DNA from: Candidatus Zhuqueibacterota bacterium
Lineage (GTDB): Bacteria > Zhuqueibacterota > Zhuqueibacteria > Residuimicrobiales > Oceaniaggregativiventaceae
Assembly (NCBI GenBank): GCA_014728085.1
Contig: WJMF01000110.1
Location: forward strand, 1 to 58,278
DNA length: 58,278 nucleotides
Direction: 5' to 3'
The notes under the pieces were generated by a model, which made no database searches, was not told the DNA's origin, and saw only the letters and a list, made by a program, of their open reading frames with translations. Both the position numbers and the translations under genes were made by a program. This document shows, piece by piece, positions 1 to 58,278 of the stretch (position 1 is the first letter of the stretch; each line of letters begins with the position of its first letter).

Positions 1-1944
1 ATCTATACGGTAGAGATATCCGTCAAGGGGTCGATACAGGGTGATGAGCAGGCTGCAGGTCTTGTCTTATCCGGAAATGTTGTATCGGAAATGCAAAAAC
101 CCGCAGCACCGGTGCCGACCAGCCCCGCCAATAATGCCGGACTGGAATCTTCTGAGACCGATCTCGAATGGCAAGAGGTTGAAGGCGCTGTTTCTTATAC
201 GCTGCAGATTTTTTACGACGCCAATTTAACGGATCTTTTTCTGCAAGAAAATGGTATCCGGGCCAACGTTTATCCGCTGGAAGGTCTGTTGCAGAACAAG
301 GATTTCTATTGGCGGCTTTTCGCCATCAATCCCGCCGGCAAGAGCGAGGCCTCGGTGGTACGTCATTTTTCAACAGGAGAAAATGCCGTCCCTCTGGTTT
401 GGGAAAAGATTTCTCCGCCGGAACTGGATTTTTTCGTCCGGGATATTATTGTCAATCAAAATGGTCATATTTTTGTTTCCCTCACACCGCCGCCAAGCCT
501 GCCTCAAGAGGATTATGCTGCTAAAAAGGGCACCTATCGATCTGTCGATCAGGGACAAACCTGGGAAAAACTCGGTGTCGAGTATTTTAAATATGCAATG
601 GACAGCAAGGGAATACTCTATGGCATTGGCGGTGGAAGGCTCGATCGACTGGGTCGTAACGGCGAAGACAAAGAACAATTATACAGAAACCGGGATGTGG
701 AATGCATGGATATTTTTCTGGATAATGAAGATGGAATCTGGCTCGCTTACAATAACGGCTTGATTATGTACTCAACAGATACCGGAAACGAATGGCAGGA
801 ATTTTCCAAACTATCGCTGCAATCCAATACGGATCTCAAATCGATAGCCTGGATCGGAGATAAACTCTATATTGCCACCTGGGAAGAAGGTGTTTACTGC
901 AGCAGCGACAGCGGTGAAACCTGGACCCGGATCACAACAAATTCATCTGTTAGATATGTCTATACCATCAAAGGCGGAAATGATGGTAAGCTCTGGCTCG
1001 GTACGGTCGGCGGACTCTATTATGCTGATAAAAATGATCTGAACTGGCAAAGAGTGGACCATGAAATTTTGAGAACAGCGAAAATAACCAGTATATTGGT
1101 TAAAGAGTGCGGTGTTATGTATGCCGGCAATTACGGCTGCAATGAAATGGGGATCGGAGTTTTTGTTTCTGTCGATCACGGTGCCGGCTGGACATCGGTA
1201 AGTGAAGGCATGAACCATATGAGCGCACACATCGTTTACGAATCGCCTCAGGGAGATCTGTATACCGGTATTGGTAGCGGTAACCCAAATGAAGGAGGAG
1301 CGATCTATCACGGATCACATGAAAAGGTTTTGGAGACGGTGAGTAGAGAATTGGGCCTTTCTGAGCCGGTTGCGGTTTCGCTATCGAGTCCGGATGATGC
1401 TGCACTGCAGAATGGAGAAAATTTGCTTTTGCAGTGGCAGGCTTCCGGCGATGTTTGTTCGTATCAGGTTCAGGTTTCACTCAATCCGGGATTTGTAGAT
1501 ATTGTTGTGGATCGCGGGACAGAGGAAACACAAACCATTGTGAAGGGTTTGTCGGATTATACACAATACTTTTGGCGCGTTCGCGCTGTCAATGCTTTTG
1601 GTCCGGGGCCCTGGTCTGTTATCCGCAGTTTTGCTACCGATCCGTCGGTTTTGGTGTCCAAAAGTGACAGGGATATTCCGGAATCCTTTGTGCTCTATGC
1701 AAACTATCCCAATCCCTTTAATCCTGTGACCACTGTATCGTTCGATATTGCGGAAAGGTCGTTCGTTCGTGTCAAGGTCTACAATCTTAACGGTAGAATG
1801 ATAGCCACCCTGTTTTCCCGTTCAGTAAAGCCCGGCAGCTATGAGGCGACCTGGGACGCCCGTGGGGTTTCCAGCGGCATGTATATCATTACCCTGAAGG
1901 CCGGCGCGTTTAAAGCGGTGCGGAAATGTTTGTTGTTGAAATGA
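1..1944 (+). CDS. Secreted FN3/beta-propeller protein with T9SS C-terminal sorting domain (5' partial)
   Basis: The frame is open from base 1 with no start, so the gene begins upstream; 647 residues are visible. A fibronectin-III-like domain (about residues 35-120, ending in a DFYWRLFAIN-type strand) is followed by sortilin/BNR-like propeller repeats with recurring SxDxGxTW motifs (SVDQGQTWEKL, SSDSGETWTRI, SVDHGAGWTSV). A second FN3-like domain (about 455-545, YFWRVRAVNAFG) follows. The last ~85 residues are a Por-secretion sorting domain: NYPNPFNPVTTVSFDI, then VYNLNGRMI, then SSGMYIITLKAG. In the FCB group this domain directs export through the T9SS and surface attachment or release. The protein is probably extracellular; ligand unknown. 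It is the last gene before a long non-coding stretch. Confidence 0.85.
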   Translation: MYTVEISVKGSIQGDEQAAGLVLSGNVVSEMQKPAAPVPTSPANNAGLESSETDLEWQEVEGAVSYTLQIFYDANLTDLFLQENGIRANVYPLEGLLQNKDFYWRLFAINPAGKSEASVVRHFSTGENAVPLVWEKISPPELDFFVRDIIVNQNGHIFVSLTPPPSLPQEDYAAKKGTYRSVDQGQTWEKLGVEYFKYAMDSKGILYGIGGGRLDRLGRNGEDKEQLYRNRDVECMDIFLDNEDGIWLAYNNGLIMYSTDTGNEWQEFSKLSLQSNTDLKSIAWIGDKLYIATWEEGVYCSSDSGETWTRITTNSSVRYVYTIKGGNDGKLWLGTVGGLYYADKNDLNWQRVDHEILRTAKITSILVKECGVMYAGNYGCNEMGIGVFVSVDHGAGWTSVSEGMNHMSAHIVYESPQGDLYTGIGSGNPNEGGAIYHGSHEKVLETVSRELGLSEPVAVSLSSPDDAALQNGENLLLQWQASGDVCSYQVQVSLNPGFVDIVVDRGTEETQTIVKGLSDYTQYFWRVRAVNAFGPGPWSVIRSFATDPSVLVSKSDRDIPESFVLYANYPNPFNPVTTVSFDIAERSFVRVKVYNLNGRMIATLFSRSVKPGSYEATWDARGVSSGMYIITLKAGAFKAVRKCLLLK

Positions 1945-2037
1945 TCAGAAAAACATGAACAAACCCGGGTTACCGGTTTTTCAGCCGATATGCAAAAAAA
2001 ATAACATCGCTATTTAATTTTGTAAAATGTTTCCATA

Positions 2038-2053
2038 GCCCCCGCCAGGGGGC
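2038..2053. repeat. GC-rich hairpin palindrome
   Basis: GCCCCC and GGGGGC form a perfect 6-bp stem around a GCCA loop, 94 bases after the stop codon of the first gene. It lacks a T-tract, so it is not a canonical intrinsic terminator. It may be part of a dispersed repeat. Confidence 0.5.
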
Positions 2054-2164
2054 GAAAGCATGGGGTGGTTGGGTTGCCCTGCTCGCAGGCTGTAAATTCA
2101 AGCAATGCGGCGCAGAGCAGTGGAATGAGAATAGCAGGTCTTTTTCATTGCTAAAATACAAAAG

Positions 2165-2215
2165 ACGGGCTTGGCTAAAATTTACGACTCAGAAAAGGGT
2201 TAGGCTAAAGCCCGT
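2165..2215. repeat. Long imperfect palindrome with ACGGGCTT / AAGCCCGT ends
   Basis: The left end ACGGGCTTGGCTAA is nearly complementary to the right end TTAGGCTAAAGCCCGT, giving a ~14-bp stem with a small bulge around a ~21-base loop. The form is typical of REP-like intergenic palindromes. It sits just before a second palindrome with the same GGCTAAAGCC/GGACTAAAGTCC style. Confidence 0.55.
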
Positions 2216-2251
2216 GTAAATACAATTCTAATAAAAATCCGCCTATCCTCG

Positions 2252-2267
2252 CCGGACTAAAGTCCGG
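2252..2267. repeat. CCGGACT-AA-AGTCCGG palindrome
   Basis: A perfect 7-bp inverted repeat with a two-base centre. Its NGGACTAAAGTCCN core looks like the neighbouring palindrome at 2165-2215, so both may belong to one dispersed family. No protein-coding context. Confidence 0.55.
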
Positions 2268-2383
2268 ATTATATTGTGACACCGGAAAGGGATTGTATCA
2301 AAAGGGTTGATAAAAAGAATTGATAATCCAATAATATCAAATACTGTGCAAGAATGTGAGTTATTACTTATTCAAAGCTAATT

Positions 2384-2589
2384 AAAACCGCCGAGATCGC
2401 CGAGGAACGCTGAGAAAAACAGAATTATGTAAAGAGATAAAATGTAAAAAATATCATAAAACACTTGTTATTCGTTGTTTATAAATTTGTTATCTTTGTT
2501 TTTGTGATTGTTCCCTGATAAAAACTTTTCCCTAAATCAATCAAGTAATGAAAAAGTCTCAGCGATTCCTTTGCGGTCTCGGCGGTTTT
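2384..2589. repeat. Imperfect inverted repeat flanking a 131-bp AT-rich core (MITE-like)
   Basis: The left arm (2384-2419, beginning AAAACCGCCGAGATCGCC) and the reverse complement of the right arm (2551-2589, beginning AAAACCGCCGAGACCGCA) agree at about 25 of 28 positions with one single-base indel, and both end in CGCTGAGA. The core (2420-2550) is AT-rich without a credible ORF. Arms of CTCNGCG/CGGNGG type are known as dispersed repeats in many bacterial genomes. No clear target-site duplication was seen. It could be a non-autonomous element or a recombination scar. Confidence 0.6.
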
Positions 2590-2738
2590 GTATATTTAAG
2601 AGACCTCTAAAAAATAGTACTATAAATACTTTTGATACAGCCAATATGAAAAAAATAATCAGAAAAGAGATCCCTGTCCATGGATTCAAAATATTTATTC
2701 AGGATAAAAAAGCGGATATAGAGAAAAACCCCCATGAG

Positions 2739-2812
2739 TGGGCAATACTGGATTTGAACCAGTGACCTCTGGTATGTGAAACCAGCGCTCTAACCAACTG
2801 AGCTAATTGCCC
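2739..2812 (-). tRNA. tRNA-Val (anticodon CAC)
   Basis: The reverse complement folds as a full 74-nt cloverleaf. The 7-bp acceptor stem is GGGCAAT/ATTGCCC, the D arm contains AGCTCAGTTGGTTAGAGC, and the anticodon stem CTGGT/ACCAG encloses loop TTCACAT with anticodon CAC, which reads GUG (Val). The T arm is CTGGTTCAAATCCAG and the discriminator is A. CCA is not encoded. A good minus-strand promoter (2821-2849) predicts transcription starting within a few bases of the mature 5' end. It is the only RNA gene found. Confidence 0.95.
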
Positions 2813-2820
2813 GTGGAAGA

Positions 2821-2849
2821 AATATATAAACTCCTGAATTCAGAATCAA
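2821..2849 (-). promoter_or_regulatory. Promoter for tRNA-Val
   Basis: On the minus strand, -35 TTGATT (2844-2849) and -10 TATATT (2821-2826) are separated by exactly 17 bp. The predicted start lies about 1-3 nt before the tRNA 5' end. It is arranged divergently with the + strand promoter at 2864-2892. Confidence 0.65.
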
Positions 2850-2863
2850 GACAAAATTCTTCC

Positions 2864-2892
2864 TTGTTACAAATCAACAAAACTATTATATT
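2864..2892 (+). promoter_or_regulatory. Candidate promoter for the kinase/HAD fusion and glycosyltransferase operon
   Basis: -35 TTGTTA (2864-2869), 17-bp spacer, -10 TATATT (2887-2892). It lies about 100 nt upstream of the ATG at 2996 and diverges from the tRNA promoter. Confidence 0.5.
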
Positions 2893-2995
2893 TAAAAGCG
2901 CATCAATGATTGCGTTTACGTAGGTTTCGCGTAAGGTAACCATTTTTTCAGCTTGCGATTTTTTACCAGAACTGCACTTAACCGGACCAAAACAA

Positions 2996-4912
2996 ATGAA
3001 TGATTTTAAACTTCTTTCCTTTGATCGATTAAAAGAATTACTCGATCGAATCACAAAAGCACGTATCGCTGTGTTGGGGGATTTTTGTCTCGATGTCTAT
3101 TTTTTCATAGACATGTCGGCGAGTGAAAAAAGTCTCGAAACCGGCAAACAGACCCTTCCCATTAAAATTCAACAATATACCCTGGGTGGTGCGGGAAACG
3201 TCATTGCCAATCTGCATGCGATGGGAGTGGGAAGGCTCGATGCTTACGGCGCTGTTGGCGATGATCCTTTCGGCAACAGGATGCTGACGCTCTTGCAGGC
3301 TTGTAAGGTCAACTGCGACCATATGCTGAAATTGGCGGATGAGAGCTGGCAAACGCTTACCTATTGCAAGCCTCTGCATGGCGATGAAGAAAAGTCACGT
3401 TTTGATATCGGTAGTTATAACGACCTCTCTGACCGACATGTCCGTGAACTGATTCGCAGGCTCGAAGATAATCTCACTTCCTATGATCTGGTACTGGTCA
3501 ACCAGCAGGTAAAAACCGGCATCCACACACCTTGTATGCAGGCCCTTCTTTCCGACCTTATCGCCCGACATGACGATAAAATTTTTATTTACGATGGAAG
3601 ACATGTCAAAAATATTTATACCCGCGCCTGGCTGAAAACGAATGACCGTGAAGTCCTTTCCCTTTGCGGAATCGAGAAAGATGTTTTTGAGGTGGTAGCT
3701 TATGATGAGGTGGTGACGGCCGGCAAAGAGATTTATCAAAAATATGGAAAACCGCTCTTTATCACACGTGGTGCCCGGGGGTGCATTGTCATCAGTGAAG
3801 AGGGGGTACGAAAGATACCCGGCGTTCAGGTTTTGGGGAAAATCGATACCGTCGGTGCCGGGGACAGTTTTCTCGCCGGTATGTCCGCAGCCATTGCTGT
3901 GGGTATGGGCTTTAATCAGACCGCGCAGATGGGTAACCTGGTTTCTGCGGTGACCATCCAAAAGATAGGTCGTACCGGAACTGCGTCGAGAGATGAGATA
4001 CTCGACATCGGTAAAACGCCCAATTTTATCTTCGAACCCGAGCTGGCAGAGGATCGCAGACTGGCCCGGTATTACCGAGAGACAGATATTGAGATCGTTC
4101 ACCCTTTACCGTCTACCATTAAAATCGAATACGCCATTTTTGATCATGATGGCACCATCTCCACACTGCGGCAGGGCTGGGAGGCGGTCATGCAGCCGAT
4201 GATGGTGAAAGCTATTCTCGGTGAAAAGTATAACAGTGTCGATGAATCCGATTATCACAACGTTCGCGAACGGGTGCGGCGCTATATCGACCAAACCACT
4301 GGTATTCAAACGCTGTCCCAGATGGAAGGCCTGGTCAATATGGTCAGGGAATTCGGCTTTGTCGACCCGGAAAATATTCTCGATGCCGCCGGTTATAAAG
4401 AGATCTATAATCAGGCTTTGATGAAGCGCGTAGATCGTCGACTGAAGCGTTTCTGTCAAAACGAGCTCGATTTAGCGGATTTTACCCTCAAAAATGCGGT
4501 TATTTTTCTGCAAAAGCTCTATGAAAAAGGTATAAAGCTTTATCTTGCCAGCGGTACCGATGTGGAGGATGTCATTGCCGAAGCGCGTGCTCTCGGCTAT
4601 GCCGATCTCTTTAAAGGAAATATATACGGGTCGGTCGGCAAAATCGAAAAAGAAGCCAAACAGATTGTACTCGACCGCATTCTCAAAGATATAGGTGACG
4701 TCGGCGGCAAACTGGTCACCTTTGGCGACGGTCCGGTGGAAATTCGCGAAACCAGACGGCGCGGTGGTCTGCCCGTGGGAATCGCCAGCGATGAAATTCG
4801 GCGCTATGAACTAAACGTCGAAAAACGAACCCGGCTGATACGAGCCGGCGCATTTGTTATCATTCCCGATTTTTCTCAAATGGAGCAATTGATCGATTTG
4901 CTCAAAGTCTGA
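2996..4912 (+). CDS. PfkB/RfaE-like sugar kinase fused to a HAD-family phosphatase
   Basis: 638 residues in two parts. Residues ~22-350 are a ribokinase/PfkB fold resembling the HldE (RfaE) heptose-kinase domain: VLGDFCLDVY at the N-terminus, a LGGAGNVIANL glycine motif, and DTVGAGDSFLAGM with likely catalytic Asp290 in the anion hole. Residues ~378-638 are a HAD hydrolase with a helical cap: nucleophile motif DHDGT (Asp383, Asp385), a LYLASGTD motif-II region and FGDGPVE motif IV. In HldE the kinase is fused to a nucleotidyltransferase, so a HAD partner is unusual. A plausible role is phosphorylation then selective dephosphorylation of a sugar for glycan synthesis, fitting the two glycosyltransferase genes that follow 1 nt later. 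Substrate unknown. The start ATG has only a weak ribosome binding site. Confidence 0.8.
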   Translation: MNDFKLLSFDRLKELLDRITKARIAVLGDFCLDVYFFIDMSASEKSLETGKQTLPIKIQQYTLGGAGNVIANLHAMGVGRLDAYGAVGDDPFGNRMLTLLQACKVNCDHMLKLADESWQTLTYCKPLHGDEEKSRFDIGSYNDLSDRHVRELIRRLEDNLTSYDLVLVNQQVKTGIHTPCMQALLSDLIARHDDKIFIYDGRHVKNIYTRAWLKTNDREVLSLCGIEKDVFEVVAYDEVVTAGKEIYQKYGKPLFITRGARGCIVISEEGVRKIPGVQVLGKIDTVGAGDSFLAGMSAAIAVGMGFNQTAQMGNLVSAVTIQKIGRTGTASRDEILDIGKTPNFIFEPELAEDRRLARYYRETDIEIVHPLPSTIKIEYAIFDHDGTISTLRQGWEAVMQPMMVKAILGEKYNSVDESDYHNVRERVRRYIDQTTGIQTLSQMEGLVNMVREFGFVDPENILDAAGYKEIYNQALMKRVDRRLKRFCQNELDLADFTLKNAVIFLQKLYEKGIKLYLASGTDVEDVIAEARALGYADLFKGNIYGSVGKIEKEAKQIVLDRILKDIGDVGGKLVTFGDGPVEIRETRRRGGLPVGIASDEIRRYELNVEKRTRLIRAGAFVIIPDFSQMEQLIDLLKV

Positions 4913-4913
4913 T

Positions 4914-6053
4914 ATGAATAAATCCGTGCATAAATATTCTGTGCTCATGGTTGGCGCCATGCCTCCACAGCTCGGAGGAATCGAACGCTATGTCGGTGAT
5001 CTCATTGCTTCTGAGCTCGGATTACACCATCGCGTCATTCCCTTTAATCTGAACAAACCATTGGTCAACAGCAAAACATCGTTTAAAACACTGGCCGGCT
5101 ATCAACGCAGTTTTGGCAGAGGCATTCTTACCGTATTGACGAGCTATGCATATTCCGCCTTTTTTTTTATAAAATTTCTGCTTTTCCTTCTGACAAAATG
5201 GATCGATATTATCCATATCCATTCGGCTTCCTACACATCTTTCTGGGAAAAATGCTATTATATCTATGTCGGAAAATTGTTCGGCAAAAAAATTGTCCTC
5301 CATATTCACGGTTCAAGATTTGAATCCTTTTATGAGCAAAGCGGCGGACGGGCCAGGCGATGGATTGCCTATTTTATGCAAAAATGCGACACCGTCATCG
5401 CCCTGGGACAATACTGGCGCCGCTTTTATTGCCGTTTTCTGCCCATGGAAAAGGTAAAAGTCGTCTATAATGGTATTGATCTTCAATCCTATACATCTCA
5501 AACGCCGAAAACCGATGATCCGAGCCTCGTCTTTGTTGGTGAGGTCGGGCAGCGAAAAGGCATTTATGATCTTCTTGCATCATTGAAACGATTACAAAGA
5601 GATTGGCCCGGCATACGACTCGATATTATCGGTACGGGTGAGCTCGATCAGGTCGCCCAAAAATCACAGATAATGGGATTGAAACATGTTCATCTACACG
5701 GTGCTCGATTCGCTCAGCACAAAGTAGATATACTGTGTCGAAGCTGGTGTTTTGTTTTGCCTTCTTATGCAGAACAAATGCCCCTGGTTATCATTGAAGC
5801 ATTCGCTGCCGGCCTGCCTGTGATCTCCACCCGGATCGGAACCATCCCGGAAATGATCGATCCTTTTGAGAACGGTTTCGTTGTCAATGCCGGTGATGTT
5901 GTACAACTGGCCAAAATGATTTCCCTCGTTCTTGAAAATGAAACCTTGCGAATGGAAATGGGACGTAAAAACCGGCTTAAAGCCCTTTCCCTTTATGATA
6001 TCAATCGCTGTGCGCAGGATATCGATACGATTTATCAAAGTTTGAAAATATGA
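4914..6053 (+). CDS. Family 4 glycosyltransferase
   Basis: 379 residues, a GT-B fold. The N-terminal half has MPPQLGGIERYVGDLI (acceptor-domain loop) and a central hydrophobic stretch (about 65-90) that may sit against the inner membrane. The C-terminal nucleotide-sugar domain has VFVGEVGQRKGIYDLL and the E-x7-E motif in EQMPLVIIEAFAAGLPVIST. The family transfers a sugar from an activated donor with retention; donor and acceptor cannot be told. It starts 1 nt after the kinase/HAD gene and overlaps the next gene by ATGA, so it belongs to a surface-glycan operon. Confidence 0.85.
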   Translation: MNKSVHKYSVLMVGAMPPQLGGIERYVGDLIASELGLHHRVIPFNLNKPLVNSKTSFKTLAGYQRSFGRGILTVLTSYAYSAFFFIKFLLFLLTKWIDIIHIHSASYTSFWEKCYYIYVGKLFGKKIVLHIHGSRFESFYEQSGGRARRWIAYFMQKCDTVIALGQYWRRFYCRFLPMEKVKVVYNGIDLQSYTSQTPKTDDPSLVFVGEVGQRKGIYDLLASLKRLQRDWPGIRLDIIGTGELDQVAQKSQIMGLKHVHLHGARFAQHKVDILCRSWCFVLPSYAEQMPLVIIEAFAAGLPVISTRIGTIPEMIDPFENGFVVNAGDVVQLAKMISLVLENETLRMEMGRKNRLKALSLYDINRCAQDIDTIYQSLKI

Positions 6054-7597
6054 ACAAGAACGTTTTGTTTAAAATTTTACCTCAAAAGAATAACATTCTC
6101 AAGGCTGTGCTGGTTATGTCAGCGCTTTTTTACCTCTTTCTGTTTTTGTTCATCGCCCTTAAACGCCTGGCCTATCCATTTGAGCTCGAGTTTATGGAAG
6201 GTGGCAGCCTGATGCAGGTGATGCGTTTGCTTCGGTCCGAGCCGCTTTACGTTGAACCGTCGCTGGAATATGTGCCCTTGCTCTATCCACCGCTCTATTT
6301 TTATTCGGCAGCCTGGATCACAGAATTTTTTTCTTTCGGGTTTTTGCCGCTTCGACTCATTTCCCTGATCAGCACTCTGGGCAGTATGGTTTGCATTTAT
6401 CTGTTGATTAGAAAATACGCAACCCCCTTTTACGCTGTTGTGTCGGTCGGACTTTATGCCGCCTGTTTTTATATCTGCGGTGCGTGGTATGATATCGCCA
6501 GGGTGGATGCCCTGTTCCTGTTTTTACTCCTTGCGGGAATTGTGTTTTTACAGCGACAAACCCCCTGTGCTGTTATTTTGGCTGGTCTGTTTTTTTTGCT
6601 GGCGTTTATGACCAAGCAAATTGCCGCCGCGATTTTTCTGGGATCCGTGCTTGCGCTGGCTCTCTCCAATGCACCCCGATACCTGAAGATTCTCTATCCG
6701 TTGCCGTTTATTGTACTGGTCATACCCTATATCGCTGGTATGCAAAATCTGTCCGATCACTGGTTTCTGTTTTATCTCTTTGTCCTGCCCGGACAACATG
6801 ATGTTTTACCGGCCATGTTGTTAAAATTCTGGCAACACGATATTTTGTCTTCTCTCTTTATTCTGTTTGTATTTTCCCTGCTCTTTTTTCTTTTTCTCTA
6901 CAAACGCGATAAAAAAGAATTTTGTTTTCATTTTTTCATTGCCGCTTCGATGATCATGGCTTCCTGGGTTTCCCGTCTGCATGCAGGAGGGTATATCAAT
7001 GTTTTATTGCCGGCAATGGCTGTTTTTTCCGTTTACTCCGTTCTCGGGTTGGCTCAGTTGATGACCTATCTCGATTTACCCGGGAATGAACAGCTTACCC
7101 TGTCCGGTCAGAAACCCCATCTCTCTTTTTCTGCCGGTTTTGCCAAATCAATTATGCTGCTCCTGTTCCTTTTGCAGTTTATGATGTTGCTATATGATCC
7201 CAGGGATCAGATACCGAGCCGGAATGATCTCCGTGCCGGCTATCAACTGATTGAGGAAATGAAAACGATACCGGGAGATATATTCATGCCCTGGCATGGA
7301 TATTTACCTGTTCTGGCCGGCAAGCCGGCTTTTGCCACACATGGATTATATGATATTCTTCGCAGTCAAAACGACTCGATCCGGATTCGGTTGCAGAATC
7401 AGCTTGATACTGCCTTTGCCCGGCGACGCTTTGAGACGGTGATTTTGGATGATCGCTGGTATGATCCGATATTTCTCGACCATTATCAATTCGAGCGATT
7501 CGTTTTTTCTGCCCCCGGTGTCTTTTATCCGGTTACGGGCATGCGGCTGCGCCCGGAATTTATCTATACAAAAGTTGAAAGCATTTATACTCACTAA
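6050..7597 (+). CDS. Integral membrane GT-C-type glycosyltransferase (GT39/ArnT-like)
   Basis: 515 residues with roughly ten to twelve hydrophobic segments, starting with one at about residues 20-38. The first periplasmic loop carries an acidic FELEFMEGG motif, as expected for GT-C enzymes that use a lipid-linked sugar, then PLLYPPLYFY. The C-terminal ~120 residues are soluble (EEMKTIPGDIFMPWHGYLP and onward). It overlaps the upstream glycosyltransferase by 4 nt. Likely role: transfer of a sugar from a polyprenyl carrier to a surface glycan or protein. No acceptor can be predicted. Confidence 0.65.
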   Translation: MNKNVLFKILPQKNNILKAVLVMSALFYLFLFLFIALKRLAYPFELEFMEGGSLMQVMRLLRSEPLYVEPSLEYVPLLYPPLYFYSAAWITEFFSFGFLPLRLISLISTLGSMVCIYLLIRKYATPFYAVVSVGLYAACFYICGAWYDIARVDALFLFLLLAGIVFLQRQTPCAVILAGLFFLLAFMTKQIAAAIFLGSVLALALSNAPRYLKILYPLPFIVLVIPYIAGMQNLSDHWFLFYLFVLPGQHDVLPAMLLKFWQHDILSSLFILFVFSLLFFLFLYKRDKKEFCFHFFIAASMIMASWVSRLHAGGYINVLLPAMAVFSVYSVLGLAQLMTYLDLPGNEQLTLSGQKPHLSFSAGFAKSIMLLLFLLQFMMLLYDPRDQIPSRNDLRAGYQLIEEMKTIPGDIFMPWHGYLPVLAGKPAFATHGLYDILRSQNDSIRIRLQNQLDTAFARRRFETVILDDRWYDPIFLDHYQFERFVFSAPGVFYPVTGMRLRPEFIYTKVESIYTH

Positions 7598-7846
7598 CTG
7601 CTTTTGCCTGAATCGTCATGCTTTGTCTCTTTCCGTTCTATATGCCGAATCATTACATACGTCGGTTCCCGTTGACTGAGGAACCAATATGGCTGTCAAC
7701 AGTGCTATTGTAAATGTTATTTACAGCCACAGGATACATCCGAACAGGCCGGGTTGTTGATATTAATAGGTTTATGTGTTTATCCGGTCTGGCATGGTAG
7801 TTGCGATTATAACAGTGTAATGCAAATACCTAACACGGAGGTCTCG

Positions 7847-8584
7847 ATGTGGCAACATCAGGACATATTCTGGGGTCATATGGGATATGCATGGATATTC
7901 TGGATTATTCTTGCAATCATTGCATTGAATGGCAAATCATTTGAGGCGACGCGTCGGCACGGTAAATATCTCTTTATTAAAGTAAACAATGAAACGTGGG
8001 TGGTTTTTCATTTTGGTATGACGGGATTTGTGCGTTATTATAAGGATGACAGCAAAGCCCCGGAACATGTACATTGCGAGATCGAATTTAAAAATGGTTT
8101 TAAATTGGCTTATGATTCACAGCGAAAGCTGGGGCATGTTGGATTGATCAAGAGCCTGGATCATTTTATCCGCCATCGGGATCTGGGAGTAGATGCCAGG
8201 TCGGAGGAACTTGACGAAAAAAAATTTGCGGACCTTTTGAAAGAGCGCCGGGGAGCGGTAAAATCCTTTTTGATGAATCAAAACGTCATTGCCGGTATCG
8301 GAAATATTTACAGCGATGAAATATTGTATCAGAGCAGGATACATCCTAAAAAGGATGTCAAAAAGCTGAGCGATCAAGAGATCACTGACCTGTATGAGAA
8401 AATGAATGAGGTCCTCGATACTGCGATTGATGTCCGGGCCGATCCCGATCGGATGCCGTCATTTTTTTTAATTCCCCGTCGCAAAGAAGGGGAACAATGT
8501 ACCATCTGTGGTGGTAGAATTAAAAAGATCAAGGTAAACAGCCGGGGTACATATTTCTGCTCGAAACATCAAAAAGGGAAATAA
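7847..8584 (+). CDS. mutM: 5'-truncated formamidopyrimidine-DNA glycosylase fused to a membrane segment
   Basis: The frame stays open upstream to an ATG at 7754, but GGAGGT at 7837-7842 favours the ATG at 7847 (245 aa). Residues 1-27 (MWQHQDIFWGHMGYAWIFW and onward) look like the start of a small Trp-rich membrane protein. From residue 28 (NGKSFEATRRHGKYLF) the sequence is clear Fpg/MutM: the GKYL lysine, HFGMTG, the helix-two-turn-helix IAGIGNIYSDE (Asn153), and a zinc finger with C218, C221, C238 and His241, where the fourth ligand is normally Cys. The PELPEVE start, with the catalytic Pro and Glu, is missing. MutM excises oxidised purines with that N-terminal proline, so this product should be catalytically dead or altered. 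A deletion, a rearrangement or an assembly join could explain it. Confidence 0.75.
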   Translation: MWQHQDIFWGHMGYAWIFWIILAIIALNGKSFEATRRHGKYLFIKVNNETWVVFHFGMTGFVRYYKDDSKAPEHVHCEIEFKNGFKLAYDSQRKLGHVGLIKSLDHFIRHRDLGVDARSEELDEKKFADLLKERRGAVKSFLMNQNVIAGIGNIYSDEILYQSRIHPKKDVKKLSDQEITDLYEKMNEVLDTAIDVRADPDRMPSFFLIPRRKEGEQCTICGGRIKKIKVNSRGTYFCSKHQKGK

Positions 8585-8602
8585 GGAAACACTATTTTAT
8601 TC

Positions 8603-8631
8603 TTGATTTTTAATTCTTTATTGATTATAAT
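8603..8631 (+). promoter_or_regulatory. Promoter for HU
   Basis: -35 TTGATT (8603-8608), 17-bp spacer, perfect -10 TATAAT (8626-8631). Transcription would start near 8638, upstream of the intrinsic terminator at 8666-8690 and of the HU gene. Confidence 0.7.
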
Positions 8632-8665
8632 AATATGCTAAAAATGATTGGAAAATCCGTCTGCC

Positions 8666-8690
8666 AGGAACGAAAATCGTTCCTTTTTTT
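8666..8690 (+). terminator. Intrinsic terminator in the HU leader
   Basis: AGGAACGA (8666-8673) pairs perfectly with TCGTTCCT (8677-8684) around an AAA loop and runs into seven T residues. It could end transcripts from the truncated mutM, but it also lies downstream of the promoter at 8603-8631 and 37 nt before the HU start. HU expression would therefore require read-through. Confidence 0.8.
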
Positions 8691-8726
8691 ATACAGTTAC
8701 ACCTTTTGAACAGAAAAGTGGAGATA

Positions 8727-9011
8727 ATGACCAAGGCTGATATTGTCGATATTATTTCAGAAGGTACAGGATTGACCAAAGTCGAAACCCAGGCTGTGGT
8801 GGATGGGTTTATGGCTACAGTACAATATGCGCTTAAAAAGGGCGAAAGAGTTGATTTGCGCGGTTTTGGCAGTTTCAGACCTGTAAGACGCAAAGCCAGG
8901 ATTGCGAGAAATCCAAAGACGAATGATCCGGTTAATGTTCCTGAACATAATACGGTACTTTTCAAACCATCTAAAGATTTAAAAACATTTTTAAACAAAG
9001 AGAGTAAATGA
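8727..9011 (+). CDS. HU/IHF-family nucleoid DNA-binding protein
   Basis: 94 residues from ATG 8727 (GGAG at 8720-8723); a TTG at 8706 is less likely. It starts MTKADIVDIISEGTGLTK, the HU dimerisation helices, then RVDLRGFGSFRPV and the DNA-binding arm with RIARNPKTNDPVNVP, whose Pro intercalates DNA. Family proteins bend and compact DNA and assist replication, recombination and repair. It is one of two HU paralogues here (the other is at 24788). It sits behind a promoter-terminator leader. Confidence 0.93.
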   Translation: MTKADIVDIISEGTGLTKVETQAVVDGFMATVQYALKKGERVDLRGFGSFRPVRRKARIARNPKTNDPVNVPEHNTVLFKPSKDLKTFLNKESK

Positions 9012-9027
9012 TAAAGGAGGTGTTCTC

Positions 9028-9123
9028 TTGCCTTGCGGTAAAAAAAGAAAACGACACAAGATCAATACGCACAAACGGAAAAAAAGATTGCGTAAGAATC
9101 GCCATAAAAAGAAAGGTCGTTAA
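9028..9123 (+). CDS. Small AURKAIP1/COX24- or THX-like ribosome-associated basic protein
   Basis: A 31-residue protein starting at TTG 9028 behind a strong Shine-Dalgarno (AAAGGAGGT, 9013-9021). It reads MPCGKKRKRHKINTHKRKKR then LRKNRHKKKGR, more than half Lys/Arg. The MPCGKKRKRHK-THKRKKRLRKNRHKKK pattern matches the short COX24/AURKAIP1-domain proteins annotated in Bacteroidetes relatives, which are thought to bind ribosomal RNA. A hairpin terminator follows at 9132-9165. The length, start site and terminator together make it a real gene. Confidence 0.85.
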   Translation: MPCGKKRKRHKINTHKRKKRLRKNRHKKKGR

Positions 9124-9131
9124 ATAAAGTC

Positions 9132-9165
9132 AAGGGCTAAGAGCGTGTTACATCTTGGCCCTTTT
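9132..9165 (+). terminator. Intrinsic terminator after the THX-like gene
   Basis: AAGGGCTAAGA (9132-9142) pairs with TCTTGGCCCTT (9153-9163), an 11-bp stem with one G-T wobble and a 10-nt loop, ending in TTTT. It separates the HU/THX unit from the xseA operon. Confidence 0.7.
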
Positions 9166-9191
9166 CAGTTCATCCTAACATTTGTGATCAG

Positions 9192-10451
9192 ATGGAATTT
9201 GATTTGGAGGTTGGTTCTCGTCAACCCTTATATTCGGTTTCTGATATTACCTGGAAAATAAAAGAACTTTTGGAAACCTCTTTACCGCCGATCTGGGTGC
9301 ACGGAGAGATTTCCAATTTTGTTCATCACTCATCCGGGCATATGTATTTCTCACTTAAGGATGAAGGCGCTCAACTCACCTGCGTCATGTGGAAGGGTCG
9401 GAATCAGTCCCTTTATTTTACTCCTCAGGATGGCATGAAAATTAATGCCCTGGGATCGATCAGGGTATATGAAAAACGCGGAAGCTACCAGCTCGATTGC
9501 GCTAAACTCATTCCCGCCGGTGTCGGCGAATTACAGCTCGCTTTTGAACAGCTCAAGAAAAAACTCGACCGGGAGGGCCTGTTTGATCCTTCCCGTAAAA
9601 AACCGATCCCACCCTATCCGGAACGGATCGGTGTGGTGACGTCAGAGTCCGGTGCAGCGTTTCGGGATATCGTGCATGTCGTACGGCGGCGTTTTCCGGC
9701 GGCGAGAATAATTTTGAGACCTGCTCTGGTACAGGGGGAGGGCGCGGCAACGGATATTGCCGCCGCCATTGCCGATTTTAACCGCTACAAAGAAATCGAT
9801 GTTATGATCGTCGGTCGCGGCGGCGGCTCTATCGAAGATTTGTGGGCTTTTAATGAAGAGCAGGTTGCGCGTGCTGTTTACGAGTCTCACATTCCGGTTG
9901 TTTCTGCAGTGGGGCATGAAATTGATTTTACCATTTCTGACTTTGTTGCTGATCTGAGAGCACCGACCCCCTCTGCCGCAGCTGAGATGATTGTTCCGGA
10001 TTCGCGCGATCTGCTCGAAATTGCCGATGTCGAACAGTTGCGGTTGATCATGCATCGGCGTTTATCCCTTTACCGGGAAAATCTCAAATCCCTGCTGAAC
10101 AGCTATGGACTTAAACGGCCTGTTGATATAATCAGGCAACATCAACAGAGAGTCGACGAGTTGAACAGCAGGCTTGACCTGACAATTCAGAATACTATCG
10201 ATAAAAAACGTTTTCGGCTGCAGAGACTTGATGCTCTGCTGGACGGACTTGATCCCCAACGCGTGCTCGAGCGCGGGTACAGTATCTGCCGGAATTTGAA
10301 AGATCAGCAAATTGTCACCAGTGCCGGGGAATTGTCGCAACAGGACCAATTGCATATCCACTTCTATCAGGGGGGTGCAGAGGTTTCAGTGGAAAAGATT
10401 CATCAGGAAAACCTGGCCATGAGGAGTAAAGATGAAAAAAATGACCTTTGA
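9192..10451 (+). CDS. xseA: Exodeoxyribonuclease VII large subunit
   Basis: 419 residues, usual length. An N-terminal OB-fold (about 12-110, IWVHGEISNF, GHMYFSLKD) is followed by the catalytic domain with RIGVVTSESGAAFRDI, GRGGGSIEDLW (about 208-218) and SAVGHEIDFTISDFVADLRA, then a long coiled-coil C-terminal part that binds XseB. Exo VII degrades single-stranded DNA to oligonucleotides from both ends. It overlaps xseB by 20 nt, implying translational coupling. First gene of the xseA-xseB-dxs-nadK-mutS run. Confidence 0.95.
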   Translation: MEFDLEVGSRQPLYSVSDITWKIKELLETSLPPIWVHGEISNFVHHSSGHMYFSLKDEGAQLTCVMWKGRNQSLYFTPQDGMKINALGSIRVYEKRGSYQLDCAKLIPAGVGELQLAFEQLKKKLDREGLFDPSRKKPIPPYPERIGVVTSESGAAFRDIVHVVRRRFPAARIILRPALVQGEGAATDIAAAIADFNRYKEIDVMIVGRGGGSIEDLWAFNEEQVARAVYESHIPVVSAVGHEIDFTISDFVADLRAPTPSAAAEMIVPDSRDLLEIADVEQLRLIMHRRLSLYRENLKSLLNSYGLKRPVDIIRQHQQRVDELNSRLDLTIQNTIDKKRFRLQRLDALLDGLDPQRVLERGYSICRNLKDQQIVTSAGELSQQDQLHIHFYQGGAEVSVEKIHQENLAMRSKDEKNDL

Positions 10452-10659
10452 ACAAGCCATTACTCGTCTTGAGGAAATAACCTTGTTGTTACAGGAGGGA
10501 ACTCATTCCCTTGATGAATCGTTAAATTTGTTCGAAGAAGGAACAGAACTCGCCGCTTTTTGTAAAGCAAAATTAAAGGATGCCGAAGACAGGGTTTTGC
10601 TGCTTACCAAAACCGAATCGGGGTTTCAAACCGAAAAAAAGAATGTAGATACAAAATAG
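10432..10659 (+). CDS. xseB: Exodeoxyribonuclease VII small subunit
   Basis: 75 residues, typical. It has the family core FEQAITRLEEITLLLQEGTHSLDESLNLFEEG split over two helices, which pack on the coiled coil of XseA. Several XseB chains bind each XseA and control its nuclease activity. Start ATG 10432 has AGGAG 5 nt upstream, inside the xseA 3' end. dxs follows 12 nt later, the usual order. Confidence 0.95.
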   Translation: MKKMTFEQAITRLEEITLLLQEGTHSLDESLNLFEEGTELAAFCKAKLKDAEDRVLLLTKTESGFQTEKKNVDTK

Positions 10660-10671
10660 AGAAGGTACCTC

Positions 10672-12615
10672 ATGTATTCCTACCTCTCAAAAATAGATTC
10701 ACCAGACGATTTAAAAGCATTATCCATACCAGAGCTCGCAAAACTTTCCCGGGAGATGAGAGAATTTATCATCGAGACGGTTAGTGAAACCGGCGGTCAT
10801 CTGGCCCCTTCACTCGGCGTTGTAGAGATGACGATTGTTCTGCACTATCTGTTTGATAAAAAGGACCGTATCGTTTGGGATGTAGGACACCAATGCTATC
10901 CTCATAAAATCCTCACCGGCCGTCGGGATGCCTTTAAAACGCTGCGTCAGCATCAGGGCCTGAGCGGATTTCCAAAATTGACGGAAAGCGAATACGATGC
11001 CTTTGGAGTGGGGCATGCCAGCACATCGATATCCGCTGCGCTCGGGATGGTTTGCGCCCGGGATCTTCGGGGCGAGGACAACCAAATTATTGCGGTAATC
11101 GGAGATGGAGCGCTTACCGGTGGTCTCGCCTACGAGGGGCTGAACAATGCCGGTGCCAATGGCAAAAATTTGATTGTTATTTTGAATGATAATTCAATGT
11201 CTATTTCTCCCAATGTCGGCGCAATGGCTAAATATCTGACCACCATTATTTCCAATCCACTCTATAACAAAATCAAAAGCGACATCTGGAATTTTACCGG
11301 CAAATTCGACCGTATGGGACAGCGCATCCGCTGGGCTGCACGCCGTATGGAAGAAAGTATGAAAAATTTTATTCTACCCGGTCTGTTGTTTGAAAGATTG
11401 GGATTCCGCTATTTCGGTCCCGTGGATGGTCATAATATTTCCAGTCTGCTCAAGCTGTTGCAGGAAGTAAAAGCTTTAAATGGCCCCATTCTGGTACATG
11501 TTCTGACCAAAAAAGGAAAAGGATTCAAACCCGCAGAAGATAACGCCTCTGCTTTTCATGGTCTCGGTAAATTCAATCCCAAAACCGGCAAGGTGATCAA
11601 ATCCAATTTCGTCCCGACTTATACCCAAGTTTTCGGTACCACCCTGACACAACTGGCGGGAAAAAATGAAAAATTGGTGGCTATTACCGCTGCCATGCAG
11701 CTGGGCACAGGATTGAATGAATTTGCACAAAAATATCCGCAACGCTTTTTCGATGTCGGTATTGCAGAAGGACATGCATTGACCTTTGCTGCCGGTTTGG
11801 CTGTGGGTGGATTCCGGCCGGTTGTCGCCCTGTATTCCAGCTTTTTACAGCGATCGTATGATCAGATCGTGCATGATGTCGCTTTACAGAATTTACCCGT
11901 TATTTTTGCCATCGACCGGGCTGGTCTGGTGGGAGATGATGGTCCCACACATCATGGTGTTTTTGATATTTCTTTTCTATCCGCTATTCCCAATATGGTA
12001 CTCATGGTGCCCAGGGATGAGGAGGAGTTGCGGCATATGCTCTATACTGCGATCAATTATACAAAAGGCCCGATTGCCGTGAGATATCCGCGGGGCATCG
12101 GTGAAGGGGTAACGCTGAGCGATGATTTTGACGCTCTTGAGATTGGTAAAAGTAAAACCCTTCTCGATGGCCAGGATGTCGCCATTCTGGCACTGGGGCC
12201 GATGAATCAACACGCCCTTAAGGTTGCCCACCAGCTGCAGGAGGAGGATCATATCACCGTTAAGGTTGTCAATGCCAGGTTCGCCAAACCCCTTGATCAT
12301 GAGATGCTTTCAGATGTATTTTCCCGTTTCAAGCTGGTCGTGACCCTTGAAGAGGGAGTGCTTTCCGGTGGTTTTGGCAGCCAGGTTGCGCTTGCCCTTA
12401 CAGAACATCCTCAATCGGGCGTTGAATTGATCCGGTGCGGTATCCCGGACAAGTTTATCGACCAGGGCAACAAGGAATTGTTGCTGGATGATGTGGGTCT
12501 TGGCGTTCCCAGAATTGCCGATACGATTCGAAATTCCAAAGTTTATCAATCCATTCATCGCAAAGTCAAGATCACCCATTTCCTGCGATCCAAAAAAGAA
12601 GCAAAAGCCTTATGA
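10672..12615 (+). CDS. dxs: 1-deoxy-D-xylulose-5-phosphate synthase
   Basis: 647 residues. Thiamine diphosphate enzyme that joins pyruvate and glyceraldehyde-3-phosphate, the first step of the MEP isoprenoid route. It shows TGGHLAPSLGVVEMTI, the GDG motif (144-146, GDGALTGGLAYEGLNNAG), FGPVDGHN, a transketolase middle domain with DVGIAEGHALTFAAGLA, and DRAGLVGDDGPTHHGVFD. The C-terminal transketolase domain ends near residue 620. It overlaps nadK by ATGA. Isoprenoids made here feed undecaprenyl and quinone synthesis. Confidence 0.97.
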   Translation: MYSYLSKIDSPDDLKALSIPELAKLSREMREFIIETVSETGGHLAPSLGVVEMTIVLHYLFDKKDRIVWDVGHQCYPHKILTGRRDAFKTLRQHQGLSGFPKLTESEYDAFGVGHASTSISAALGMVCARDLRGEDNQIIAVIGDGALTGGLAYEGLNNAGANGKNLIVILNDNSMSISPNVGAMAKYLTTIISNPLYNKIKSDIWNFTGKFDRMGQRIRWAARRMEESMKNFILPGLLFERLGFRYFGPVDGHNISSLLKLLQEVKALNGPILVHVLTKKGKGFKPAEDNASAFHGLGKFNPKTGKVIKSNFVPTYTQVFGTTLTQLAGKNEKLVAITAAMQLGTGLNEFAQKYPQRFFDVGIAEGHALTFAAGLAVGGFRPVVALYSSFLQRSYDQIVHDVALQNLPVIFAIDRAGLVGDDGPTHHGVFDISFLSAIPNMVLMVPRDEEELRHMLYTAINYTKGPIAVRYPRGIGEGVTLSDDFDALEIGKSKTLLDGQDVAILALGPMNQHALKVAHQLQEEDHITVKVVNARFAKPLDHEMLSDVFSRFKLVVTLEEGVLSGGFGSQVALALTEHPQSGVELIRCGIPDKFIDQGNKELLLDDVGLGVPRIADTIRNSKVYQSIHRKVKITHFLRSKKEAKAL

Positions 12616-13553
12616 ATTTCGGAATAACAGGAAATGTCGAAAAATCCAAAGCGATGGAAATCATTCCCCGTTTTATCTCACTTTTGCAAAAACGCAATAT
12701 CGGGTATACGGTCGACCAGGTGCTTGAACCGGTTTGTCCCGATCTCAATAACTCGTTTTTTAAAACCATCACCCATATCGGTAAAACCTGTGATTTGCTT
12801 ATTTCCTTTGGCGGCGATGGCACCATGCTTTCAACTGTGAGAAGAATCGGAATGGCTGAGCCGCCGATTCTCGGTATCAATGTCGGTAGCCTTGGTTTTT
12901 TGGCGGAAATCCCTGTAGAAGAAATCGAGGAGACGGTGGACGATCTTATCCAGGGTCGTTATGCCATCGTTAAACGCATGCTTTTAAAAATCCAACTGCA
13001 AAACCGGAATGGTGTGAGAACATTGTATGCCCTGAATGATGTGGTCGTGGAGCGAAATACCCCCACCACACTGGTGACCATTCGTGTTGATCTCCAGGAT
13101 ACCCTGCTCAATATATACCGCTGTGACGGTGTGATCATCGCCACTCCGACCGGGTCAACTGCCTATTCACTTTCCGCAAACGGCCCTTTGATGGCACCGA
13201 CTCTGAACGCCATGATCGTAACCCCTATCTGCCCGCATGCCCTTACCGTGCGTCCGGTTATTCTGTCCGAAAACAGCAAACTCAAAATAGGCATCCCGCA
13301 ATCTGAAGATAATGTTCATGTCAGCGTCGATGGTGCCGATTATGGAAAATTCGGCAGCAGCGATTGTTTACTGATCGAGAAAGCAAATCATTCGGTGAAC
13401 TGGATTGCCACGCCCAAAAGAGATTTTTTCAAAATTCTGCGGACCAAATTGAACTGGGGGGCCGACCATCTGATTCAGAAAATTATGCAAGATGCCAATA
13501 TTGATGATTCTTTGTCCTGCGATAGAAAAAACGAAAGCGGGGAGGAATCGTGA
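12612..13553 (+). CDS. nadK: NAD kinase
   Basis: 313 residues. It phosphorylates NAD to NADP using ATP. The family signature GGDGT lies at residues 67-71 (SFGGDGTMLSTVRR), followed by GINVGSLGFLAEIP, NDVVVERNTPTTLVTIRVD and the TPTGSTAYSLSANGPL substrate loop. The tail after residue ~285 is a short extension. It overlaps dxs by 4 nt and mutS by 4 nt. Confidence 0.96.
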   Translation: MNFGITGNVEKSKAMEIIPRFISLLQKRNIGYTVDQVLEPVCPDLNNSFFKTITHIGKTCDLLISFGGDGTMLSTVRRIGMAEPPILGINVGSLGFLAEIPVEEIEETVDDLIQGRYAIVKRMLLKIQLQNRNGVRTLYALNDVVVERNTPTTLVTIRVDLQDTLLNIYRCDGVIIATPTGSTAYSLSANGPLMAPTLNAMIVTPICPHALTVRPVILSENSKLKIGIPQSEDNVHVSVDGADYGKFGSSDCLLIEKANHSVNWIATPKRDFFKILRTKLNWGADHLIQKIMQDANIDDSLSCDRKNESGEES

Positions 13554-16171
13554 GCGAACAAATGGCCAAAACGCCGCTCATGGAACAGTATATTACGATT
13601 AAAAAACGCCATAAAAGTGCCATTCTTTTTTTTCGTATGGGTGATTTTTATGAAATGTTTTATGAAGATGCCAGGATTGCGTCAGAGATACTGGGGATTG
13701 CCCTGACCTCGCGCGCTCATGGCAAAAGCGCTGATGTTCCTCTGGCGGGATTTCCACATCATGCTCTCGATTCCTATTTGGCCAAGTTTATAAAAGCAGG
13801 TTATCGCGTCGCCATTTGCGAACAGCTCGAAGATCCCAGGCAGGCCAAGACAGTGGTTAAACGCGATGTTGTTGAAATCGTGACACCAGGGACGGCTGTT
13901 TCCGATGATTTGCTCGATACCAAACGCAACAATTATCTCATGGCTGTCTACAGGCAAAAAGATGAATGCGGAGTGGCCAATATCGATGTTTCCACCGGAT
14001 CTTTTCAGATCATTCAGATCCCCATGCATAAACTGACAGATATGGTTGAATCCATCGACCCCACCGAACTGCTGTTGAGCGAAAATCAATTTGATGATTT
14101 TAGCGGTCAACTGCGTTTTTTACGCCGGACAACCATGACCAGGCGGGATGACTGGACCTTTCATCATGATTACGCTTATGAGCAGCTTGTCGATCATTTC
14201 GGTACCCTTTCTCTGAAAGGCTTTGGTATCGATGATTGTCAGCTGGGCATTTCCGCCGCCGGGGCGATTTTGGCCTATCTTAAAGAAAACCAAAAACAAA
14301 AGTTGATTCATATCAATAAAATATCCCGGTTTCATCAAAATGACTATATGATCATCGACAGCACCACGCGGCGCAATCTGGAACTTTTTTACCCTCTTAA
14401 TCGCGACGAAAAAACCGGCACTCTCGTTTCTATCCTGGATCAAACAAAAACCCCGATGGGGGCAAGACTGCTGGTCAACTGGATTTCATTTCCCCTGATG
14501 GATATTGAAAATATCAGCCAAAGACTTGAGGCGGTAGAAACGCTTTATGGCGATGCGGAACTCAACGACCGTATTCGGGACACACTCAAAGGTGTAGGGG
14601 ATCTTGAACGATTGTTGGCGAAATTTGCTACCGGAAGAGCGAACGGCCGTGATGCCAAAGCGGTTTCGAAAACACTATCACTTGTTCGCGATGTCAAAGA
14701 TCTGATCACGAAATGCAACGCTGCCCTTTTTAAGAAATTACACAAGGGCCTGTATCCACTCGCGGATCTGGTACAACTGCTCGACAGCGCGCTTGTCGAT
14801 CATCCTCCCCTGACGATCCACGACGGTGGCATGATACGCAAAGGGTATAATGAAAAGCTGGACGAGCTTTGCGATATTTCTCATTCCGGTAAAGACTGGA
14901 TCGCCCGCTTGCAGATACAGGAGCGGGAACGAACGGGCATCCCTTCCTTAAAAGTGAATTATAACAAGGTGTTCGGATACTATATCGATGTGACCAAACC
15001 TCACCTATCCAAGGTACCAAAACACTATATTCGAAAGCAGACACTGGTCAACTCTGAACGCTATATTACTCAGGAACTAAAAGAGTATGAAGAAAAAATA
15101 CTCGGCGCCGAAGAAAAAATCGCTGCTCTTGAATATGAACTTTTTGATGAATTGCGTCAGATTATTCTAAAGCACACACAGGTTTTACAGCACAATGCTT
15201 TTTCTCTGGCTGTAATGGATTGTACGAGCAATCTGGCTTTTATAGCCAGAGAGAATAATTACGTCAAACCCGGCGTCAACGGTAGCGATGTCATCGACAT
15301 TAAACAGAGCCGGCATCCCGTTGTTGAAAAATTATTGCCTCCGGGAGAACAATTTGTCGCCAACGACGTTAAAATAAACAATACAGATGAGCAGTTGCTG
15401 GTTATCACCGGTCCGAATATGGCGGGTAAATCAACCTATATTCGTCAGATCGGTCTGATCGTTCTCATGGCTCAAATGGGAAGTTTTGTACCGGCGATGA
15501 GCGCGCAAATCGGTGTTGTCGACCGTTTGTTTACCCGGGTTGGCGCCTCCGATAATCTTGCTGCCGGAGAGAGTACGTTTTTACGCGAGATGAACGAAAC
15601 CGCAAACATACTCAACAATGCGACGGCTTTTAGTTTGATCCTGCTCGATGAAATCGGACGCGGCACCAGCACTTTTGATGGGTTGTCGATTGCCTGGGCG
15701 GTTACGGAGTATATTCACAATACAACCGATTTGGCCGCCAAAACCGTTTTTGCCACCCATTACCACGAGCTCACCGAGCTGGAGTTGATTTTGCCGCGAG
15801 TAAAAAATTACAATGTTGCGGTTAAAGAATGGGGCGATCACATTGTTTTTTTACGCAAAATTGTTCCCGGTGGCTGTGATCACAGTTACGGTATTCAAGT
15901 GGCACAGCTGGCGGGATTACCAAAATCGGTTATCCGGCGGGCAAAGGAAATACTGCATAATCTGGAAAAAGAGTCCCTCAATTCCGAACAGATGCCCAAA
16001 CTGGCTGAGCATCATCCGGAAGCTGCACTGCATATCGAACAGATGAACCTGTTCGAACAACTCGAGAAAAGATTGCAAGCGGAATTGAAAAAAATAGATC
16101 CAAACACGCTGACGCCGATTCAGGCTCTGAATAAGCTTGAGGAATTAAAGCAAATGATCGGCAAATCGTAA
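13550..16171 (+). CDS. mutS: DNA mismatch repair protein MutS
   Basis: 873 residues from GTG 13550, with GGGAGG upstream. The N-terminal mismatch-binding domain has the Phe-x-Glu region RMGDFYEMFYEDA, followed by connector, lever (RRNLELF), clamp and ATPase domains. Walker A is GPNMAGKST (621-629), then LLDEIGRGTSTFDG, and FATHYHELTELE closes the ATPase. The C-terminal tail (NPNTLTP-like, ALNKLEELKQM) is the MutS1 dimer/tetramer region. It recognises base mismatches and small loops and recruits MutL. No mutL in this window. Confidence 0.97.
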   Translation: MSEQMAKTPLMEQYITIKKRHKSAILFFRMGDFYEMFYEDARIASEILGIALTSRAHGKSADVPLAGFPHHALDSYLAKFIKAGYRVAICEQLEDPRQAKTVVKRDVVEIVTPGTAVSDDLLDTKRNNYLMAVYRQKDECGVANIDVSTGSFQIIQIPMHKLTDMVESIDPTELLLSENQFDDFSGQLRFLRRTTMTRRDDWTFHHDYAYEQLVDHFGTLSLKGFGIDDCQLGISAAGAILAYLKENQKQKLIHINKISRFHQNDYMIIDSTTRRNLELFYPLNRDEKTGTLVSILDQTKTPMGARLLVNWISFPLMDIENISQRLEAVETLYGDAELNDRIRDTLKGVGDLERLLAKFATGRANGRDAKAVSKTLSLVRDVKDLITKCNAALFKKLHKGLYPLADLVQLLDSALVDHPPLTIHDGGMIRKGYNEKLDELCDISHSGKDWIARLQIQERERTGIPSLKVNYNKVFGYYIDVTKPHLSKVPKHYIRKQTLVNSERYITQELKEYEEKILGAEEKIAALEYELFDELRQIILKHTQVLQHNAFSLAVMDCTSNLAFIARENNYVKPGVNGSDVIDIKQSRHPVVEKLLPPGEQFVANDVKINNTDEQLLVITGPNMAGKSTYIRQIGLIVLMAQMGSFVPAMSAQIGVVDRLFTRVGASDNLAAGESTFLREMNETANILNNATAFSLILLDEIGRGTSTFDGLSIAWAVTEYIHNTTDLAAKTVFATHYHELTELELILPRVKNYNVAVKEWGDHIVFLRKIVPGGCDHSYGIQVAQLAGLPKSVIRRAKEILHNLEKESLNSEQMPKLAEHHPEAALHIEQMNLFEQLEKRLQAELKKIDPNTLTPIQALNKLEELKQMIGKS

Positions 16172-16190
16172 CCAGAGGAAGGGATGAGGT

Positions 16191-17207
16191 GTGAAAAAAG
16201 CTCTCGTATTTTTTATCAGTCTGTTACTGCTTACAAAGGCATTCAGCTTTGAAGTGGCCAAATATGCCGGTGAATTTCTCAGCACCGGTGCCGGGTCCAG
16301 GGCTCTGGCCATGGGGGGAACCTATGTTGCCATGTCCGGCGACGTCACCTCCGGCTATTGGAACCCTTCGGCTCTTGTTGATCTGCAATATCCCGAGATC
16401 GCCTTTATGCATTCACGCCGGTTTGGTGGTGTGGTCAATTACGATTATCTCGGTATGGCAACACCGTTTCGTTCAGGTTCTTCGCTGGGAATCGGTGTTA
16501 TTCGGCTAGCTGTGGATGATATACCCATTACCGCCATACCCCGTCCTGATCTGCCGATAGATGCGCTCTATACCGATGAATCGGGTACGATCATCGCGAA
16601 TCGGCCCTATATCGAAAAATCCGTTAATGATGCAGAATATGCGTTGTATCTGAGCTATGGACAAAAGCATTCAGAATCGTTTTATTATGGTCTCAATGCC
16701 AAATTTGTCAACAAGAGCGTCGGTGACTATTCAGCCTGGGGTATCGGATTTGATCTCGCCGCCTGGTTTCAACCCTTGTATGATCTTCAGCTGGGCATTA
16801 ATGTTCAGGATATCACCACAACATTGCTGGCCTGGAATACCGGCAAACGGGAACTGATTTCTCCTACCGTCAAAACCGGTTTGGGATATCCTTTCTCGAT
16901 TAAACGATTATCGAGTACATTGTATATGGCAGCGGATACCGATATTCGTTTTGAGGGACGCGATATTGCCGCGCAAGCGGCATACGGGCCGGTCAGCCTG
17001 GACTTTCATCTGGGTGCCGAATGGTTTTATAAACGACTCTTTGCCATCCGCATCGGAACGGATAGCGGCCATTTCACAGCTGGTGCCGGTATATGTCTGC
17101 CCAGACTCGATATCGACTATGCCTTTCTCAGCCATGACGAACTGGAAACCACACACCGGGTCTCTGTTCGCGTTCGTCTTGAAGAGTCCACATTTGCGCG
17201 AAAATAA
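16191..17207 (+). CDS. PorV/PorQ-family outer-membrane protein
   Basis: 338 residues from GTG 16191, with a signal peptide (about 1-20, MKKALVFFISLLLLTKAFSF). The mature start GEFLSTGAGSRALAMGGTYVA followed by SGYWNPSALVDL is the hallmark of the PorV/PorQ (FadL-like) beta-barrel family. In Bacteroidetes PorV shuttles T9SS cargo; in other FCB phyla such proteins are abundant and of unknown role. The presence of a T9SS sorting domain at 1-1944 makes a secretion link possible but unproven. It follows mutS by 19 nt and ends the run. Confidence 0.85.
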   Translation: MKKALVFFISLLLLTKAFSFEVAKYAGEFLSTGAGSRALAMGGTYVAMSGDVTSGYWNPSALVDLQYPEIAFMHSRRFGGVVNYDYLGMATPFRSGSSLGIGVIRLAVDDIPITAIPRPDLPIDALYTDESGTIIANRPYIEKSVNDAEYALYLSYGQKHSESFYYGLNAKFVNKSVGDYSAWGIGFDLAAWFQPLYDLQLGINVQDITTTLLAWNTGKRELISPTVKTGLGYPFSIKRLSSTLYMAADTDIRFEGRDIAAQAAYGPVSLDFHLGAEWFYKRLFAIRIGTDSGHFTAGAGICLPRLDIDYAFLSHDELETTHRVSVRVRLEESTFARK

Positions 17208-17227
17208 GGTATTATAAAAATAAACAG

Positions 17228-17256
17228 TTGACTGGGAAAAAATAAATTGCTAAATT
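17228..17256 (+). promoter_or_regulatory. Promoter for the yicC-gmk-rpoZ-coaBC operon
   Basis: -35 TTGACT (17228-17233), 17-bp spacer, -10 TAAATT (17251-17256), the same pattern as at 31183-31211. It predicts a leader of about 175 nt before yicC. Confidence 0.6.
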
Positions 17257-17393
17257 CATTGATGTTTTACCGAATTATTTTTGTCTCTATATTTGTCAAA
17301 CCGTTATACGACTGTTGTTATCCATCTGATCCCCGTTTGTAAAAAGAAGAGTTCGGACAGAACGATCCGTCAAAAACAATAGAGTATATTTAT

Positions 17394-17422
17394 CCGGTAC
17401 GTTATCGAAGACGTCCGGTTTT
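17394..17422 (+). promoter_or_regulatory. Hairpin in the yicC leader (possible weak terminator)
   Basis: CCGGTACGT (17394-17402) pairs with ACGTCCGG (17411-17418), an 8-bp stem with one bulged T and an 8-nt loop, followed by TTTT. It is 15 nt before the yicC ATG. The T-tract is short, so it may be a regulatory stem rather than a terminator. Confidence 0.4.
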
Positions 17423-17436
17423 AGACCTGGTGAATC

Positions 17437-18315
17437 ATGATTACAAGTATGACCGGATACGGTCAGGGCGTTGCCCGCAATGACCTGGTTGAATTTACAG
17501 CTGAAATAAAATCAGTCAATAATCGCTTTCTTGAAACGGTTATCAAATTACCGCGTATATTGTCCAGCTATGAGAATGATGCCAGGGAGCTCATCGGCAA
17601 ACAGATACACCGCGGCCGGATTATGGTATGGCTAAATATCTCTGAAGGAGCGGAACAACTGGGGCAACCGGTTCTGAATAAAGAGCTGGTAAAAAAGTAT
17701 CTGCAAATGGCGGCCGAACTGGAAAACGAGTTTTCGCTTACAGGCAATTTACCCCTGACTCAGCTGATGAATTTTCCCGATGTGATTGCGTTTCACGAAA
17801 GCGGGCAAGATCTCGAACCCCTCTGGCAATGCGCCAAAGAAGCCCTGCAGCAGGCACTGAATCAGCTCGTGGCGATGCGGAAAAAAGAGGGCGCAGAGCT
17901 TGAGAAAGATTTAAAACGGCGCATTAAAAATATACAACAACGCATGGAAAAGATCGAATCGCTGGCGCGCAATGCTCCCCGTGAAGAGTTGATGAAATTG
18001 CAGCAACGCCTGCAGACTCTGCTTAACGGCAAGGAGCTTGACCCGGAACGACTTGAGATGGAAGTCGCCATGATTGCCGACAAACTCGATATAACCGAAG
18101 AGTGCGTTCGCTTTGGCAGTCACAACCGGCTTTTTCTCGATGCCATCGATGCAAAGCAACCGGAAGGGCGGAAACTCAATTTTCTCCTGCAGGAAATGCA
18201 CCGCGAAGCCAATACCATTGCAGCCAAAGTCAATTCTGCAGAAATCGGCCATTTGGTTATCGAAATCAAAGAAAATATTGAGCAATTGCGAGAACAAGTA
18301 CAGAATATAGAATAA
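17437..18315 (+). CDS. yicC: YicC-family endoribonuclease
   Basis: 292 residues, normal length. It starts MITSMTGYGQGVA, the conserved YicC N-terminus, followed by EIKSVNNRFLE. The C-terminal DUF1732 region contains ERLEMEVAMIADKLDITEEC and the LNFLLQEMHREANTIAAK motif with the metal-binding His/Glu. YicC-type proteins are RNases acting on small RNAs and mRNA. Directly upstream of gmk, a widely conserved order. Confidence 0.93.
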   Translation: MITSMTGYGQGVARNDLVEFTAEIKSVNNRFLETVIKLPRILSSYENDARELIGKQIHRGRIMVWLNISEGAEQLGQPVLNKELVKKYLQMAAELENEFSLTGNLPLTQLMNFPDVIAFHESGQDLEPLWQCAKEALQQALNQLVAMRKKEGAELEKDLKRRIKNIQQRMEKIESLARNAPREELMKLQQRLQTLLNGKELDPERLEMEVAMIADKLDITEECVRFGSHNRLFLDAIDAKQPEGRKLNFLLQEMHREANTIAAKVNSAEIGHLVIEIKENIEQLREQVQNIE

Positions 18316-18912
18316 GTGAATTCACCACAATCATATAACGGCTTACTCGTTGCTATTTCATCGCCTTCAGGTGGCGGAAAAACCAGTTTGATCCAGGATG
18401 TATTAAAGGATAAAGCATTTCCCATTTCATATTCCGTCTCGATGACAACCAGGCCCCGGCGAGAAGGAGAGATAGATGGTCAGGATTACCTCTTTGTCGA
18501 TGAAGAGACCTTTCGCAACAAAATCAAAAAAAACGAATTCATCGAGTATGAAAGGGTACACGGATATTATTATGGTACACCGCGCCAGCCGTTGATGCGA
18601 TGGCTGACTGAGGGCAGGATTGTTCTTTTTGATATCGATGTAAAAGGTGCTTTGCAGATTCGAAACTATTTTAAGCACAATACGCTGTTGATTTTCCTCG
18701 CTCCCCCGGACATTGCAACTCTTAAAAAGCGGTTGCAGGGTCGCGATACGGAAACGCGAGAGCAAATTCAGAAGCGCCTGCACAGAGTGGATTTGGAGAT
18801 GGAAAAATCAAAATTGTTTGATCAGGTGGTTGTTAATCAAGATTTCGACGACACCGTCAGACAAGTGAAAGAGATCATAAAAAAACGTTTTTATATGATG
18901 AGGGAGGTTTAA
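18316..18912 (+). CDS. gmk: Guanylate kinase
   Basis: 198 residues from GTG 18316, immediately after the yicC stop. The P-loop is SSPSGGGKTS (about 15-24), then SVSMTTRPRREGEIDGQDY (GMP-binding), FIEYERVHGYYYGTP and VLFDIDVKGALQIR. It phosphorylates GMP to GDP, feeding GTP and (p)ppGpp pools. It is followed 1 nt later by rpoZ, a conserved pairing. Confidence 0.96.
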   Translation: MNSPQSYNGLLVAISSPSGGGKTSLIQDVLKDKAFPISYSVSMTTRPRREGEIDGQDYLFVDEETFRNKIKKNEFIEYERVHGYYYGTPRQPLMRWLTEGRIVLFDIDVKGALQIRNYFKHNTLLIFLAPPDIATLKKRLQGRDTETREQIQKRLHRVDLEMEKSKLFDQVVVNQDFDDTVRQVKEIIKKRFYMMREV

Positions 18913-18913
18913 A

Positions 18914-19198
18914 ATGGGTTCAACAATTCCTCTGGATGAACTTGAAAAGTATGCCGATAATGTTTATGAAGCGATCATTATGATCGCCAAACGGGCGGAT
19001 GAAATCAATAAAGTGCAGAAAAAGATGCTCGAAGCAGAAGTTGAAAACAATATGCCGTTTTCCGACGAGGAAGATGAGGAAGAGGCCTTTGTAACAGATC
19101 TGGTCGATCGCCAGTATCTTAAACTGCCAAAACCGACCACCATCGCACTGCAAGAGATGCTGGAAGGCAAACTCAAGAAAGAACAGCCGGAAGAATAA
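18914..19198 (+). CDS. rpoZ: RNA polymerase omega subunit
   Basis: 94 residues. The conserved helix includes VYEAIIMIAKRADEINK, and a DEEDEEEAF acidic stretch precedes the C-terminal tail. Omega helps assemble the beta' subunit and contributes to one ppGpp site. Strong ribosome binding site GGGAGG at the end of gmk. Identification rests on both the motif and the gmk-rpoZ-coaBC order. Confidence 0.9.
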   Translation: MGSTIPLDELEKYADNVYEAIIMIAKRADEINKVQKKMLEAEVENNMPFSDEEDEEEAFVTDLVDRQYLKLPKPTTIALQEMLEGKLKKEQPEE

Positions 19199-19226
19199 AG
19201 ATGAATATACCGGTTCAGGAGTCTAT

Positions 19227-20411
19227 ATGCTATCGGATAAAAACATTCTCATCGGAATTTGCGGAGGGATTGCTGCATATAAAACTGCTGAGCTGGTACG
19301 TTCTTTAAAAAAACAATCGGCTGCCGTGCGGGTCATGATGACAGCCGCCGCCCGGCAGTTTATCCATCCCCTGACTTTTGAAACCCTCTCTGAAGAGCCG
19401 GTTCTTACCGATCTCTTTGCTTCCGAACTAAAACCGGCAACTGTACATATCGATTGGGCCCGCTGGGCGGATTTAATTCTAATTTGTCCGGCGACGCTGA
19501 ATACCATCGGCAAAATTGCCAATGGTATCGCCGATAACGCGGTAACGACCACCCTTTTTGCAAGCCAGGTTCCTGTACTGTTTTGTCCTGCCATGAACAA
19601 AGCCATGGTCGAGCATCCGGCCTATATACAAAATGAAAAACGGCTAATAGAAACGGGCTATGAAATTGTTACCCCTGCTGCCGGATATCTGGCCTGTGGC
19701 GAATATGGTCCCGGCCGGCTGGCGAATATAGAGGAAATTATCGATAGCATCAGGATTTCACTATGTCCGACCAGGGATCTGGAGGGCAAACGCCTGCTCA
19801 TTACTGCGGGGCCGACGCGCGAAGCTATTGACCCGGTAAGATATCTCAGCAATCATTCATCCGGTAAAATGGGATATGCTCTGGCCGAACGTGCGCGCTG
19901 TCGTGGTGCCCAGGTTCACCTGATTAGCGGGCCGGTGAATCTCAGACCATTTCGGGGAGTGGAAACAACCCGCGTAAATTCGGCTGAGGAGATGTACAAG
20001 GCCGTTCACGATCGCTTTTCCTCCTGTGATATTTTCATCTCTGCAGCAGCCGTGAGTGATTATCGTGCAAAAGAAATATCCGACCAAAAAATAAAAAAAG
20101 AAAAAGGCTTGCCGGTAATTGAACTGACCGAGAATCCGGATATTCTGGCAAGTCTTCCCAAAAACAGATCTCAAATCGTTGTCGGATTTTCTGTGGAAAC
20201 AGATGATCTCATCGATCATTCTATCGCAAAAATAAAAAACAAGAATCTGGATTTTATCGTGGCAAATAATCCTTCAGAGCAAGGAGCTGGTTTTGATGTG
20301 GATACCAATAAAGTTACCATCATCGATAAAATGGGTGGCATTGATTCTTTGCCGCTGATGTCCAAGCTCGAGGTTGCAGATCGTATACTGGATCGTTCAA
20401 CGGGGAAATAG
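19227..20411 (+). CDS. coaBC: Bifunctional phosphopantothenoylcysteine decarboxylase / synthase
   Basis: 394 residues. The N-terminal flavoprotein CoaC domain (1-~175) has ICGGIAAYKTAELVR, the active-site His in VHIDWARWADLILICPAT, PAMN (LFCPAMNKAMVEHP) and the catalytic Cys in YLACGEYGPGRL. The C-terminal CoaB domain (~185-394) has LLITAGPTREAIDPVRYLSN, SSGKMGYALAE and the AAAVSDYR motif. Together they convert 4'-phosphopantothenate to 4'-phosphopantetheine in CoA synthesis. SD AGGAG, 28 nt after rpoZ. Confidence 0.96.
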   Translation: MLSDKNILIGICGGIAAYKTAELVRSLKKQSAAVRVMMTAAARQFIHPLTFETLSEEPVLTDLFASELKPATVHIDWARWADLILICPATLNTIGKIANGIADNAVTTTLFASQVPVLFCPAMNKAMVEHPAYIQNEKRLIETGYEIVTPAAGYLACGEYGPGRLANIEEIIDSIRISLCPTRDLEGKRLLITAGPTREAIDPVRYLSNHSSGKMGYALAERARCRGAQVHLISGPVNLRPFRGVETTRVNSAEEMYKAVHDRFSSCDIFISAAAVSDYRAKEISDQKIKKEKGLPVIELTENPDILASLPKNRSQIVVGFSVETDDLIDHSIAKIKNKNLDFIVANNPSEQGAGFDVDTNKVTIIDKMGGIDSLPLMSKLEVADRILDRSTGK

Positions 20412-20414
20412 AGT

Positions 20415-21098
20415 ATGAAAAGCATTGAATCTCTCGAGAAATTTATCCATCAGGAAATCGAATTATACGGAGATGAACTGGCCATTACCTTTTCGGCGCA
20501 AGAACGACAGAGCGATAAAGACCAACCTGCCTGGCAGGGAACAGATAATTTGAACGCATTTTCGGACATCATCAACAATTGTACGCTTTGTCCCCTGGCT
20601 AAACAACGAAATCAGTTTGTCTTTGGAAACGGGAATCCGGATGCCGATATTATGATTATCGGAGACAAACCGGGTCCCGAAGATGATGAAAGCGGGTTAA
20701 TCTTTGTCGGGCCTGATGGCAAGTTGCTGGATAAGATATTGGCTGCTATCGGACTAAAACGCTGGGATGTATACCTTTGTAATCTGGTTAAATGTCATCC
20801 CGAAGAGAACAGATCGCCGCAGCCCTTTGAAATTGACCGCTGCAGGCCTTATCTCCTCAAGCAAATTGAGCTGATTGATCCCTCAATTATTCTTTGTCTC
20901 GGTCATCTTGCTGCCACATCCATACTGGAGACAAATCGTCCAATGGAACAATTGCGGGGAGAGGTCATTAAACTGGGAGAACGTCGACTTGTCGTCACCC
21001 ATCATCCCGGGACCTTGCTAAAGAACAGAGACCTCAAGCGAGAAACCTGGCATGATGTACAATTGTTACAAAAGCTCTATAATCAAAAAACCGGGTAA
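20415..21098 (+). CDS. Family 4-type uracil-DNA glycosylase with [4Fe-4S] cluster
   Basis: 227 residues. It removes uracil from DNA. Likely cluster ligands are Cys56 and Cys59 (NCTLCPLAKQR), Cys127 (LVKCHPEEN) and Cys143 (DRCRPYL). Motif 1 is IIGDKPGPEDDESGLIFVG, where most family 4 enzymes have GEAPG. The later motif THHPGTLLKN corresponds to HPSxLLR. A ~40-residue N-terminal extension precedes the cluster. It starts 3 nt after coaBC and is followed by dnaB after 5 nt. The Glu-to-Asp and Ala-to-Lys changes in motif 1 leave some doubt about substrate range. Confidence 0.9.
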   Translation: MKSIESLEKFIHQEIELYGDELAITFSAQERQSDKDQPAWQGTDNLNAFSDIINNCTLCPLAKQRNQFVFGNGNPDADIMIIGDKPGPEDDESGLIFVGPDGKLLDKILAAIGLKRWDVYLCNLVKCHPEENRSPQPFEIDRCRPYLLKQIELIDPSIILCLGHLAATSILETNRPMEQLRGEVIKLGERRLVVTHHPGTLLKNRDLKRETWHDVQLLQKLYNQKTG

Positions 21099-21103
21099 AT
21101 CTG

Positions 21104-22480
21104 ATGAATAAAGAGAAAAACCAGCCTGTCCATATGCCGCCGCAGGCGGTAGAAGCAGAGATGGCAGTTTTGGGAGCCATTATGCTCGATTCGCAGGCGG
21201 CCAGCACTGCGTTTGAAATACTGGACGAGACCGCATTTTATCGGGATATACACCGGAAAATTTTTCTGGCTTCGCTATCGCTGTATGAAAGAAATGAACC
21301 GATCGATGTGCTGATGGTGGCGACCGAACTGAAGAAGAAAAATGATCTGGAAGCTATCGGTGGTGATTATTATCTTACCGAGCTTGTGGACAGATTGCCA
21401 TCCACAGCCAACGCCGAGTACTATTGCCGCATTGTACACGGAAAATCGCTTTTGCGCAAACTGATTACCATTTCAACGGAAATTCAGGATGACAGTTACC
21501 GCAGCAGTCAGGAACCGCATGAAATCATTGACGGGGCTGAAAAGAAAATTTTTGAACTTTCGGAAACCCGTCATCGCCGGGATTTTTCTCATATCAAGCC
21601 TATCCTGCACAAAACCATGGATGCCTATGAAGCTTATCATGGCCGCAAGGATGGTATTACCGGTGTCTCCACCGGATTTAAATTACTCGACAATCAACTC
21701 AGCGGTATGCAAAAATCCGAATTACTGATACTGGCAGCCCGTCCGTCCATGGGAAAAACGGCGCTGGCTCTGAATATCGCCACCAATGCGGCCAAAAAAG
21801 GTCATAAGGTTGCCATATTTAGTCTGGAGATGGCCTCCGTTCAGCTGACCATGCGATTATTGTGTTCGGAAACGCATATTGATGCCCACGCGGCCAGAAC
21901 CGGTCGTCTTCGCGAGGGGGATTGGATGCGGCTTTCCACGATGGCGGGAGAAATCGCCAAACTGGATATTTTTATCGATGATTCTCCGGGGATGAACATA
22001 CTGGAGATACGGTCCAAAGCGCGTCGGCTCAAGATGGAGCATAAAATTGATTTGCTGATCATTGATTATCTGCAGTTGATTCGCGGCGTCGGTCGCATTG
22101 AATCGCGACAGATTGAAATTGCCATGATTTCCCAGGCGCTTAAAGGGCTGGCCAAAGAATTGGAAATTCCGGTTCTGTCGCTGTCCCAGTTATCCCGGGC
22201 AGTGGAATCGCGCAGCGGAGATCGCCGTCCGATGCTGTCGGACTTGCGCGAGTCCGGCGCTATCGAACAGGATGCTGATGTTGTGATGTTTATATATCGC
22301 CCCGCGGCATATGGGCCGGTAGAACCTGAACAGGAAAATCTTGCTGAAGTAATTGTCGCCAAACAACGCAACGGGCCGGTAGGAACGATAGAATTGGCTT
22401 TTGTTCGTGAGTTCGTTTTATTTACGGATATGGAAAAATACGCCAAAGAAGTAGAAATGGTTTCGCCTGATCCCTTCTAG
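21104..22480 (+). CDS. dnaB: Replicative DNA helicase DnaB
   Basis: 458 residues. The N-terminal helical domain (PPQAVEAEMAVLGAIMLD, about 10-110) is joined by a linker to the RecA-like motor. Walker A is ARPSMGKT (212-219, Lys218), H1a is VAIFSLEMASVQLTMRLL, Walker B is LLIIDYLQLI, and SQLSRAVESRSGDRRPMLSDLRESGAIEQDAD is present in two blocks. It forms the hexameric ring at the replication fork and is loaded with DnaC/DnaI-type factors, none of which are seen here. No intein. Confidence 0.97.
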   Translation: MNKEKNQPVHMPPQAVEAEMAVLGAIMLDSQAASTAFEILDETAFYRDIHRKIFLASLSLYERNEPIDVLMVATELKKKNDLEAIGGDYYLTELVDRLPSTANAEYYCRIVHGKSLLRKLITISTEIQDDSYRSSQEPHEIIDGAEKKIFELSETRHRRDFSHIKPILHKTMDAYEAYHGRKDGITGVSTGFKLLDNQLSGMQKSELLILAARPSMGKTALALNIATNAAKKGHKVAIFSLEMASVQLTMRLLCSETHIDAHAARTGRLREGDWMRLSTMAGEIAKLDIFIDDSPGMNILEIRSKARRLKMEHKIDLLIIDYLQLIRGVGRIESRQIEIAMISQALKGLAKELEIPVLSLSQLSRAVESRSGDRRPMLSDLRESGAIEQDADVVMFIYRPAAYGPVEPEQENLAEVIVAKQRNGPVGTIELAFVREFVLFTDMEKYAKEVEMVSPDPF

Positions 22481-22539
22481 ATTCGATTTCTGATCTGCCG
22501 AATAATTTTTCCAAAAAGTGCATAAATTTAATTTTTTTG

Positions 22540-22568
22540 TTGATTTTTACTTTGTAAGGAATTAATTT
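22540..22568 (+). promoter_or_regulatory. Weak candidate promoter for rel
   Basis: -35 TTGATT (22540-22545), 17-bp spacer, -10 TAATTT (22563-22568). The -10 matches poorly, but the AT-rich 120-nt gap after dnaB suggests a separate start. Confidence 0.3.
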
Positions 22569-22627
22569 ACAAATGGTTAGTATGGCATGAGGGTGAATTT
22601 TCCTTGCAATTTGTATCAGGAAAGATA

Positions 22628-24769
22628 ATGGACGAACATTATGAAAAAGTGTTCCAGGGACTCGTCCGTCGGATCAAACGCTATAATCCCAGTGTTGATG
22701 TCGATTTACTCAACCGTGCGTTTGATTTCTCCTATCAGGCACATGCGTCACAGCTGCGCAAATCGGGAGAACCCTATTTTGAACATCCTCTCGAGGTCGC
22801 AAAGATTTTGACCAATCTGAAAATGGATTATGAAACCATTGCCGGCGGTGTTTTGCACGATGTCGCCGAAGATACGGAGGTGAGTGTCGAGCAGGTCAGT
22901 GAGGAATTTGGCAAAAATATTGCGCTGCTGGTGGACGGCGTCACCAAGATTTCCGAACTCAAATTGCTGGGATTTGAAGCACAACAGGCTGAGAATTTCA
23001 GAAAAATGCTGCTCTCTATGGTACGCGATATTCGCGTGATCCTGATAAAATTTGCTGACCGTTTGCACAATATGCGTACGCTGGAACACTTGCCGGAAAA
23101 GAAACGAGAGCGTATTGCTCTGGAGACCAGGGAAGTCTATGCCCCTCTGGCACATCGCCTGGGGCTGGCAAAAATTAAATGGGAACTCGAAGACCTTTCA
23201 TTCAAGCATCTGGAACCGGATGCTTACTTTAATATATATGAAAAAATCAATACAAGTCTTCGCGACCGCGAGAACACAATTCTCAAAGTAACCAAACCGA
23301 TCCGCAAGGCATTGGTCGATGCCAATATTAACGCCAGATTTGAGGGACGGCCGAAACATTTTTTTAGTATTTATAACAAAATGACCAGACGAGGAGTGCC
23401 GTTTGAGGAGATCTATGATTTGCTGGCAATCAGGATCGTCGTTGAAAAGCTCGAAGATTGTTATCACGCTCTCGGCATCGTTCATTCTTTGTTTACGCCG
23501 TTGCATGAACGCTTTAAGGACTATGTGGCGATGCCAAAGTTCAACGGTTATCAATCCCTGCACACGACCATTATCGGACCGGCCGGGAAACGTATTGAAA
23601 TTCAAATTCGCACTGAACAGATGCACCGAACCGCCGAGGATGGTATCGCGGCACACTGGCGCTATAAAGAAGGTCGGCTTCGTGAAGATGACCTTGATCA
23701 GCACTTGATTTGGTTGCGACAAGTTCTCGAAGGAGAAGACAGAGAGCCGGGTTCTTCATTTCTGGATCACTTGAAAGTGAATCTCTTTCAGGATGAAGTA
23801 TTCGTTTTTACACCCAAGGGCGATCTGCATCGCCTGGCTTCAAAATCTACCCCTGTTGATTTTGCCTTTTCCGTTCATACCGATGTCGGTTTGCACTGTC
23901 TTGCCGCCAAGATCAACGGCAAAATTGTACCGCTCAGCCATGGACTCAAAAGCGGGGATACTGTAGAAATCATCACATCTTCGAATCAACGTCCGAATGA
24001 AGACTGGCTACAATTCGTTGTTACCAGCAAAGCCCGCAGCCGGATTAAAAAATATATTCGCGACGATCAACAGGAAAACAGTATCCAGCTGGGTGAGGAA
24101 ATTCTTTCAAAAGCCCTTGCCAAATATGGCAAAAAGCTAAAGGAAACAGACCTAAAAGATTTGTTTGAGCAGTTTAATGTCAAAGATGAAATTCAGCTTT
24201 TCGCCGCCATTGGAAGAGGGGATATTAAACTCGAGACGATACTCAAGAAATTGGTTCCGGAAGAAAAAGAGAGCACAGAGGACAAATCTTTTCTTAAAAA
24301 GTTTATCGAACGGGCGCGTAAATCGAGCAGGGGTATTCGGGTAGCCGGTATGGATAACATTATGATTACGTTTGGCAAGTGTTGTAATCCCGTTCCGGGT
24401 GAACCCATTACCGGTATTGTTACCAAAGGCAGGGGTATTGTTGTACACACCAATCGGTGTAAGAATTTAATGCGATTGATGCAGGATCCGGATCGAATCG
24501 TTGATGTCTCATGGGACGTTGAAAAGGGCAGCAGATTTTTGTCCGGAATTTATTTCCTCGGTGAAAGACGGAACAAATTGCTATCTGAAGTATCAGAAAC
24601 CGTCTCGTTACTGGATGGCCATATCGATAATGTGAATATGAAATCTGATAATTCGCTGGTGAATTGTAGTATGGGCATCGAAGTGTACGGGTTGGCGCAT
24701 CTGAATCGTATTATTACTAAAATCAAAAAAATACCCGGTATCATTTCCGTCGCGAGATTAAACGAATAA
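22628..24769 (+). CDS. rel: Bifunctional (p)ppGpp synthetase/hydrolase (Rel/SpoT family)
   Basis: 713 residues from ATG 22628 (AGGAAAG upstream); a TTG at 22604 is in frame but unlikely. Domains in order: HD hydrolase with GGVLHDVAEDT, synthetase with GRPKHFFSIYNKM and the RFKDYVAMPKFNGYQSLHTT block, TGS (VFVFTPKGDLHRLASKSTPV), zinc-finger-like CC domain (FGKCCNPVPGEPITG, HTNRCKN) and C-terminal ACT. The intact HD residues and RFKD (not EFDD) signature indicate both hydrolysis and synthesis. It mediates the stringent response. Confidence 0.96.
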   Translation: MDEHYEKVFQGLVRRIKRYNPSVDVDLLNRAFDFSYQAHASQLRKSGEPYFEHPLEVAKILTNLKMDYETIAGGVLHDVAEDTEVSVEQVSEEFGKNIALLVDGVTKISELKLLGFEAQQAENFRKMLLSMVRDIRVILIKFADRLHNMRTLEHLPEKKRERIALETREVYAPLAHRLGLAKIKWELEDLSFKHLEPDAYFNIYEKINTSLRDRENTILKVTKPIRKALVDANINARFEGRPKHFFSIYNKMTRRGVPFEEIYDLLAIRIVVEKLEDCYHALGIVHSLFTPLHERFKDYVAMPKFNGYQSLHTTIIGPAGKRIEIQIRTEQMHRTAEDGIAAHWRYKEGRLREDDLDQHLIWLRQVLEGEDREPGSSFLDHLKVNLFQDEVFVFTPKGDLHRLASKSTPVDFAFSVHTDVGLHCLAAKINGKIVPLSHGLKSGDTVEIITSSNQRPNEDWLQFVVTSKARSRIKKYIRDDQQENSIQLGEEILSKALAKYGKKLKETDLKDLFEQFNVKDEIQLFAAIGRGDIKLETILKKLVPEEKESTEDKSFLKKFIERARKSSRGIRVAGMDNIMITFGKCCNPVPGEPITGIVTKGRGIVVHTNRCKNLMRLMQDPDRIVDVSWDVEKGSRFLSGIYFLGERRNKLLSEVSETVSLLDGHIDNVNMKSDNSLVNCSMGIEVYGLAHLNRIITKIKKIPGIISVARLNE

Positions 24770-24787
24770 CAAAGTAAGGAGTGTACC

Positions 24788-25105
24788 ATGGAGGCCAAAA
24801 CCACGATCACCAAAAAAGATGTTGCAAAACGTACCGCAAAGATCGTTGGAGAAAAGATTTATCTTACCGAAAAAGTTGTTGATGGGATTTTTCAGGCTTT
24901 GCGTGAATTTATGTCAGATGCCGATCCTGAAATTCGTATCGAAATACGGGATTTTGGCGTTTTTGAGGTCAAAAAGACAAAGCCCAAACCCAAAGCCAGA
25001 AATCCCAAAACGGGTGAAATTATTTATGTACCAGCGCGGCGGAAAACCCACTTTAAGGCCGGCAAATTGTTAAAAGAAAAATTAAAACAACCGCTTGAAG
25101 AATAG
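24788..25105 (+). CDS. HU/IHF-family DNA-binding protein (second paralogue)
   Basis: 105 residues. TITKKDVAKRTAKIVGEKIY is an IHF-like N-terminus, then IEIRDFGVFEVKKTKPKPKA and the DNA-wrapping arm ARNPKTGEIIYVPARR, whose Pro kinks DNA. The sequence differs from the HU at 8727, so the two probably have separate roles. Ribosome binding site AAGGAG 10 nt upstream, 18 nt after rel. ruvX follows. Confidence 0.93.
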   Translation: MEAKTTITKKDVAKRTAKIVGEKIYLTEKVVDGIFQALREFMSDADPEIRIEIRDFGVFEVKKTKPKPKARNPKTGEIIYVPARRKTHFKAGKLLKEKLKQPLEE

Positions 25106-25141
25106 CCGTTGCATGATTATTGTTTCCCGGCTGCAAAGAAC

Positions 25142-25621
25142 ATGTTGACACGGATCGACGAAAACACGATTGAGGCTGTGCCCCATGGTAGAATTCTGGG
25201 AATTGATTATGGAGCCAAGCGTATCGGTGTGGCCAAAAGCGACCCGTCACAAATACTCGCCTCTGCTCTTGTGACGATTAAAAACAGTACTCGTCACAAT
25301 ATTCTATCGGAGATCAGGGAAATTGTCGACCGCGATAATATTAAAGCGATTGTGGTGGGCATGCCGGTTAATATGAATGGAACCCGGGGGCCTAAAGCAA
25401 AAGAGACAATGGCCTTTGCCCGGTTCCTGGCCAATAGTGAACTCCCTCTTGTCATTCTGTGGGATGAACGTTGGACCACCCGGCTGGCTCAGCAATCGCT
25501 TCATTCCCAGGGCAAATCTTCATCCAAAAGTCGCGATTATATCGATCAAATTGCAGCCGGATTTCTGCTGCAAAATTTTCTCGACCGGCTCGGGTTCTTG
25601 AGAAAGAATCGAAACGAATAA
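25142..25621 (+). CDS. ruvX: RuvX/YqgF Holliday-junction-resolvase-like nuclease
   Basis: 159 residues from ATG 25142; an in-frame TTG at 25109 would add 11 residues without a good ribosome binding site. RNase H-like fold: ILGIDYGAKRIGVAKSD carries the first catalytic Asp, VVGMPVNMNGTRGPKA the second block, and LVILWDERWTTRLAQQ plus SRDYIDQIAAGFLLQ the last acidic residues. Family members process pre-16S rRNA 5' ends and may cut junctions. It lies 36 nt after the HU-like gene. Confidence 0.92.
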   Translation: MLTRIDENTIEAVPHGRILGIDYGAKRIGVAKSDPSQILASALVTIKNSTRHNILSEIREIVDRDNIKAIVVGMPVNMNGTRGPKAKETMAFARFLANSELPLVILWDERWTTRLAQQSLHSQGKSSSKSRDYIDQIAAGFLLQNFLDRLGFLRKNRNE

Positions 25622-25648
25622 TACCAACACCTGGAAAGCTTTTTTCGC

Positions 25649-27202
25649 ATGAAAAAGGATTTGATCCTGTCCGTTATTACAGGGATCAGCTTTGCTCTGG
25701 CCATGCCACCTTTCAAGACCGGGTTTTTGGCCTATGGCACTTTGATCCCTTTCTTTATATTGTTGAGAAACAAGAGTATTTTTAATGCGATACTTTGGGG
25801 TTATGTCACCGGCTTTTTTATCTATCTTTTTTGCCTGTTCTGGATCGGTTTTGTAACCGTTCCCGGCGTTATCGGGGCATTGATCGTTTTGCCGCTTTTT
25901 ATCGCCGCTTTTGCTCTTCTACAGTCGCTTTTGCTGAAAACATGGGGGGACCTGGCGATCTTTTTCGCCCCCTTTCTCTGGACCGGCATTGAATATTTAC
26001 AATCTCTGGGTGATACCGCTTTCCCGTGGGTATATTTGGGCTATACGCAAACCTATTATCTTCCCGTTATTCAAGTCGCCGAGTTTACATCCGTCTATGG
26101 CATCACCTTCTGGATTGTGACCCTGAATGCGCTGATCTATTACTGTTTTATACGCGAAAAATCGAATGCCCCGGCACTTGTGTTGCTTTTTGCCCTCTTT
26201 CTTTTACCCTTTTTATACGGATTTTCTGTCCTGCAGGAACCGGAATCCAAGAAAACAATACGCATCGGAATGGTACAGGGGAACATCGATCCGTTTGAAA
26301 AGTGGAGTTCCGGAAATGATGAACGATTTTTTGCAAAATATGACAGTCTGAGCCGGCTGACACTTGACTCCGAACCGGACCTGATGATATGGCCCGAGAC
26401 CGCTACCCCCTTTTACCTGCGCTATGAATTTCAGTATCTGGAAAGAATCCGTTCCCGGGTGGACTCCAGCTCGGTGCCGTTATTGACGGGCTCTATCGAT
26501 TATGATTATACGGAAGAAGGGTATCAGTACTACAATTCAGCCCTTCTCATAAGGCCCGGTGAGGTGGATATTTCACATTATGCCAAACAGAAACTGGTTC
26601 CTTTTTCAGAAAAAGTACCATACCACAAATACTTTCCCTTTCGCTATCTCAAAGATATGCTCTATGATATGCAATTGGGGATTGGTGATTACGCCCGCGG
26701 CGAGGCGCACACGATTTTTTCCGTTTCCCCAAAGTCCCGGCGGCAAGTGAAAGACTCGCCTCCTGTAGAATTTGCCTGTGCCATTTGTTACGAATCTGTT
26801 TTTCCCGACTATATACGCCGGTTTGTCGAGCGTGGTATTGATTTTTTGGTTATTATTACCAATGATGCCTGGTTTGGAAAGACAACGGCACCTTATCAAC
26901 ATGCCCGTATTGCTGTTTTACGAGCCGTTGAAAACCGTGTCCCAATCGCACGATGCGCCAACACCGGGATTACCTGTTTTATCGATTCCTATGGTCGAAT
27001 GTATAATAACACAGACATTTTTACCACAAAAACAGTTGTCAATCAGTTGCCCCTGACCTCAAGCGGTACCTTTTATACCCGGCATGGTAACTGGTTTGCT
27101 CATTTGTGTATTTTAGTGATGGTGCTTGCGCTTGTGTCACTCGTTCCGGCAGTAATTTATCAATTCGGCAAATCGTTCTGCAAAAGGAACTCTAAACTAT
27201 GA
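25649..27202 (+). CDS. lnt: Apolipoprotein N-acyltransferase
   Basis: 517 residues. Several N-terminal membrane spans (to ~residue 200) are followed by a periplasmic nitrilase-like domain and one C-terminal span (about 480-500). The catalytic triad is visible: Glu250 (MIWPETATP), Lys313 (AKQKLVPFSE) and Cys380 (CAICYESVFP). It adds the third acyl chain to lipoproteins, marking a diderm. bamD, itself a lipoprotein, lies two genes downstream, and the candidate lipoprotein at 56435-56740 is another client. Confidence 0.96.
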   Translation: MKKDLILSVITGISFALAMPPFKTGFLAYGTLIPFFILLRNKSIFNAILWGYVTGFFIYLFCLFWIGFVTVPGVIGALIVLPLFIAAFALLQSLLLKTWGDLAIFFAPFLWTGIEYLQSLGDTAFPWVYLGYTQTYYLPVIQVAEFTSVYGITFWIVTLNALIYYCFIREKSNAPALVLLFALFLLPFLYGFSVLQEPESKKTIRIGMVQGNIDPFEKWSSGNDERFFAKYDSLSRLTLDSEPDLMIWPETATPFYLRYEFQYLERIRSRVDSSSVPLLTGSIDYDYTEEGYQYYNSALLIRPGEVDISHYAKQKLVPFSEKVPYHKYFPFRYLKDMLYDMQLGIGDYARGEAHTIFSVSPKSRRQVKDSPPVEFACAICYESVFPDYIRRFVERGIDFLVIITNDAWFGKTTAPYQHARIAVLRAVENRVPIARCANTGITCFIDSYGRMYNNTDIFTTKTVVNQLPLTSSGTFYTRHGNWFAHLCILVMVLALVSLVPAVIYQFGKSFCKRNSKL

Positions 27203-27218
27203 GTAACGTTAGATAATC

Positions 27219-27848
27219 ATGATTAATGGCAGTATAAAAAATTTGATTAAGAATAAATTTTTTTGTATATTAGTCAATTTGCATCTTTTGCTGCTGTGCG
27301 CATCTGCTGCGGTAAATTCGAATTTGGATCAAATAGACAGAAATTATTCGACAGGATTAAAAAATCTGCTCCAATCCTTGTCTGTACGTGCGGATTCACA
27401 GCATATCAATATAATCAACCTGGATTCATCCAGTGCCCTGAATTGGTTTTTTGAGAAAACCACTGTCAGGGTTTTAACCGATATAGGATTTGAACGTATT
27501 TATCAGACTGATAGCGTCGAACAGCCGATGTATCATCTCCATTTCAAACCCGTTGATTGCACGGTTGGTTATAAAACCGATTCAGATTCTGTTATTCGCC
27601 GGATAAAAACAAGTGTCTACCTTAAACTGATGAATCCACAAAAACGAATACTCTATAGTGACGTACTGTCTGATACGCTTTCGGATGTCATTGCAAAATC
27701 GACTATTCCCGACATTGAAGATGATAATCTTCCGTTTACCAAAGGGAGCGGGATATCAAAAAGCACATTCGGTTATCTCGAACCCATACTCATATCTGTG
27801 TTAACTGCAGGAATCATCTATACTTTTTACTCTTATCGCAGTCAATAA
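27219..27848 (+). CDS. Unknown exported protein with C-terminal membrane anchor
   Basis: 209 residues, not recognised. The N-terminus has a basic segment and hydrophobic core (about 10-30, KNKFFCILVNLHLLLLCASA) that could be a signal peptide. The body is soluble and mixed alpha/beta, with a DxDSVIRRIKTSVYLKL strand pattern. The end has a hydrophobic helix (about 183-204, PILISVLTAGIIYTFYSY). It lies 16 nt after lnt and 12 nt before bamD, suggesting an envelope role. It could be a periplasmic partner of lipoprotein or barrel assembly, but nothing in the sequence proves this. Confidence 0.7.
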   Translation: MINGSIKNLIKNKFFCILVNLHLLLLCASAAVNSNLDQIDRNYSTGLKNLLQSLSVRADSQHINIINLDSSSALNWFFEKTTVRVLTDIGFERIYQTDSVEQPMYHLHFKPVDCTVGYKTDSDSVIRRIKTSVYLKLMNPQKRILYSDVLSDTLSDVIAKSTIPDIEDDNLPFTKGSGISKSTFGYLEPILISVLTAGIIYTFYSYRSQ

Positions 27849-27860
27849 GGACCGGAAAAC

Positions 27861-28652
27861 ATGTCTCCAAGATCAAAATGTTCGATGCTCGTGACAATAT
27901 CTATTCTGTCTCTTGCTATTCTGTTCTCCTGTGCGTCGCGAAAAATTACCGACCAGGTGACCCCGGAGGAAAGAATGGATATTGCCTTAAAATGGTTTAA
28001 CAATGGACACTATTTGGATGCCAGAACGCAATTTCGTATTCTGACTCTAAGCCACGGCGGAACTCATTTGGCTGATAAAGCCCAGTTTTATCTCGCAGAG
28101 TGTCACTATTCTTTAAAGGAATTTATTCTTGCCGCCAATGAGTATGAAAGATTGCTCAAAGTATTTCCCAATTCTGATTATGTTGATGACGCCAAATTCA
28201 GGCTCGGTATGTCCTATTACAAACTGGCGCCTAAATTTTCTCTGGATCAGGAATACACCCGCCAGGCCATTCAGATTTTCCAGGAATTCCTTGAGGAATA
28301 TCATAACAGCGATTTTGCCGACGATGTCGAGCTTTATTTGTCGAAATGCCGGCAAAAATTGGCCAGAAAAGCTTTTGTCGCAGCAGTTCAGTACAGAAAA
28401 ATGAGCTATTATACGGCTTCCACCATCTACCTCAACAAGGTTCTGGAACAATATTATGACTCCAATTTTGCGCCAAGAGCACAATACCTGCTTGCGGATA
28501 ATTACATGCATTTGAAGGAATATGAAAAGGCCAAAGAGGAGGCTTTGACCTTTCTTGAGAAATACCCGCAACATGACTGGTCCGATAGAGCCGGTGATTT
28601 ATTGGAAAAGTCTGAAAAGGAACTGGAAAAGCAGGCAAAAACTCAGGAATAA
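27861..28652 (+). CDS. bamD: Outer-membrane assembly lipoprotein BamD
   Basis: 263 residues. The signal peptide ends in a lipobox (LFSC, about residues 22-25), so Cys is lipidated. Then TPR-like helices: GHYLDARTQFRILTLSHGG, LADKAQFYLAECHYSL, SDYVDDAKFRLGMSYYKLAP, DFADDVELYLSKCRQKLA and APRAQYLLADNYMHLKEYE. BamD is the TPR lipoprotein of the BAM complex and helps insert beta-barrels. SD AAGG upstream. nadD follows 35 nt later. Confidence 0.92.
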   Translation: MSPRSKCSMLVTISILSLAILFSCASRKITDQVTPEERMDIALKWFNNGHYLDARTQFRILTLSHGGTHLADKAQFYLAECHYSLKEFILAANEYERLLKVFPNSDYVDDAKFRLGMSYYKLAPKFSLDQEYTRQAIQIFQEFLEEYHNSDFADDVELYLSKCRQKLARKAFVAAVQYRKMSYYTASTIYLNKVLEQYYDSNFAPRAQYLLADNYMHLKEYEKAKEEALTFLEKYPQHDWSDRAGDLLEKSEKELEKQAKTQE

Positions 28653-28687
28653 GGCACTCAAATCAGTGGGTACGGAATGGAGTTGGC

Positions 28688-29275
28688 TTGAAGATTGCAG
28701 TTTTTGGGGGTACATTTGATCCCGTACATATTGCGCACCTTATCATCGCCAATGCTGTACAAAGTGAACTATCACTTGATCGGTTGTTTTTTGTGCCCGG
28801 TGCTATCCCGCCGCACAAACGCTCGCGGGAAATTTCCAGCGCACAACACCGTCTCAATATGTTAAACCTGGCAATCGGCGATAATCCCGTCTTTGACCTT
28901 TGTGATTACGAGATCCGGCGGGGTGGCATTTCCTATACAATAGAGACGCTGAACTATTTTGCTGAAAAATATCATCTTGGCAAAGAGAGTCTGTTTTTAC
29001 TCATCGGTCTGGATAATTTCCTCGATTTTCATAACTGGAAGCAACCCGAAGAAATCATCAAAATCTGCACTTTGATTGTTGCCGATCGCGTTGTTGATGA
29101 CGAACAACAAAAACCAAAATCCGACATTGATAATATTCTCTATCTGAATCTACCCCTCCTGGAGATTTCATCCTCGCAGATCCGACACCGTATCCGGCAA
29201 CAAAAAACCATAAAATATTTTGTGCCGGCAGAAATTGAAGAGTATATTCTTTCCAATCATCTCTACAGGGCTTGA
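28688..29275 (+). CDS. nadD: Nicotinate-nucleotide adenylyltransferase
   Basis: 195 residues from TTG 28688 with GGAG 8-11 nt upstream. KIAVFGGTFDPVHIAHL carries the GTFDPxHxxH nucleotidyltransferase motif; FVPGAIPPHK and LIGLDNFLDFHNWKQPEEI follow. The ISSSQIRHRIRQQKTI motif holds the second nucleotide-binding site. It makes deamido-NAD from nicotinate mononucleotide. Together with nadC (52061) and nadK (12612) it shows a scattered NAD pathway. Confidence 0.95.
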   Translation: MKIAVFGGTFDPVHIAHLIIANAVQSELSLDRLFFVPGAIPPHKRSREISSAQHRLNMLNLAIGDNPVFDLCDYEIRRGGISYTIETLNYFAEKYHLGKESLFLLIGLDNFLDFHNWKQPEEIIKICTLIVADRVVDDEQQKPKSDIDNILYLNLPLLEISSSQIRHRIRQQKTIKYFVPAEIEEYILSNHLYRA

Positions 29276-29299
29276 CTTGCTCAAAGAGGTTCGTATAAC

Positions 29300-30406
29300 A
29301 TGAAGATTCTACAGATATGTTCCTCCGAATCATGGGGCGGAATGGAAATGCATGTGTGTGCGCTTGCAAAAGCATTGCGGCAACAGGGTTTTGATATCAC
29401 GGTTGCCGCTGCTGCCGGCAGCGATATAGATGCATTCTGCAATGAGCATAATCTTCCATTTTTCAAGTTTCAACCCTCGGGCTATCTTTCACCTCTATGC
29501 GTGTTCCGGCTTTTTCGTCTTCTAAAAAGAGAAAATTTCGATATTCTCCATGTTCACTATTCTCTTGATCTTTGGACTGTTATTCCGGCAAACCTGACCA
29601 CAAAAATTCCGGTTGTTTTTATTAAACATATCGGAACCGCCAGGTCAAAAAAGGATCCATTTCACCGGTTTTTATACCGCCGTATTTGTTGTAATATTGC
29701 GATATCACTGGTCATTGCCGAAAATCTGAAACAGACACATCCGATAGACCCTGAGCGAATTCGCGTCGTGCATCATGGCATTCGTTTGCAAACATTTGAT
29801 GCTGCTGCCGATGCGCGTCAACGGATGCGAGCAGAGTTAAAAATTGCTTCGGATGAATTTTTAATCGGTAATATCGGCAGATTACAAATTGGTAAAGGAC
29901 ATTTGGAATTTTTACAAATGGCCGCGGATATTCGTAAAGAATATCCAAAGGTAAAATTTATTGTAATCGGAGAGCCGACAAGGGGGGAAGAGGAGAAAGC
30001 AAACGCCATTTATCAGCGTCACAGAGAGCTGGTGCTTGGCGATATCGTTCTGATGCCGGGTTTTCGCAGAGACATTCCTGAACTTTTAAGTGCTATGGAT
30101 ATTTTTGTTTTTCCGTCACATGCCGAAGCATTTGGTTTGGTCTTGATCGAAGCCATGGCTGCCGGTCTCGCTGTTGTTTCCAGCAATTGTGACGGCGTCC
30201 TGGATATCGTTAGACACGGCAGAGAAGGGCTTTTGGTTCCTCCGGGGGATCATCATGCCCTTTCCGGTGCGGTCAAGGCGCTTCTTGATCATCCCGAAGA
30301 AAGAAAGCGCATGGCAATGGCTGCACGCAACCGTGTGGAAAAGCAGTTTACTTTTGATAAAATGATCGAAAAAATTATTCAAATTTATAATAATTGTATT
30401 GATTAA
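29300..30406 (+). CDS. Family 4 glycosyltransferase
   Basis: 368 residues. The N-terminal domain starts MKILQICSSESWGGMEMHVC, and the C-terminal donor domain has LIGNIGRLQIGKGHLEFLQM and the E-x7-E motif in SHAEAFGLVLIEAMAAGLAVV. It is distinct from the enzyme at 4914. The family acts in lipopolysaccharide or capsule synthesis. It lies 24 nt after nadD, so it may be co-transcribed with it. Sugar and acceptor unknown. Confidence 0.85.
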   Translation: MKILQICSSESWGGMEMHVCALAKALRQQGFDITVAAAAGSDIDAFCNEHNLPFFKFQPSGYLSPLCVFRLFRLLKRENFDILHVHYSLDLWTVIPANLTTKIPVVFIKHIGTARSKKDPFHRFLYRRICCNIAISLVIAENLKQTHPIDPERIRVVHHGIRLQTFDAAADARQRMRAELKIASDEFLIGNIGRLQIGKGHLEFLQMAADIRKEYPKVKFIVIGEPTRGEEEKANAIYQRHRELVLGDIVLMPGFRRDIPELLSAMDIFVFPSHAEAFGLVLIEAMAAGLAVVSSNCDGVLDIVRHGREGLLVPPGDHHALSGAVKALLDHPEERKRMAMAARNRVEKQFTFDKMIEKIIQIYNNCID

Positions 30407-30467
30407 ACTGTAAAATTTCAGTATTCTATATAAATTCAATATTTCGTAAAAAAACCGGGAACCCCCT

Positions 30468-31166
30468 ATGGCTGAAGAGAGAATTATTCGACTGATGAAA
30501 CGCGTTCCTCTTTTTTCGAAATTATCCGATAGTGATGTTTCTCAGCTTGCCGATCAGTGTGTGCGCCGAGAATGCAGGCGCGATCAGGTGATTCTCATAG
30601 AAGAGGAACTTGGGCAAATCCTCTTTATTATCTTACGAGGTACGGTAAAGATAAAACGTACCAATGAAGAGGGCAGAGAAGTTATCATTACAATTCTTAA
30701 AGCCGGAGATTTTTTTGGCGAATTGTCCCTGCTAGATGGTAAAGGACGCTCTGCAACCGTGGTTGCAATGCAGGATTCCGAGTTATTGACATTGAGGCGG
30801 AGTGAATTTTTATTGATGCTGGAAAAATATCCATTGATATCCATTGAATTGTTAAAGGTACTGGCAAATCGTATACGAATGGCTAATATTCAGATAGAAA
30901 ATCTTACCCTGCAGGATGCAATGGGGCGGGTCGGTGCTGCCTTGATGCACGTGGCTGAACAGACCGGTTATCCCCGTGGTGAAAGTGTTGTTATTCCCAA
31001 GTTGCCGGTACAACAAGATCTTGCCAACATGGCAGGTACAGCCAGGGAAACCATCAGTCGGGTAATGTCATTGTTGGAAACCAAGAATGTACTGCAACGC
31101 GAAGGCCATCGCGTTGTGATTTCAAATTATGAGAAATTTAAACGGGATTTTGTTAAAATCCGATAA
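30468..31166 (+). CDS. Crp/Fnr-family transcriptional regulator
   Basis: 232 residues. The N-terminal cyclic-nucleotide-binding barrel contains GDFFGELSLLDGKGRSATVV, a conserved effector pocket with the Arg-Ser-Ala. A dimerisation helix follows (about 120-150), then a winged HTH with QQDLANMAGTARETISRVMSLL. FNR iron-sulfur cysteines are absent, so a nucleotide or other small effector is more likely than oxygen. Start ATG 30468 has only a weak ribosome binding site. Its target is unknown; the corrinoid gene downstream has its own promoter and might be regulated. Confidence 0.9.
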   Translation: MAEERIIRLMKRVPLFSKLSDSDVSQLADQCVRRECRRDQVILIEEELGQILFIILRGTVKIKRTNEEGREVIITILKAGDFFGELSLLDGKGRSATVVAMQDSELLTLRRSEFLLMLEKYPLISIELLKVLANRIRMANIQIENLTLQDAMGRVGAALMHVAEQTGYPRGESVVIPKLPVQQDLANMAGTARETISRVMSLLETKNVLQREGHRVVISNYEKFKRDFVKIR

Positions 31167-31182
31167 CTGTCTCAATCATTTA

Positions 31183-31211
31183 TTGACTTGACCGGATAAC
31201 TTTTGTAAATT
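31183..31211 (+). promoter_or_regulatory. Promoter for the corrinoid protein / GHMP kinase / aminotransferase genes
   Basis: -35 TTGACT (31183-31188), 17-bp spacer, -10 TAAATT (31206-31211). It lies about 50 nt before the ATG at 31268. Confidence 0.6.
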
Positions 31212-31267
31212 TAGCGTTATTAATTCACCGGAATGGTATTAAACCGATTTAAACAGGAGAGAGTGTT

Positions 31268-31900
31268 ATGGCTATCTTAGAAGAACTGGCTGACAATATT
31301 ATCAAAGGACAGGCTCCAAAAGTTGAAGAATTGACTCTAAAGGCACTGGATGACGGAGCGAACCCGGAAAAGGTTTTACAAGAGGGATTGATTGCCGGAA
31401 TGAATGTTGTCGGTACTAAATTCAAGGCCAATGAATTTTACGTTCCCGAGGTTCTCATCGCCGCCCGTGCGATGAAAGCCGGTATGAAAATTTTGCGTCC
31501 CAAGCTGGCGGATAGCGGTGTTCAACCGGTCGGCCGTTTTGTTATAGGGACAGTCAAAGGAGATTTACACGATATTGGCAAAAATTTGGTATCCATGATG
31601 ATGGAAGGCGCCGGTTTTGAAGTGATTGATCTCGGTGTCGATGTCTCGCCGGAAAAGTTTGTTGCAGCCGTTGAGGAAAATAAAGCCCATTTTCTGGGAT
31701 TGTCTGCCTTGTTGACTACCACGATGGTAAACATGCAGGGAACTATTGATGCTTTAAGAGCGGGTGGTTTACGCGATGATGTCAAGGTCGTCGTTGGCGG
31801 AGCTCCGCTGACGCAAAAATTTGCGGATGATATCGGTGCTGATGGCTATGCTCCTGATGCTGCCAGTGCTGTTGATATAATCAAAGAAATGATGGAATAG
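31268..31900 (+). CDS. Corrinoid (B12)-binding protein, methyltransferase partner type
   Basis: 210 residues, the length of MtbC/MtmC-like proteins. An N-terminal helical cap (about 1-85, VLQEGLIAGMNVVGTKFKAN, YVPEVLIAARAM) precedes a Rossmann cobalamin domain. DLHDIGK lies at residues 99-105, with His101 as the expected lower axial cobalt ligand, then GLSALLTTTM and VVVGGAPLTQKFADDIGADG. Such proteins carry methyl groups between two methyltransferases. No such partner is encoded here; the neighbours are a sugar kinase and aminotransferase. SD AGGAGAGA. Confidence 0.9.
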   Translation: MAILEELADNIIKGQAPKVEELTLKALDDGANPEKVLQEGLIAGMNVVGTKFKANEFYVPEVLIAARAMKAGMKILRPKLADSGVQPVGRFVIGTVKGDLHDIGKNLVSMMMEGAGFEVIDLGVDVSPEKFVAAVEENKAHFLGLSALLTTTMVNMQGTIDALRAGGLRDDVKVVVGGAPLTQKFADDIGADGYAPDAASAVDIIKEMME

Positions 31901-31914
31901 GTGTTCGGTTAAAA

Positions 31915-32988
31915 ATGGCTGAAATTTTCGAATTATTCGTTCCCGGACGGCTATGTCTTCTGGGTGAACATTCAGATTGGGCAGGTGGTTACCGTCGTAT
32001 CGATTCATCGATCCATAGAGGATATTGTCTCATCGTTGGAACGAATCAGGGAATAAGCGCACGCGTTCATCATCATCCGAATAAATTGATCATCAAAACC
32101 ACGTTGCCGGACGGTAAAGTTCTGGGACCACACGAGATCGATATGGATGCGGATGAGCTCCTGAAAATAGCTGAAGAAGGTGGTTTTTACAGCTATACCG
32201 CCGGAGTGGCTTATCACGTACTCTGTCATTACAACGTACAGGGACTTTTTATTGACAGCAATAAAATGGACCTTCCGATTCGAAAAGGGTTATCTTCGTC
32301 TGCCGCTAACAATGTTATGGTGGCCAGAGCTTTTAATAAAGTTTATGACTTGAAACTCACCACCCGCGGCGAAATGGAAATCGCCTATCAGGGCGAGATA
32401 TTGACGCCGTCTCGTTGCGGCAGGATGGATCAGGCCTGTGCCTATGGAGATACACCCGTTTATATGATCTTTGACGGTGACAAACTGGCCATAGACGAGG
32501 TACCGCCTAAAGACGATATTTATATGGTTGTGGCGGATTTAAATACGGGCAAAAACACGCAAAAGATACTCGCTGATCTGAACGCATGTTATCCCAAGAG
32601 CGGCGGCAAAATAGGGGAAGATGTTCGCTACTATTTAGGTCCTGTAAATAAAGACCTGGTTAACCGGGCCAAAAAGATTCTCCGAGCCGGTGATGCAGAA
32701 CAGCTGGGCGCTTTGATGGCGGAGGCACAGCGTTTTTTTGATATGTTTATGGCGCCCGCATGCCCGCAAGAACTGTTGGCGCCTAAATTACATTTTATCC
32801 TCAGTAGTCCCGAGGTAGCGCCTTTCACCTTTGGCGGCAAAGGCGTTGGTTCCCAAGGTGACGGGTGCGTGCAATTCGTCAGCAAGGGGCCGAAAGAACA
32901 GAAAAAACTGATGGCTAAATTGAAAGAAATGGAATTGGAACCCTATCCCTTAACGATCCATTCCAATATAGAAAACAAAAAGTCCTGA
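31915..32988 (+). CDS. GHMP-family kinase (galactokinase-like), substrate unknown
   Basis: 357 residues. Motif 1 is FVPGRLCLLGEHSDWAGGYR (galactokinases have GRVNLIGEHTDYNGG), motif 2 is RKGLSSSAANNVMVARAF (about 122-139, ATP loop), and the C-terminal motif is FGGKGVGSQGDGCVQFV. The family phosphorylates sugars, mevalonate or homoserine. SRCGRMDQACAYGD is a sugar-kinase-like active-site segment. It starts 15 nt after the corrinoid gene and is followed by a DegT aminotransferase, so a modified sugar for a glycan is one reading. The true substrate cannot be read from sequence. Confidence 0.8.
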   Translation: MAEIFELFVPGRLCLLGEHSDWAGGYRRIDSSIHRGYCLIVGTNQGISARVHHHPNKLIIKTTLPDGKVLGPHEIDMDADELLKIAEEGGFYSYTAGVAYHVLCHYNVQGLFIDSNKMDLPIRKGLSSSAANNVMVARAFNKVYDLKLTTRGEMEIAYQGEILTPSRCGRMDQACAYGDTPVYMIFDGDKLAIDEVPPKDDIYMVVADLNTGKNTQKILADLNACYPKSGGKIGEDVRYYLGPVNKDLVNRAKKILRAGDAEQLGALMAEAQRFFDMFMAPACPQELLAPKLHFILSSPEVAPFTFGGKGVGSQGDGCVQFVSKGPKEQKKLMAKLKEMELEPYPLTIHSNIENKKS

Positions 32989-33033
32989 TCGTAAAATCTA
33001 TCTGAATCTGAAATCGCGAGCGGAGGTTATTTC

Positions 33034-34272
33034 ATGTCTGTACTTGCCATAAATGGAGGAACACCGGTACGCAGCAGGCCTTTTCCTGCCTGGCCCGTAT
33101 GGGGGGATGAGGAAATTAAAAATCTCACCGAGGTGGTTAAGAGCGCCAAGTGGGGCAGTTTACACGGAGACAAAACGGCCGCACTCGAACGCCAATTCGC
33201 GGATTTACATTGTGCCAGGGAGGGCGTCTGTATAAATAGCGGTACAACCGCTTTACAGATCGCTCTGATGGCGGCTGATGTCGAGGCCGGCGCGGAGGTC
33301 ATTGTCCCTGCTTATACGTTTATCGCTACGGCAACCGCTGTAATTGAAGTGGGATGCGTCCCGATCTTTGTCGACGTTGAAGCAGAGACCTGCAATATCA
33401 ATCCTGTAGAAATTGAAAAAGCGATTACAGAAAAGACGGCAGCTATTATGCCGGTTCATTTTGCCGGTCGCCCTGCAAATATGGATGAAATTCTCGCCAT
33501 CGGCCGTAAACATGATCTCGTCATCATCGAGGACGCAGCACAGGCCTGGGGGGCAAAATGGGACAGCCTTCCTGTTGGTGCCATCGGCAAGGCAGGCGTT
33601 TTTAGTTTCCAGTCTTCAAAGAATATTAACAGCGGTGAGGGTGGAATTCTATTGACCAATGATAGTATTGTTGCCAAAATGGCCCGCTCTCATGCCAATT
33701 GCGGCCGAAGTGATGATGGGGAATGGTACGAACATTTTTATTATGGTGGGAATTATCGCCTGACCGAATTTCAGGCTGCGGTTTTACTGGCACAATTGCA
33801 GCGCTACCCGGAACTGCACAAAATCCGGCTGGCAAATCTCGAATACCTCAATGAAAAGCTCGCGGATATTCCTGGAATCGAAATCTGTCGACCTGATGAC
33901 CGTATTTCAGATCATGCTTGTCATATCTTTGTTTTTCGAATAATCCCTGCTGAGTTTGGCTCCAAAAGCAAAAACAGCATCATACATGCCCTGCAAAAAG
34001 AGGGCATCCCTGCGAACGGCGGTTATTCTTTGCCTTTGTATAAACAACCGGTTTTCCTCAACAAGTCTTTTGGACGCCGTGGCAAGAGTGTGGATTTTCC
34101 CATTGACTATTCCGCATTCCATTGTCCGGTTACCGAATCTCTTTGTAATGATCAGGCCATTTGGCTGCGGCAAAATATGTTGCTGGGTACCCGCGAGGAT
34201 ATGGATGATATTGTTAATGCTATCAGGAAAGTAAAGGAACAGGCACATACATTGAATGAAAAAATATCTTGA
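33034..34272 (+). CDS. DegT/DnrJ/EryC1/StrS-family aminotransferase
   Basis: 412 residues. PLP-dependent fold type I. NSGTTALQIALMAA binds PLP phosphate, VIIEDAAQAWGA holds the Asp that contacts the pyridine nitrogen, and Lys196 in SFQSSKNINSGEGG is the Schiff-base lysine. The C-terminal half has YGGNYRLTEFQAAVLLAQL. Members convert keto-sugars to aminosugars, or act on other ketones in secondary metabolism. SD GGAGG. It follows the GHMP kinase by 45 nt and ends just before the aromatic leader region. Confidence 0.9.
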   Translation: MSVLAINGGTPVRSRPFPAWPVWGDEEIKNLTEVVKSAKWGSLHGDKTAALERQFADLHCAREGVCINSGTTALQIALMAADVEAGAEVIVPAYTFIATATAVIEVGCVPIFVDVEAETCNINPVEIEKAITEKTAAIMPVHFAGRPANMDEILAIGRKHDLVIIEDAAQAWGAKWDSLPVGAIGKAGVFSFQSSKNINSGEGGILLTNDSIVAKMARSHANCGRSDDGEWYEHFYYGGNYRLTEFQAAVLLAQLQRYPELHKIRLANLEYLNEKLADIPGIEICRPDDRISDHACHIFVFRIIPAEFGSKSKNSIIHALQKEGIPANGGYSLPLYKQPVFLNKSFGRRGKSVDFPIDYSAFHCPVTESLCNDQAIWLRQNMLLGTREDMDDIVNAIRKVKEQAHTLNEKIS

Positions 34273-34296
34273 CAATGGGTGGTAATTTTTTAACCT
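34269..34296 (+). promoter_or_regulatory. Low-confidence candidate promoter for the aromatic operon
   Basis: A full TTGACA (34269-34274) overlaps the aminotransferase stop codon. With a 16-bp spacer it faces TAACCT (34291-34296), a poor -10. The predicted start near 34303 is just upstream of the leader ORF at 34330. Offered because a leader RNA implies a promoter in this gap. Confidence 0.35.
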
Positions 34297-34329
34297 TTCT
34301 AAAGTATCATTTATTAACAAATAGCGGAT

Positions 34330-34404
34330 ATGAAACGGAAGCTTAAAATATTTAATTATTTTTATTATTACGATCTTTTTTCTGTCGTAGAGGGCGAGCG
34401 CTGA
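34330..34404 (+). CDS. Phe/Tyr-rich leader peptide of the aromatic operon
   Basis: A 24-codon ORF starting MKRKLKIF and ending VVEGER, with seven Phe/Tyr codons (Phe8, Tyr10, Phe11, Tyr12, Tyr13, Tyr14, Phe17) and no Trp. It sits 72 nt before the first operon gene and just upstream of a strong intrinsic terminator. The ribosome binding site is weak (AGCGGA). The last codons contain CGTAGAGGG (34386-34394), which can pair with the 5' arm of the terminator. This is the layout of Phe/Trp-type attenuation leader peptides. The peptide itself is probably not functional. Confidence 0.75.
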   Translation: MKRKLKIFNYFYYYDLFSVVEGER

Positions 34405-34440
34405 CTTGATAAAAGAAACAACCGCAACTCACCCACTGCG
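34386..34440 (+). promoter_or_regulatory. Antiterminator stem competing with the aromatic-operon terminator
   Basis: CGTAGAGGG (34386-34394) can pair with CCCACTGCG (34432-34440) in 8 of 9 positions, one a wobble and one an A-A mismatch. The segment 34432-34440 is also the 5' arm of the terminator, so the two folds exclude each other. The upstream copy resembles the terminator's 3' arm CGTAGTGGG. A ribosome stalled at Tyr12-14 would leave 34386-34394 free; one at the stop codon (34402-34404) would cover it. Confidence 0.7.
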
Positions 34441-34466
34441 CCAAAAAACGTAGTGGGTTTTTTTTT
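34431..34466 (+). terminator. Attenuator terminator before the aromatic operon
   Basis: ACCCACTGCG (34431-34440) pairs with CGTAGTGGGT (34449-34458), a 10-bp stem with one G-T wobble and an 8-nt loop CCAAAAAA. It is followed by a run of T's (34458-34466). It lies 10 nt before the chorismate mutase ATG. A terminator at this place would shut off the operon unless read through. Confidence 0.85.
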
Positions 34467-34476
34467 GGAGTCCGGT

Positions 34477-34740
34477 ATGCAATTGGATGAATTGCGTTTA
34501 AAAATCGATACATTGGATGAGCAGTTGTTACAACTGCTCAACGAGCGGGCAAAAGTGGCCCTGCAAATCGGTGAACTTAAAAAGTCGCAGAACTTACCCC
34601 TGTATCACCCCAAACGCGAGAGCAGTGTACTGGAAAATGTTCTATCCAGCAATCAGGGTCCCCTTTCATCAGAACATATTCAGCTTGTTTTTTCTGATAT
34701 TATTAAAATTTGCAAACAAATACAACTTTTTCGAGGTTAA
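34477..34740 (+). CDS. Chorismate mutase (AroQ-fold, monofunctional)
   Basis: 87 residues from ATG 34477 with TTGGAG 6 nt upstream. QLDELRLKIDTLDEQLLQLL, then NERAKVALQIGELKK and YHPKRESSVLENV are the classical helical chorismate mutase motifs with the active-site Arg and Lys. It rearranges chorismate to prephenate. Its stop is followed directly by the DAHP synthase start. There is no fused dehydratase or dehydrogenase. First enzyme gene after the attenuator. Confidence 0.93.
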   Translation: MQLDELRLKIDTLDEQLLQLLNERAKVALQIGELKKSQNLPLYHPKRESSVLENVLSSNQGPLSSEHIQLVFSDIIKICKQIQLFRG

Positions 34741-34742
34741 TT

Positions 34743-35756
34743 TTGGTTATCGTAATGGATGAGACCGCCACCAAGGGACAAATTGAAGCGGTCGAATTAA
34801 GGTTGAAAGAAAAGGGGTTTCAGATTCATCGGGTAGATGGCGTCACTCGTACCATTTTGGGAGCGATCGGGGATAAACGCGGAATCGATTTGCGTGAATT
34901 TGAAGTGATGGAAGGGGTACATGAAGTTCTGCGTATTACCCAACCCTATAAATTGGCCAGCCGCACTTTTCACCCGGATGACAGCGTTATTCAGGTAAAA
35001 GGGGCTCTTTTTGGCGGAGATCATATTGCTATGATAGCGGGGCCCTGTTCCATCGAAAGTGAAAAGCAGCTTTATGCGATTGCCCAAAGCATCAAAAACT
35101 CCGGGGCCAGGTTGTTACGAGGGGGTGCCTTTAAACCACGAACGTCACCCTACTCATTTCAGGGGTTGGGCATCGACGGACTAAAAATAATGAATTCAAT
35201 TGCAGATGAACTGGGACTCGCAACCGTATCGGAAATGATGGAGATCGGACAGCTGGATGCCATGATTGAATATGTTGATATTATTCAAGTCGGGGCTCGA
35301 AACATGCAGAATTTTCCATTGCTTAAAGAGCTCGGCAATATCAAAAAACCAATTCTTTTAAAGCGCGGCCTGGCAGCAACAATCGAAGAACTGCTCATGG
35401 CGGCGGAATACATCATGTCTGGTGGCAATTATCAAATTATCCTTTGTGAGCGCGGTATACGCACCTTTGAGACGTACACTCGAAACACAATGGATATCAG
35501 CGCTATCCCGGTTACGCAGAGTCTCAGTCATCTTCCTATTATTGCTGATCCCAGTCATGGCACCGGACGTCGTGACCACGTTGCTCCCATGGCCCGGGCG
35601 GCCATCGCTGCAGGCGCAAACGGATTAATCATTGAAGTCCATCATGATCCTGACCACGCCCTCTCTGATGGTGCCCAGTCTCTTTACCCAAATCAATTTT
35701 CACGACTTATGCAGGAACTTCAAACCATTGCCTGGACAATCGGTAAAACTTTGTGA
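34743..35756 (+). CDS. aroF: 3-deoxy-7-phosphoheptulonate (DAHP) synthase, type I with N-terminal regulatory domain
   Basis: 337 residues if started at TTG 34743 (GAGG at 34733-34736); an upstream TTG and the ATG at 34755 are alternatives. The N-terminal ~70 residues (VIVMDETATKGQIEAVELRL) form the ferredoxin-like regulatory domain known from Thermotoga-type enzymes, where Tyr and Phe inhibit. The barrel has IAGPCSIES, LLRGGAFKPRTSPYSFQG, IIQVGARNMQNF and DPSHGTGRRDHV. It condenses phosphoenolpyruvate with erythrose-4-phosphate, the entry step. So feedback inhibition may act together with the leader attenuator. Confidence 0.95.
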   Translation: MVIVMDETATKGQIEAVELRLKEKGFQIHRVDGVTRTILGAIGDKRGIDLREFEVMEGVHEVLRITQPYKLASRTFHPDDSVIQVKGALFGGDHIAMIAGPCSIESEKQLYAIAQSIKNSGARLLRGGAFKPRTSPYSFQGLGIDGLKIMNSIADELGLATVSEMMEIGQLDAMIEYVDIIQVGARNMQNFPLLKELGNIKKPILLKRGLAATIEELLMAAEYIMSGGNYQIILCERGIRTFETYTRNTMDISAIPVTQSLSHLPIIADPSHGTGRRDHVAPMARAAIAAGANGLIIEVHHDPDHALSDGAQSLYPNQFSRLMQELQTIAWTIGKTL

Positions 35757-35763
35757 GTGAATA

Positions 35764-36864
35764 ATGCAAAACTATAATCATATCGCTATCGTCGGGATTG
35801 GTCTGATCGGTGGCTCGCTGGCCCTGGCCCTGAAAAAAAAGGGGTACACCGGGACCATTGTTGGTGTGGATAGTGAAGAGATCATTCAGCAAGCCAGGGA
35901 GAGAAACGCTGTTGACAAGGCTTATATCAAACCGGATATTGAAAACGCAGTTAAAGATGCAGACCTGATCTTTTTATGTACACCGATCGCGGAAATCATC
36001 AAAATTTTGCAAACGATCGGCAAGTTTGTCAAACCATCGGCACTCATCACCGATGTTGGAAGTACAAAGCGAAAGATCATGGAAATCGCCAATATTCATT
36101 TGCCCTCAGATGTCAATTTTATCGGTGGACATCCCATGGCCGGATCAGAGTTTAGCAGCATTGATGCGGCTGATCCGTTTTTATTTGAAAATACGACCTG
36201 GGTTCTCACCCCTGGCCGTCCTTTAAATGAAGAAGATAAGCGTGCGTTTGGAGAACTGCTGGAATTTATCGGAGCCAAGGTGTTGTTACTCCTGCCCAAT
36301 CTGCACGATGAAATAGCCGCTGCAGTAAGTCATTTGCCTCAAATGGCGGCAGTGGCACTAATGCATCTCGCCGCCAGTCGCCAGCTCGAAAGTCCTCATT
36401 TTTTAAAAATGGCTGCGGGCGGATTTCGCGATATGACGCGAATTTCTTCCAGCCCCTTTGGAATCTGGACCGATATTTTGCAAACGAATAACGATATGAT
36501 CGAAAATTATATAGATGCCTATATCACAGAACTACAGACTATAAAAAAGGCGCTACAGGATAATACAATCGGTAAATACTTTGATAGAGCTGCTCAAAGC
36601 CGGCTTTCCATTCCCAAAGATACCAAAGGATTTTTAAAACCACATTATGATTTGCTGGTTTCCGTTGAAGACAGGCCGGGAATGATCGCTGATATTTCTA
36701 AATTTCTTGCAGCAGAGAATATCAACATCAAGGATATTGAGGTACTAAAGATTCGCGAAAACGAAGGTGGTACGATACGGTTGGCCTTTAGCTCGGAATC
36801 TGACCGGGACCAGGCCAATCATCATCTAAGCCAAAATGGATTTGAATGCAGAAAGAGGGAGTAA
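35764..36864 (+). CDS. tyrA: Prephenate dehydrogenase with ACT domain
   Basis: 366 residues. The Rossmann nucleotide loop IVGIGLIGGSLALAL lies near the start, GGHPMAGSEFSSID holds the catalytic His region, and AAAVSHLPQMAAVAL is the second conserved block. A C-terminal ACT domain (about 295-366, LLVSVEDRPGMIADISKFLA) probably senses an aromatic amino acid. It makes 4-hydroxyphenylpyruvate for tyrosine. No prephenate dehydratase is in this operon. It starts 7 nt after aroF. Confidence 0.93.
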   Translation: MQNYNHIAIVGIGLIGGSLALALKKKGYTGTIVGVDSEEIIQQARERNAVDKAYIKPDIENAVKDADLIFLCTPIAEIIKILQTIGKFVKPSALITDVGSTKRKIMEIANIHLPSDVNFIGGHPMAGSEFSSIDAADPFLFENTTWVLTPGRPLNEEDKRAFGELLEFIGAKVLLLLPNLHDEIAAAVSHLPQMAAVALMHLAASRQLESPHFLKMAAGGFRDMTRISSSPFGIWTDILQTNNDMIENYIDAYITELQTIKKALQDNTIGKYFDRAAQSRLSIPKDTKGFLKPHYDLLVSVEDRPGMIADISKFLAAENINIKDIEVLKIRENEGGTIRLAFSSESDRDQANHHLSQNGFECRKRE

Positions 36865-36865
36865 A

Positions 36866-38149
36866 ATGGCAGAAAAAACCCTATCACCAAGCCGTTTTTT
36901 GTCCGGGACCGTGTCTTTGCCGGGTGACAAATCCATATCTCATCGCGCCCTTTTGCTTGCCGGCATCGCTTCCGGTGAATCCTGCATCAGCGGAATATCC
37001 ACCAGTGAGGATGTCCTCAGTACCATTTCTTGTCTGAGAAAACTGGGCGTTAAGATCAAACGCAGCAAAACCGATGTTGTTGTGCAGGGAGTGGGCCGGG
37101 AAGGTCTGAAGCAACCCAGGAGCAAGCTTGATGCCGGTAATTCCGGGACAACCATGCGTCTTTTAACAGGTATTTTATCCGCACAAACCTTTATCAGTAC
37201 GATTGATGGGGATGAGTCATTGCGCAAACGGCCGATGCGCCGAATTATTGATCCCCTCGAGCAAATGGGGGCACAAATCGAAAACAATAATTATCGCGCT
37301 CCCCTTAAAATCATCGGACGCCCTTTACGGGCCATTGATTATGCCTCACCTATTGCCAGTGCCCAGGTCAAGTCGGCTATTATACTAGCCGGGCTTTATG
37401 CCCGCGGTATTACCCGGGTTACTGAACGCTCGGCATCCAGAGATCACACCGAACGAATGTTGGGTGAATTCGGCGTCAAGGCCCAATATTCAATGGGCGG
37501 TGCAGGGGTCAAAGGACCCGCCGATTTACAAGCCTGTGATATTGATATCCCCCGAGATATATCTGCAGCTGCCTTTTTTCTCGTTGCGGCCTGTCTTTTG
37601 CCTGATTCTGAAATTGAAATTACCAATGTGGGGACCAATCCGACCAGAATCGGTGTACTCGATGCACTCTCTTCTATGGGCGCCCGGATTAAAAAAAGCC
37701 GCGAAAAGGTCATCAACAATGAACCCCGGACGGATTTAATCGCAAAATCGTCCTCACTGCATCAGACGACCCTGCAGGGATCAATAATCTCCAATATCAT
37801 CGATGAAATCCCAATCCTGTCCATTGCCGCCACCCAGGCTGAAGGAACAACCATCATACGGGATGCGCAGGAACTCAGAGTCAAAGAGTCCGATCGCATA
37901 AAGGCAATCGTAAGTAATCTTAAAAAAATGAATGCCAATGTTAAAGAAAGCAAAGACGGCCTTTTAATTACCGGTCCCACCCCACTCACCGGCGCCACTA
38001 TAGACAGCTACGGGGATCATCGTATAGCCATGTCGTTTGCCATCGCCGGATTAATTGCCGACGGAAAGACCGTAATAAAGGGTGCCGAATGCGTCGATAT
38101 ATCGTTTCCCGGCTTTTTTGATATTCTTGATGAGATTCGGAATGATTAA
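36866..38149 (+). CDS. aroA: 3-phosphoshikimate 1-carboxyvinyltransferase (EPSP synthase)
   Basis: 427 residues from ATG 36866 (AGAGGGA upstream), directly after tyrA. VSLPGDKSISHRALLLAGIA is the substrate lysine motif; LDAGNSGTTMRLLTGIL is the conserved glycine-rich loop; DGDESLRKRPMRRIIDPLEQ and the late QELRVKESDRI and GDHRIAM motifs follow. It adds enolpyruvate to shikimate-3-phosphate. The LDAGNSGTTMR loop has Ala next to the LD pair, the common form. It overlaps aroE by 8 nt. Confidence 0.96.
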   Translation: MAEKTLSPSRFLSGTVSLPGDKSISHRALLLAGIASGESCISGISTSEDVLSTISCLRKLGVKIKRSKTDVVVQGVGREGLKQPRSKLDAGNSGTTMRLLTGILSAQTFISTIDGDESLRKRPMRRIIDPLEQMGAQIENNNYRAPLKIIGRPLRAIDYASPIASAQVKSAIILAGLYARGITRVTERSASRDHTERMLGEFGVKAQYSMGGAGVKGPADLQACDIDIPRDISAAAFFLVAACLLPDSEIEITNVGTNPTRIGVLDALSSMGARIKKSREKVINNEPRTDLIAKSSSLHQTTLQGSIISNIIDEIPILSIAATQAEGTTIIRDAQELRVKESDRIKAIVSNLKKMNANVKESKDGLLITGPTPLTGATIDSYGDHRIAMSFAIAGLIADGKTVIKGAECVDISFPGFFDILDEIRND

Positions 38150-39002
38150 TACGAGTACCTGCGTATACGGCGTTATAGGATATCCGATCGAACACAGCTT
38201 GTCCCCTGTATTGCATAACTGGTTCATGAGCAATTATAAACTCAATGCGGTTTATGTTGCTTTTAATGTACATCCTTCCGAATTGAAGAATGCCATTAAA
38301 GGTGGGTCTGCATTGGGGGTCATCGGGTTAAACGTAACCATACCTCACAAAGAAGCCCTCCTGGGACTTGTGGATGAAAAAGATAGAGACGTTAAGCTTG
38401 TGGGTGCGATCAATACACTTGAGTTGAATGCAGGAAAAATTCAGGCTCACGTTACGGATCCATATGGTTTTACGGAATCTCTCGGTCAAAGGAAATATTG
38501 GTTTAAAAATGCCGAGGTGTTGTTGCTCGGTGCCGGCGGTGCGGCCAAATCAGTCGTCTATGCACTGGAGAAACTGGATGTCAAAAAAATATGGATTTAT
38601 AACCGCTCGGCTCAGAGACTGCGTGCTTTTCTCGACTTTTGCCATAACGCCCTAACCGTTTCCAAAGTGCAAGCCATCGACAGGAAGCAGCTCAACGATA
38701 TCGCGTTTGACTGTAAAATTATTATCAACACCACTTCTGCAGGCATGTATCCTCATACCGGAGAGAGTTTGTTGAGGAGCGACGTTTTTCATGATGCTCA
38801 CTTTGTTTACGATTTGGTTTATAATCCGGAAAAAACCAAATTATTGCTGGATGCAGAACACAAGGGCGCAACAATACAAAATGGGATTGATATGTTGATT
38901 TTCCAGGGACTGGAATCTTTGCGAATCTGGACAAAGCAACCTCTTCGACTTGAAGCGCCTAAATTAAAAAAAATTCGCCATATTTTGCAGAGCCGATTAT
39001 GA
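38142..39002 (+). CDS. aroE: Shikimate dehydrogenase
   Basis: 286 residues from ATG 38142, overlapping the end of aroA. YGVIGYPIEHSLSPVLHNW binds shikimate; NVTIPHKEALL contains the catalytic Lys; VLLLGAGGAAKSVVYALEKL is the NADP loop, followed by IWIYNRSAQR. It reduces 3-dehydroshikimate. Its ATG end overlaps aroC by 4 nt. Confidence 0.95.
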   Translation: MINTSTCVYGVIGYPIEHSLSPVLHNWFMSNYKLNAVYVAFNVHPSELKNAIKGGSALGVIGLNVTIPHKEALLGLVDEKDRDVKLVGAINTLELNAGKIQAHVTDPYGFTESLGQRKYWFKNAEVLLLGAGGAAKSVVYALEKLDVKKIWIYNRSAQRLRAFLDFCHNALTVSKVQAIDRKQLNDIAFDCKIIINTTSAGMYPHTGESLLRSDVFHDAHFVYDLVYNPEKTKLLLDAEHKGATIQNGIDMLIFQGLESLRIWTKQPLRLEAPKLKKIRHILQSRL

Positions 39003-40201
39003 TTTTGAATCGAATACGCTTTTTGACGGCAGGGGAATCTCATGGTATTGCCCTGAATACAATTATCGAAGGTGTACCGGCAGGTTTACGGTTAAGCGAA
39101 AGCGATATTGCCGGAGAGCTTGGCAGACGACAGCGAGGGTATGGCCGGGGCGACCGGATGAAAATAGAAACAGATCGGGCCCGAATCTTGTCGGGCGTGC
39201 GCTATGGTAAAACCATTGGCAGCCCAATTTCTCTTCTTCTCGAAAACAAAGACTGGATCAACTGGCAGAAAAAAATGTCAATCATAGAGGTCGACCAGCC
39301 TGCTGACCTGCTGCAAATGCCACGACCGGGACATGCCGATTTTGCCGGTATGGTAAAATACCGTCACAACGATCTCCGCAATATACTTGAAAGGTCTTCC
39401 GCCCGGGAAACCGCTATGCGGGTAGCAGCCGGTGCGGTTGCGAAAAAACTTCTCAAAGCCTTTGGTATCGAAGTTTTTGGCCATGTTCTTCAAATAGAAA
39501 GCATATCAACCTGTCATTCAGCACTCTCGTTGCTGCAGCAGCGCCATTCACTGGAAAAATGGCGTCATTATATGGAGCGCGTCGAGAACTCTTCGGTCGC
39601 GTGTGCAGACGCTTCAGCGGAAGAAAAAATGATCGCCCGTATCGAAAGTGCCAGGAAAACCGGAGATACTCTCGGTGGCATTTTTGAAGTTGTCGCTATC
39701 GGAATACCCGTCGGTTTGGGCAGCCATGTTCATTACGATCGAAAACTCGATGGTTTGATCGCCCTTGCTATGATGAGCATCAATGCCATCAAATCCGTGG
39801 AGATCGGACTCGGAAAGGATGCCGCATCGCTGCCCGGCAGTGAGGTCCATGATGAAATATTGCCAGATAAAGCCAGGACCTATTATCGCCCGAGCAACAA
39901 TGCCGGTGGAATCGAAGGCGGTATGAGCAACGGCGAACCCGTTGTCGTCCGTCTGGCAATGAAACCAATACCGACAATGAGCCGTCCACTCAGATCCATT
40001 GATGCCGGCACATTACATCCTGAAAAAGCGTTCAGAGAACGAGCGGACGTTTGCGCCGTACCTGCTGCAGTCGTTGTTGCAGAAGCAATGCTTGCTCTTG
40101 TATTGGCTGATTCCCTCCTACAAAAGCTCGGAGGAGATTCTGTGACAGAGATGAAAGAGCGTTTTGATGAATTACCACAAATACCACTTGAAAGAACATA
40201 A
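38999..40201 (+). CDS. aroC: Chorismate synthase
   Basis: 400 residues. FLTAGESHGIALNTIIEG and ELGRRQRGYGRGDRMKIE are the FMN/substrate motifs; GSPISLLLENKDW, RPGHADFAGMVKYRHND and the NNAGGIEGGMSNGEPVVVR block follow. It eliminates phosphate from EPSP to give chorismate, needing reduced FMN. It overlaps aroE by 4 nt and aroK by 35 nt. Confidence 0.96.
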   Translation: MILNRIRFLTAGESHGIALNTIIEGVPAGLRLSESDIAGELGRRQRGYGRGDRMKIETDRARILSGVRYGKTIGSPISLLLENKDWINWQKKMSIIEVDQPADLLQMPRPGHADFAGMVKYRHNDLRNILERSSARETAMRVAAGAVAKKLLKAFGIEVFGHVLQIESISTCHSALSLLQQRHSLEKWRHYMERVENSSVACADASAEEKMIARIESARKTGDTLGGIFEVVAIGIPVGLGSHVHYDRKLDGLIALAMMSINAIKSVEIGLGKDAASLPGSEVHDEILPDKARTYYRPSNNAGGIEGGMSNGEPVVVRLAMKPIPTMSRPLRSIDAGTLHPEKAFRERADVCAVPAAVVVAEAMLALVLADSLLQKLGGDSVTEMKERFDELPQIPLERT

Positions 40202-40724
40202 CATTTATCTGGTCGGATTTATGGCAACCGGCAAATCGAGGGTGGGAAAAGTTCTTGCCGGTATGATGCAGAGGGCCTTTTTCGATACGGATGATTTTAT
40301 CGAGAAGACAAGCGGGCATACCATCGCAGAACTTTTCAGCTTGCAGGGTGAAAAGTATTTCAGAAGACTCGAACGGCAAACCGTCGAGATGATGACGCGG
40401 AAACGGGAAGCGGTTATTTCACTTGGCGGCGGTGCTGTCCTCGATCCCATCAATTGGCAGCGATTGACGGAAACCGGTCTCACCATATGCCTGCAGGCAG
40501 ACCTGGACGTGCTTGCAGACAGGATTTCCAGAAAAAAAAACCGGCCGCTAATGTCCGGTTATTCAAAATCTGAACTTCAAAGCCGGATACAGTCTCTCTT
40601 GCAGGAACGCGAACCTTATTATTGTCGTGCCGATTATATCTTCAAGAGTCGGGAAACTGTTCCAGCCGATGAATTGGCAGCAACCATATTTAAAACACTT
40701 TGGAATGATTATGCGTCAAATTAA
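40167..40724 (+). CDS. aroK: Shikimate kinase
   Basis: 185 residues from ATG 40167, inside the aroC end. The P-loop is IYLVGFMATGKSRVGKVLAG, then FFDTDDFIEKTSG with the substrate Asp pair, YFRRLERQTVEM and VISLGGGAVLD. NRPLM is the lid Arg motif. It phosphorylates shikimate. Length fits. Confidence 0.94.
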   Translation: MNYHKYHLKEHNIYLVGFMATGKSRVGKVLAGMMQRAFFDTDDFIEKTSGHTIAELFSLQGEKYFRRLERQTVEMMTRKREAVISLGGGAVLDPINWQRLTETGLTICLQADLDVLADRISRKKNRPLMSGYSKSELQSRIQSLLQEREPYYCRADYIFKSRETVPADELAATIFKTLWNDYASN

Positions 40725-41805
40725 AGTGAACCTCGGCAAACGAAGTTATCCGATATTTATTCAGAGTGGAGCGCTGACCGGCAATCCCGAGTTTTTGCGC
40801 CCCCTGGTGTCTTCTGATCGGCTTTTTATCACAAGTGATCACACCGTCGAAGATCTCTATGGAGAGAGGATTCGACGCTTTTTTGATTATTTTAGCATTC
40901 CGGTGGTTACTCTGACCGTAACGCCGGGTGAAGCTTCAAAATCGCTAAAGATTGCCGAAGAGCTTTACGACGCCCTTGTCGATCATCGTGCGACGCGCAA
41001 CTCGATGATCATCGCTTTTGGTGGTGGTGTCGTTGGCGATCTTGCCGGATTCGTCGCTGCAACCTTTATGCGCGGTATACATTATGCACAGATACCCACC
41101 ACGCTCTTGTCACAGGTAGACAGCAGTGTTGGCGGAAAGGCAGGTATAAATCACAGCAAAGGCAAAAATCTTATCGGAGCCTTTAATCAGCCAGACTTTG
41201 TAGTTATCGATCCGCAGGTTTTAAAAACGCTGTCGCATCGCGATATTCGCTCGGGATTGGCTGAAGTCATTAAAACGGCTCTCATCGGCGATCATCAATT
41301 GTATCAATTCTTGCGGGAAAAAATCGCTCAAGTTGAGGCGTTGTCCAATACAGAATTAACCGAATCCATTATCCATAGCTGTTGCCGCCTCAAGGCCCGG
41401 ATCGTCGAAGAGGATGAACAGGAGGGCGGAAAGAGAGCCATTCTCAATTTTGGACACACCATCGGGCATGCTCTCGAATCGGTTACACACTATGATACTT
41501 TTTTCCACGGTGAGGCGGTTTGTCACGGGATGCTGGCTGCCCTGCAACTGTCACTGACGCAGGGATTGCCGGATAACACCTGTCAGGCGGCAATTGAGCT
41601 GGTACAAAAACTTTATCCGCCCGAAATTCCCGCTTTTGTCTCTGTGGATGATATCGTTTCTGCAATGGAAAAGGACAAAAAAAGACAGCCTACCGGTCAG
41701 CTTTGGGTTTTGCTTAAAGATATCGCTCAACCGATATTGACAAAAGCACTTGCAGAAAATCAGGTAAGAGAGTCGATTGAGTTGTTATTGCAAAGAAAAT
41801 CTTAA
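40711..41805 (+). CDS. aroB: 3-dehydroquinate synthase
   Basis: 364 residues from ATG 40711, overlapping aroK by 14 nt. FGGGVVGDLAGFVAATFMRG binds NAD, PTTLLSQVDSSVGGKAGINH and the KNLIGAFNQP block are conserved, and HTIGHALE plus the FHGEAVCHGM stretch carry zinc ligands. It converts DAHP to 3-dehydroquinate. The strong sequence match and operon position make it certain. Confidence 0.96.
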   Translation: MRQIKVNLGKRSYPIFIQSGALTGNPEFLRPLVSSDRLFITSDHTVEDLYGERIRRFFDYFSIPVVTLTVTPGEASKSLKIAEELYDALVDHRATRNSMIIAFGGGVVGDLAGFVAATFMRGIHYAQIPTTLLSQVDSSVGGKAGINHSKGKNLIGAFNQPDFVVIDPQVLKTLSHRDIRSGLAEVIKTALIGDHQLYQFLREKIAQVEALSNTELTESIIHSCCRLKARIVEEDEQEGGKRAILNFGHTIGHALESVTHYDTFFHGEAVCHGMLAALQLSLTQGLPDNTCQAAIELVQKLYPPEIPAFVSVDDIVSAMEKDKKRQPTGQLWVLLKDIAQPILTKALAENQVRESIELLLQRKS

Positions 41806-41886
41806 TCTCTGGTTAACAGAAGCGTTTCAGTAACAAGTAAACGTTTTCATGATCGTGTACAGATTATTGTGACAAAGAGGTATTCA

Positions 41887-42324
41887 ATGATATTGGTTAT
41901 TCATGGTCCCAATCTGAATCTTCTCGGCGAGCGGGAACCACAAATATATGGCACGCTTACCCTGTCAAAAATCGATGAGATGATTGATACAAAGGCGGAG
42001 CGGCTCAAGCTGCAGGTCAAGCATTTTCAGAGCAATCACGAAGGCGATATTATTGACTTTATTCATGAAAATCGACATGATGCCAAGGGTATATTGATCA
42101 ATCCGGCTGCCCTGACGCATTATAGTTATGCTTTACGGGATGCAATCAGCGCTGTTGCACTCCCCTGTGTGGAAGTCCATCTTTCAGATATTCAGGAGCG
42201 GGAACCATTTAGAAAACGTTCCGTCCTTAAAGAGATTTGTCTTGATCAGATCAGTGGTGAGGGGGTTAACAGTTACTTGAAAGGACTGGAACTTTTGGCC
42301 GGTCACCTCGGGGATGCTGACTAA
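41887..42324 (+). CDS. aroQ: 3-dehydroquinate dehydratase, type II
   Basis: 145 residues from ATG 41887 (AAAGAGGT upstream); GTG 41869 is a poorer choice. ILVIHGPNLNLLGEREPQIYG has the catalytic Tyr, KHFQSNHEGDIIDFIHEN and LINPAALTHYSYALRDAI the rest, with VEVHLSDIQEREPFR near the end. It dehydrates 3-dehydroquinate. It lies 81 nt after aroB and completes the seven enzymes of the pathway in this run. Confidence 0.95.
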   Translation: MILVIHGPNLNLLGEREPQIYGTLTLSKIDEMIDTKAERLKLQVKHFQSNHEGDIIDFIHENRHDAKGILINPAALTHYSYALRDAISAVALPCVEVHLSDIQEREPFRKRSVLKEICLDQISGEGVNSYLKGLELLAGHLGDAD

Positions 42325-42396
42325 CCGCTGAAGGATTTTGCTCAAAAGCGGGATATGGGGTGATGCTGTTTCAATTTTCAAAAAACACAGAACTGT

Positions 42397-44118
42397 ATGA
42401 TGCTGAAAAATAAAGAAATTGCACAATTGTTCACCAAATTTGCCGATATACTCGAATTTCAGGGTGAGAATGTCTTTAAAATAAATGCCTATCGCAAGGC
42501 AAGCCGGGTAATATCCGACAGCATTGAAGATATAGAGATATTATGGAAGGAGAAAAGGCTATCCGAGCTCAGCGGTATCGGCAAGGCATTACAGGAAAAG
42601 ATCAGTGAGTATATACAGACGGGCAAAGTAGGGGCTTTTGAAAACTTGATCGCTGAAATACCTGAAGAGTTGTTTACTCTGTTATCGATTCAGGGGTATG
42701 GTCCCAAAACCGCCGCCCTTGCCCACAAAGAGCTAAACGTTGAGACCGTGGAAGATTTGCAGCGTGTGCTTGAGGATGGTCGTCTTGCCGCTTTACCGGG
42801 TATGGGCGCCAAAAAGATCATGAATCTGAAAAAAGGTATTGAATTTTTGAAAAGCGTTTCAGATCGGTTCTCCATCGCAGCCGTTTTGCCCGTTGTTGGG
42901 GCGATTATAGACCATATGCAAAACCACAAAGAGCCTCTGATCAATCGCATCCTTCCGGCCGGTTCGATTCGACGTTTTAAAGAAACTGTGCATGATATTG
43001 ATATTTTAGCTGAATCGGATAAAAGCCGGGATACCATAAAACATTTTCTCAGCTTTCCCGCTATCAGGCGGAAAATTGGCGCCGGTCAAACCAAAGCATC
43101 GGTTCTATTGGAGGATGGATTACAGGTTGATCTGCGAGTGGTTCCGTCCGGGAGTTTTGGAGCAGCTTTGCAATATTTTACCGGTTCTCAGGCACATAAT
43201 GTCAGGGTACGTGAGCTGGCAAGAAAAAAAGGGCTGAAGATAAATGAATATGGCGTTTTTCAGCAGGAGCGACAAATTGCCGGTGAGTCGGAAGCTGAGG
43301 TTTATCAATCCATTGACATGCCCTTTATTGCTCCGGAGCTCCGTGAGGACCGCGGTGAAATCGAAGCTGCATTGGAAAACCGTTTGCCGGACCTTATTGA
43401 AATTACGGATATTAAAGGCGATCTTCATATACATTCGCTTTACAGCGATGGACACATGAGTATAGCGGAAATGGCCGGTCATTTACGCGATTTTGGTTAC
43501 GAGTACGCAGCGATTTGTGATCATTCAAAATCAGCTTTTTATGCTAACGGGTTGAGTGAGGAGAGATTATGGCGACAACAGGATGAAATCAGAGCTTTAA
43601 ATCAACAATATACCGATTTTACCCTATTGTCGGGTATTGAAGTGGATATCTTGCCCGACGGCACGCTGGATTTCTCCGATAACGTCCTCGAACAGCTTGA
43701 TTTTGTGATCGCTTCGATTCATAGCGCCTTTAAATCCGATCCGACTTTGCGCATAATGGAAGCGATGAAGAATCCGTTTGTCGACGTCATTGGTCATCCG
43801 ACCGGGCGTTTGATTTCACGTCGTGAGGCTTATTCGGTAGACATGAAAACAATAATCGATATGGCCGTAAAAACCGGCACAGCACTGGAGATCAATTCCT
43901 TTTGGGATCGTCTCGATCTAAATGATATACATTCAAAATTGGCGGTTGAAAGCGGTGTTAAACTTGCGATCAATACCGACTCGCATCACGATCAACATCT
44001 CGAGATGATTCAGTTCGGTGTCGGTACGGCCCGTCGTGGATGGTGCAGCAAACTCGATGTTATTAATGCCTGGGACTTGAAACGCTTGAAGGACTGGCAG
44101 AAACGGAATCGCTTGTAG
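42397..44118 (+). CDS. polX: DNA polymerase X with C-terminal PHP domain
   Basis: 573 residues. The N-terminal polymerase domain has two helix-hairpin-helix-like motifs (LSGIGKALQEKISEYI, LPGMGAKKIMNLKKG) and the catalytic Asp pair in GSIRRFKETVHDIDILAES. The PHP domain (about 340-573, GDLHIHSLYSDGHMSIAEMA, ICDHSK, GIEVDILPDG, VIGHPTGRL and INTDSHHDQH) is a metal-dependent 3'-5' exonuclease or AP endonuclease. It fills short gaps in base-excision repair. Likely its own unit after aroQ. Confidence 0.95.
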   Translation: MMLKNKEIAQLFTKFADILEFQGENVFKINAYRKASRVISDSIEDIEILWKEKRLSELSGIGKALQEKISEYIQTGKVGAFENLIAEIPEELFTLLSIQGYGPKTAALAHKELNVETVEDLQRVLEDGRLAALPGMGAKKIMNLKKGIEFLKSVSDRFSIAAVLPVVGAIIDHMQNHKEPLINRILPAGSIRRFKETVHDIDILAESDKSRDTIKHFLSFPAIRRKIGAGQTKASVLLEDGLQVDLRVVPSGSFGAALQYFTGSQAHNVRVRELARKKGLKINEYGVFQQERQIAGESEAEVYQSIDMPFIAPELREDRGEIEAALENRLPDLIEITDIKGDLHIHSLYSDGHMSIAEMAGHLRDFGYEYAAICDHSKSAFYANGLSEERLWRQQDEIRALNQQYTDFTLLSGIEVDILPDGTLDFSDNVLEQLDFVIASIHSAFKSDPTLRIMEAMKNPFVDVIGHPTGRLISRREAYSVDMKTIIDMAVKTGTALEINSFWDRLDLNDIHSKLAVESGVKLAINTDSHHDQHLEMIQFGVGTARRGWCSKLDVINAWDLKRLKDWQKRNRL

Positions 44119-44146
44119 CTTTTGTCAATTAAACCCGATAGTTGAA

Positions 44147-44860
44147 TTGGCCAAAAAGAAACGAAAATTTCCCTATTTCCCGGAATCCTGCAACGATACC
44201 TATGGCGTATTGATTACGCTTGTCACCATTTTAGTATACGAAATTATACTTTCTTATTGCAATTACGGAAATATTATCTACCGCAATTCCGTTGATTTAC
44301 TCCTGCGAACCCTGGTGAAAAGCGCTGGAATTGCAGCCGATATCGGTTCTTTGGGATTTGTTGTGCTTATCAGCGCTGCGATATGGCTGCACAAACGCCC
44401 GCCGTTGTCCATTAAAATTCAGTATCTCCCCATGATGATACTGGAAAGCAGTGTATATGCGTTCATTGTCGGGCTTTTGGTTTCCAATCTGTCCAAATTC
44501 ATCATACTCGCTGCAACCAACAGCGGTCAATCGCTTGTTCTTCAAATCGGCCTTTCACTGGGTGCCGGCGGCTATGAAGAATTGATTTTCAGAGCGCTTT
44601 TGTTTTATTACAGTGCTTTTATGCTTATAGAGGGTGTTCATTTGCGTCCGGAATTGGGATACTATATAGCGGCACTCTTGTCCTCGGTCGCGTTTGTATG
44701 GATACATTACTGGAATATGCCGTTTGATCTCTATAGCGCCTTGTTTCGCTTTTTAGCCGGTCTCTTTTTTTGTGTTCTCTATTATTGGCGAGGCCTGGGG
44801 ATTGCCACGCTTACACATGTTTTTTATGATTTCTTTGTTATTTATACAAATAATTTTTAA
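44147..44860 (+). CDS. CPBP-family intramembrane metalloprotease
   Basis: 237 residues from TTG 44147. About six hydrophobic segments. The CPBP/Abi motif 1 is EELIFRALLFYY (Glu144-Glu145, Arg149), motif 2 contains WIHYWN, and motif 3 is THVFYDFFVIY. Related to CAAX prenyl proteases; bacterial members act on membrane proteins or take part in bacteriocin immunity. Function here is unclear. Followed by mltG after 55 nt. Confidence 0.8.
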   Translation: MAKKKRKFPYFPESCNDTYGVLITLVTILVYEIILSYCNYGNIIYRNSVDLLLRTLVKSAGIAADIGSLGFVVLISAAIWLHKRPPLSIKIQYLPMMILESSVYAFIVGLLVSNLSKFIILAATNSGQSLVLQIGLSLGAGGYEELIFRALLFYYSAFMLIEGVHLRPELGYYIAALLSSVAFVWIHYWNMPFDLYSALFRFLAGLFFCVLYYWRGLGIATLTHVFYDFFVIYTNNF

Positions 44861-44915
44861 ATTAAAGGTCATATTCAGATAATTATTATTTGCATGAAAA
44901 AATCAGGGCAGATAA

Positions 44916-45950
44916 ATGAAACTGATTATTTTTGTAGTCGTTATGATTTTTTTGTTTGCCGGTGTTATGCTTTTTTTCTACCCTTTTACACCGGTAAAAG
45001 AGGAACCAATACAATTTCGCGTTACCTATGGTGAAACACCGCTTCAAATTGCAGAAAATTTGCAGGAAAAAAATATCATATCCGATGCATCTCTTTTTGT
45101 CTTTTTAGCCCGACTCACCCAACGGCATAATCAACTTAAAGCGGGTCAGTATCTCCTGCCGCAAAAGAGCTCAATATATCATGTGCTTGATAAACTCAGC
45201 AAAGGAAAACAATCCTTTATAAAAGTAACGGTTCAGGAGGGTATAACCAGTCGTCAGATCGCCGCTCTGATGGAAAAAAAAGTAAAGGCGGATTCATCCC
45301 GCTTTGTCATGCTGACATCTGATTCCCTCTTTGCTGCCGGTCTGAATATCGGTCATTCGACACTGGAAGGATTTCTGTTCCCCGAAACCTATCATTTTAC
45401 CTTTGGCATTACAGAGGAACAGATAATTCAAAGCATGGTTAAGCTTTTCCAGCGCGTTTTTGACGATAGTCTGGTTCATAAAAAGGCGAGAGACCTGGGT
45501 TACTCTTTTTATGAAACGCTGATTCTGGCGTCCATCATCCAGGGCGAAGCTGTGTTGGACAGCGAAATGGTCTATATATCTTCGGTCTATCACAACCGAC
45601 TTGAGCGCGGAATTCCGTTGCAGGCGGATCCGACCATTCAGTATATTATATCAGACGGACCGCGTCGCTTGCTGAATCGCGATCTCGAAATCGATTCACC
45701 TTACAATACCTATTTATATGCCGGTCTGCCGCCGGCGCCGATTAATAATCCCGGCGAGGTTGCGATACGTGCGGCTTTAAACCCTGCTTCCACTTATTAT
45801 CTTTATTTTGTTGCAGATGGAAGGGGGGGGCATGTTTTCAGCACCAATCTCAGAGACCATCTCAACGCAAAACGTAAATTTGACAAAATCCGCGCGAGGG
45901 TTGCACGTCAGAAAAGGGAGGAAGCACTTGGCAACAATAACGAACAGTGA
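44916..45950 (+). CDS. mltG: Endolytic murein transglycosylase MltG
   Basis: 344 residues. One N-terminal membrane helix (about 2-22), a LysM-like region (ITYGETPLQIAENLQ-type, residues ~38-55), then the catalytic domain: EGFLFPETYHF, ILASIIQGEAVLDSEMVYIS with the catalytic Glu, and YHNRLERGIPLQADPTIQY. It cuts nascent glycan strands and sets their length. It overlaps uvrD by 23 nt. Confidence 0.94.
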   Translation: MKLIIFVVVMIFLFAGVMLFFYPFTPVKEEPIQFRVTYGETPLQIAENLQEKNIISDASLFVFLARLTQRHNQLKAGQYLLPQKSSIYHVLDKLSKGKQSFIKVTVQEGITSRQIAALMEKKVKADSSRFVMLTSDSLFAAGLNIGHSTLEGFLFPETYHFTFGITEEQIIQSMVKLFQRVFDDSLVHKKARDLGYSFYETLILASIIQGEAVLDSEMVYISSVYHNRLERGIPLQADPTIQYIISDGPRRLLNRDLEIDSPYNTYLYAGLPPAPINNPGEVAIRAALNPASTYYLYFVADGRGGHVFSTNLRDHLNAKRKFDKIRARVARQKREEALGNNNEQ

Positions 45951-48135
45951 TCTGCACTGGCTCAAATCCGATCTCAATGTTGTTCAAAAACAGGCGGTAG
46001 CGGAAACCGAAGGCCCGGTTTTGATTTTGGCCGGAGCCGGCAGCGGCAAGACACGCGTTCTGACCTACCGGATCGCATATCTGCTGGCCAATGGCCTGGC
46101 TGAACCCAAAGAACTCCTCGCCATGACCTTCACCAACAAAGCTGCTGCAGAAATGCGTGAACGGGTTGCCAGGCTGATTCCCAACAGGATGTCCGGCATG
46201 TGGATCGGAACCTTCCATTCACTCTTCGCCCGGTTATTGCGGCAAGAGGGTCAACGCCTCGGATTCACAAAAAGCTTTTCCATTTACGATCAAGATGATC
46301 AGGTCACCTTGATTAAAACGATTCTTAAAGATTTTAAATTAAAGCAACAGGATATTCCCCCCAGAGCGGTTGCCCATAAAATCAGCGCCGCAAAAAACGC
46401 CATGTTAACGTTTAAACAGCTGGAACAAAATCAGAACAATTATCTGGATGTTCAACTCCCCGCTATTTTTCGCGAATACCAGCGGCGTTTACGGGAAATG
46501 GATGCCATGGATTTTGATGATCTGTTGTTAAAGCCGATTGAATTGTTTGAGCGTTTCCCTCTTATCCTGGATTATTATAGTGATAAATTCAGATATATTC
46601 TGGTTGACGAGTATCAGGATACCAATCGTGCTCAATATGTCGTCTTGAAATATCTTGCCGGCAAGCACCGCAATATTTGTGTGGTGGGCGATGATGATCA
46701 ATCCATCTATCGCTGGCGGGGGGCCGAAATTAAAAATATCCTTGATTTTGAAAAAGATTATCCTGAATGCAAAAAATTTCATCTCGAGCAAAATTATCGT
46801 TCTACTCAAAATATTTTGGCAGCAGCACATTCTGTGGTAAAAAACAATCATCAGCGCCATCCCAAAAAACTGTGGACGGAAAAAGAAAAAGGGAATAAGG
46901 TCGTCCTTATTCAAGTTGATACGGAACTGGAAGAAGCAAAGATGGTCAGCGACAGAATCGGATATGAGCTCAAAAATGGGGGCTATAACTTTTCCAATTT
47001 TGCCGTTTTATACCGTACCAATGCACAATCCAGGGTACTCGAGGAAGCTTTGCGATCTGAATCCATACCCTATATTATCGTCGGCGGGGTTAAATTTTAT
47101 GAACGAAAAGAAATTAAAGATGTCCTCGCTTACTTGCGCGTGCTCTGCAATCCCTCTGATGCCATCAGCCTTCGCCGAATCATCAATTTTCCCACCCGCG
47201 GAATCGGCAGCGTTACCTTTGGCAAAATTGAGGCATATGCAAAAAAGAATAACCTGTCTCTGTTGGATGCCCTGAAAAATATTGACAACGTCGATACCCT
47301 TCAGCAAAATGCCCGGCAAAGTATAAAGCGATTTTACAAAATGCTGAATAAATATTCACAAGTCAAAAATGATCTCTTACCCGCCGAGCTTGCTTCCTCA
47401 CTAATCGAAGAACTCGGTATAATACGAATCTACAAAGAAGAAGGAACCATTGAATCTCTGACTCGTATTGATAATATCAGAGAACTGTTGGTCGCCATTG
47501 CGGAATTTTCCAAACAACAGGACAAGCCGGTCACCCTTGAGGGATTTCTCGAAAATGTTTCTTTAACCACCGACATTGATAACTGGGATGACAAGGGCAA
47601 CGCGGTTACCCTGATGACCCTTCATTCGGCAAAAGGACTGGAATTTTCCGTTGTTTTCATCGTCGGCCTTGAGGAAGGGTTGTTTCCGCTTTCACGCAGC
47701 TCTGCTGATCCCATGGAATTGGAAGAAGAGCGACGATTGTTTTATGTAGGTGCCACCCGGGCAATGAATTGTCTCTATCTTTCATGGGCGCGATCGAGAA
47801 GACGGTATGGAGGCAACAATCGCTCCTATACCTCTCGTTTCATAAAGGAACTCGATGCTTCCTTTATAGATGTGATCCACGTCGGCAGAAACAGTATTCC
47901 CCGAAGACGAACTTTTCTTCCCGAGTCCGAAGATCAAACGATGCCTGATTATGAAAATGAATCTCAGGAACAGTCCGAACTGCGCGTCGGGATGCGGGTA
48001 GAGCATCAGACATTTGGTAAGGGCACCATTCTGCAAATCGATCCATCGTCACATCATCCCAAGCTGGTGGTTCTGTTCGATAGCGCTGGAAAACGACGCC
48101 TGGTTTTACCCTATGCCAAATTAGAGATTCTTTAG
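45928..48135 (+). CDS. uvrD: ATP-dependent DNA helicase UvrD/PcrA
   Basis: 735 residues from TTG 45928 with GGGAGG 6 nt upstream; longer starts would run deep into mltG. LNVVQKQAVAETEGPVLILAGAGSGKTRVL contains Q-motif and Walker A (given in two parts), AMTFTNKAAAEMRERV is motif Ia, LVDEYQDTNRAQY is Walker B, VVGDDDQSIYRWRGA motif III, then LMTLHSAKGLEF and YVGATRAMNCLYLS. A C-terminal tail binds DNA or RNA polymerase. 3'-5' helicase of mismatch and excision repair. Confidence 0.95.
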   Translation: MATITNSDLHWLKSDLNVVQKQAVAETEGPVLILAGAGSGKTRVLTYRIAYLLANGLAEPKELLAMTFTNKAAAEMRERVARLIPNRMSGMWIGTFHSLFARLLRQEGQRLGFTKSFSIYDQDDQVTLIKTILKDFKLKQQDIPPRAVAHKISAAKNAMLTFKQLEQNQNNYLDVQLPAIFREYQRRLREMDAMDFDDLLLKPIELFERFPLILDYYSDKFRYILVDEYQDTNRAQYVVLKYLAGKHRNICVVGDDDQSIYRWRGAEIKNILDFEKDYPECKKFHLEQNYRSTQNILAAAHSVVKNNHQRHPKKLWTEKEKGNKVVLIQVDTELEEAKMVSDRIGYELKNGGYNFSNFAVLYRTNAQSRVLEEALRSESIPYIIVGGVKFYERKEIKDVLAYLRVLCNPSDAISLRRIINFPTRGIGSVTFGKIEAYAKKNNLSLLDALKNIDNVDTLQQNARQSIKRFYKMLNKYSQVKNDLLPAELASSLIEELGIIRIYKEEGTIESLTRIDNIRELLVAIAEFSKQQDKPVTLEGFLENVSLTTDIDNWDDKGNAVTLMTLHSAKGLEFSVVFIVGLEEGLFPLSRSSADPMELEEERRLFYVGATRAMNCLYLSWARSRRRYGGNNRSYTSRFIKELDASFIDVIHVGRNSIPRRRTFLPESEDQTMPDYENESQEQSELRVGMRVEHQTFGKGTILQIDPSSHHPKLVVLFDSAGKRRLVLPYAKLEIL

Positions 48136-48363
48136 GGTTCGAAATCTATTACCGGGTAGGCAAATTTCAATGATCTATGGCGATTTTAACCGGGAAATAA
48201 ATATTCTCGTTCTTGTTATGACTCTTGAGATAGAGCTTGCTGCCTGACGGAATAGCGTATTTGTAAAATTCTCGCTTTTTGCGCGTTATCTCGTTTTAAT
48301 GCTCAAAACGGATCAGAGGTGGAGCATGATTCGTATCAGTCAAAGCGGGCATAGTTGTAAATT

Positions 48364-48386
48364 GCGGATGTAGTGGAATCATCCGC
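48364..48386 (+). promoter_or_regulatory. Leader hairpin upstream of the TPR gene
   Basis: GCGGATG (48364-48370) pairs with CATCCGC (48380-48386) around a 9-nt loop. It lies 26 nt before the TPR gene start in a 277-nt gap after uvrD that holds no other gene. No T-tract. Confidence 0.35.
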
Positions 48387-48412
48387 CTGATATAAAAACG
48401 GAGATGTTGTCG

Positions 48413-51400
48413 ATGAAGAATAAATTGATTTTGGTGATGTTAATCCTGGCAGCTTCATTATCCTCGCAGGATGGCAGGTTTCAGGAAGATCAGGATTTTA
48501 TCTTTGCGCAAAAACTTGAAAATCAGGGCCTGCATGACCTGGCTGCTGAGCAATTTGCGCTCTATATGGAAAATTATCCCAACAGCTTACGAGCTCCTGA
48601 GGCTTGTTTCCGAGCCGGACTGAACCTGGAAAAATCCGGGCAGCCCCAAAACGCCATCGCAACCTATCGTCTTTTATTGTTGAAATATCCTCAATCCAGT
48701 TTTATCGATCAGGGGCAGTTTCATCTGGCCAATATACTTTTGCAGAACGGCCAGGCCGGTGAAGCTGCACTGACTTTTGAAAGAATTCGGCTTTTCAGCC
48801 CTGAAAGTGATTTCATACCTCAGGCGCAAATCAACGCAGCACTGGCATTTCTTGCGGCGGATAAATTAATCCGCGCTTCCGACGCCGTTCATGTCGTGCT
48901 GGAACAGTATCCCACACATCCGCTCCGACATCAGGCCAGATTAACCCTGGCAAAAATTCGAAAGGAACAAAATCAACCAAAGCTGGCCTTGCAGGTGCTG
49001 CAGGCGTTTTCGGATTCCGATCCGGATGATCCCCTTTTCGCAGAAGCCTTGTTGCTGAAATCATCTCTTTTAAAAACCATCGGCCGTTTCAATGCGGCGG
49101 ATTCTGTCGTTGTTGAACTTTTATCAAGTCAATATACCCCGGTAAAGGGTAAAGCCGCTATCGAGCATGCACAAATGCTTCATCTCAGCGGAAGGTTTGA
49201 TGATTCTAATCGCTTGATTGAGAATATTCTCAATCAAGATCTCTTACCGGAACACCGTACAGAGCTTTATGTTCTGCAAACAGACAATTACTTTGCGTTA
49301 AAAAATCACCCTGATGCTTTAGCTGCCATTGAAAATATTTCTCTTGATGATCCGGATCACAGCCACTTGAGCATTGTCTATCGCAAGGCTGTATTGTTGA
49401 AACTCAATGACCGTCTTGTTGCTGCCAAAACTGCATTTGAGCGTTTGATCGATACACCGGATTCATCCTCCATCTATGCATTGATTAAAATGCACAGTCT
49501 TTTTAATCTTGCAGATCTATACGTGCAGCAACAAGCCCCGCGTGAGGCGGTGAGATTGTTACGGCTGCATAGCCGTGACAGAGTCCTGACAGATGATATG
49601 GATCAGGTTCTCTATTATTTGAGCAATCTGCAGGTAAACGAATTACAGGATTACGACGGTGCTATTCGGAGTCTTACCGCTCTGACCGAAATTGCACCGT
49701 TTAGTCCCATGGTCGACAATGCTCAATTCCATATTGCGCTGTGTAAGATAAAGTCCGGTCAGCCCGAACAAGCGATCGGGGAATATAAAGAGTATCTCAA
49801 TGCTTATCCTCATGGCGATGATTATATGACTGCGCTCAACCGGATTGCCTTTTTGCAGAAATTTTATACTCCCTCCAACCAATCGCAAAACCGGCTTTTA
49901 TCACAACTGCTTTCATCTTCCGTGACAGGGTCTATTCCGGCGGAAGAGCTCTATAGCCTGGGCAAGACCCTGGCGCAGAAAGAGAAAAACTATTCGCTGG
50001 CCTTGACGCTTTTCAAACGTTCTCTGCAAAGAGACGGAAATGAAACCATTCCCACCTCTGAACTATTATATTATGTTGCTTTGTGCCATGCGCGGTTGTT
50101 TGAAAACGCTTACGATCAGGGTAAAATGCAACTTGGTGATTCTCATCTCGATACCCTTGAACAGACCCTGAACATTCTAAACAAATCCGTGAGCCGGACC
50201 GGCTGGCATGAGCGCTCGAATCTGCTTGAGTTCAGGATTCAATTGATCAGAAGCACAACGCTCGTCGATAGTGTCGATATTTTAAGACAGATCGTCACTC
50301 ACCCAAAGTACGACGATTCAACCCCTGAAGAGATCGAAACACTGTTCCATTTATACAGTTGTGCGTTCGAAAAAAACCGGCAGTATTCCCTGACCCTCTC
50401 TTCACTGGACAGCCTGCCCGAAGGCCGTGCGGGCACCCATCAACTACTTTCTTTTTATATACTGAAACAAAAGGGGCATGTTGATTCTGCTTATCAGATT
50501 TTAAGTACTTTTATTCGCGATTATCCGGATCATCCTCAAAACGTCAAAGCTGCGGTGAAAATGGCCAGATATTATATCGATCATAAAGAATATAATAAAG
50601 CCGAAGGCCTGTTGCAAAACATCCTGCAAAAAGCATTTTACAGCAACCATGCTCGAATTGCAGAATCGCTGCTGTGTAAATGTTTTTACGAATCCGGAGA
50701 AACCCAGGCTGCACAGAGGTGTTTGCAGAAAAAGGTAATGCCTTTGCATTCCAATCTTTATCTCTATTTGGCGAAAAGTGTACCTGATGAGGACATGTGG
50801 TTATGGACAAAGCTAAAGGTTGATACCGAGCCTTATCCGGTTGCCATGAAAACGTTGCAAAACTATTATTTTTTAACAAAATCCAACAAAGCCGTGGTTT
50901 TGTATAAGATGGCATTGTTGGCTGAAAAAAATGAACAGTTGGAGGTGGCCATACACCACTTTGAGGAATTGTTTACATTCTTTCCGAATGATACGCTATC
51001 TCAGGTGGCGAGGTTAAAAAGTGCGGACCTGTACTATGACCGCGGTAACTATGAAAGCGCCAGAGCGATTTATTTGCAGCAAATACCCCATCTGCAGGAT
51101 GACGCCCGGCGGAAAGCCTTTGGAAGACGGGTTTTATGTGAATATAAACTCGGGAACAGACAAAAAGCCGACCAACTGGCAGATCGCTTTAAGAAACAAT
51201 TCGACTCTGACGAATTCGAGGCCCGTTTTCTTTATGAGAGAGGAGTGTACTCTATTTCGATGAAAAATTTCGATCAGGCGGAAAAAGATTTCAAGACAAT
51301 TGTAAAAAAATATGACAATATTCCCCTGGCCGGACGGGGAAGATTGGGGTTGGCCAGGCTATATGTCGTGCTTAATAAAACGGATGAAGCGATTACGACG

Positions 51401-52054
51401 CTGAGCGAAATTACAACCGAATATGATGATCCCGACATCCTCGCCGATGCTTATCTCAACCTGGGGGATTTTTATTATGAAAATCGCCAAATTCAAAACT
51501 GCATACATGCCTGTAATAAAGTCCTTGAATATGACGAGAACGGACCAAAGCGCAGGGCAGCCCTGCATTTGCTGATCAATGCATATGACGATGTTCGATT
51601 GTGGGACCGGGCAATCGCGCTTGCACGAGAGTATATCAGGCTCTATCCGAATGCAGTGGATGTTACAGCCAAGCGGACCAAAGTAGGTATTTTTCTCTAT
51701 AGTTTGAAGGAATATGACCGGGCTATTGCCTACATGAAAGAGCTCAAACATCTGGTAAACGCCCAGACCCGGACGGAAATTCAGTATTGGATTGCCAAAT
51801 GTTATGCGGATCGCGGTGATACCGAGAAAGCAAAGTCAGAGTTTCTGAAAGTCAAGTATGCCTGTGAACCACACAAACTGCCCTTCGGCGCCACTGCCCT
51901 TTATGAAGCCGGTGAACTCTACAAAAAAGAAGGTAACTATATTAAAGCAAAAGATCTTTTTAGCAGAGTCGTTAGCGAAATGGGAACAAACCATCCCATC
52001 GGTAAATCCGCTGCTCAGAAGATTAAAGAATGTAATGAACATATAACATCATAG
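48413..52054 (+). CDS. Large periplasmic tetratricopeptide-repeat protein
   Basis: 1213 residues from ATG 48413; GGAG lies 9 nt upstream and the in-frame ATG at 48404 touches the Shine-Dalgarno, so it is not preferred. Signal peptide: MKNKLILVMLILAASLSSQ. The rest is almost wholly TPR-like helices, e.g. LHDLAAEQFALYMENYPNS, AIATYRLLLLKYPQSSFI, AIGEYKEYLNAYPHGDD, AEKDFKTIVKKYDNIPLAG and AIALAREYIRLYPNAVDV, as in long YbgF/BamD-type scaffolds. Probably envelope or gliding/secretion related; nothing catalytic is seen. Neighbour nadC follows 6 nt later. Confidence 0.85.
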   Translation: MKNKLILVMLILAASLSSQDGRFQEDQDFIFAQKLENQGLHDLAAEQFALYMENYPNSLRAPEACFRAGLNLEKSGQPQNAIATYRLLLLKYPQSSFIDQGQFHLANILLQNGQAGEAALTFERIRLFSPESDFIPQAQINAALAFLAADKLIRASDAVHVVLEQYPTHPLRHQARLTLAKIRKEQNQPKLALQVLQAFSDSDPDDPLFAEALLLKSSLLKTIGRFNAADSVVVELLSSQYTPVKGKAAIEHAQMLHLSGRFDDSNRLIENILNQDLLPEHRTELYVLQTDNYFALKNHPDALAAIENISLDDPDHSHLSIVYRKAVLLKLNDRLVAAKTAFERLIDTPDSSSIYALIKMHSLFNLADLYVQQQAPREAVRLLRLHSRDRVLTDDMDQVLYYLSNLQVNELQDYDGAIRSLTALTEIAPFSPMVDNAQFHIALCKIKSGQPEQAIGEYKEYLNAYPHGDDYMTALNRIAFLQKFYTPSNQSQNRLLSQLLSSSVTGSIPAEELYSLGKTLAQKEKNYSLALTLFKRSLQRDGNETIPTSELLYYVALCHARLFENAYDQGKMQLGDSHLDTLEQTLNILNKSVSRTGWHERSNLLEFRIQLIRSTTLVDSVDILRQIVTHPKYDDSTPEEIETLFHLYSCAFEKNRQYSLTLSSLDSLPEGRAGTHQLLSFYILKQKGHVDSAYQILSTFIRDYPDHPQNVKAAVKMARYYIDHKEYNKAEGLLQNILQKAFYSNHARIAESLLCKCFYESGETQAAQRCLQKKVMPLHSNLYLYLAKSVPDEDMWLWTKLKVDTEPYPVAMKTLQNYYFLTKSNKAVVLYKMALLAEKNEQLEVAIHHFEELFTFFPNDTLSQVARLKSADLYYDRGNYESARAIYLQQIPHLQDDARRKAFGRRVLCEYKLGNRQKADQLADRFKKQFDSDEFEARFLYERGVYSISMKNFDQAEKDFKTIVKKYDNIPLAGRGRLGLARLYVVLNKTDEAITTLSEITTEYDDPDILADAYLNLGDFYYENRQIQNCIHACNKVLEYDENGPKRRAALHLLINAYDDVRLWDRAIALAREYIRLYPNAVDVTAKRTKVGIFLYSLKEYDRAIAYMKELKHLVNAQTRTEIQYWIAKCYADRGDTEKAKSEFLKVKYACEPHKLPFGATALYEAGELYKKEGNYIKAKDLFSRVVSEMGTNHPIGKSAAQKIKECNEHITS

Positions 52055-52060
52055 GTCAGC

Positions 52061-52909
52061 ATGAATCGCGATTTAGAGCAGAATATTAATGGGCTTATCC
52101 GTCAGGCTTTACAGGAAGATCTGGATCAACGCGGGGATATTACCAGCGACGCTCTGGTACAACATCACGGATCTGCTGCGATTTTTGCACGGCAACAGGG
52201 CTGTGTTGCCGGTTTGGTTGTGGCTCAACGTGTTTTTCACGCCGTGAATAAAGCGTTGAATGTGGATATTGTATTTGGTGAGGGGGATATCTGTCAAAAA
52301 GGCAGTAAAATCATGCAAATATCCGGATCCGCTCTCTCTATCCTCACCGCGGAACGTACAGCATTAAATTTTTTAGCCAGACTTTCCGCTATTGCCACGA
52401 TGACGCGTCAATTCACGGATAAAATCAGCCATACCAACGCCAGACTGCTCGATACGCGTAAAACCACCCCGGGATGGCGGTTGCTGGAAAAATATGCCAC
52501 CCGGATTGGCGGCGCACAAAATCATCGTACCGGCCTGTGGGATATGTTTTTAATAAAAGAAAATCATATCAAATCCGCCGGCAGTATCACCAAAGCGGTA
52601 AGTGATTGTCGTCAGTATATGCAAAGCCATGGATTTACAGTAAAGATTGAAGTAGAAACGCAAACGCTTGATGAGGTTCAGGAGGCATTGGCCTCCCGGG
52701 TAGATCAAATCATGTTGGATAACATGACACTTGAAGAGATGCGGGATTGTGTAAAGTGGGTAGACGGCAGGGTGGCGTTGGAAGCATCCGGCAATGTGAC
52801 ACTGGATCGGGTGGCTCTGATTGCCGAAACCGGCGTGGATTATATTTCTGCAGGAGCAATTACGCATTCTGCGCCTGCTTTTGATTTTACCCTGCTATTA
52901 TCCGATTAA
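52061..52909 (+). CDS. nadC: Nicotinate-nucleotide pyrophosphorylase (quinolinate phosphoribosyltransferase)
   Basis: 282 residues. EDLDQRGDITSDAL at the N-terminus, LTAERTALNFLARLSAIATM, LLDTRKTTPGWRLLEKYATRI with substrate Lys/Arg, HRTGLWDMFLIKENH, IEVETQTLDEVQEAL, MLDNMTLEEM and LEASGNVTLDRVA are the full set. It converts quinolinate and PRPP to nicotinate mononucleotide, which NadD (28688) uses. It ends 81 nt before the ClpX-like gene. Confidence 0.96.
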   Translation: MNRDLEQNINGLIRQALQEDLDQRGDITSDALVQHHGSAAIFARQQGCVAGLVVAQRVFHAVNKALNVDIVFGEGDICQKGSKIMQISGSALSILTAERTALNFLARLSAIATMTRQFTDKISHTNARLLDTRKTTPGWRLLEKYATRIGGAQNHRTGLWDMFLIKENHIKSAGSITKAVSDCRQYMQSHGFTVKIEVETQTLDEVQEALASRVDQIMLDNMTLEEMRDCVKWVDGRVALEASGNVTLDRVALIAETGVDYISAGAITHSAPAFDFTLLLSD

Positions 52910-52990
52910 TTTTCCGGGGAGAAATTTGGGGAACATATTGCAGTGCTTGTTTGTTGAAATAATAAAGTTAAAACATGAGGTGATACAATT

Positions 52991-54517
52991 ATGTCAAACA
53001 CGAAAATGCCGAATCCCGATGACCTGAGAAACGAGGTTTCGGAATTTCTTAAACAAAAATATGGCGATTCCGTGGTTGTGCCACAGGAGCCGGATTTGGG
53101 ATCAGAGGAGCCTAAGGGAGAAGGGGGCAAACCAGATATACCTTCGAGCATTAATTTTGATCTTAAACCTTCTGAAATGATCGCTTTTTTAAAAAAATAT
53201 GTCGTCGGACAGGATGATGCATTGGAAGTCCTGGCCACCAAAGTATGCACTCACTTTAACCGGATGAAGCTTGAAACCAGCGAAACCGTACTCGAAGAGT
53301 TGATGGGTAACATCAAAAGCAATGTTTTGATGTTGGGCCCGACAGGAGTCGGAAAGACCTATATCATCAAATTGATTGCTAAAAAGATCGGGGTCCCGTT
53401 TATTAAAGGAGATGCCACCAAATTTAGCGAAACCGGCTATGTCGGTGGTGATGTGGAAGACCTGGTTCGCGGTTTGGTACATGAAGCGGATGGAAATATC
53501 AAGCTTGCCGAATATGGCATTATCTATCTCGATGAAATCGATAAAATTGCTTCTTCAGGCAGTTCATATGGACCCGATGTTTCACGTTCCGGTGTGCAGC
53601 GAAACCTTTTGAAATTGATGGAAGAATCTGAAGTGGATATGAAAACGCCACATGATCTGGCGGCGCAGATGGAAGCCGCGATGGAAGCACAAAGAACCGG
53701 GAAGGTGAAACGCAAGAAAATCAATACCAAAAATATCCTTTTTGTGATGAGTGGGGCTTTCAACGGCATGGCGGATATAATCAGCCGCCGAATGAACAAG
53801 CAACCGGTAGGTTTTAGGTCTTCACTGGATGACCAGAATACCAGCAAGAAGAAGGAAATTGAATTGCTCAAAAATGTCAGAACCGAGGATCTGATCAGTT
53901 ACGGTTTTGAATCCGAATTTGTCGGTCGCTTGCCCATTGTTACTGTCCTTGATGATCTGAATGTGGATGGTCTGTTTAATATTTTAAAGAGTCCGACCAG
54001 TACGGTTGTTCTTGGAAAAAAGCGCGATTTTCAGGCTTATGGAATAGAGCTTGAATTCACCAATGACGCCCTGAAATATATTGCTGAAAAGGCTTTTGAA
54101 GAAAAAACAGGTGCAAGAGGATTGCAGAGCGTGGCTGACCGGTTGTTGATTCATTTCGAAAAGACTCTACCCGATACCGAGATCAAATCGCTCAAGATCT
54201 CCAAATCGGTCTTGCTCAATCCGGATGCAGAACTGGACAAACTGACGGTGAATTCGTCCATGAAAAAATTTCAGAAAGAGTTTTTGGCCAAGAACGGTAT
54301 CGTGATATCCTTTACCGGTAAAGCCGTTGACCTGATTCGGCAGCGATCGAGGGAAACAGGTAAATCGTTCGATCAGATCTGTCGGGATATGTTGAGCGAT
54401 TATGAATATGGTCTGAGATTGTTGGATTGCGATCAGTTTCTCGTTGATGATGAAATTGTCAAAGATCCAAAAAAACGATTGGAAGAACTGATAAAAAACG
54501 CATATCATAAAGAATAA
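52991..54517 (+). CDS. ClpX-like AAA+ ATPase without the zinc-binding domain
   Basis: 508 residues. Walker A GPTGVGKT (116-123), GYVGGDVEDLVRGLV pore-loop region (ClpX has GYVGED), IIYLDEIDKIA Walker B, FVGRLPIVTVLDDL, and sensor-2 KTGARGLQS. The four-Cys N-terminal domain of ClpX is absent and replaced by ~60 mostly hydrophilic residues. PVGFRSSL stands where ClpX has its IGF ClpP-docking loop. Residues ~420-508 form a C-terminal extension. An unfoldase, perhaps for a protease partner; the substrate is unknown. SD GAGGTGAT. Confidence 0.85.
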   Translation: MSNTKMPNPDDLRNEVSEFLKQKYGDSVVVPQEPDLGSEEPKGEGGKPDIPSSINFDLKPSEMIAFLKKYVVGQDDALEVLATKVCTHFNRMKLETSETVLEELMGNIKSNVLMLGPTGVGKTYIIKLIAKKIGVPFIKGDATKFSETGYVGGDVEDLVRGLVHEADGNIKLAEYGIIYLDEIDKIASSGSSYGPDVSRSGVQRNLLKLMEESEVDMKTPHDLAAQMEAAMEAQRTGKVKRKKINTKNILFVMSGAFNGMADIISRRMNKQPVGFRSSLDDQNTSKKKEIELLKNVRTEDLISYGFESEFVGRLPIVTVLDDLNVDGLFNILKSPTSTVVLGKKRDFQAYGIELEFTNDALKYIAEKAFEEKTGARGLQSVADRLLIHFEKTLPDTEIKSLKISKSVLLNPDAELDKLTVNSSMKKFQKEFLAKNGIVISFTGKAVDLIRQRSRETGKSFDQICRDMLSDYEYGLRLLDCDQFLVDDEIVKDPKKRLEELIKNAYHKE

Positions 54518-54545
54518 AAAAGCCGTTTTAAGCGACTTTTTATTT
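54516..54545 (+). terminator. Possible weak terminator after the ClpX-like gene
   Basis: AAAAAGCCG (54517-54525) pairs with CGACTTTTT (54533-54541), one C-A mismatch and a 7-nt loop. The T-rich arm doubles as the U-tract, so strength is doubtful. It overlaps the uvrC start region. Confidence 0.4.
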
Positions 54546-54561
54546 GATTTCCATAACCACC

Positions 54562-56388
54562 GTGAATAAAATCGAAGAAAAATTAAAGCATTTACCTTCC
54601 CGGCCCGGGGTATATCTTTTTAAAGACAACAGCGGCAGGATAATCTATATCGGTAAAGCCAAAGTACTGAGAAACCGGGTACGGTCATATTTTCAGAGCT
54701 CGAGATCTGTCGATCTCAAAGTTGTGCGCATGATCTCGCGTATATCTGATTTTGAGATCATTATTACCGATTCTGAAGTGGAAGCGCTTATACTCGAAGC
54801 CAACCTGGTAAAACAACACCGTCCCCGTTATAATATTAACCTGAAAGATGATAAAAGTTATCCCTATATTCGGATAACGAATGAAGCATTTCCTCGTATT
54901 TTTCCGACAAGAAAAATAGTTAAAGATGGATCCAAATATTTTGGACCCTATACGGATGTTCTTTCCATGAAGCGTTTACTCAACTCTGCGAAAAAAATCT
55001 TTCCGATTCGCGCCTGTAATTTGTCATTGAACGATGAAACGATCAGACAAGGGAAATACAGAGTTTGTTTGAATTATCATATTAACAAATGTCTGGGCCC
55101 CTGTGAAGGGCATGTCTCTTCTGCCGATTATCACAAGATGATCGAATCTGTTGAAAATTTTATTCGAGGAAAAAGCAGCAAGGTCGTTGAACTGTTAAAA
55201 GATCGCATGCAAAAGCTGGCTGAAGAAAGAAGATTTGAGGTCGCGGCAAATGTCCGCGATCAGCTTGAATCGATAGAAGCATTCCAGAACAGACAAAAGA
55301 TTATCGACCCTGCCTTTGCGGAACGGGATATTGTCGCCACAGCGTTGAATCGGAGTGATTCCTGTTGTGTTGTTTTTAGAATGCGCGAAGGTAAAATTGT
55401 TGGCAGACAGCATTTTTACATGTCCGGCACAGCTGAAGAGGATTTGATGTCAGTGACGATCGCATTTGTAAAACAGTACTATCTCAAGGTCGATGAAATT
55501 CCCGATGAAATCATACTTCCCGTCTCCCTTGGTGACGAATGCGACTCGATTCGATCCTGGTTGACACAAAAGGCAACCCGTTCGGTACGTTTAACGGTTC
55601 CCAAAAAAGGCATAAAAGCCAATATTCTGAAGATGTGCCGCAATAACGCCAGGCTTTTATTGAAAGAACTGGAAATTCAGAAACAGCAGCGCTGGAGTAA
55701 GAGTAAAACCCTTTCAGCTTTGCAAAAAGATTTACATCTCGAGTCAACACCCAATCACATAGAAGCGTTTGACATTTCGAACCTTCAGGGCAAGGAGGCG
55801 GTTGCCTCTATGGTTTGTTTTATCGATGGCAAGCCCAAAAAGTCGGCTTATCGCCGATACAAGATTCGGGTTAAGGAGACACCGGATGATTTTGCCATGA
55901 TGCACGAAGTCGTTTTTCGTCGTTTTAACCGATTGGTGAAAGGCAAACAGCCATTACCGGATTTGATTTTGATCGATGGAGGTAAAGGTCAGCTCTCTGC
56001 AGCGCTCGCAGCGTTGAATCGGCTCGAGGTCGATAATCAGCCGGTTGCTGCGCTGGCAAAACGATTCGATGAGGTTTTTGTACCCGGTCATTCCGCCCCG
56101 CAAAATATACGCAAAGATTCACCCGGTCTGGTTTTATTACAGCAAATACGGGATGAATCGCATCGCTTTGCTATCGACTTTCACCGGCAGCGTCGCAACA
56201 AGAGCGCACTTGTTTCCGAGCTGGACACAATACCGGGCATCGGTGAAAAAAGAAAAAAAATGCTGATCAAACACTTTGGATCGGTTGAAAATTTGAAAAG
56301 CGCCGCTCCGGAGGATATTAAAAAAGTGAAAGGATTTGCCAAAATTGCACAGAATGTTTGGGAACACCTTCACGATAAAAAAGGATGA
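54562..56388 (+). CDS. uvrC: Excinuclease ABC subunit C
   Basis: 608 residues from GTG 54562 (MNKIEEKLKHLPSRPGVYLF); a TTG at 54544 would add six residues, and neither has a clear ribosome binding site. N-terminal GIY-YIG nuclease (GVYLFKDNSGRIIYIGKAK), UVR motif (RRFEVAANVRDQLESIE), a C-terminal RNase H-like nuclease (FDISNLQGKEAVASMVCF, LILIDGGKGQLSAAL) and helix-hairpin-helix (IPGIGEKRKKMLIKHFGS). It makes both incisions in nucleotide-excision repair with UvrAB, which are not in the window. Confidence 0.95.
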   Translation: MNKIEEKLKHLPSRPGVYLFKDNSGRIIYIGKAKVLRNRVRSYFQSSRSVDLKVVRMISRISDFEIIITDSEVEALILEANLVKQHRPRYNINLKDDKSYPYIRITNEAFPRIFPTRKIVKDGSKYFGPYTDVLSMKRLLNSAKKIFPIRACNLSLNDETIRQGKYRVCLNYHINKCLGPCEGHVSSADYHKMIESVENFIRGKSSKVVELLKDRMQKLAEERRFEVAANVRDQLESIEAFQNRQKIIDPAFAERDIVATALNRSDSCCVVFRMREGKIVGRQHFYMSGTAEEDLMSVTIAFVKQYYLKVDEIPDEIILPVSLGDECDSIRSWLTQKATRSVRLTVPKKGIKANILKMCRNNARLLLKELEIQKQQRWSKSKTLSALQKDLHLESTPNHIEAFDISNLQGKEAVASMVCFIDGKPKKSAYRRYKIRVKETPDDFAMMHEVVFRRFNRLVKGKQPLPDLILIDGGKGQLSAALAALNRLEVDNQPVAALAKRFDEVFVPGHSAPQNIRKDSPGLVLLQQIRDESHRFAIDFHRQRRNKSALVSELDTIPGIGEKRKKMLIKHFGSVENLKSAAPEDIKKVKGFAKIAQNVWEHLHDKKG

Positions 56389-56434
56389 AATACTGCGTTT
56401 CTCAAGATATCGAGTCTTGCAATCGTGGTCCGTA

Positions 56435-56740
56435 TCATTCTCTTTCCATATTGCGCAATTCCCTGAGCATATCCTTCAGAATCGATTCCATTTCTTTTGG
56501 GTTTTGCCGGAGTTTTGCAAAAAATTTTTCAAACTCATCCCTGGTCGTATGATGTTTCATCAGGGCTTGTTGTAAATACTCTTCTTTGCGAGTTGATTTT
56601 GCTGTATCTGCAAGCGCTATATCCATATAATCAGCATAAATTTTAATGAATTTTTCACGATCCAGGCGTTCCCCCGTTTGCTCACCCTGACAAGCGAAAA
56701 TCATAAAGGCCAGGGCCAGAATGCAGAGTATTCGATTCAT
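56435..56740 (-). CDS. Small DUF4296-like lipoprotein
   Basis: 101 residues on the minus strand from ATG at 56740, with TTGGAG 6 nt upstream on that strand. The signal peptide MNRILCILALAFMIFAC ends in a lipobox Cys, so it is probably a lipoprotein. The rest, DREKFIKIYADYMDIALADT and MKHHTTRDEFEKFFAKLRQN, follows the helical pattern of the Bacteroidetes family DUF4296 (short lipoproteins of unknown role). It is the only minus-strand protein gene in the window, convergent with uvrC and divergent from radA. Confidence 0.75.
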   Translation of the reverse strand: MNRILCILALAFMIFACQGEQTGERLDREKFIKIYADYMDIALADTAKSTRKEEYLQQALMKHHTTRDEFEKFFAKLRQNPKEMESILKDMLRELRNMERE

Positions 56741-56813
56741 TTTTACTCCAAAGTTCACTTTTAACAATCTAAATAAAACGCTCTAATAAATCAATATTTT
56801 TTAAAAATTAACC

Positions 56814-56842
56814 TTGACTTTTAGCTGGATTTTTGATAAAAT
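56814..56842 (+). promoter_or_regulatory. Promoter for radA
   Basis: -35 TTGACT (56814-56819), 17-bp spacer, -10 TAAAAT (56837-56842). Predicted start near 56849, a few bases before the terminator-like hairpin at 56860. Confidence 0.7.
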
Positions 56843-56859
56843 TTTTTCTATCTTTTAAG

Positions 56860-56884
56860 GAGGCCGAATTATTCGGCTTTTTTT
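56860..56884 (+). terminator. Terminator-like hairpin in the radA leader
   Basis: GCCGAA (56863-56868) pairs with TTCGGC (56872-56877), loop TTA, extendable with A-T and G-T pairs, followed by seven T's. It sits 12 nt after the predicted start. AAGGAGG (56857-56863), a perfect anti-SD match, lies on its 5' side. The only + strand gene it could otherwise terminate is uvrC, far upstream across an antisense gene. Confidence 0.65.
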
Positions 56885-56916
56885 GTATATGAAATCTCTG
56901 ATAATGAATTTATTTT

Positions 56917-58278
56917 ATGAATAGAAAAAAAAGCAAACAACGAACCCACTATGTTTGTCAGCACTGCGGCACCATCTCGCCGGGCTATATGGGTAAATGT
57001 CCCGGCTGCAATGCCTGGAATTCACTCGTTGAGGAAAAGATAAAGCCGGCTGGTAATACCGGAACTATCTCTAAGGGCCCCGGGAGTGAAGCTGTCCCTT
57101 TGCACGAGATAACCATGGATCAGCTGCCGCGGTATAGCGCCTCGAGCGCCGAGTTTAATCGCGTCCTTGGCGGTGGTATTGTCAAGGGATCAGTGGTACT
57201 TATCGGCGGGGACCCCGGCATCGGTAAATCCACCCTGCTTTTACAGGAAGCCACTCAGATCAATCACAAAATTTTATACGTTACCGGAGAAGAATCGCTG
57301 CAACAGACCAAGATGCGGGCGGTTCGTTTGCAACTCAACTCTGAAAATCTCTATATTTATGCTGAAACCGAACTCGAGGATATTGTTGAAACCATACACA
57401 AGCTAAAACCGCAATTCGTCGTGGTCGATTCCATACAAACCATTTTCACCGCTGCGTTGGAAAGCGCTCCGGGAAGCGTCAGTCAGGTCAGAGAATGCGC
57501 AATGCGGTTCATTCAGATCGCCAAAAGCATGCACATCCCTATTTTCCTCATCGGCCATGTTACCAAGGAAGGCTATCTGGCAGGCCCCAAAGTACTGGAA
57601 CATATGGTGGATGCATTGTTGCTGTTTGAAGGAGATCGCGACCATTTTTACCGGATTCTGCGTTCGATCAAAAATCGATTCGGTTCAACCCGCGAGATCG
57701 GCGTTTTTGAAATGACGGAAAAAGGTCTGGAGGATGTGATCAATCCTTCAGCTGTATTTCTGGCTGAACGGCAAACCGACACTTCCGGTTCAACAGTGGT
57801 TTGCAGTATGGAAGGCACACGTCCTATCTTAATAGAAATTCAAGCCTTGGTGAGCTCTTCCAATTACGGCTTGCCACAACGCAATACTATTGGATTGGAT
57901 CAGCGGCGTATCATGATGCTTTTGGCGGTTCTGGAAAAGCGATTGTCCTTTAAAATCGGGTCAATGGATGTCTTTGTTAATGCAGTAGGAGGGATGCGGA
58001 TCGATGAAACCGCAGCAGACCTCGGTGTTTTGGCATCGATCGCCTCGAGTATGCATAACCGTGTTATCGATCCCGAGGCAATACTGCTGGGTGAAATCGG
58101 TCTCGGTGGAGAATTAAGATCGATAACGCATATGGAAAGCCGCATTTCTGAGGCAACGAAAATGGGGTTTAAAAAAGCGGTGCTTCCAAAAGGTAATCGC
58201 AAAAAACTGAGTGTCTCCGATATTGAATTGATACCGGTTAACAACGCTCAAAGCGCGTTGGATATTGTGCTGCAATAA
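56917..58278 (+). CDS. radA: DNA repair protein RadA
   Basis: 453 residues, ending exactly at the window end with its stop. N-terminal C4 zinc finger (Cys14, Cys17, Cys28, Cys31), RecA-like core with Walker A GDPGIGKST (98-106, Lys104), the RadA-specific KNRFGST motif, and a C-terminal Lon-like domain (ADLGVLASIASS, LGEIGLGGELRSI). It helps branch migration in recombination. The ATG has no Shine-Dalgarno, but in-frame stops exclude starts upstream of 56905. Confidence 0.96.
   Translation: MNRKKSKQRTHYVCQHCGTISPGYMGKCPGCNAWNSLVEEKIKPAGNTGTISKGPGSEAVPLHEITMDQLPRYSASSAEFNRVLGGGIVKGSVVLIGGDPGIGKSTLLLQEATQINHKILYVTGEESLQQTKMRAVRLQLNSENLYIYAETELEDIVETIHKLKPQFVVVDSIQTIFTAALESAPGSVSQVRECAMRFIQIAKSMHIPIFLIGHVTKEGYLAGPKVLEHMVDALLLFEGDRDHFYRILRSIKNRFGSTREIGVFEMTEKGLEDVINPSAVFLAERQTDTSGSTVVCSMEGTRPILIEIQALVSSSNYGLPQRNTIGLDQRRIMMLLAVLEKRLSFKIGSMDVFVNAVGGMRIDETAADLGVLASIASSMHNRVIDPEAILLGEIGLGGELRSITHMESRISEATKMGFKKAVLPKGNRKKLSVSDIELIPVNNAQSALDIVLQ

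Follow-up and report, generated by a model that had tools for sequence, protein, structure and literature searches.

A probable leader-peptide attenuator with a mixed Tyr/Phe code upstream of the aromatic pathway operon in Candidatus Zhuqueibacterota

The window considered here, namely the whole analysed stretch of 58,278 nucleotides from a member of Candidatus Zhuqueibacterota (candidate division KSB1, FCB group), carries on its forward strand nine genes of aromatic biosynthesis identified by Pfam. The first structural gene encodes a type II chorismate mutase (34477-34740; CM_2, E 2.3e-24) and is followed by those for a type I DAHP synthase with a ferredoxin-like domain (34743-35756, start codon inferred), prephenate dehydrogenase with an ACT domain (tyrA, 35764-36864), EPSP synthase (aroA, 36863-38149), shikimate dehydrogenase (aroE, 38142-39002), chorismate synthase (aroC, 38999-40201), shikimate kinase (aroK, 40164-40724 as listed, the true start probably being later), 3-dehydroquinate synthase (aroB, 40702-41805) and type II dehydroquinase (aroQ, 41887-42324). 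The preliminary description of this DNA had spoken of a complete nine-gene aromatic operon; the nine genes are there, but the adjective goes too far, the prephenate dehydratase gene (pheA) being located outside the operon, elsewhere in the genome (G000:C80), and trp genes being absent.

Between the operon and an aminotransferase gene, which ends at 34272 on the same strand, lies a leader-peptide open reading frame (ORF) of 24 codons (34330-34404, forward strand, stop codon at 34402-34404). It encodes MKRKLKIFNYFYYYDLFSVVEGER, with Phe8, Tyr10, Phe11, Tyr12-14 and Phe17 as the sensor codons, exactly as initially described. The aromatic density of this ORF was reached in none of 300 dinucleotide shuffles of the region, and the aromatic run is conserved in relatives. 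Neither an obvious Shine-Dalgarno sequence before the ORF (by sequence inspection) nor a sigma-70-type promoter in the interval from the aminotransferase gene to the ORF was found; translation of the leader, with coupling of ribosome and polymerase, is presumed.

The ORF is followed by an intrinsic terminator (34431-34466, forward strand, conserved in relatives), made up of a stem of 10 pairs (34431-34458; ΔG, −16.3 kcal/mol) followed by nine consecutive U, the last at 34466. Its position, also given correctly in the preliminary description, leaves 10 nt before the ATG of the first gene at 34477. An antiterminator competes with it, the 5′ arm of which (34384-34398) falls within the last codons of the ORF and mimics the 3′ arm of the terminator, while the 3′ arm (34428-34440) overlaps the terminator 5′ arm. 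The pairing originally noted, between CGTAGAGGG (34386-34394) and 34432-34440, is present with eight of the nine positions paired (A34391/A34435 is the mismatch), and the helix is longer than first stated, GAG at 34396-34398 also pairing with CUC at 34428-34430. With an energy of −17.7 kcal/mol for the duplex, or −16.7 kcal/mol in context, the antiterminator is better than expected from shuffles (p = 0.015). A further helix, 34369-34373/34384-34388, a candidate for the 1:2 pause hairpin by which classical attenuators keep ribosome and polymerase in step, can be drawn by inspection and has a probability of 0.00 in ensemble folds.

A GGAG motif (34467-34470, forward strand, from sequence inspection) probably serves the first gene as its ribosome-binding site. 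It might be asked whether the leader regulates translation, by hiding or freeing this site or through re-initiation, rather than termination, the more so because GGAGUCCGG (34467-34475) pairs just upstream of the terminator in one full-length fold. This is very improbable: a strong stem with nine U immediately after it is an intrinsic terminator, the GGAG lies outside both the terminator and the antiterminator stems, and the 72 nt that separate the leader stop codon from the first gene would be long for re-initiation.

The features instead point, with high confidence, to a ribosome-mediated transcription attenuator of the chorismate/prephenate operon, for which charged Tyr-tRNA and Phe-tRNA would be the signals. 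As in classical leader-peptide attenuators, the leader ORF is dense in end-product codons, and an intrinsic terminator is located between leader and first gene. When Tyr and Phe are ample, the ribosome would reach the stop codon and cover approximately 34387-34412, including the antiterminator arm; with the arm masked, 34431-34440 would pair with 34449-34458 and transcription would stop ahead of the first gene. When Tyr or Phe is scarce, the ribosome would stall in the Tyr10-Tyr14 run and leave the arm at 34384-34398 exposed, which would capture 34428-34440 as it emerges, and the polymerase would continue into the nine genes.

The masking geometry was computed by assuming a fixed ribosome footprint (counted from the first base of the A-site codon, 15 nt in the upstream and 10 nt in the downstream direction), forced unpaired in an early fold that comprises the leader up to the terminator 5′ arm. 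The antiterminator probability in the window was 0.97-0.99 with the ribosome stalled at Tyr12-14, 0.41 at Phe17 and 0.00 at the stop codon. These values bear out the original proposal that a stall at Tyr12-14 frees the arm and a ribosome at the stop codon hides it, and indicate that Tyr10-Tyr14 are good sensor positions and Phe17 a poor one. A similar calculation on E. coli pheL before the 3′ arm is made, as a positive control, gave 0.84-0.92 for the stalled ribosome and 0.00 at the stop codon. With the same simple model, a stalled ribosome allowed the antiterminator in 34 of 39 leaders, a ribosome at the stop codon abolished it in 29, and both were the case in 26; in several relatives (L017, L028, L119 and L130 among them) a ribosome at the stop codon leaves the arm uncovered. 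The ribosome-free early fold of the window leader likewise favours the antiterminator, so that no shut-off is predicted when the leader is untranslated, unlike in trpL.

In the full-length equilibrium fold of the window leader the terminator wins in every ribosome state, and only seven of the 39 leaders have an antiterminator probability above 0.5 at equilibrium of the full leader, whereas in E. coli pheL it is above 0.8 when the ribosome stalls at Phe6-Phe11. Antitermination therefore needs kinetic trapping; that the antiterminator is kinetically preferred and that the leader responds to Tyr and Phe are both to be taken as presumptive. That the equilibrium fold of the finished leader suggests no antitermination was judged to be a limit of the model, yet it has been counted against the attenuator.

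The comparison drew on 22 genomes at the level of the order and 82 at that of the phylum. Within the order, 15 genomes have an intact region upstream of the chorismate mutase-DAHP synthase genes, and in all of them a Phe/Tyr-rich ORF and a terminator precede these genes; the module is present in most families of the phylum, about 15 in number. The distance from the ORF stop to the U-run is 46-67 nt in most leaders. The peptides, of which MNYHYYNFYYYYFYEPCGG, MFYFFYNYYFYFTCSGKG and MKYNFYNYYYFYFYFGSSGRD are examples, cannot be aligned over their full length, the aromatic run being kept, and a Trp codon is often present in the leaders of families f7, f8, f19, f20, f22 and f23. The module is absent upstream of the operon in families f6, f9, f10 and f11 of the same class; the individual loci of these families (L016, L018-L024, L026, L027, L029, L114, L115, L120 and L125) are without leader and mostly without terminator. 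Outside the phylum, aromatic-rich short ORFs with a terminator were also seen before DAHP synthase genes of Eisenbacteria (L088 and L096, with Trp codons) and Spirochaetota (L038).

In 36 of 39 loci the aromatic density was higher than in dinucleotide shuffles (p ≤ 0.05), the other three having TTG or GTG starts in the annotation, which the shuffle test ignores. When the identical ORF and terminator criterion was applied to both strands of 674 kb of control DNA around other genes, six matches were obtained. All six are trp leaders before trpE, and the criterion thus gave no false positive in 674 kb.

Whether the arms fit each other within each species was determined by scoring, for each of the 39 leaders, the arm between aromatic run and terminator against its own terminator and against those of the other species, with aromatic cluster and start codon picked by rule and not by pairing. 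The true pairs sum to −623 kcal/mol, as compared with −459 ± 16 kcal/mol in 20,000 permutations, the best of which reached −526.5 kcal/mol; because the sequences are related, the spread of the permutations should not be read as a strict probability. Common ancestry would, for its part, improve the fit of swapped arms rather than worsen it. The fit amounts to covariation of whole arms and is independent of sequence alignment. Clear pairings are those of GATAGTGGG opposite CCCACTATC (L030) and of GAGCATGGG opposite CCCATGCTC (L128); L117, L123 and L124 are weak members. The antiterminator is mutually exclusive with the terminator and shows compensating differences between species, and the conservation of leader ORF and stems in relatives, on which the preliminary description had made its proposal depend, is found for both, with arms that covary.

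These data bear on a competing explanation, in which the hairpin is the plain terminator of the upstream aminotransferase gene and the aromatic ORF a by-product of AT-rich DNA. The upstream gene is indeed close by and on the same strand, and AT-rich DNA favours TTT and TAT codons. However, the 10 nt from the U-run to the first ATG leave no space for a further promoter, the module is found repeatedly across the phylum with arms particular to each species, and it is produced neither by shuffles nor by control DNA, making this explanation extremely unlikely.

The nature of what is conserved is also informative with respect to a T-box, or another RNA with direct binding of tRNA or a ligand, in which case the ORF would be incidental. 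T-boxes do regulate such operons in other bacteria. In the present case, however, Rfam returns no T-box or riboswitch at gathering level across the window, nor does the leader match a T-box at E ≤ 10, and what is conserved across relatives is the aromatic reading frame and the complementarity of the arms, not the RNA sequence; such an RNA is hardly conceivable here. More generally, no known Rfam family matches the window leader at gathering or permissive thresholds, and eight relatives gave no Rfam match at E ≤ 0.5.

For the attenuator, the closest known system is E. coli pheL-pheA (RF01859, Phe_leader), with which it shares a short aromatic-rich leader ORF, a terminator before the first gene and an antiterminator arm that a stalled ribosome leaves accessible and a ribosome at the stop codon covers. 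The Phe_leader model scores 13.7 bits on the window leader against a threshold of 55, which is below the family threshold. Furthermore, pheL reads Phe only, whereas the window leader reads Tyr and Phe; the pheL arm follows the stop codon (ending at +13), whereas that of the window is inside the ORF, its end lying about 5 nt short of the last base of the stop codon; and pheL precedes pheA, whereas the window leader precedes a nine-gene operon without pheA. The initial likening to E. coli pheA is therefore apt for the logic but not for the geometry. Five loci from deep-branching members of the phylum (L137, L139, L141, L142 and L143) have the pheL layout, with the arm directly after the stop codon; the peptides of the deep-branching relatives L137-L143 mostly end FP*, and L141 has TGAATGGGAG in common with pheL.

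Attenuators of the trpL and hisL type, which follow the same logic with other amino acids, are both present in the order. Before hisG, 16 loci were scored in which the leader contains runs of His codons and is followed by a terminator, the genome of the window included (MFQQFPHNHHHLLTYPFKSGGNL); such leaders occur throughout the order (L190:1189-1330, in the window's own genome at G000:C74, and most of L178-L198). Leaders before trpE with three or four adjacent Trp codons were found at eight loci, again with the genome of the window among them (L174; G000:C101, reverse strand). Two tandem terminators, about 38-50 nt apart, follow the trp leaders and are conserved in all eight loci (L170-L177). 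The arm fit is species-specific in both sets, 0.7% of permutations being equally good for his and none of 20,000 for trp. Since His and Trp leaders also occur there, leader-peptide attenuation is a general habit of the order. The ORF and terminator criterion found no leaders before pheA (PDT), leuA or ilvD in the order, the search for the leu and ilv operons covering leuA and ilvD, while these operons may begin with other genes.

The leader is a case of ordinary ribosome-mediated attenuation, a kind already known. Multi-amino-acid leaders are known from the enterobacterial ilv and thr operons, and sensing of two amino acids is therefore not new in principle. A survey of 2010 noted that leader peptides had previously been found only in Proteobacteria and Actinobacteria, and added Firmicutes (PMC2965389). 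In Bacteroides thetaiotaomicron 5′ ORFs reminiscent of leader peptides have been described (PMC7366714), and in Flavobacterium psychrophilum clues to attenuation by leader peptides have been reported ahead of amino-acid operons, with conserved structured 5′ elements before pheA and hisG (PMC9723704); the latter belongs to the same superphylum, although to another phylum and with another operon, and is likened here by description and not by sequence. An incomplete search of the open-access literature found no publication that joins Zhuqueibacterota and attenuation. The early statement that no example had been described in this lineage can accordingly be kept at most for the phylum, given the published flavobacterial precedents in the FCB group.

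What is new is the lineage, the breadth of occurrence, a code that mixes Tyr and Phe, and a layout that varies. It appears rather probable that the attenuators integrate Tyr and Phe, and in some families also Trp, across the phylum to set the common aromatic pathway, and that they do so with two interchangeable layouts, of which that with the arm after the ORF would be either independent of enterobacterial pheL or shared with it. While the understanding of the attenuation mechanism itself is unchanged, amino-acid leader attenuation, best known in Proteobacteria and Actinobacteria, now reaches an uncultured phylum within the FCB group; the 39 examples make it possible to ask how leaders evolve under near-complete turnover of peptide and RNA sequence. 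For the organisms themselves, a lineage that is known chiefly through metagenomes, the attenuator predicts that transcription and translation are coupled.
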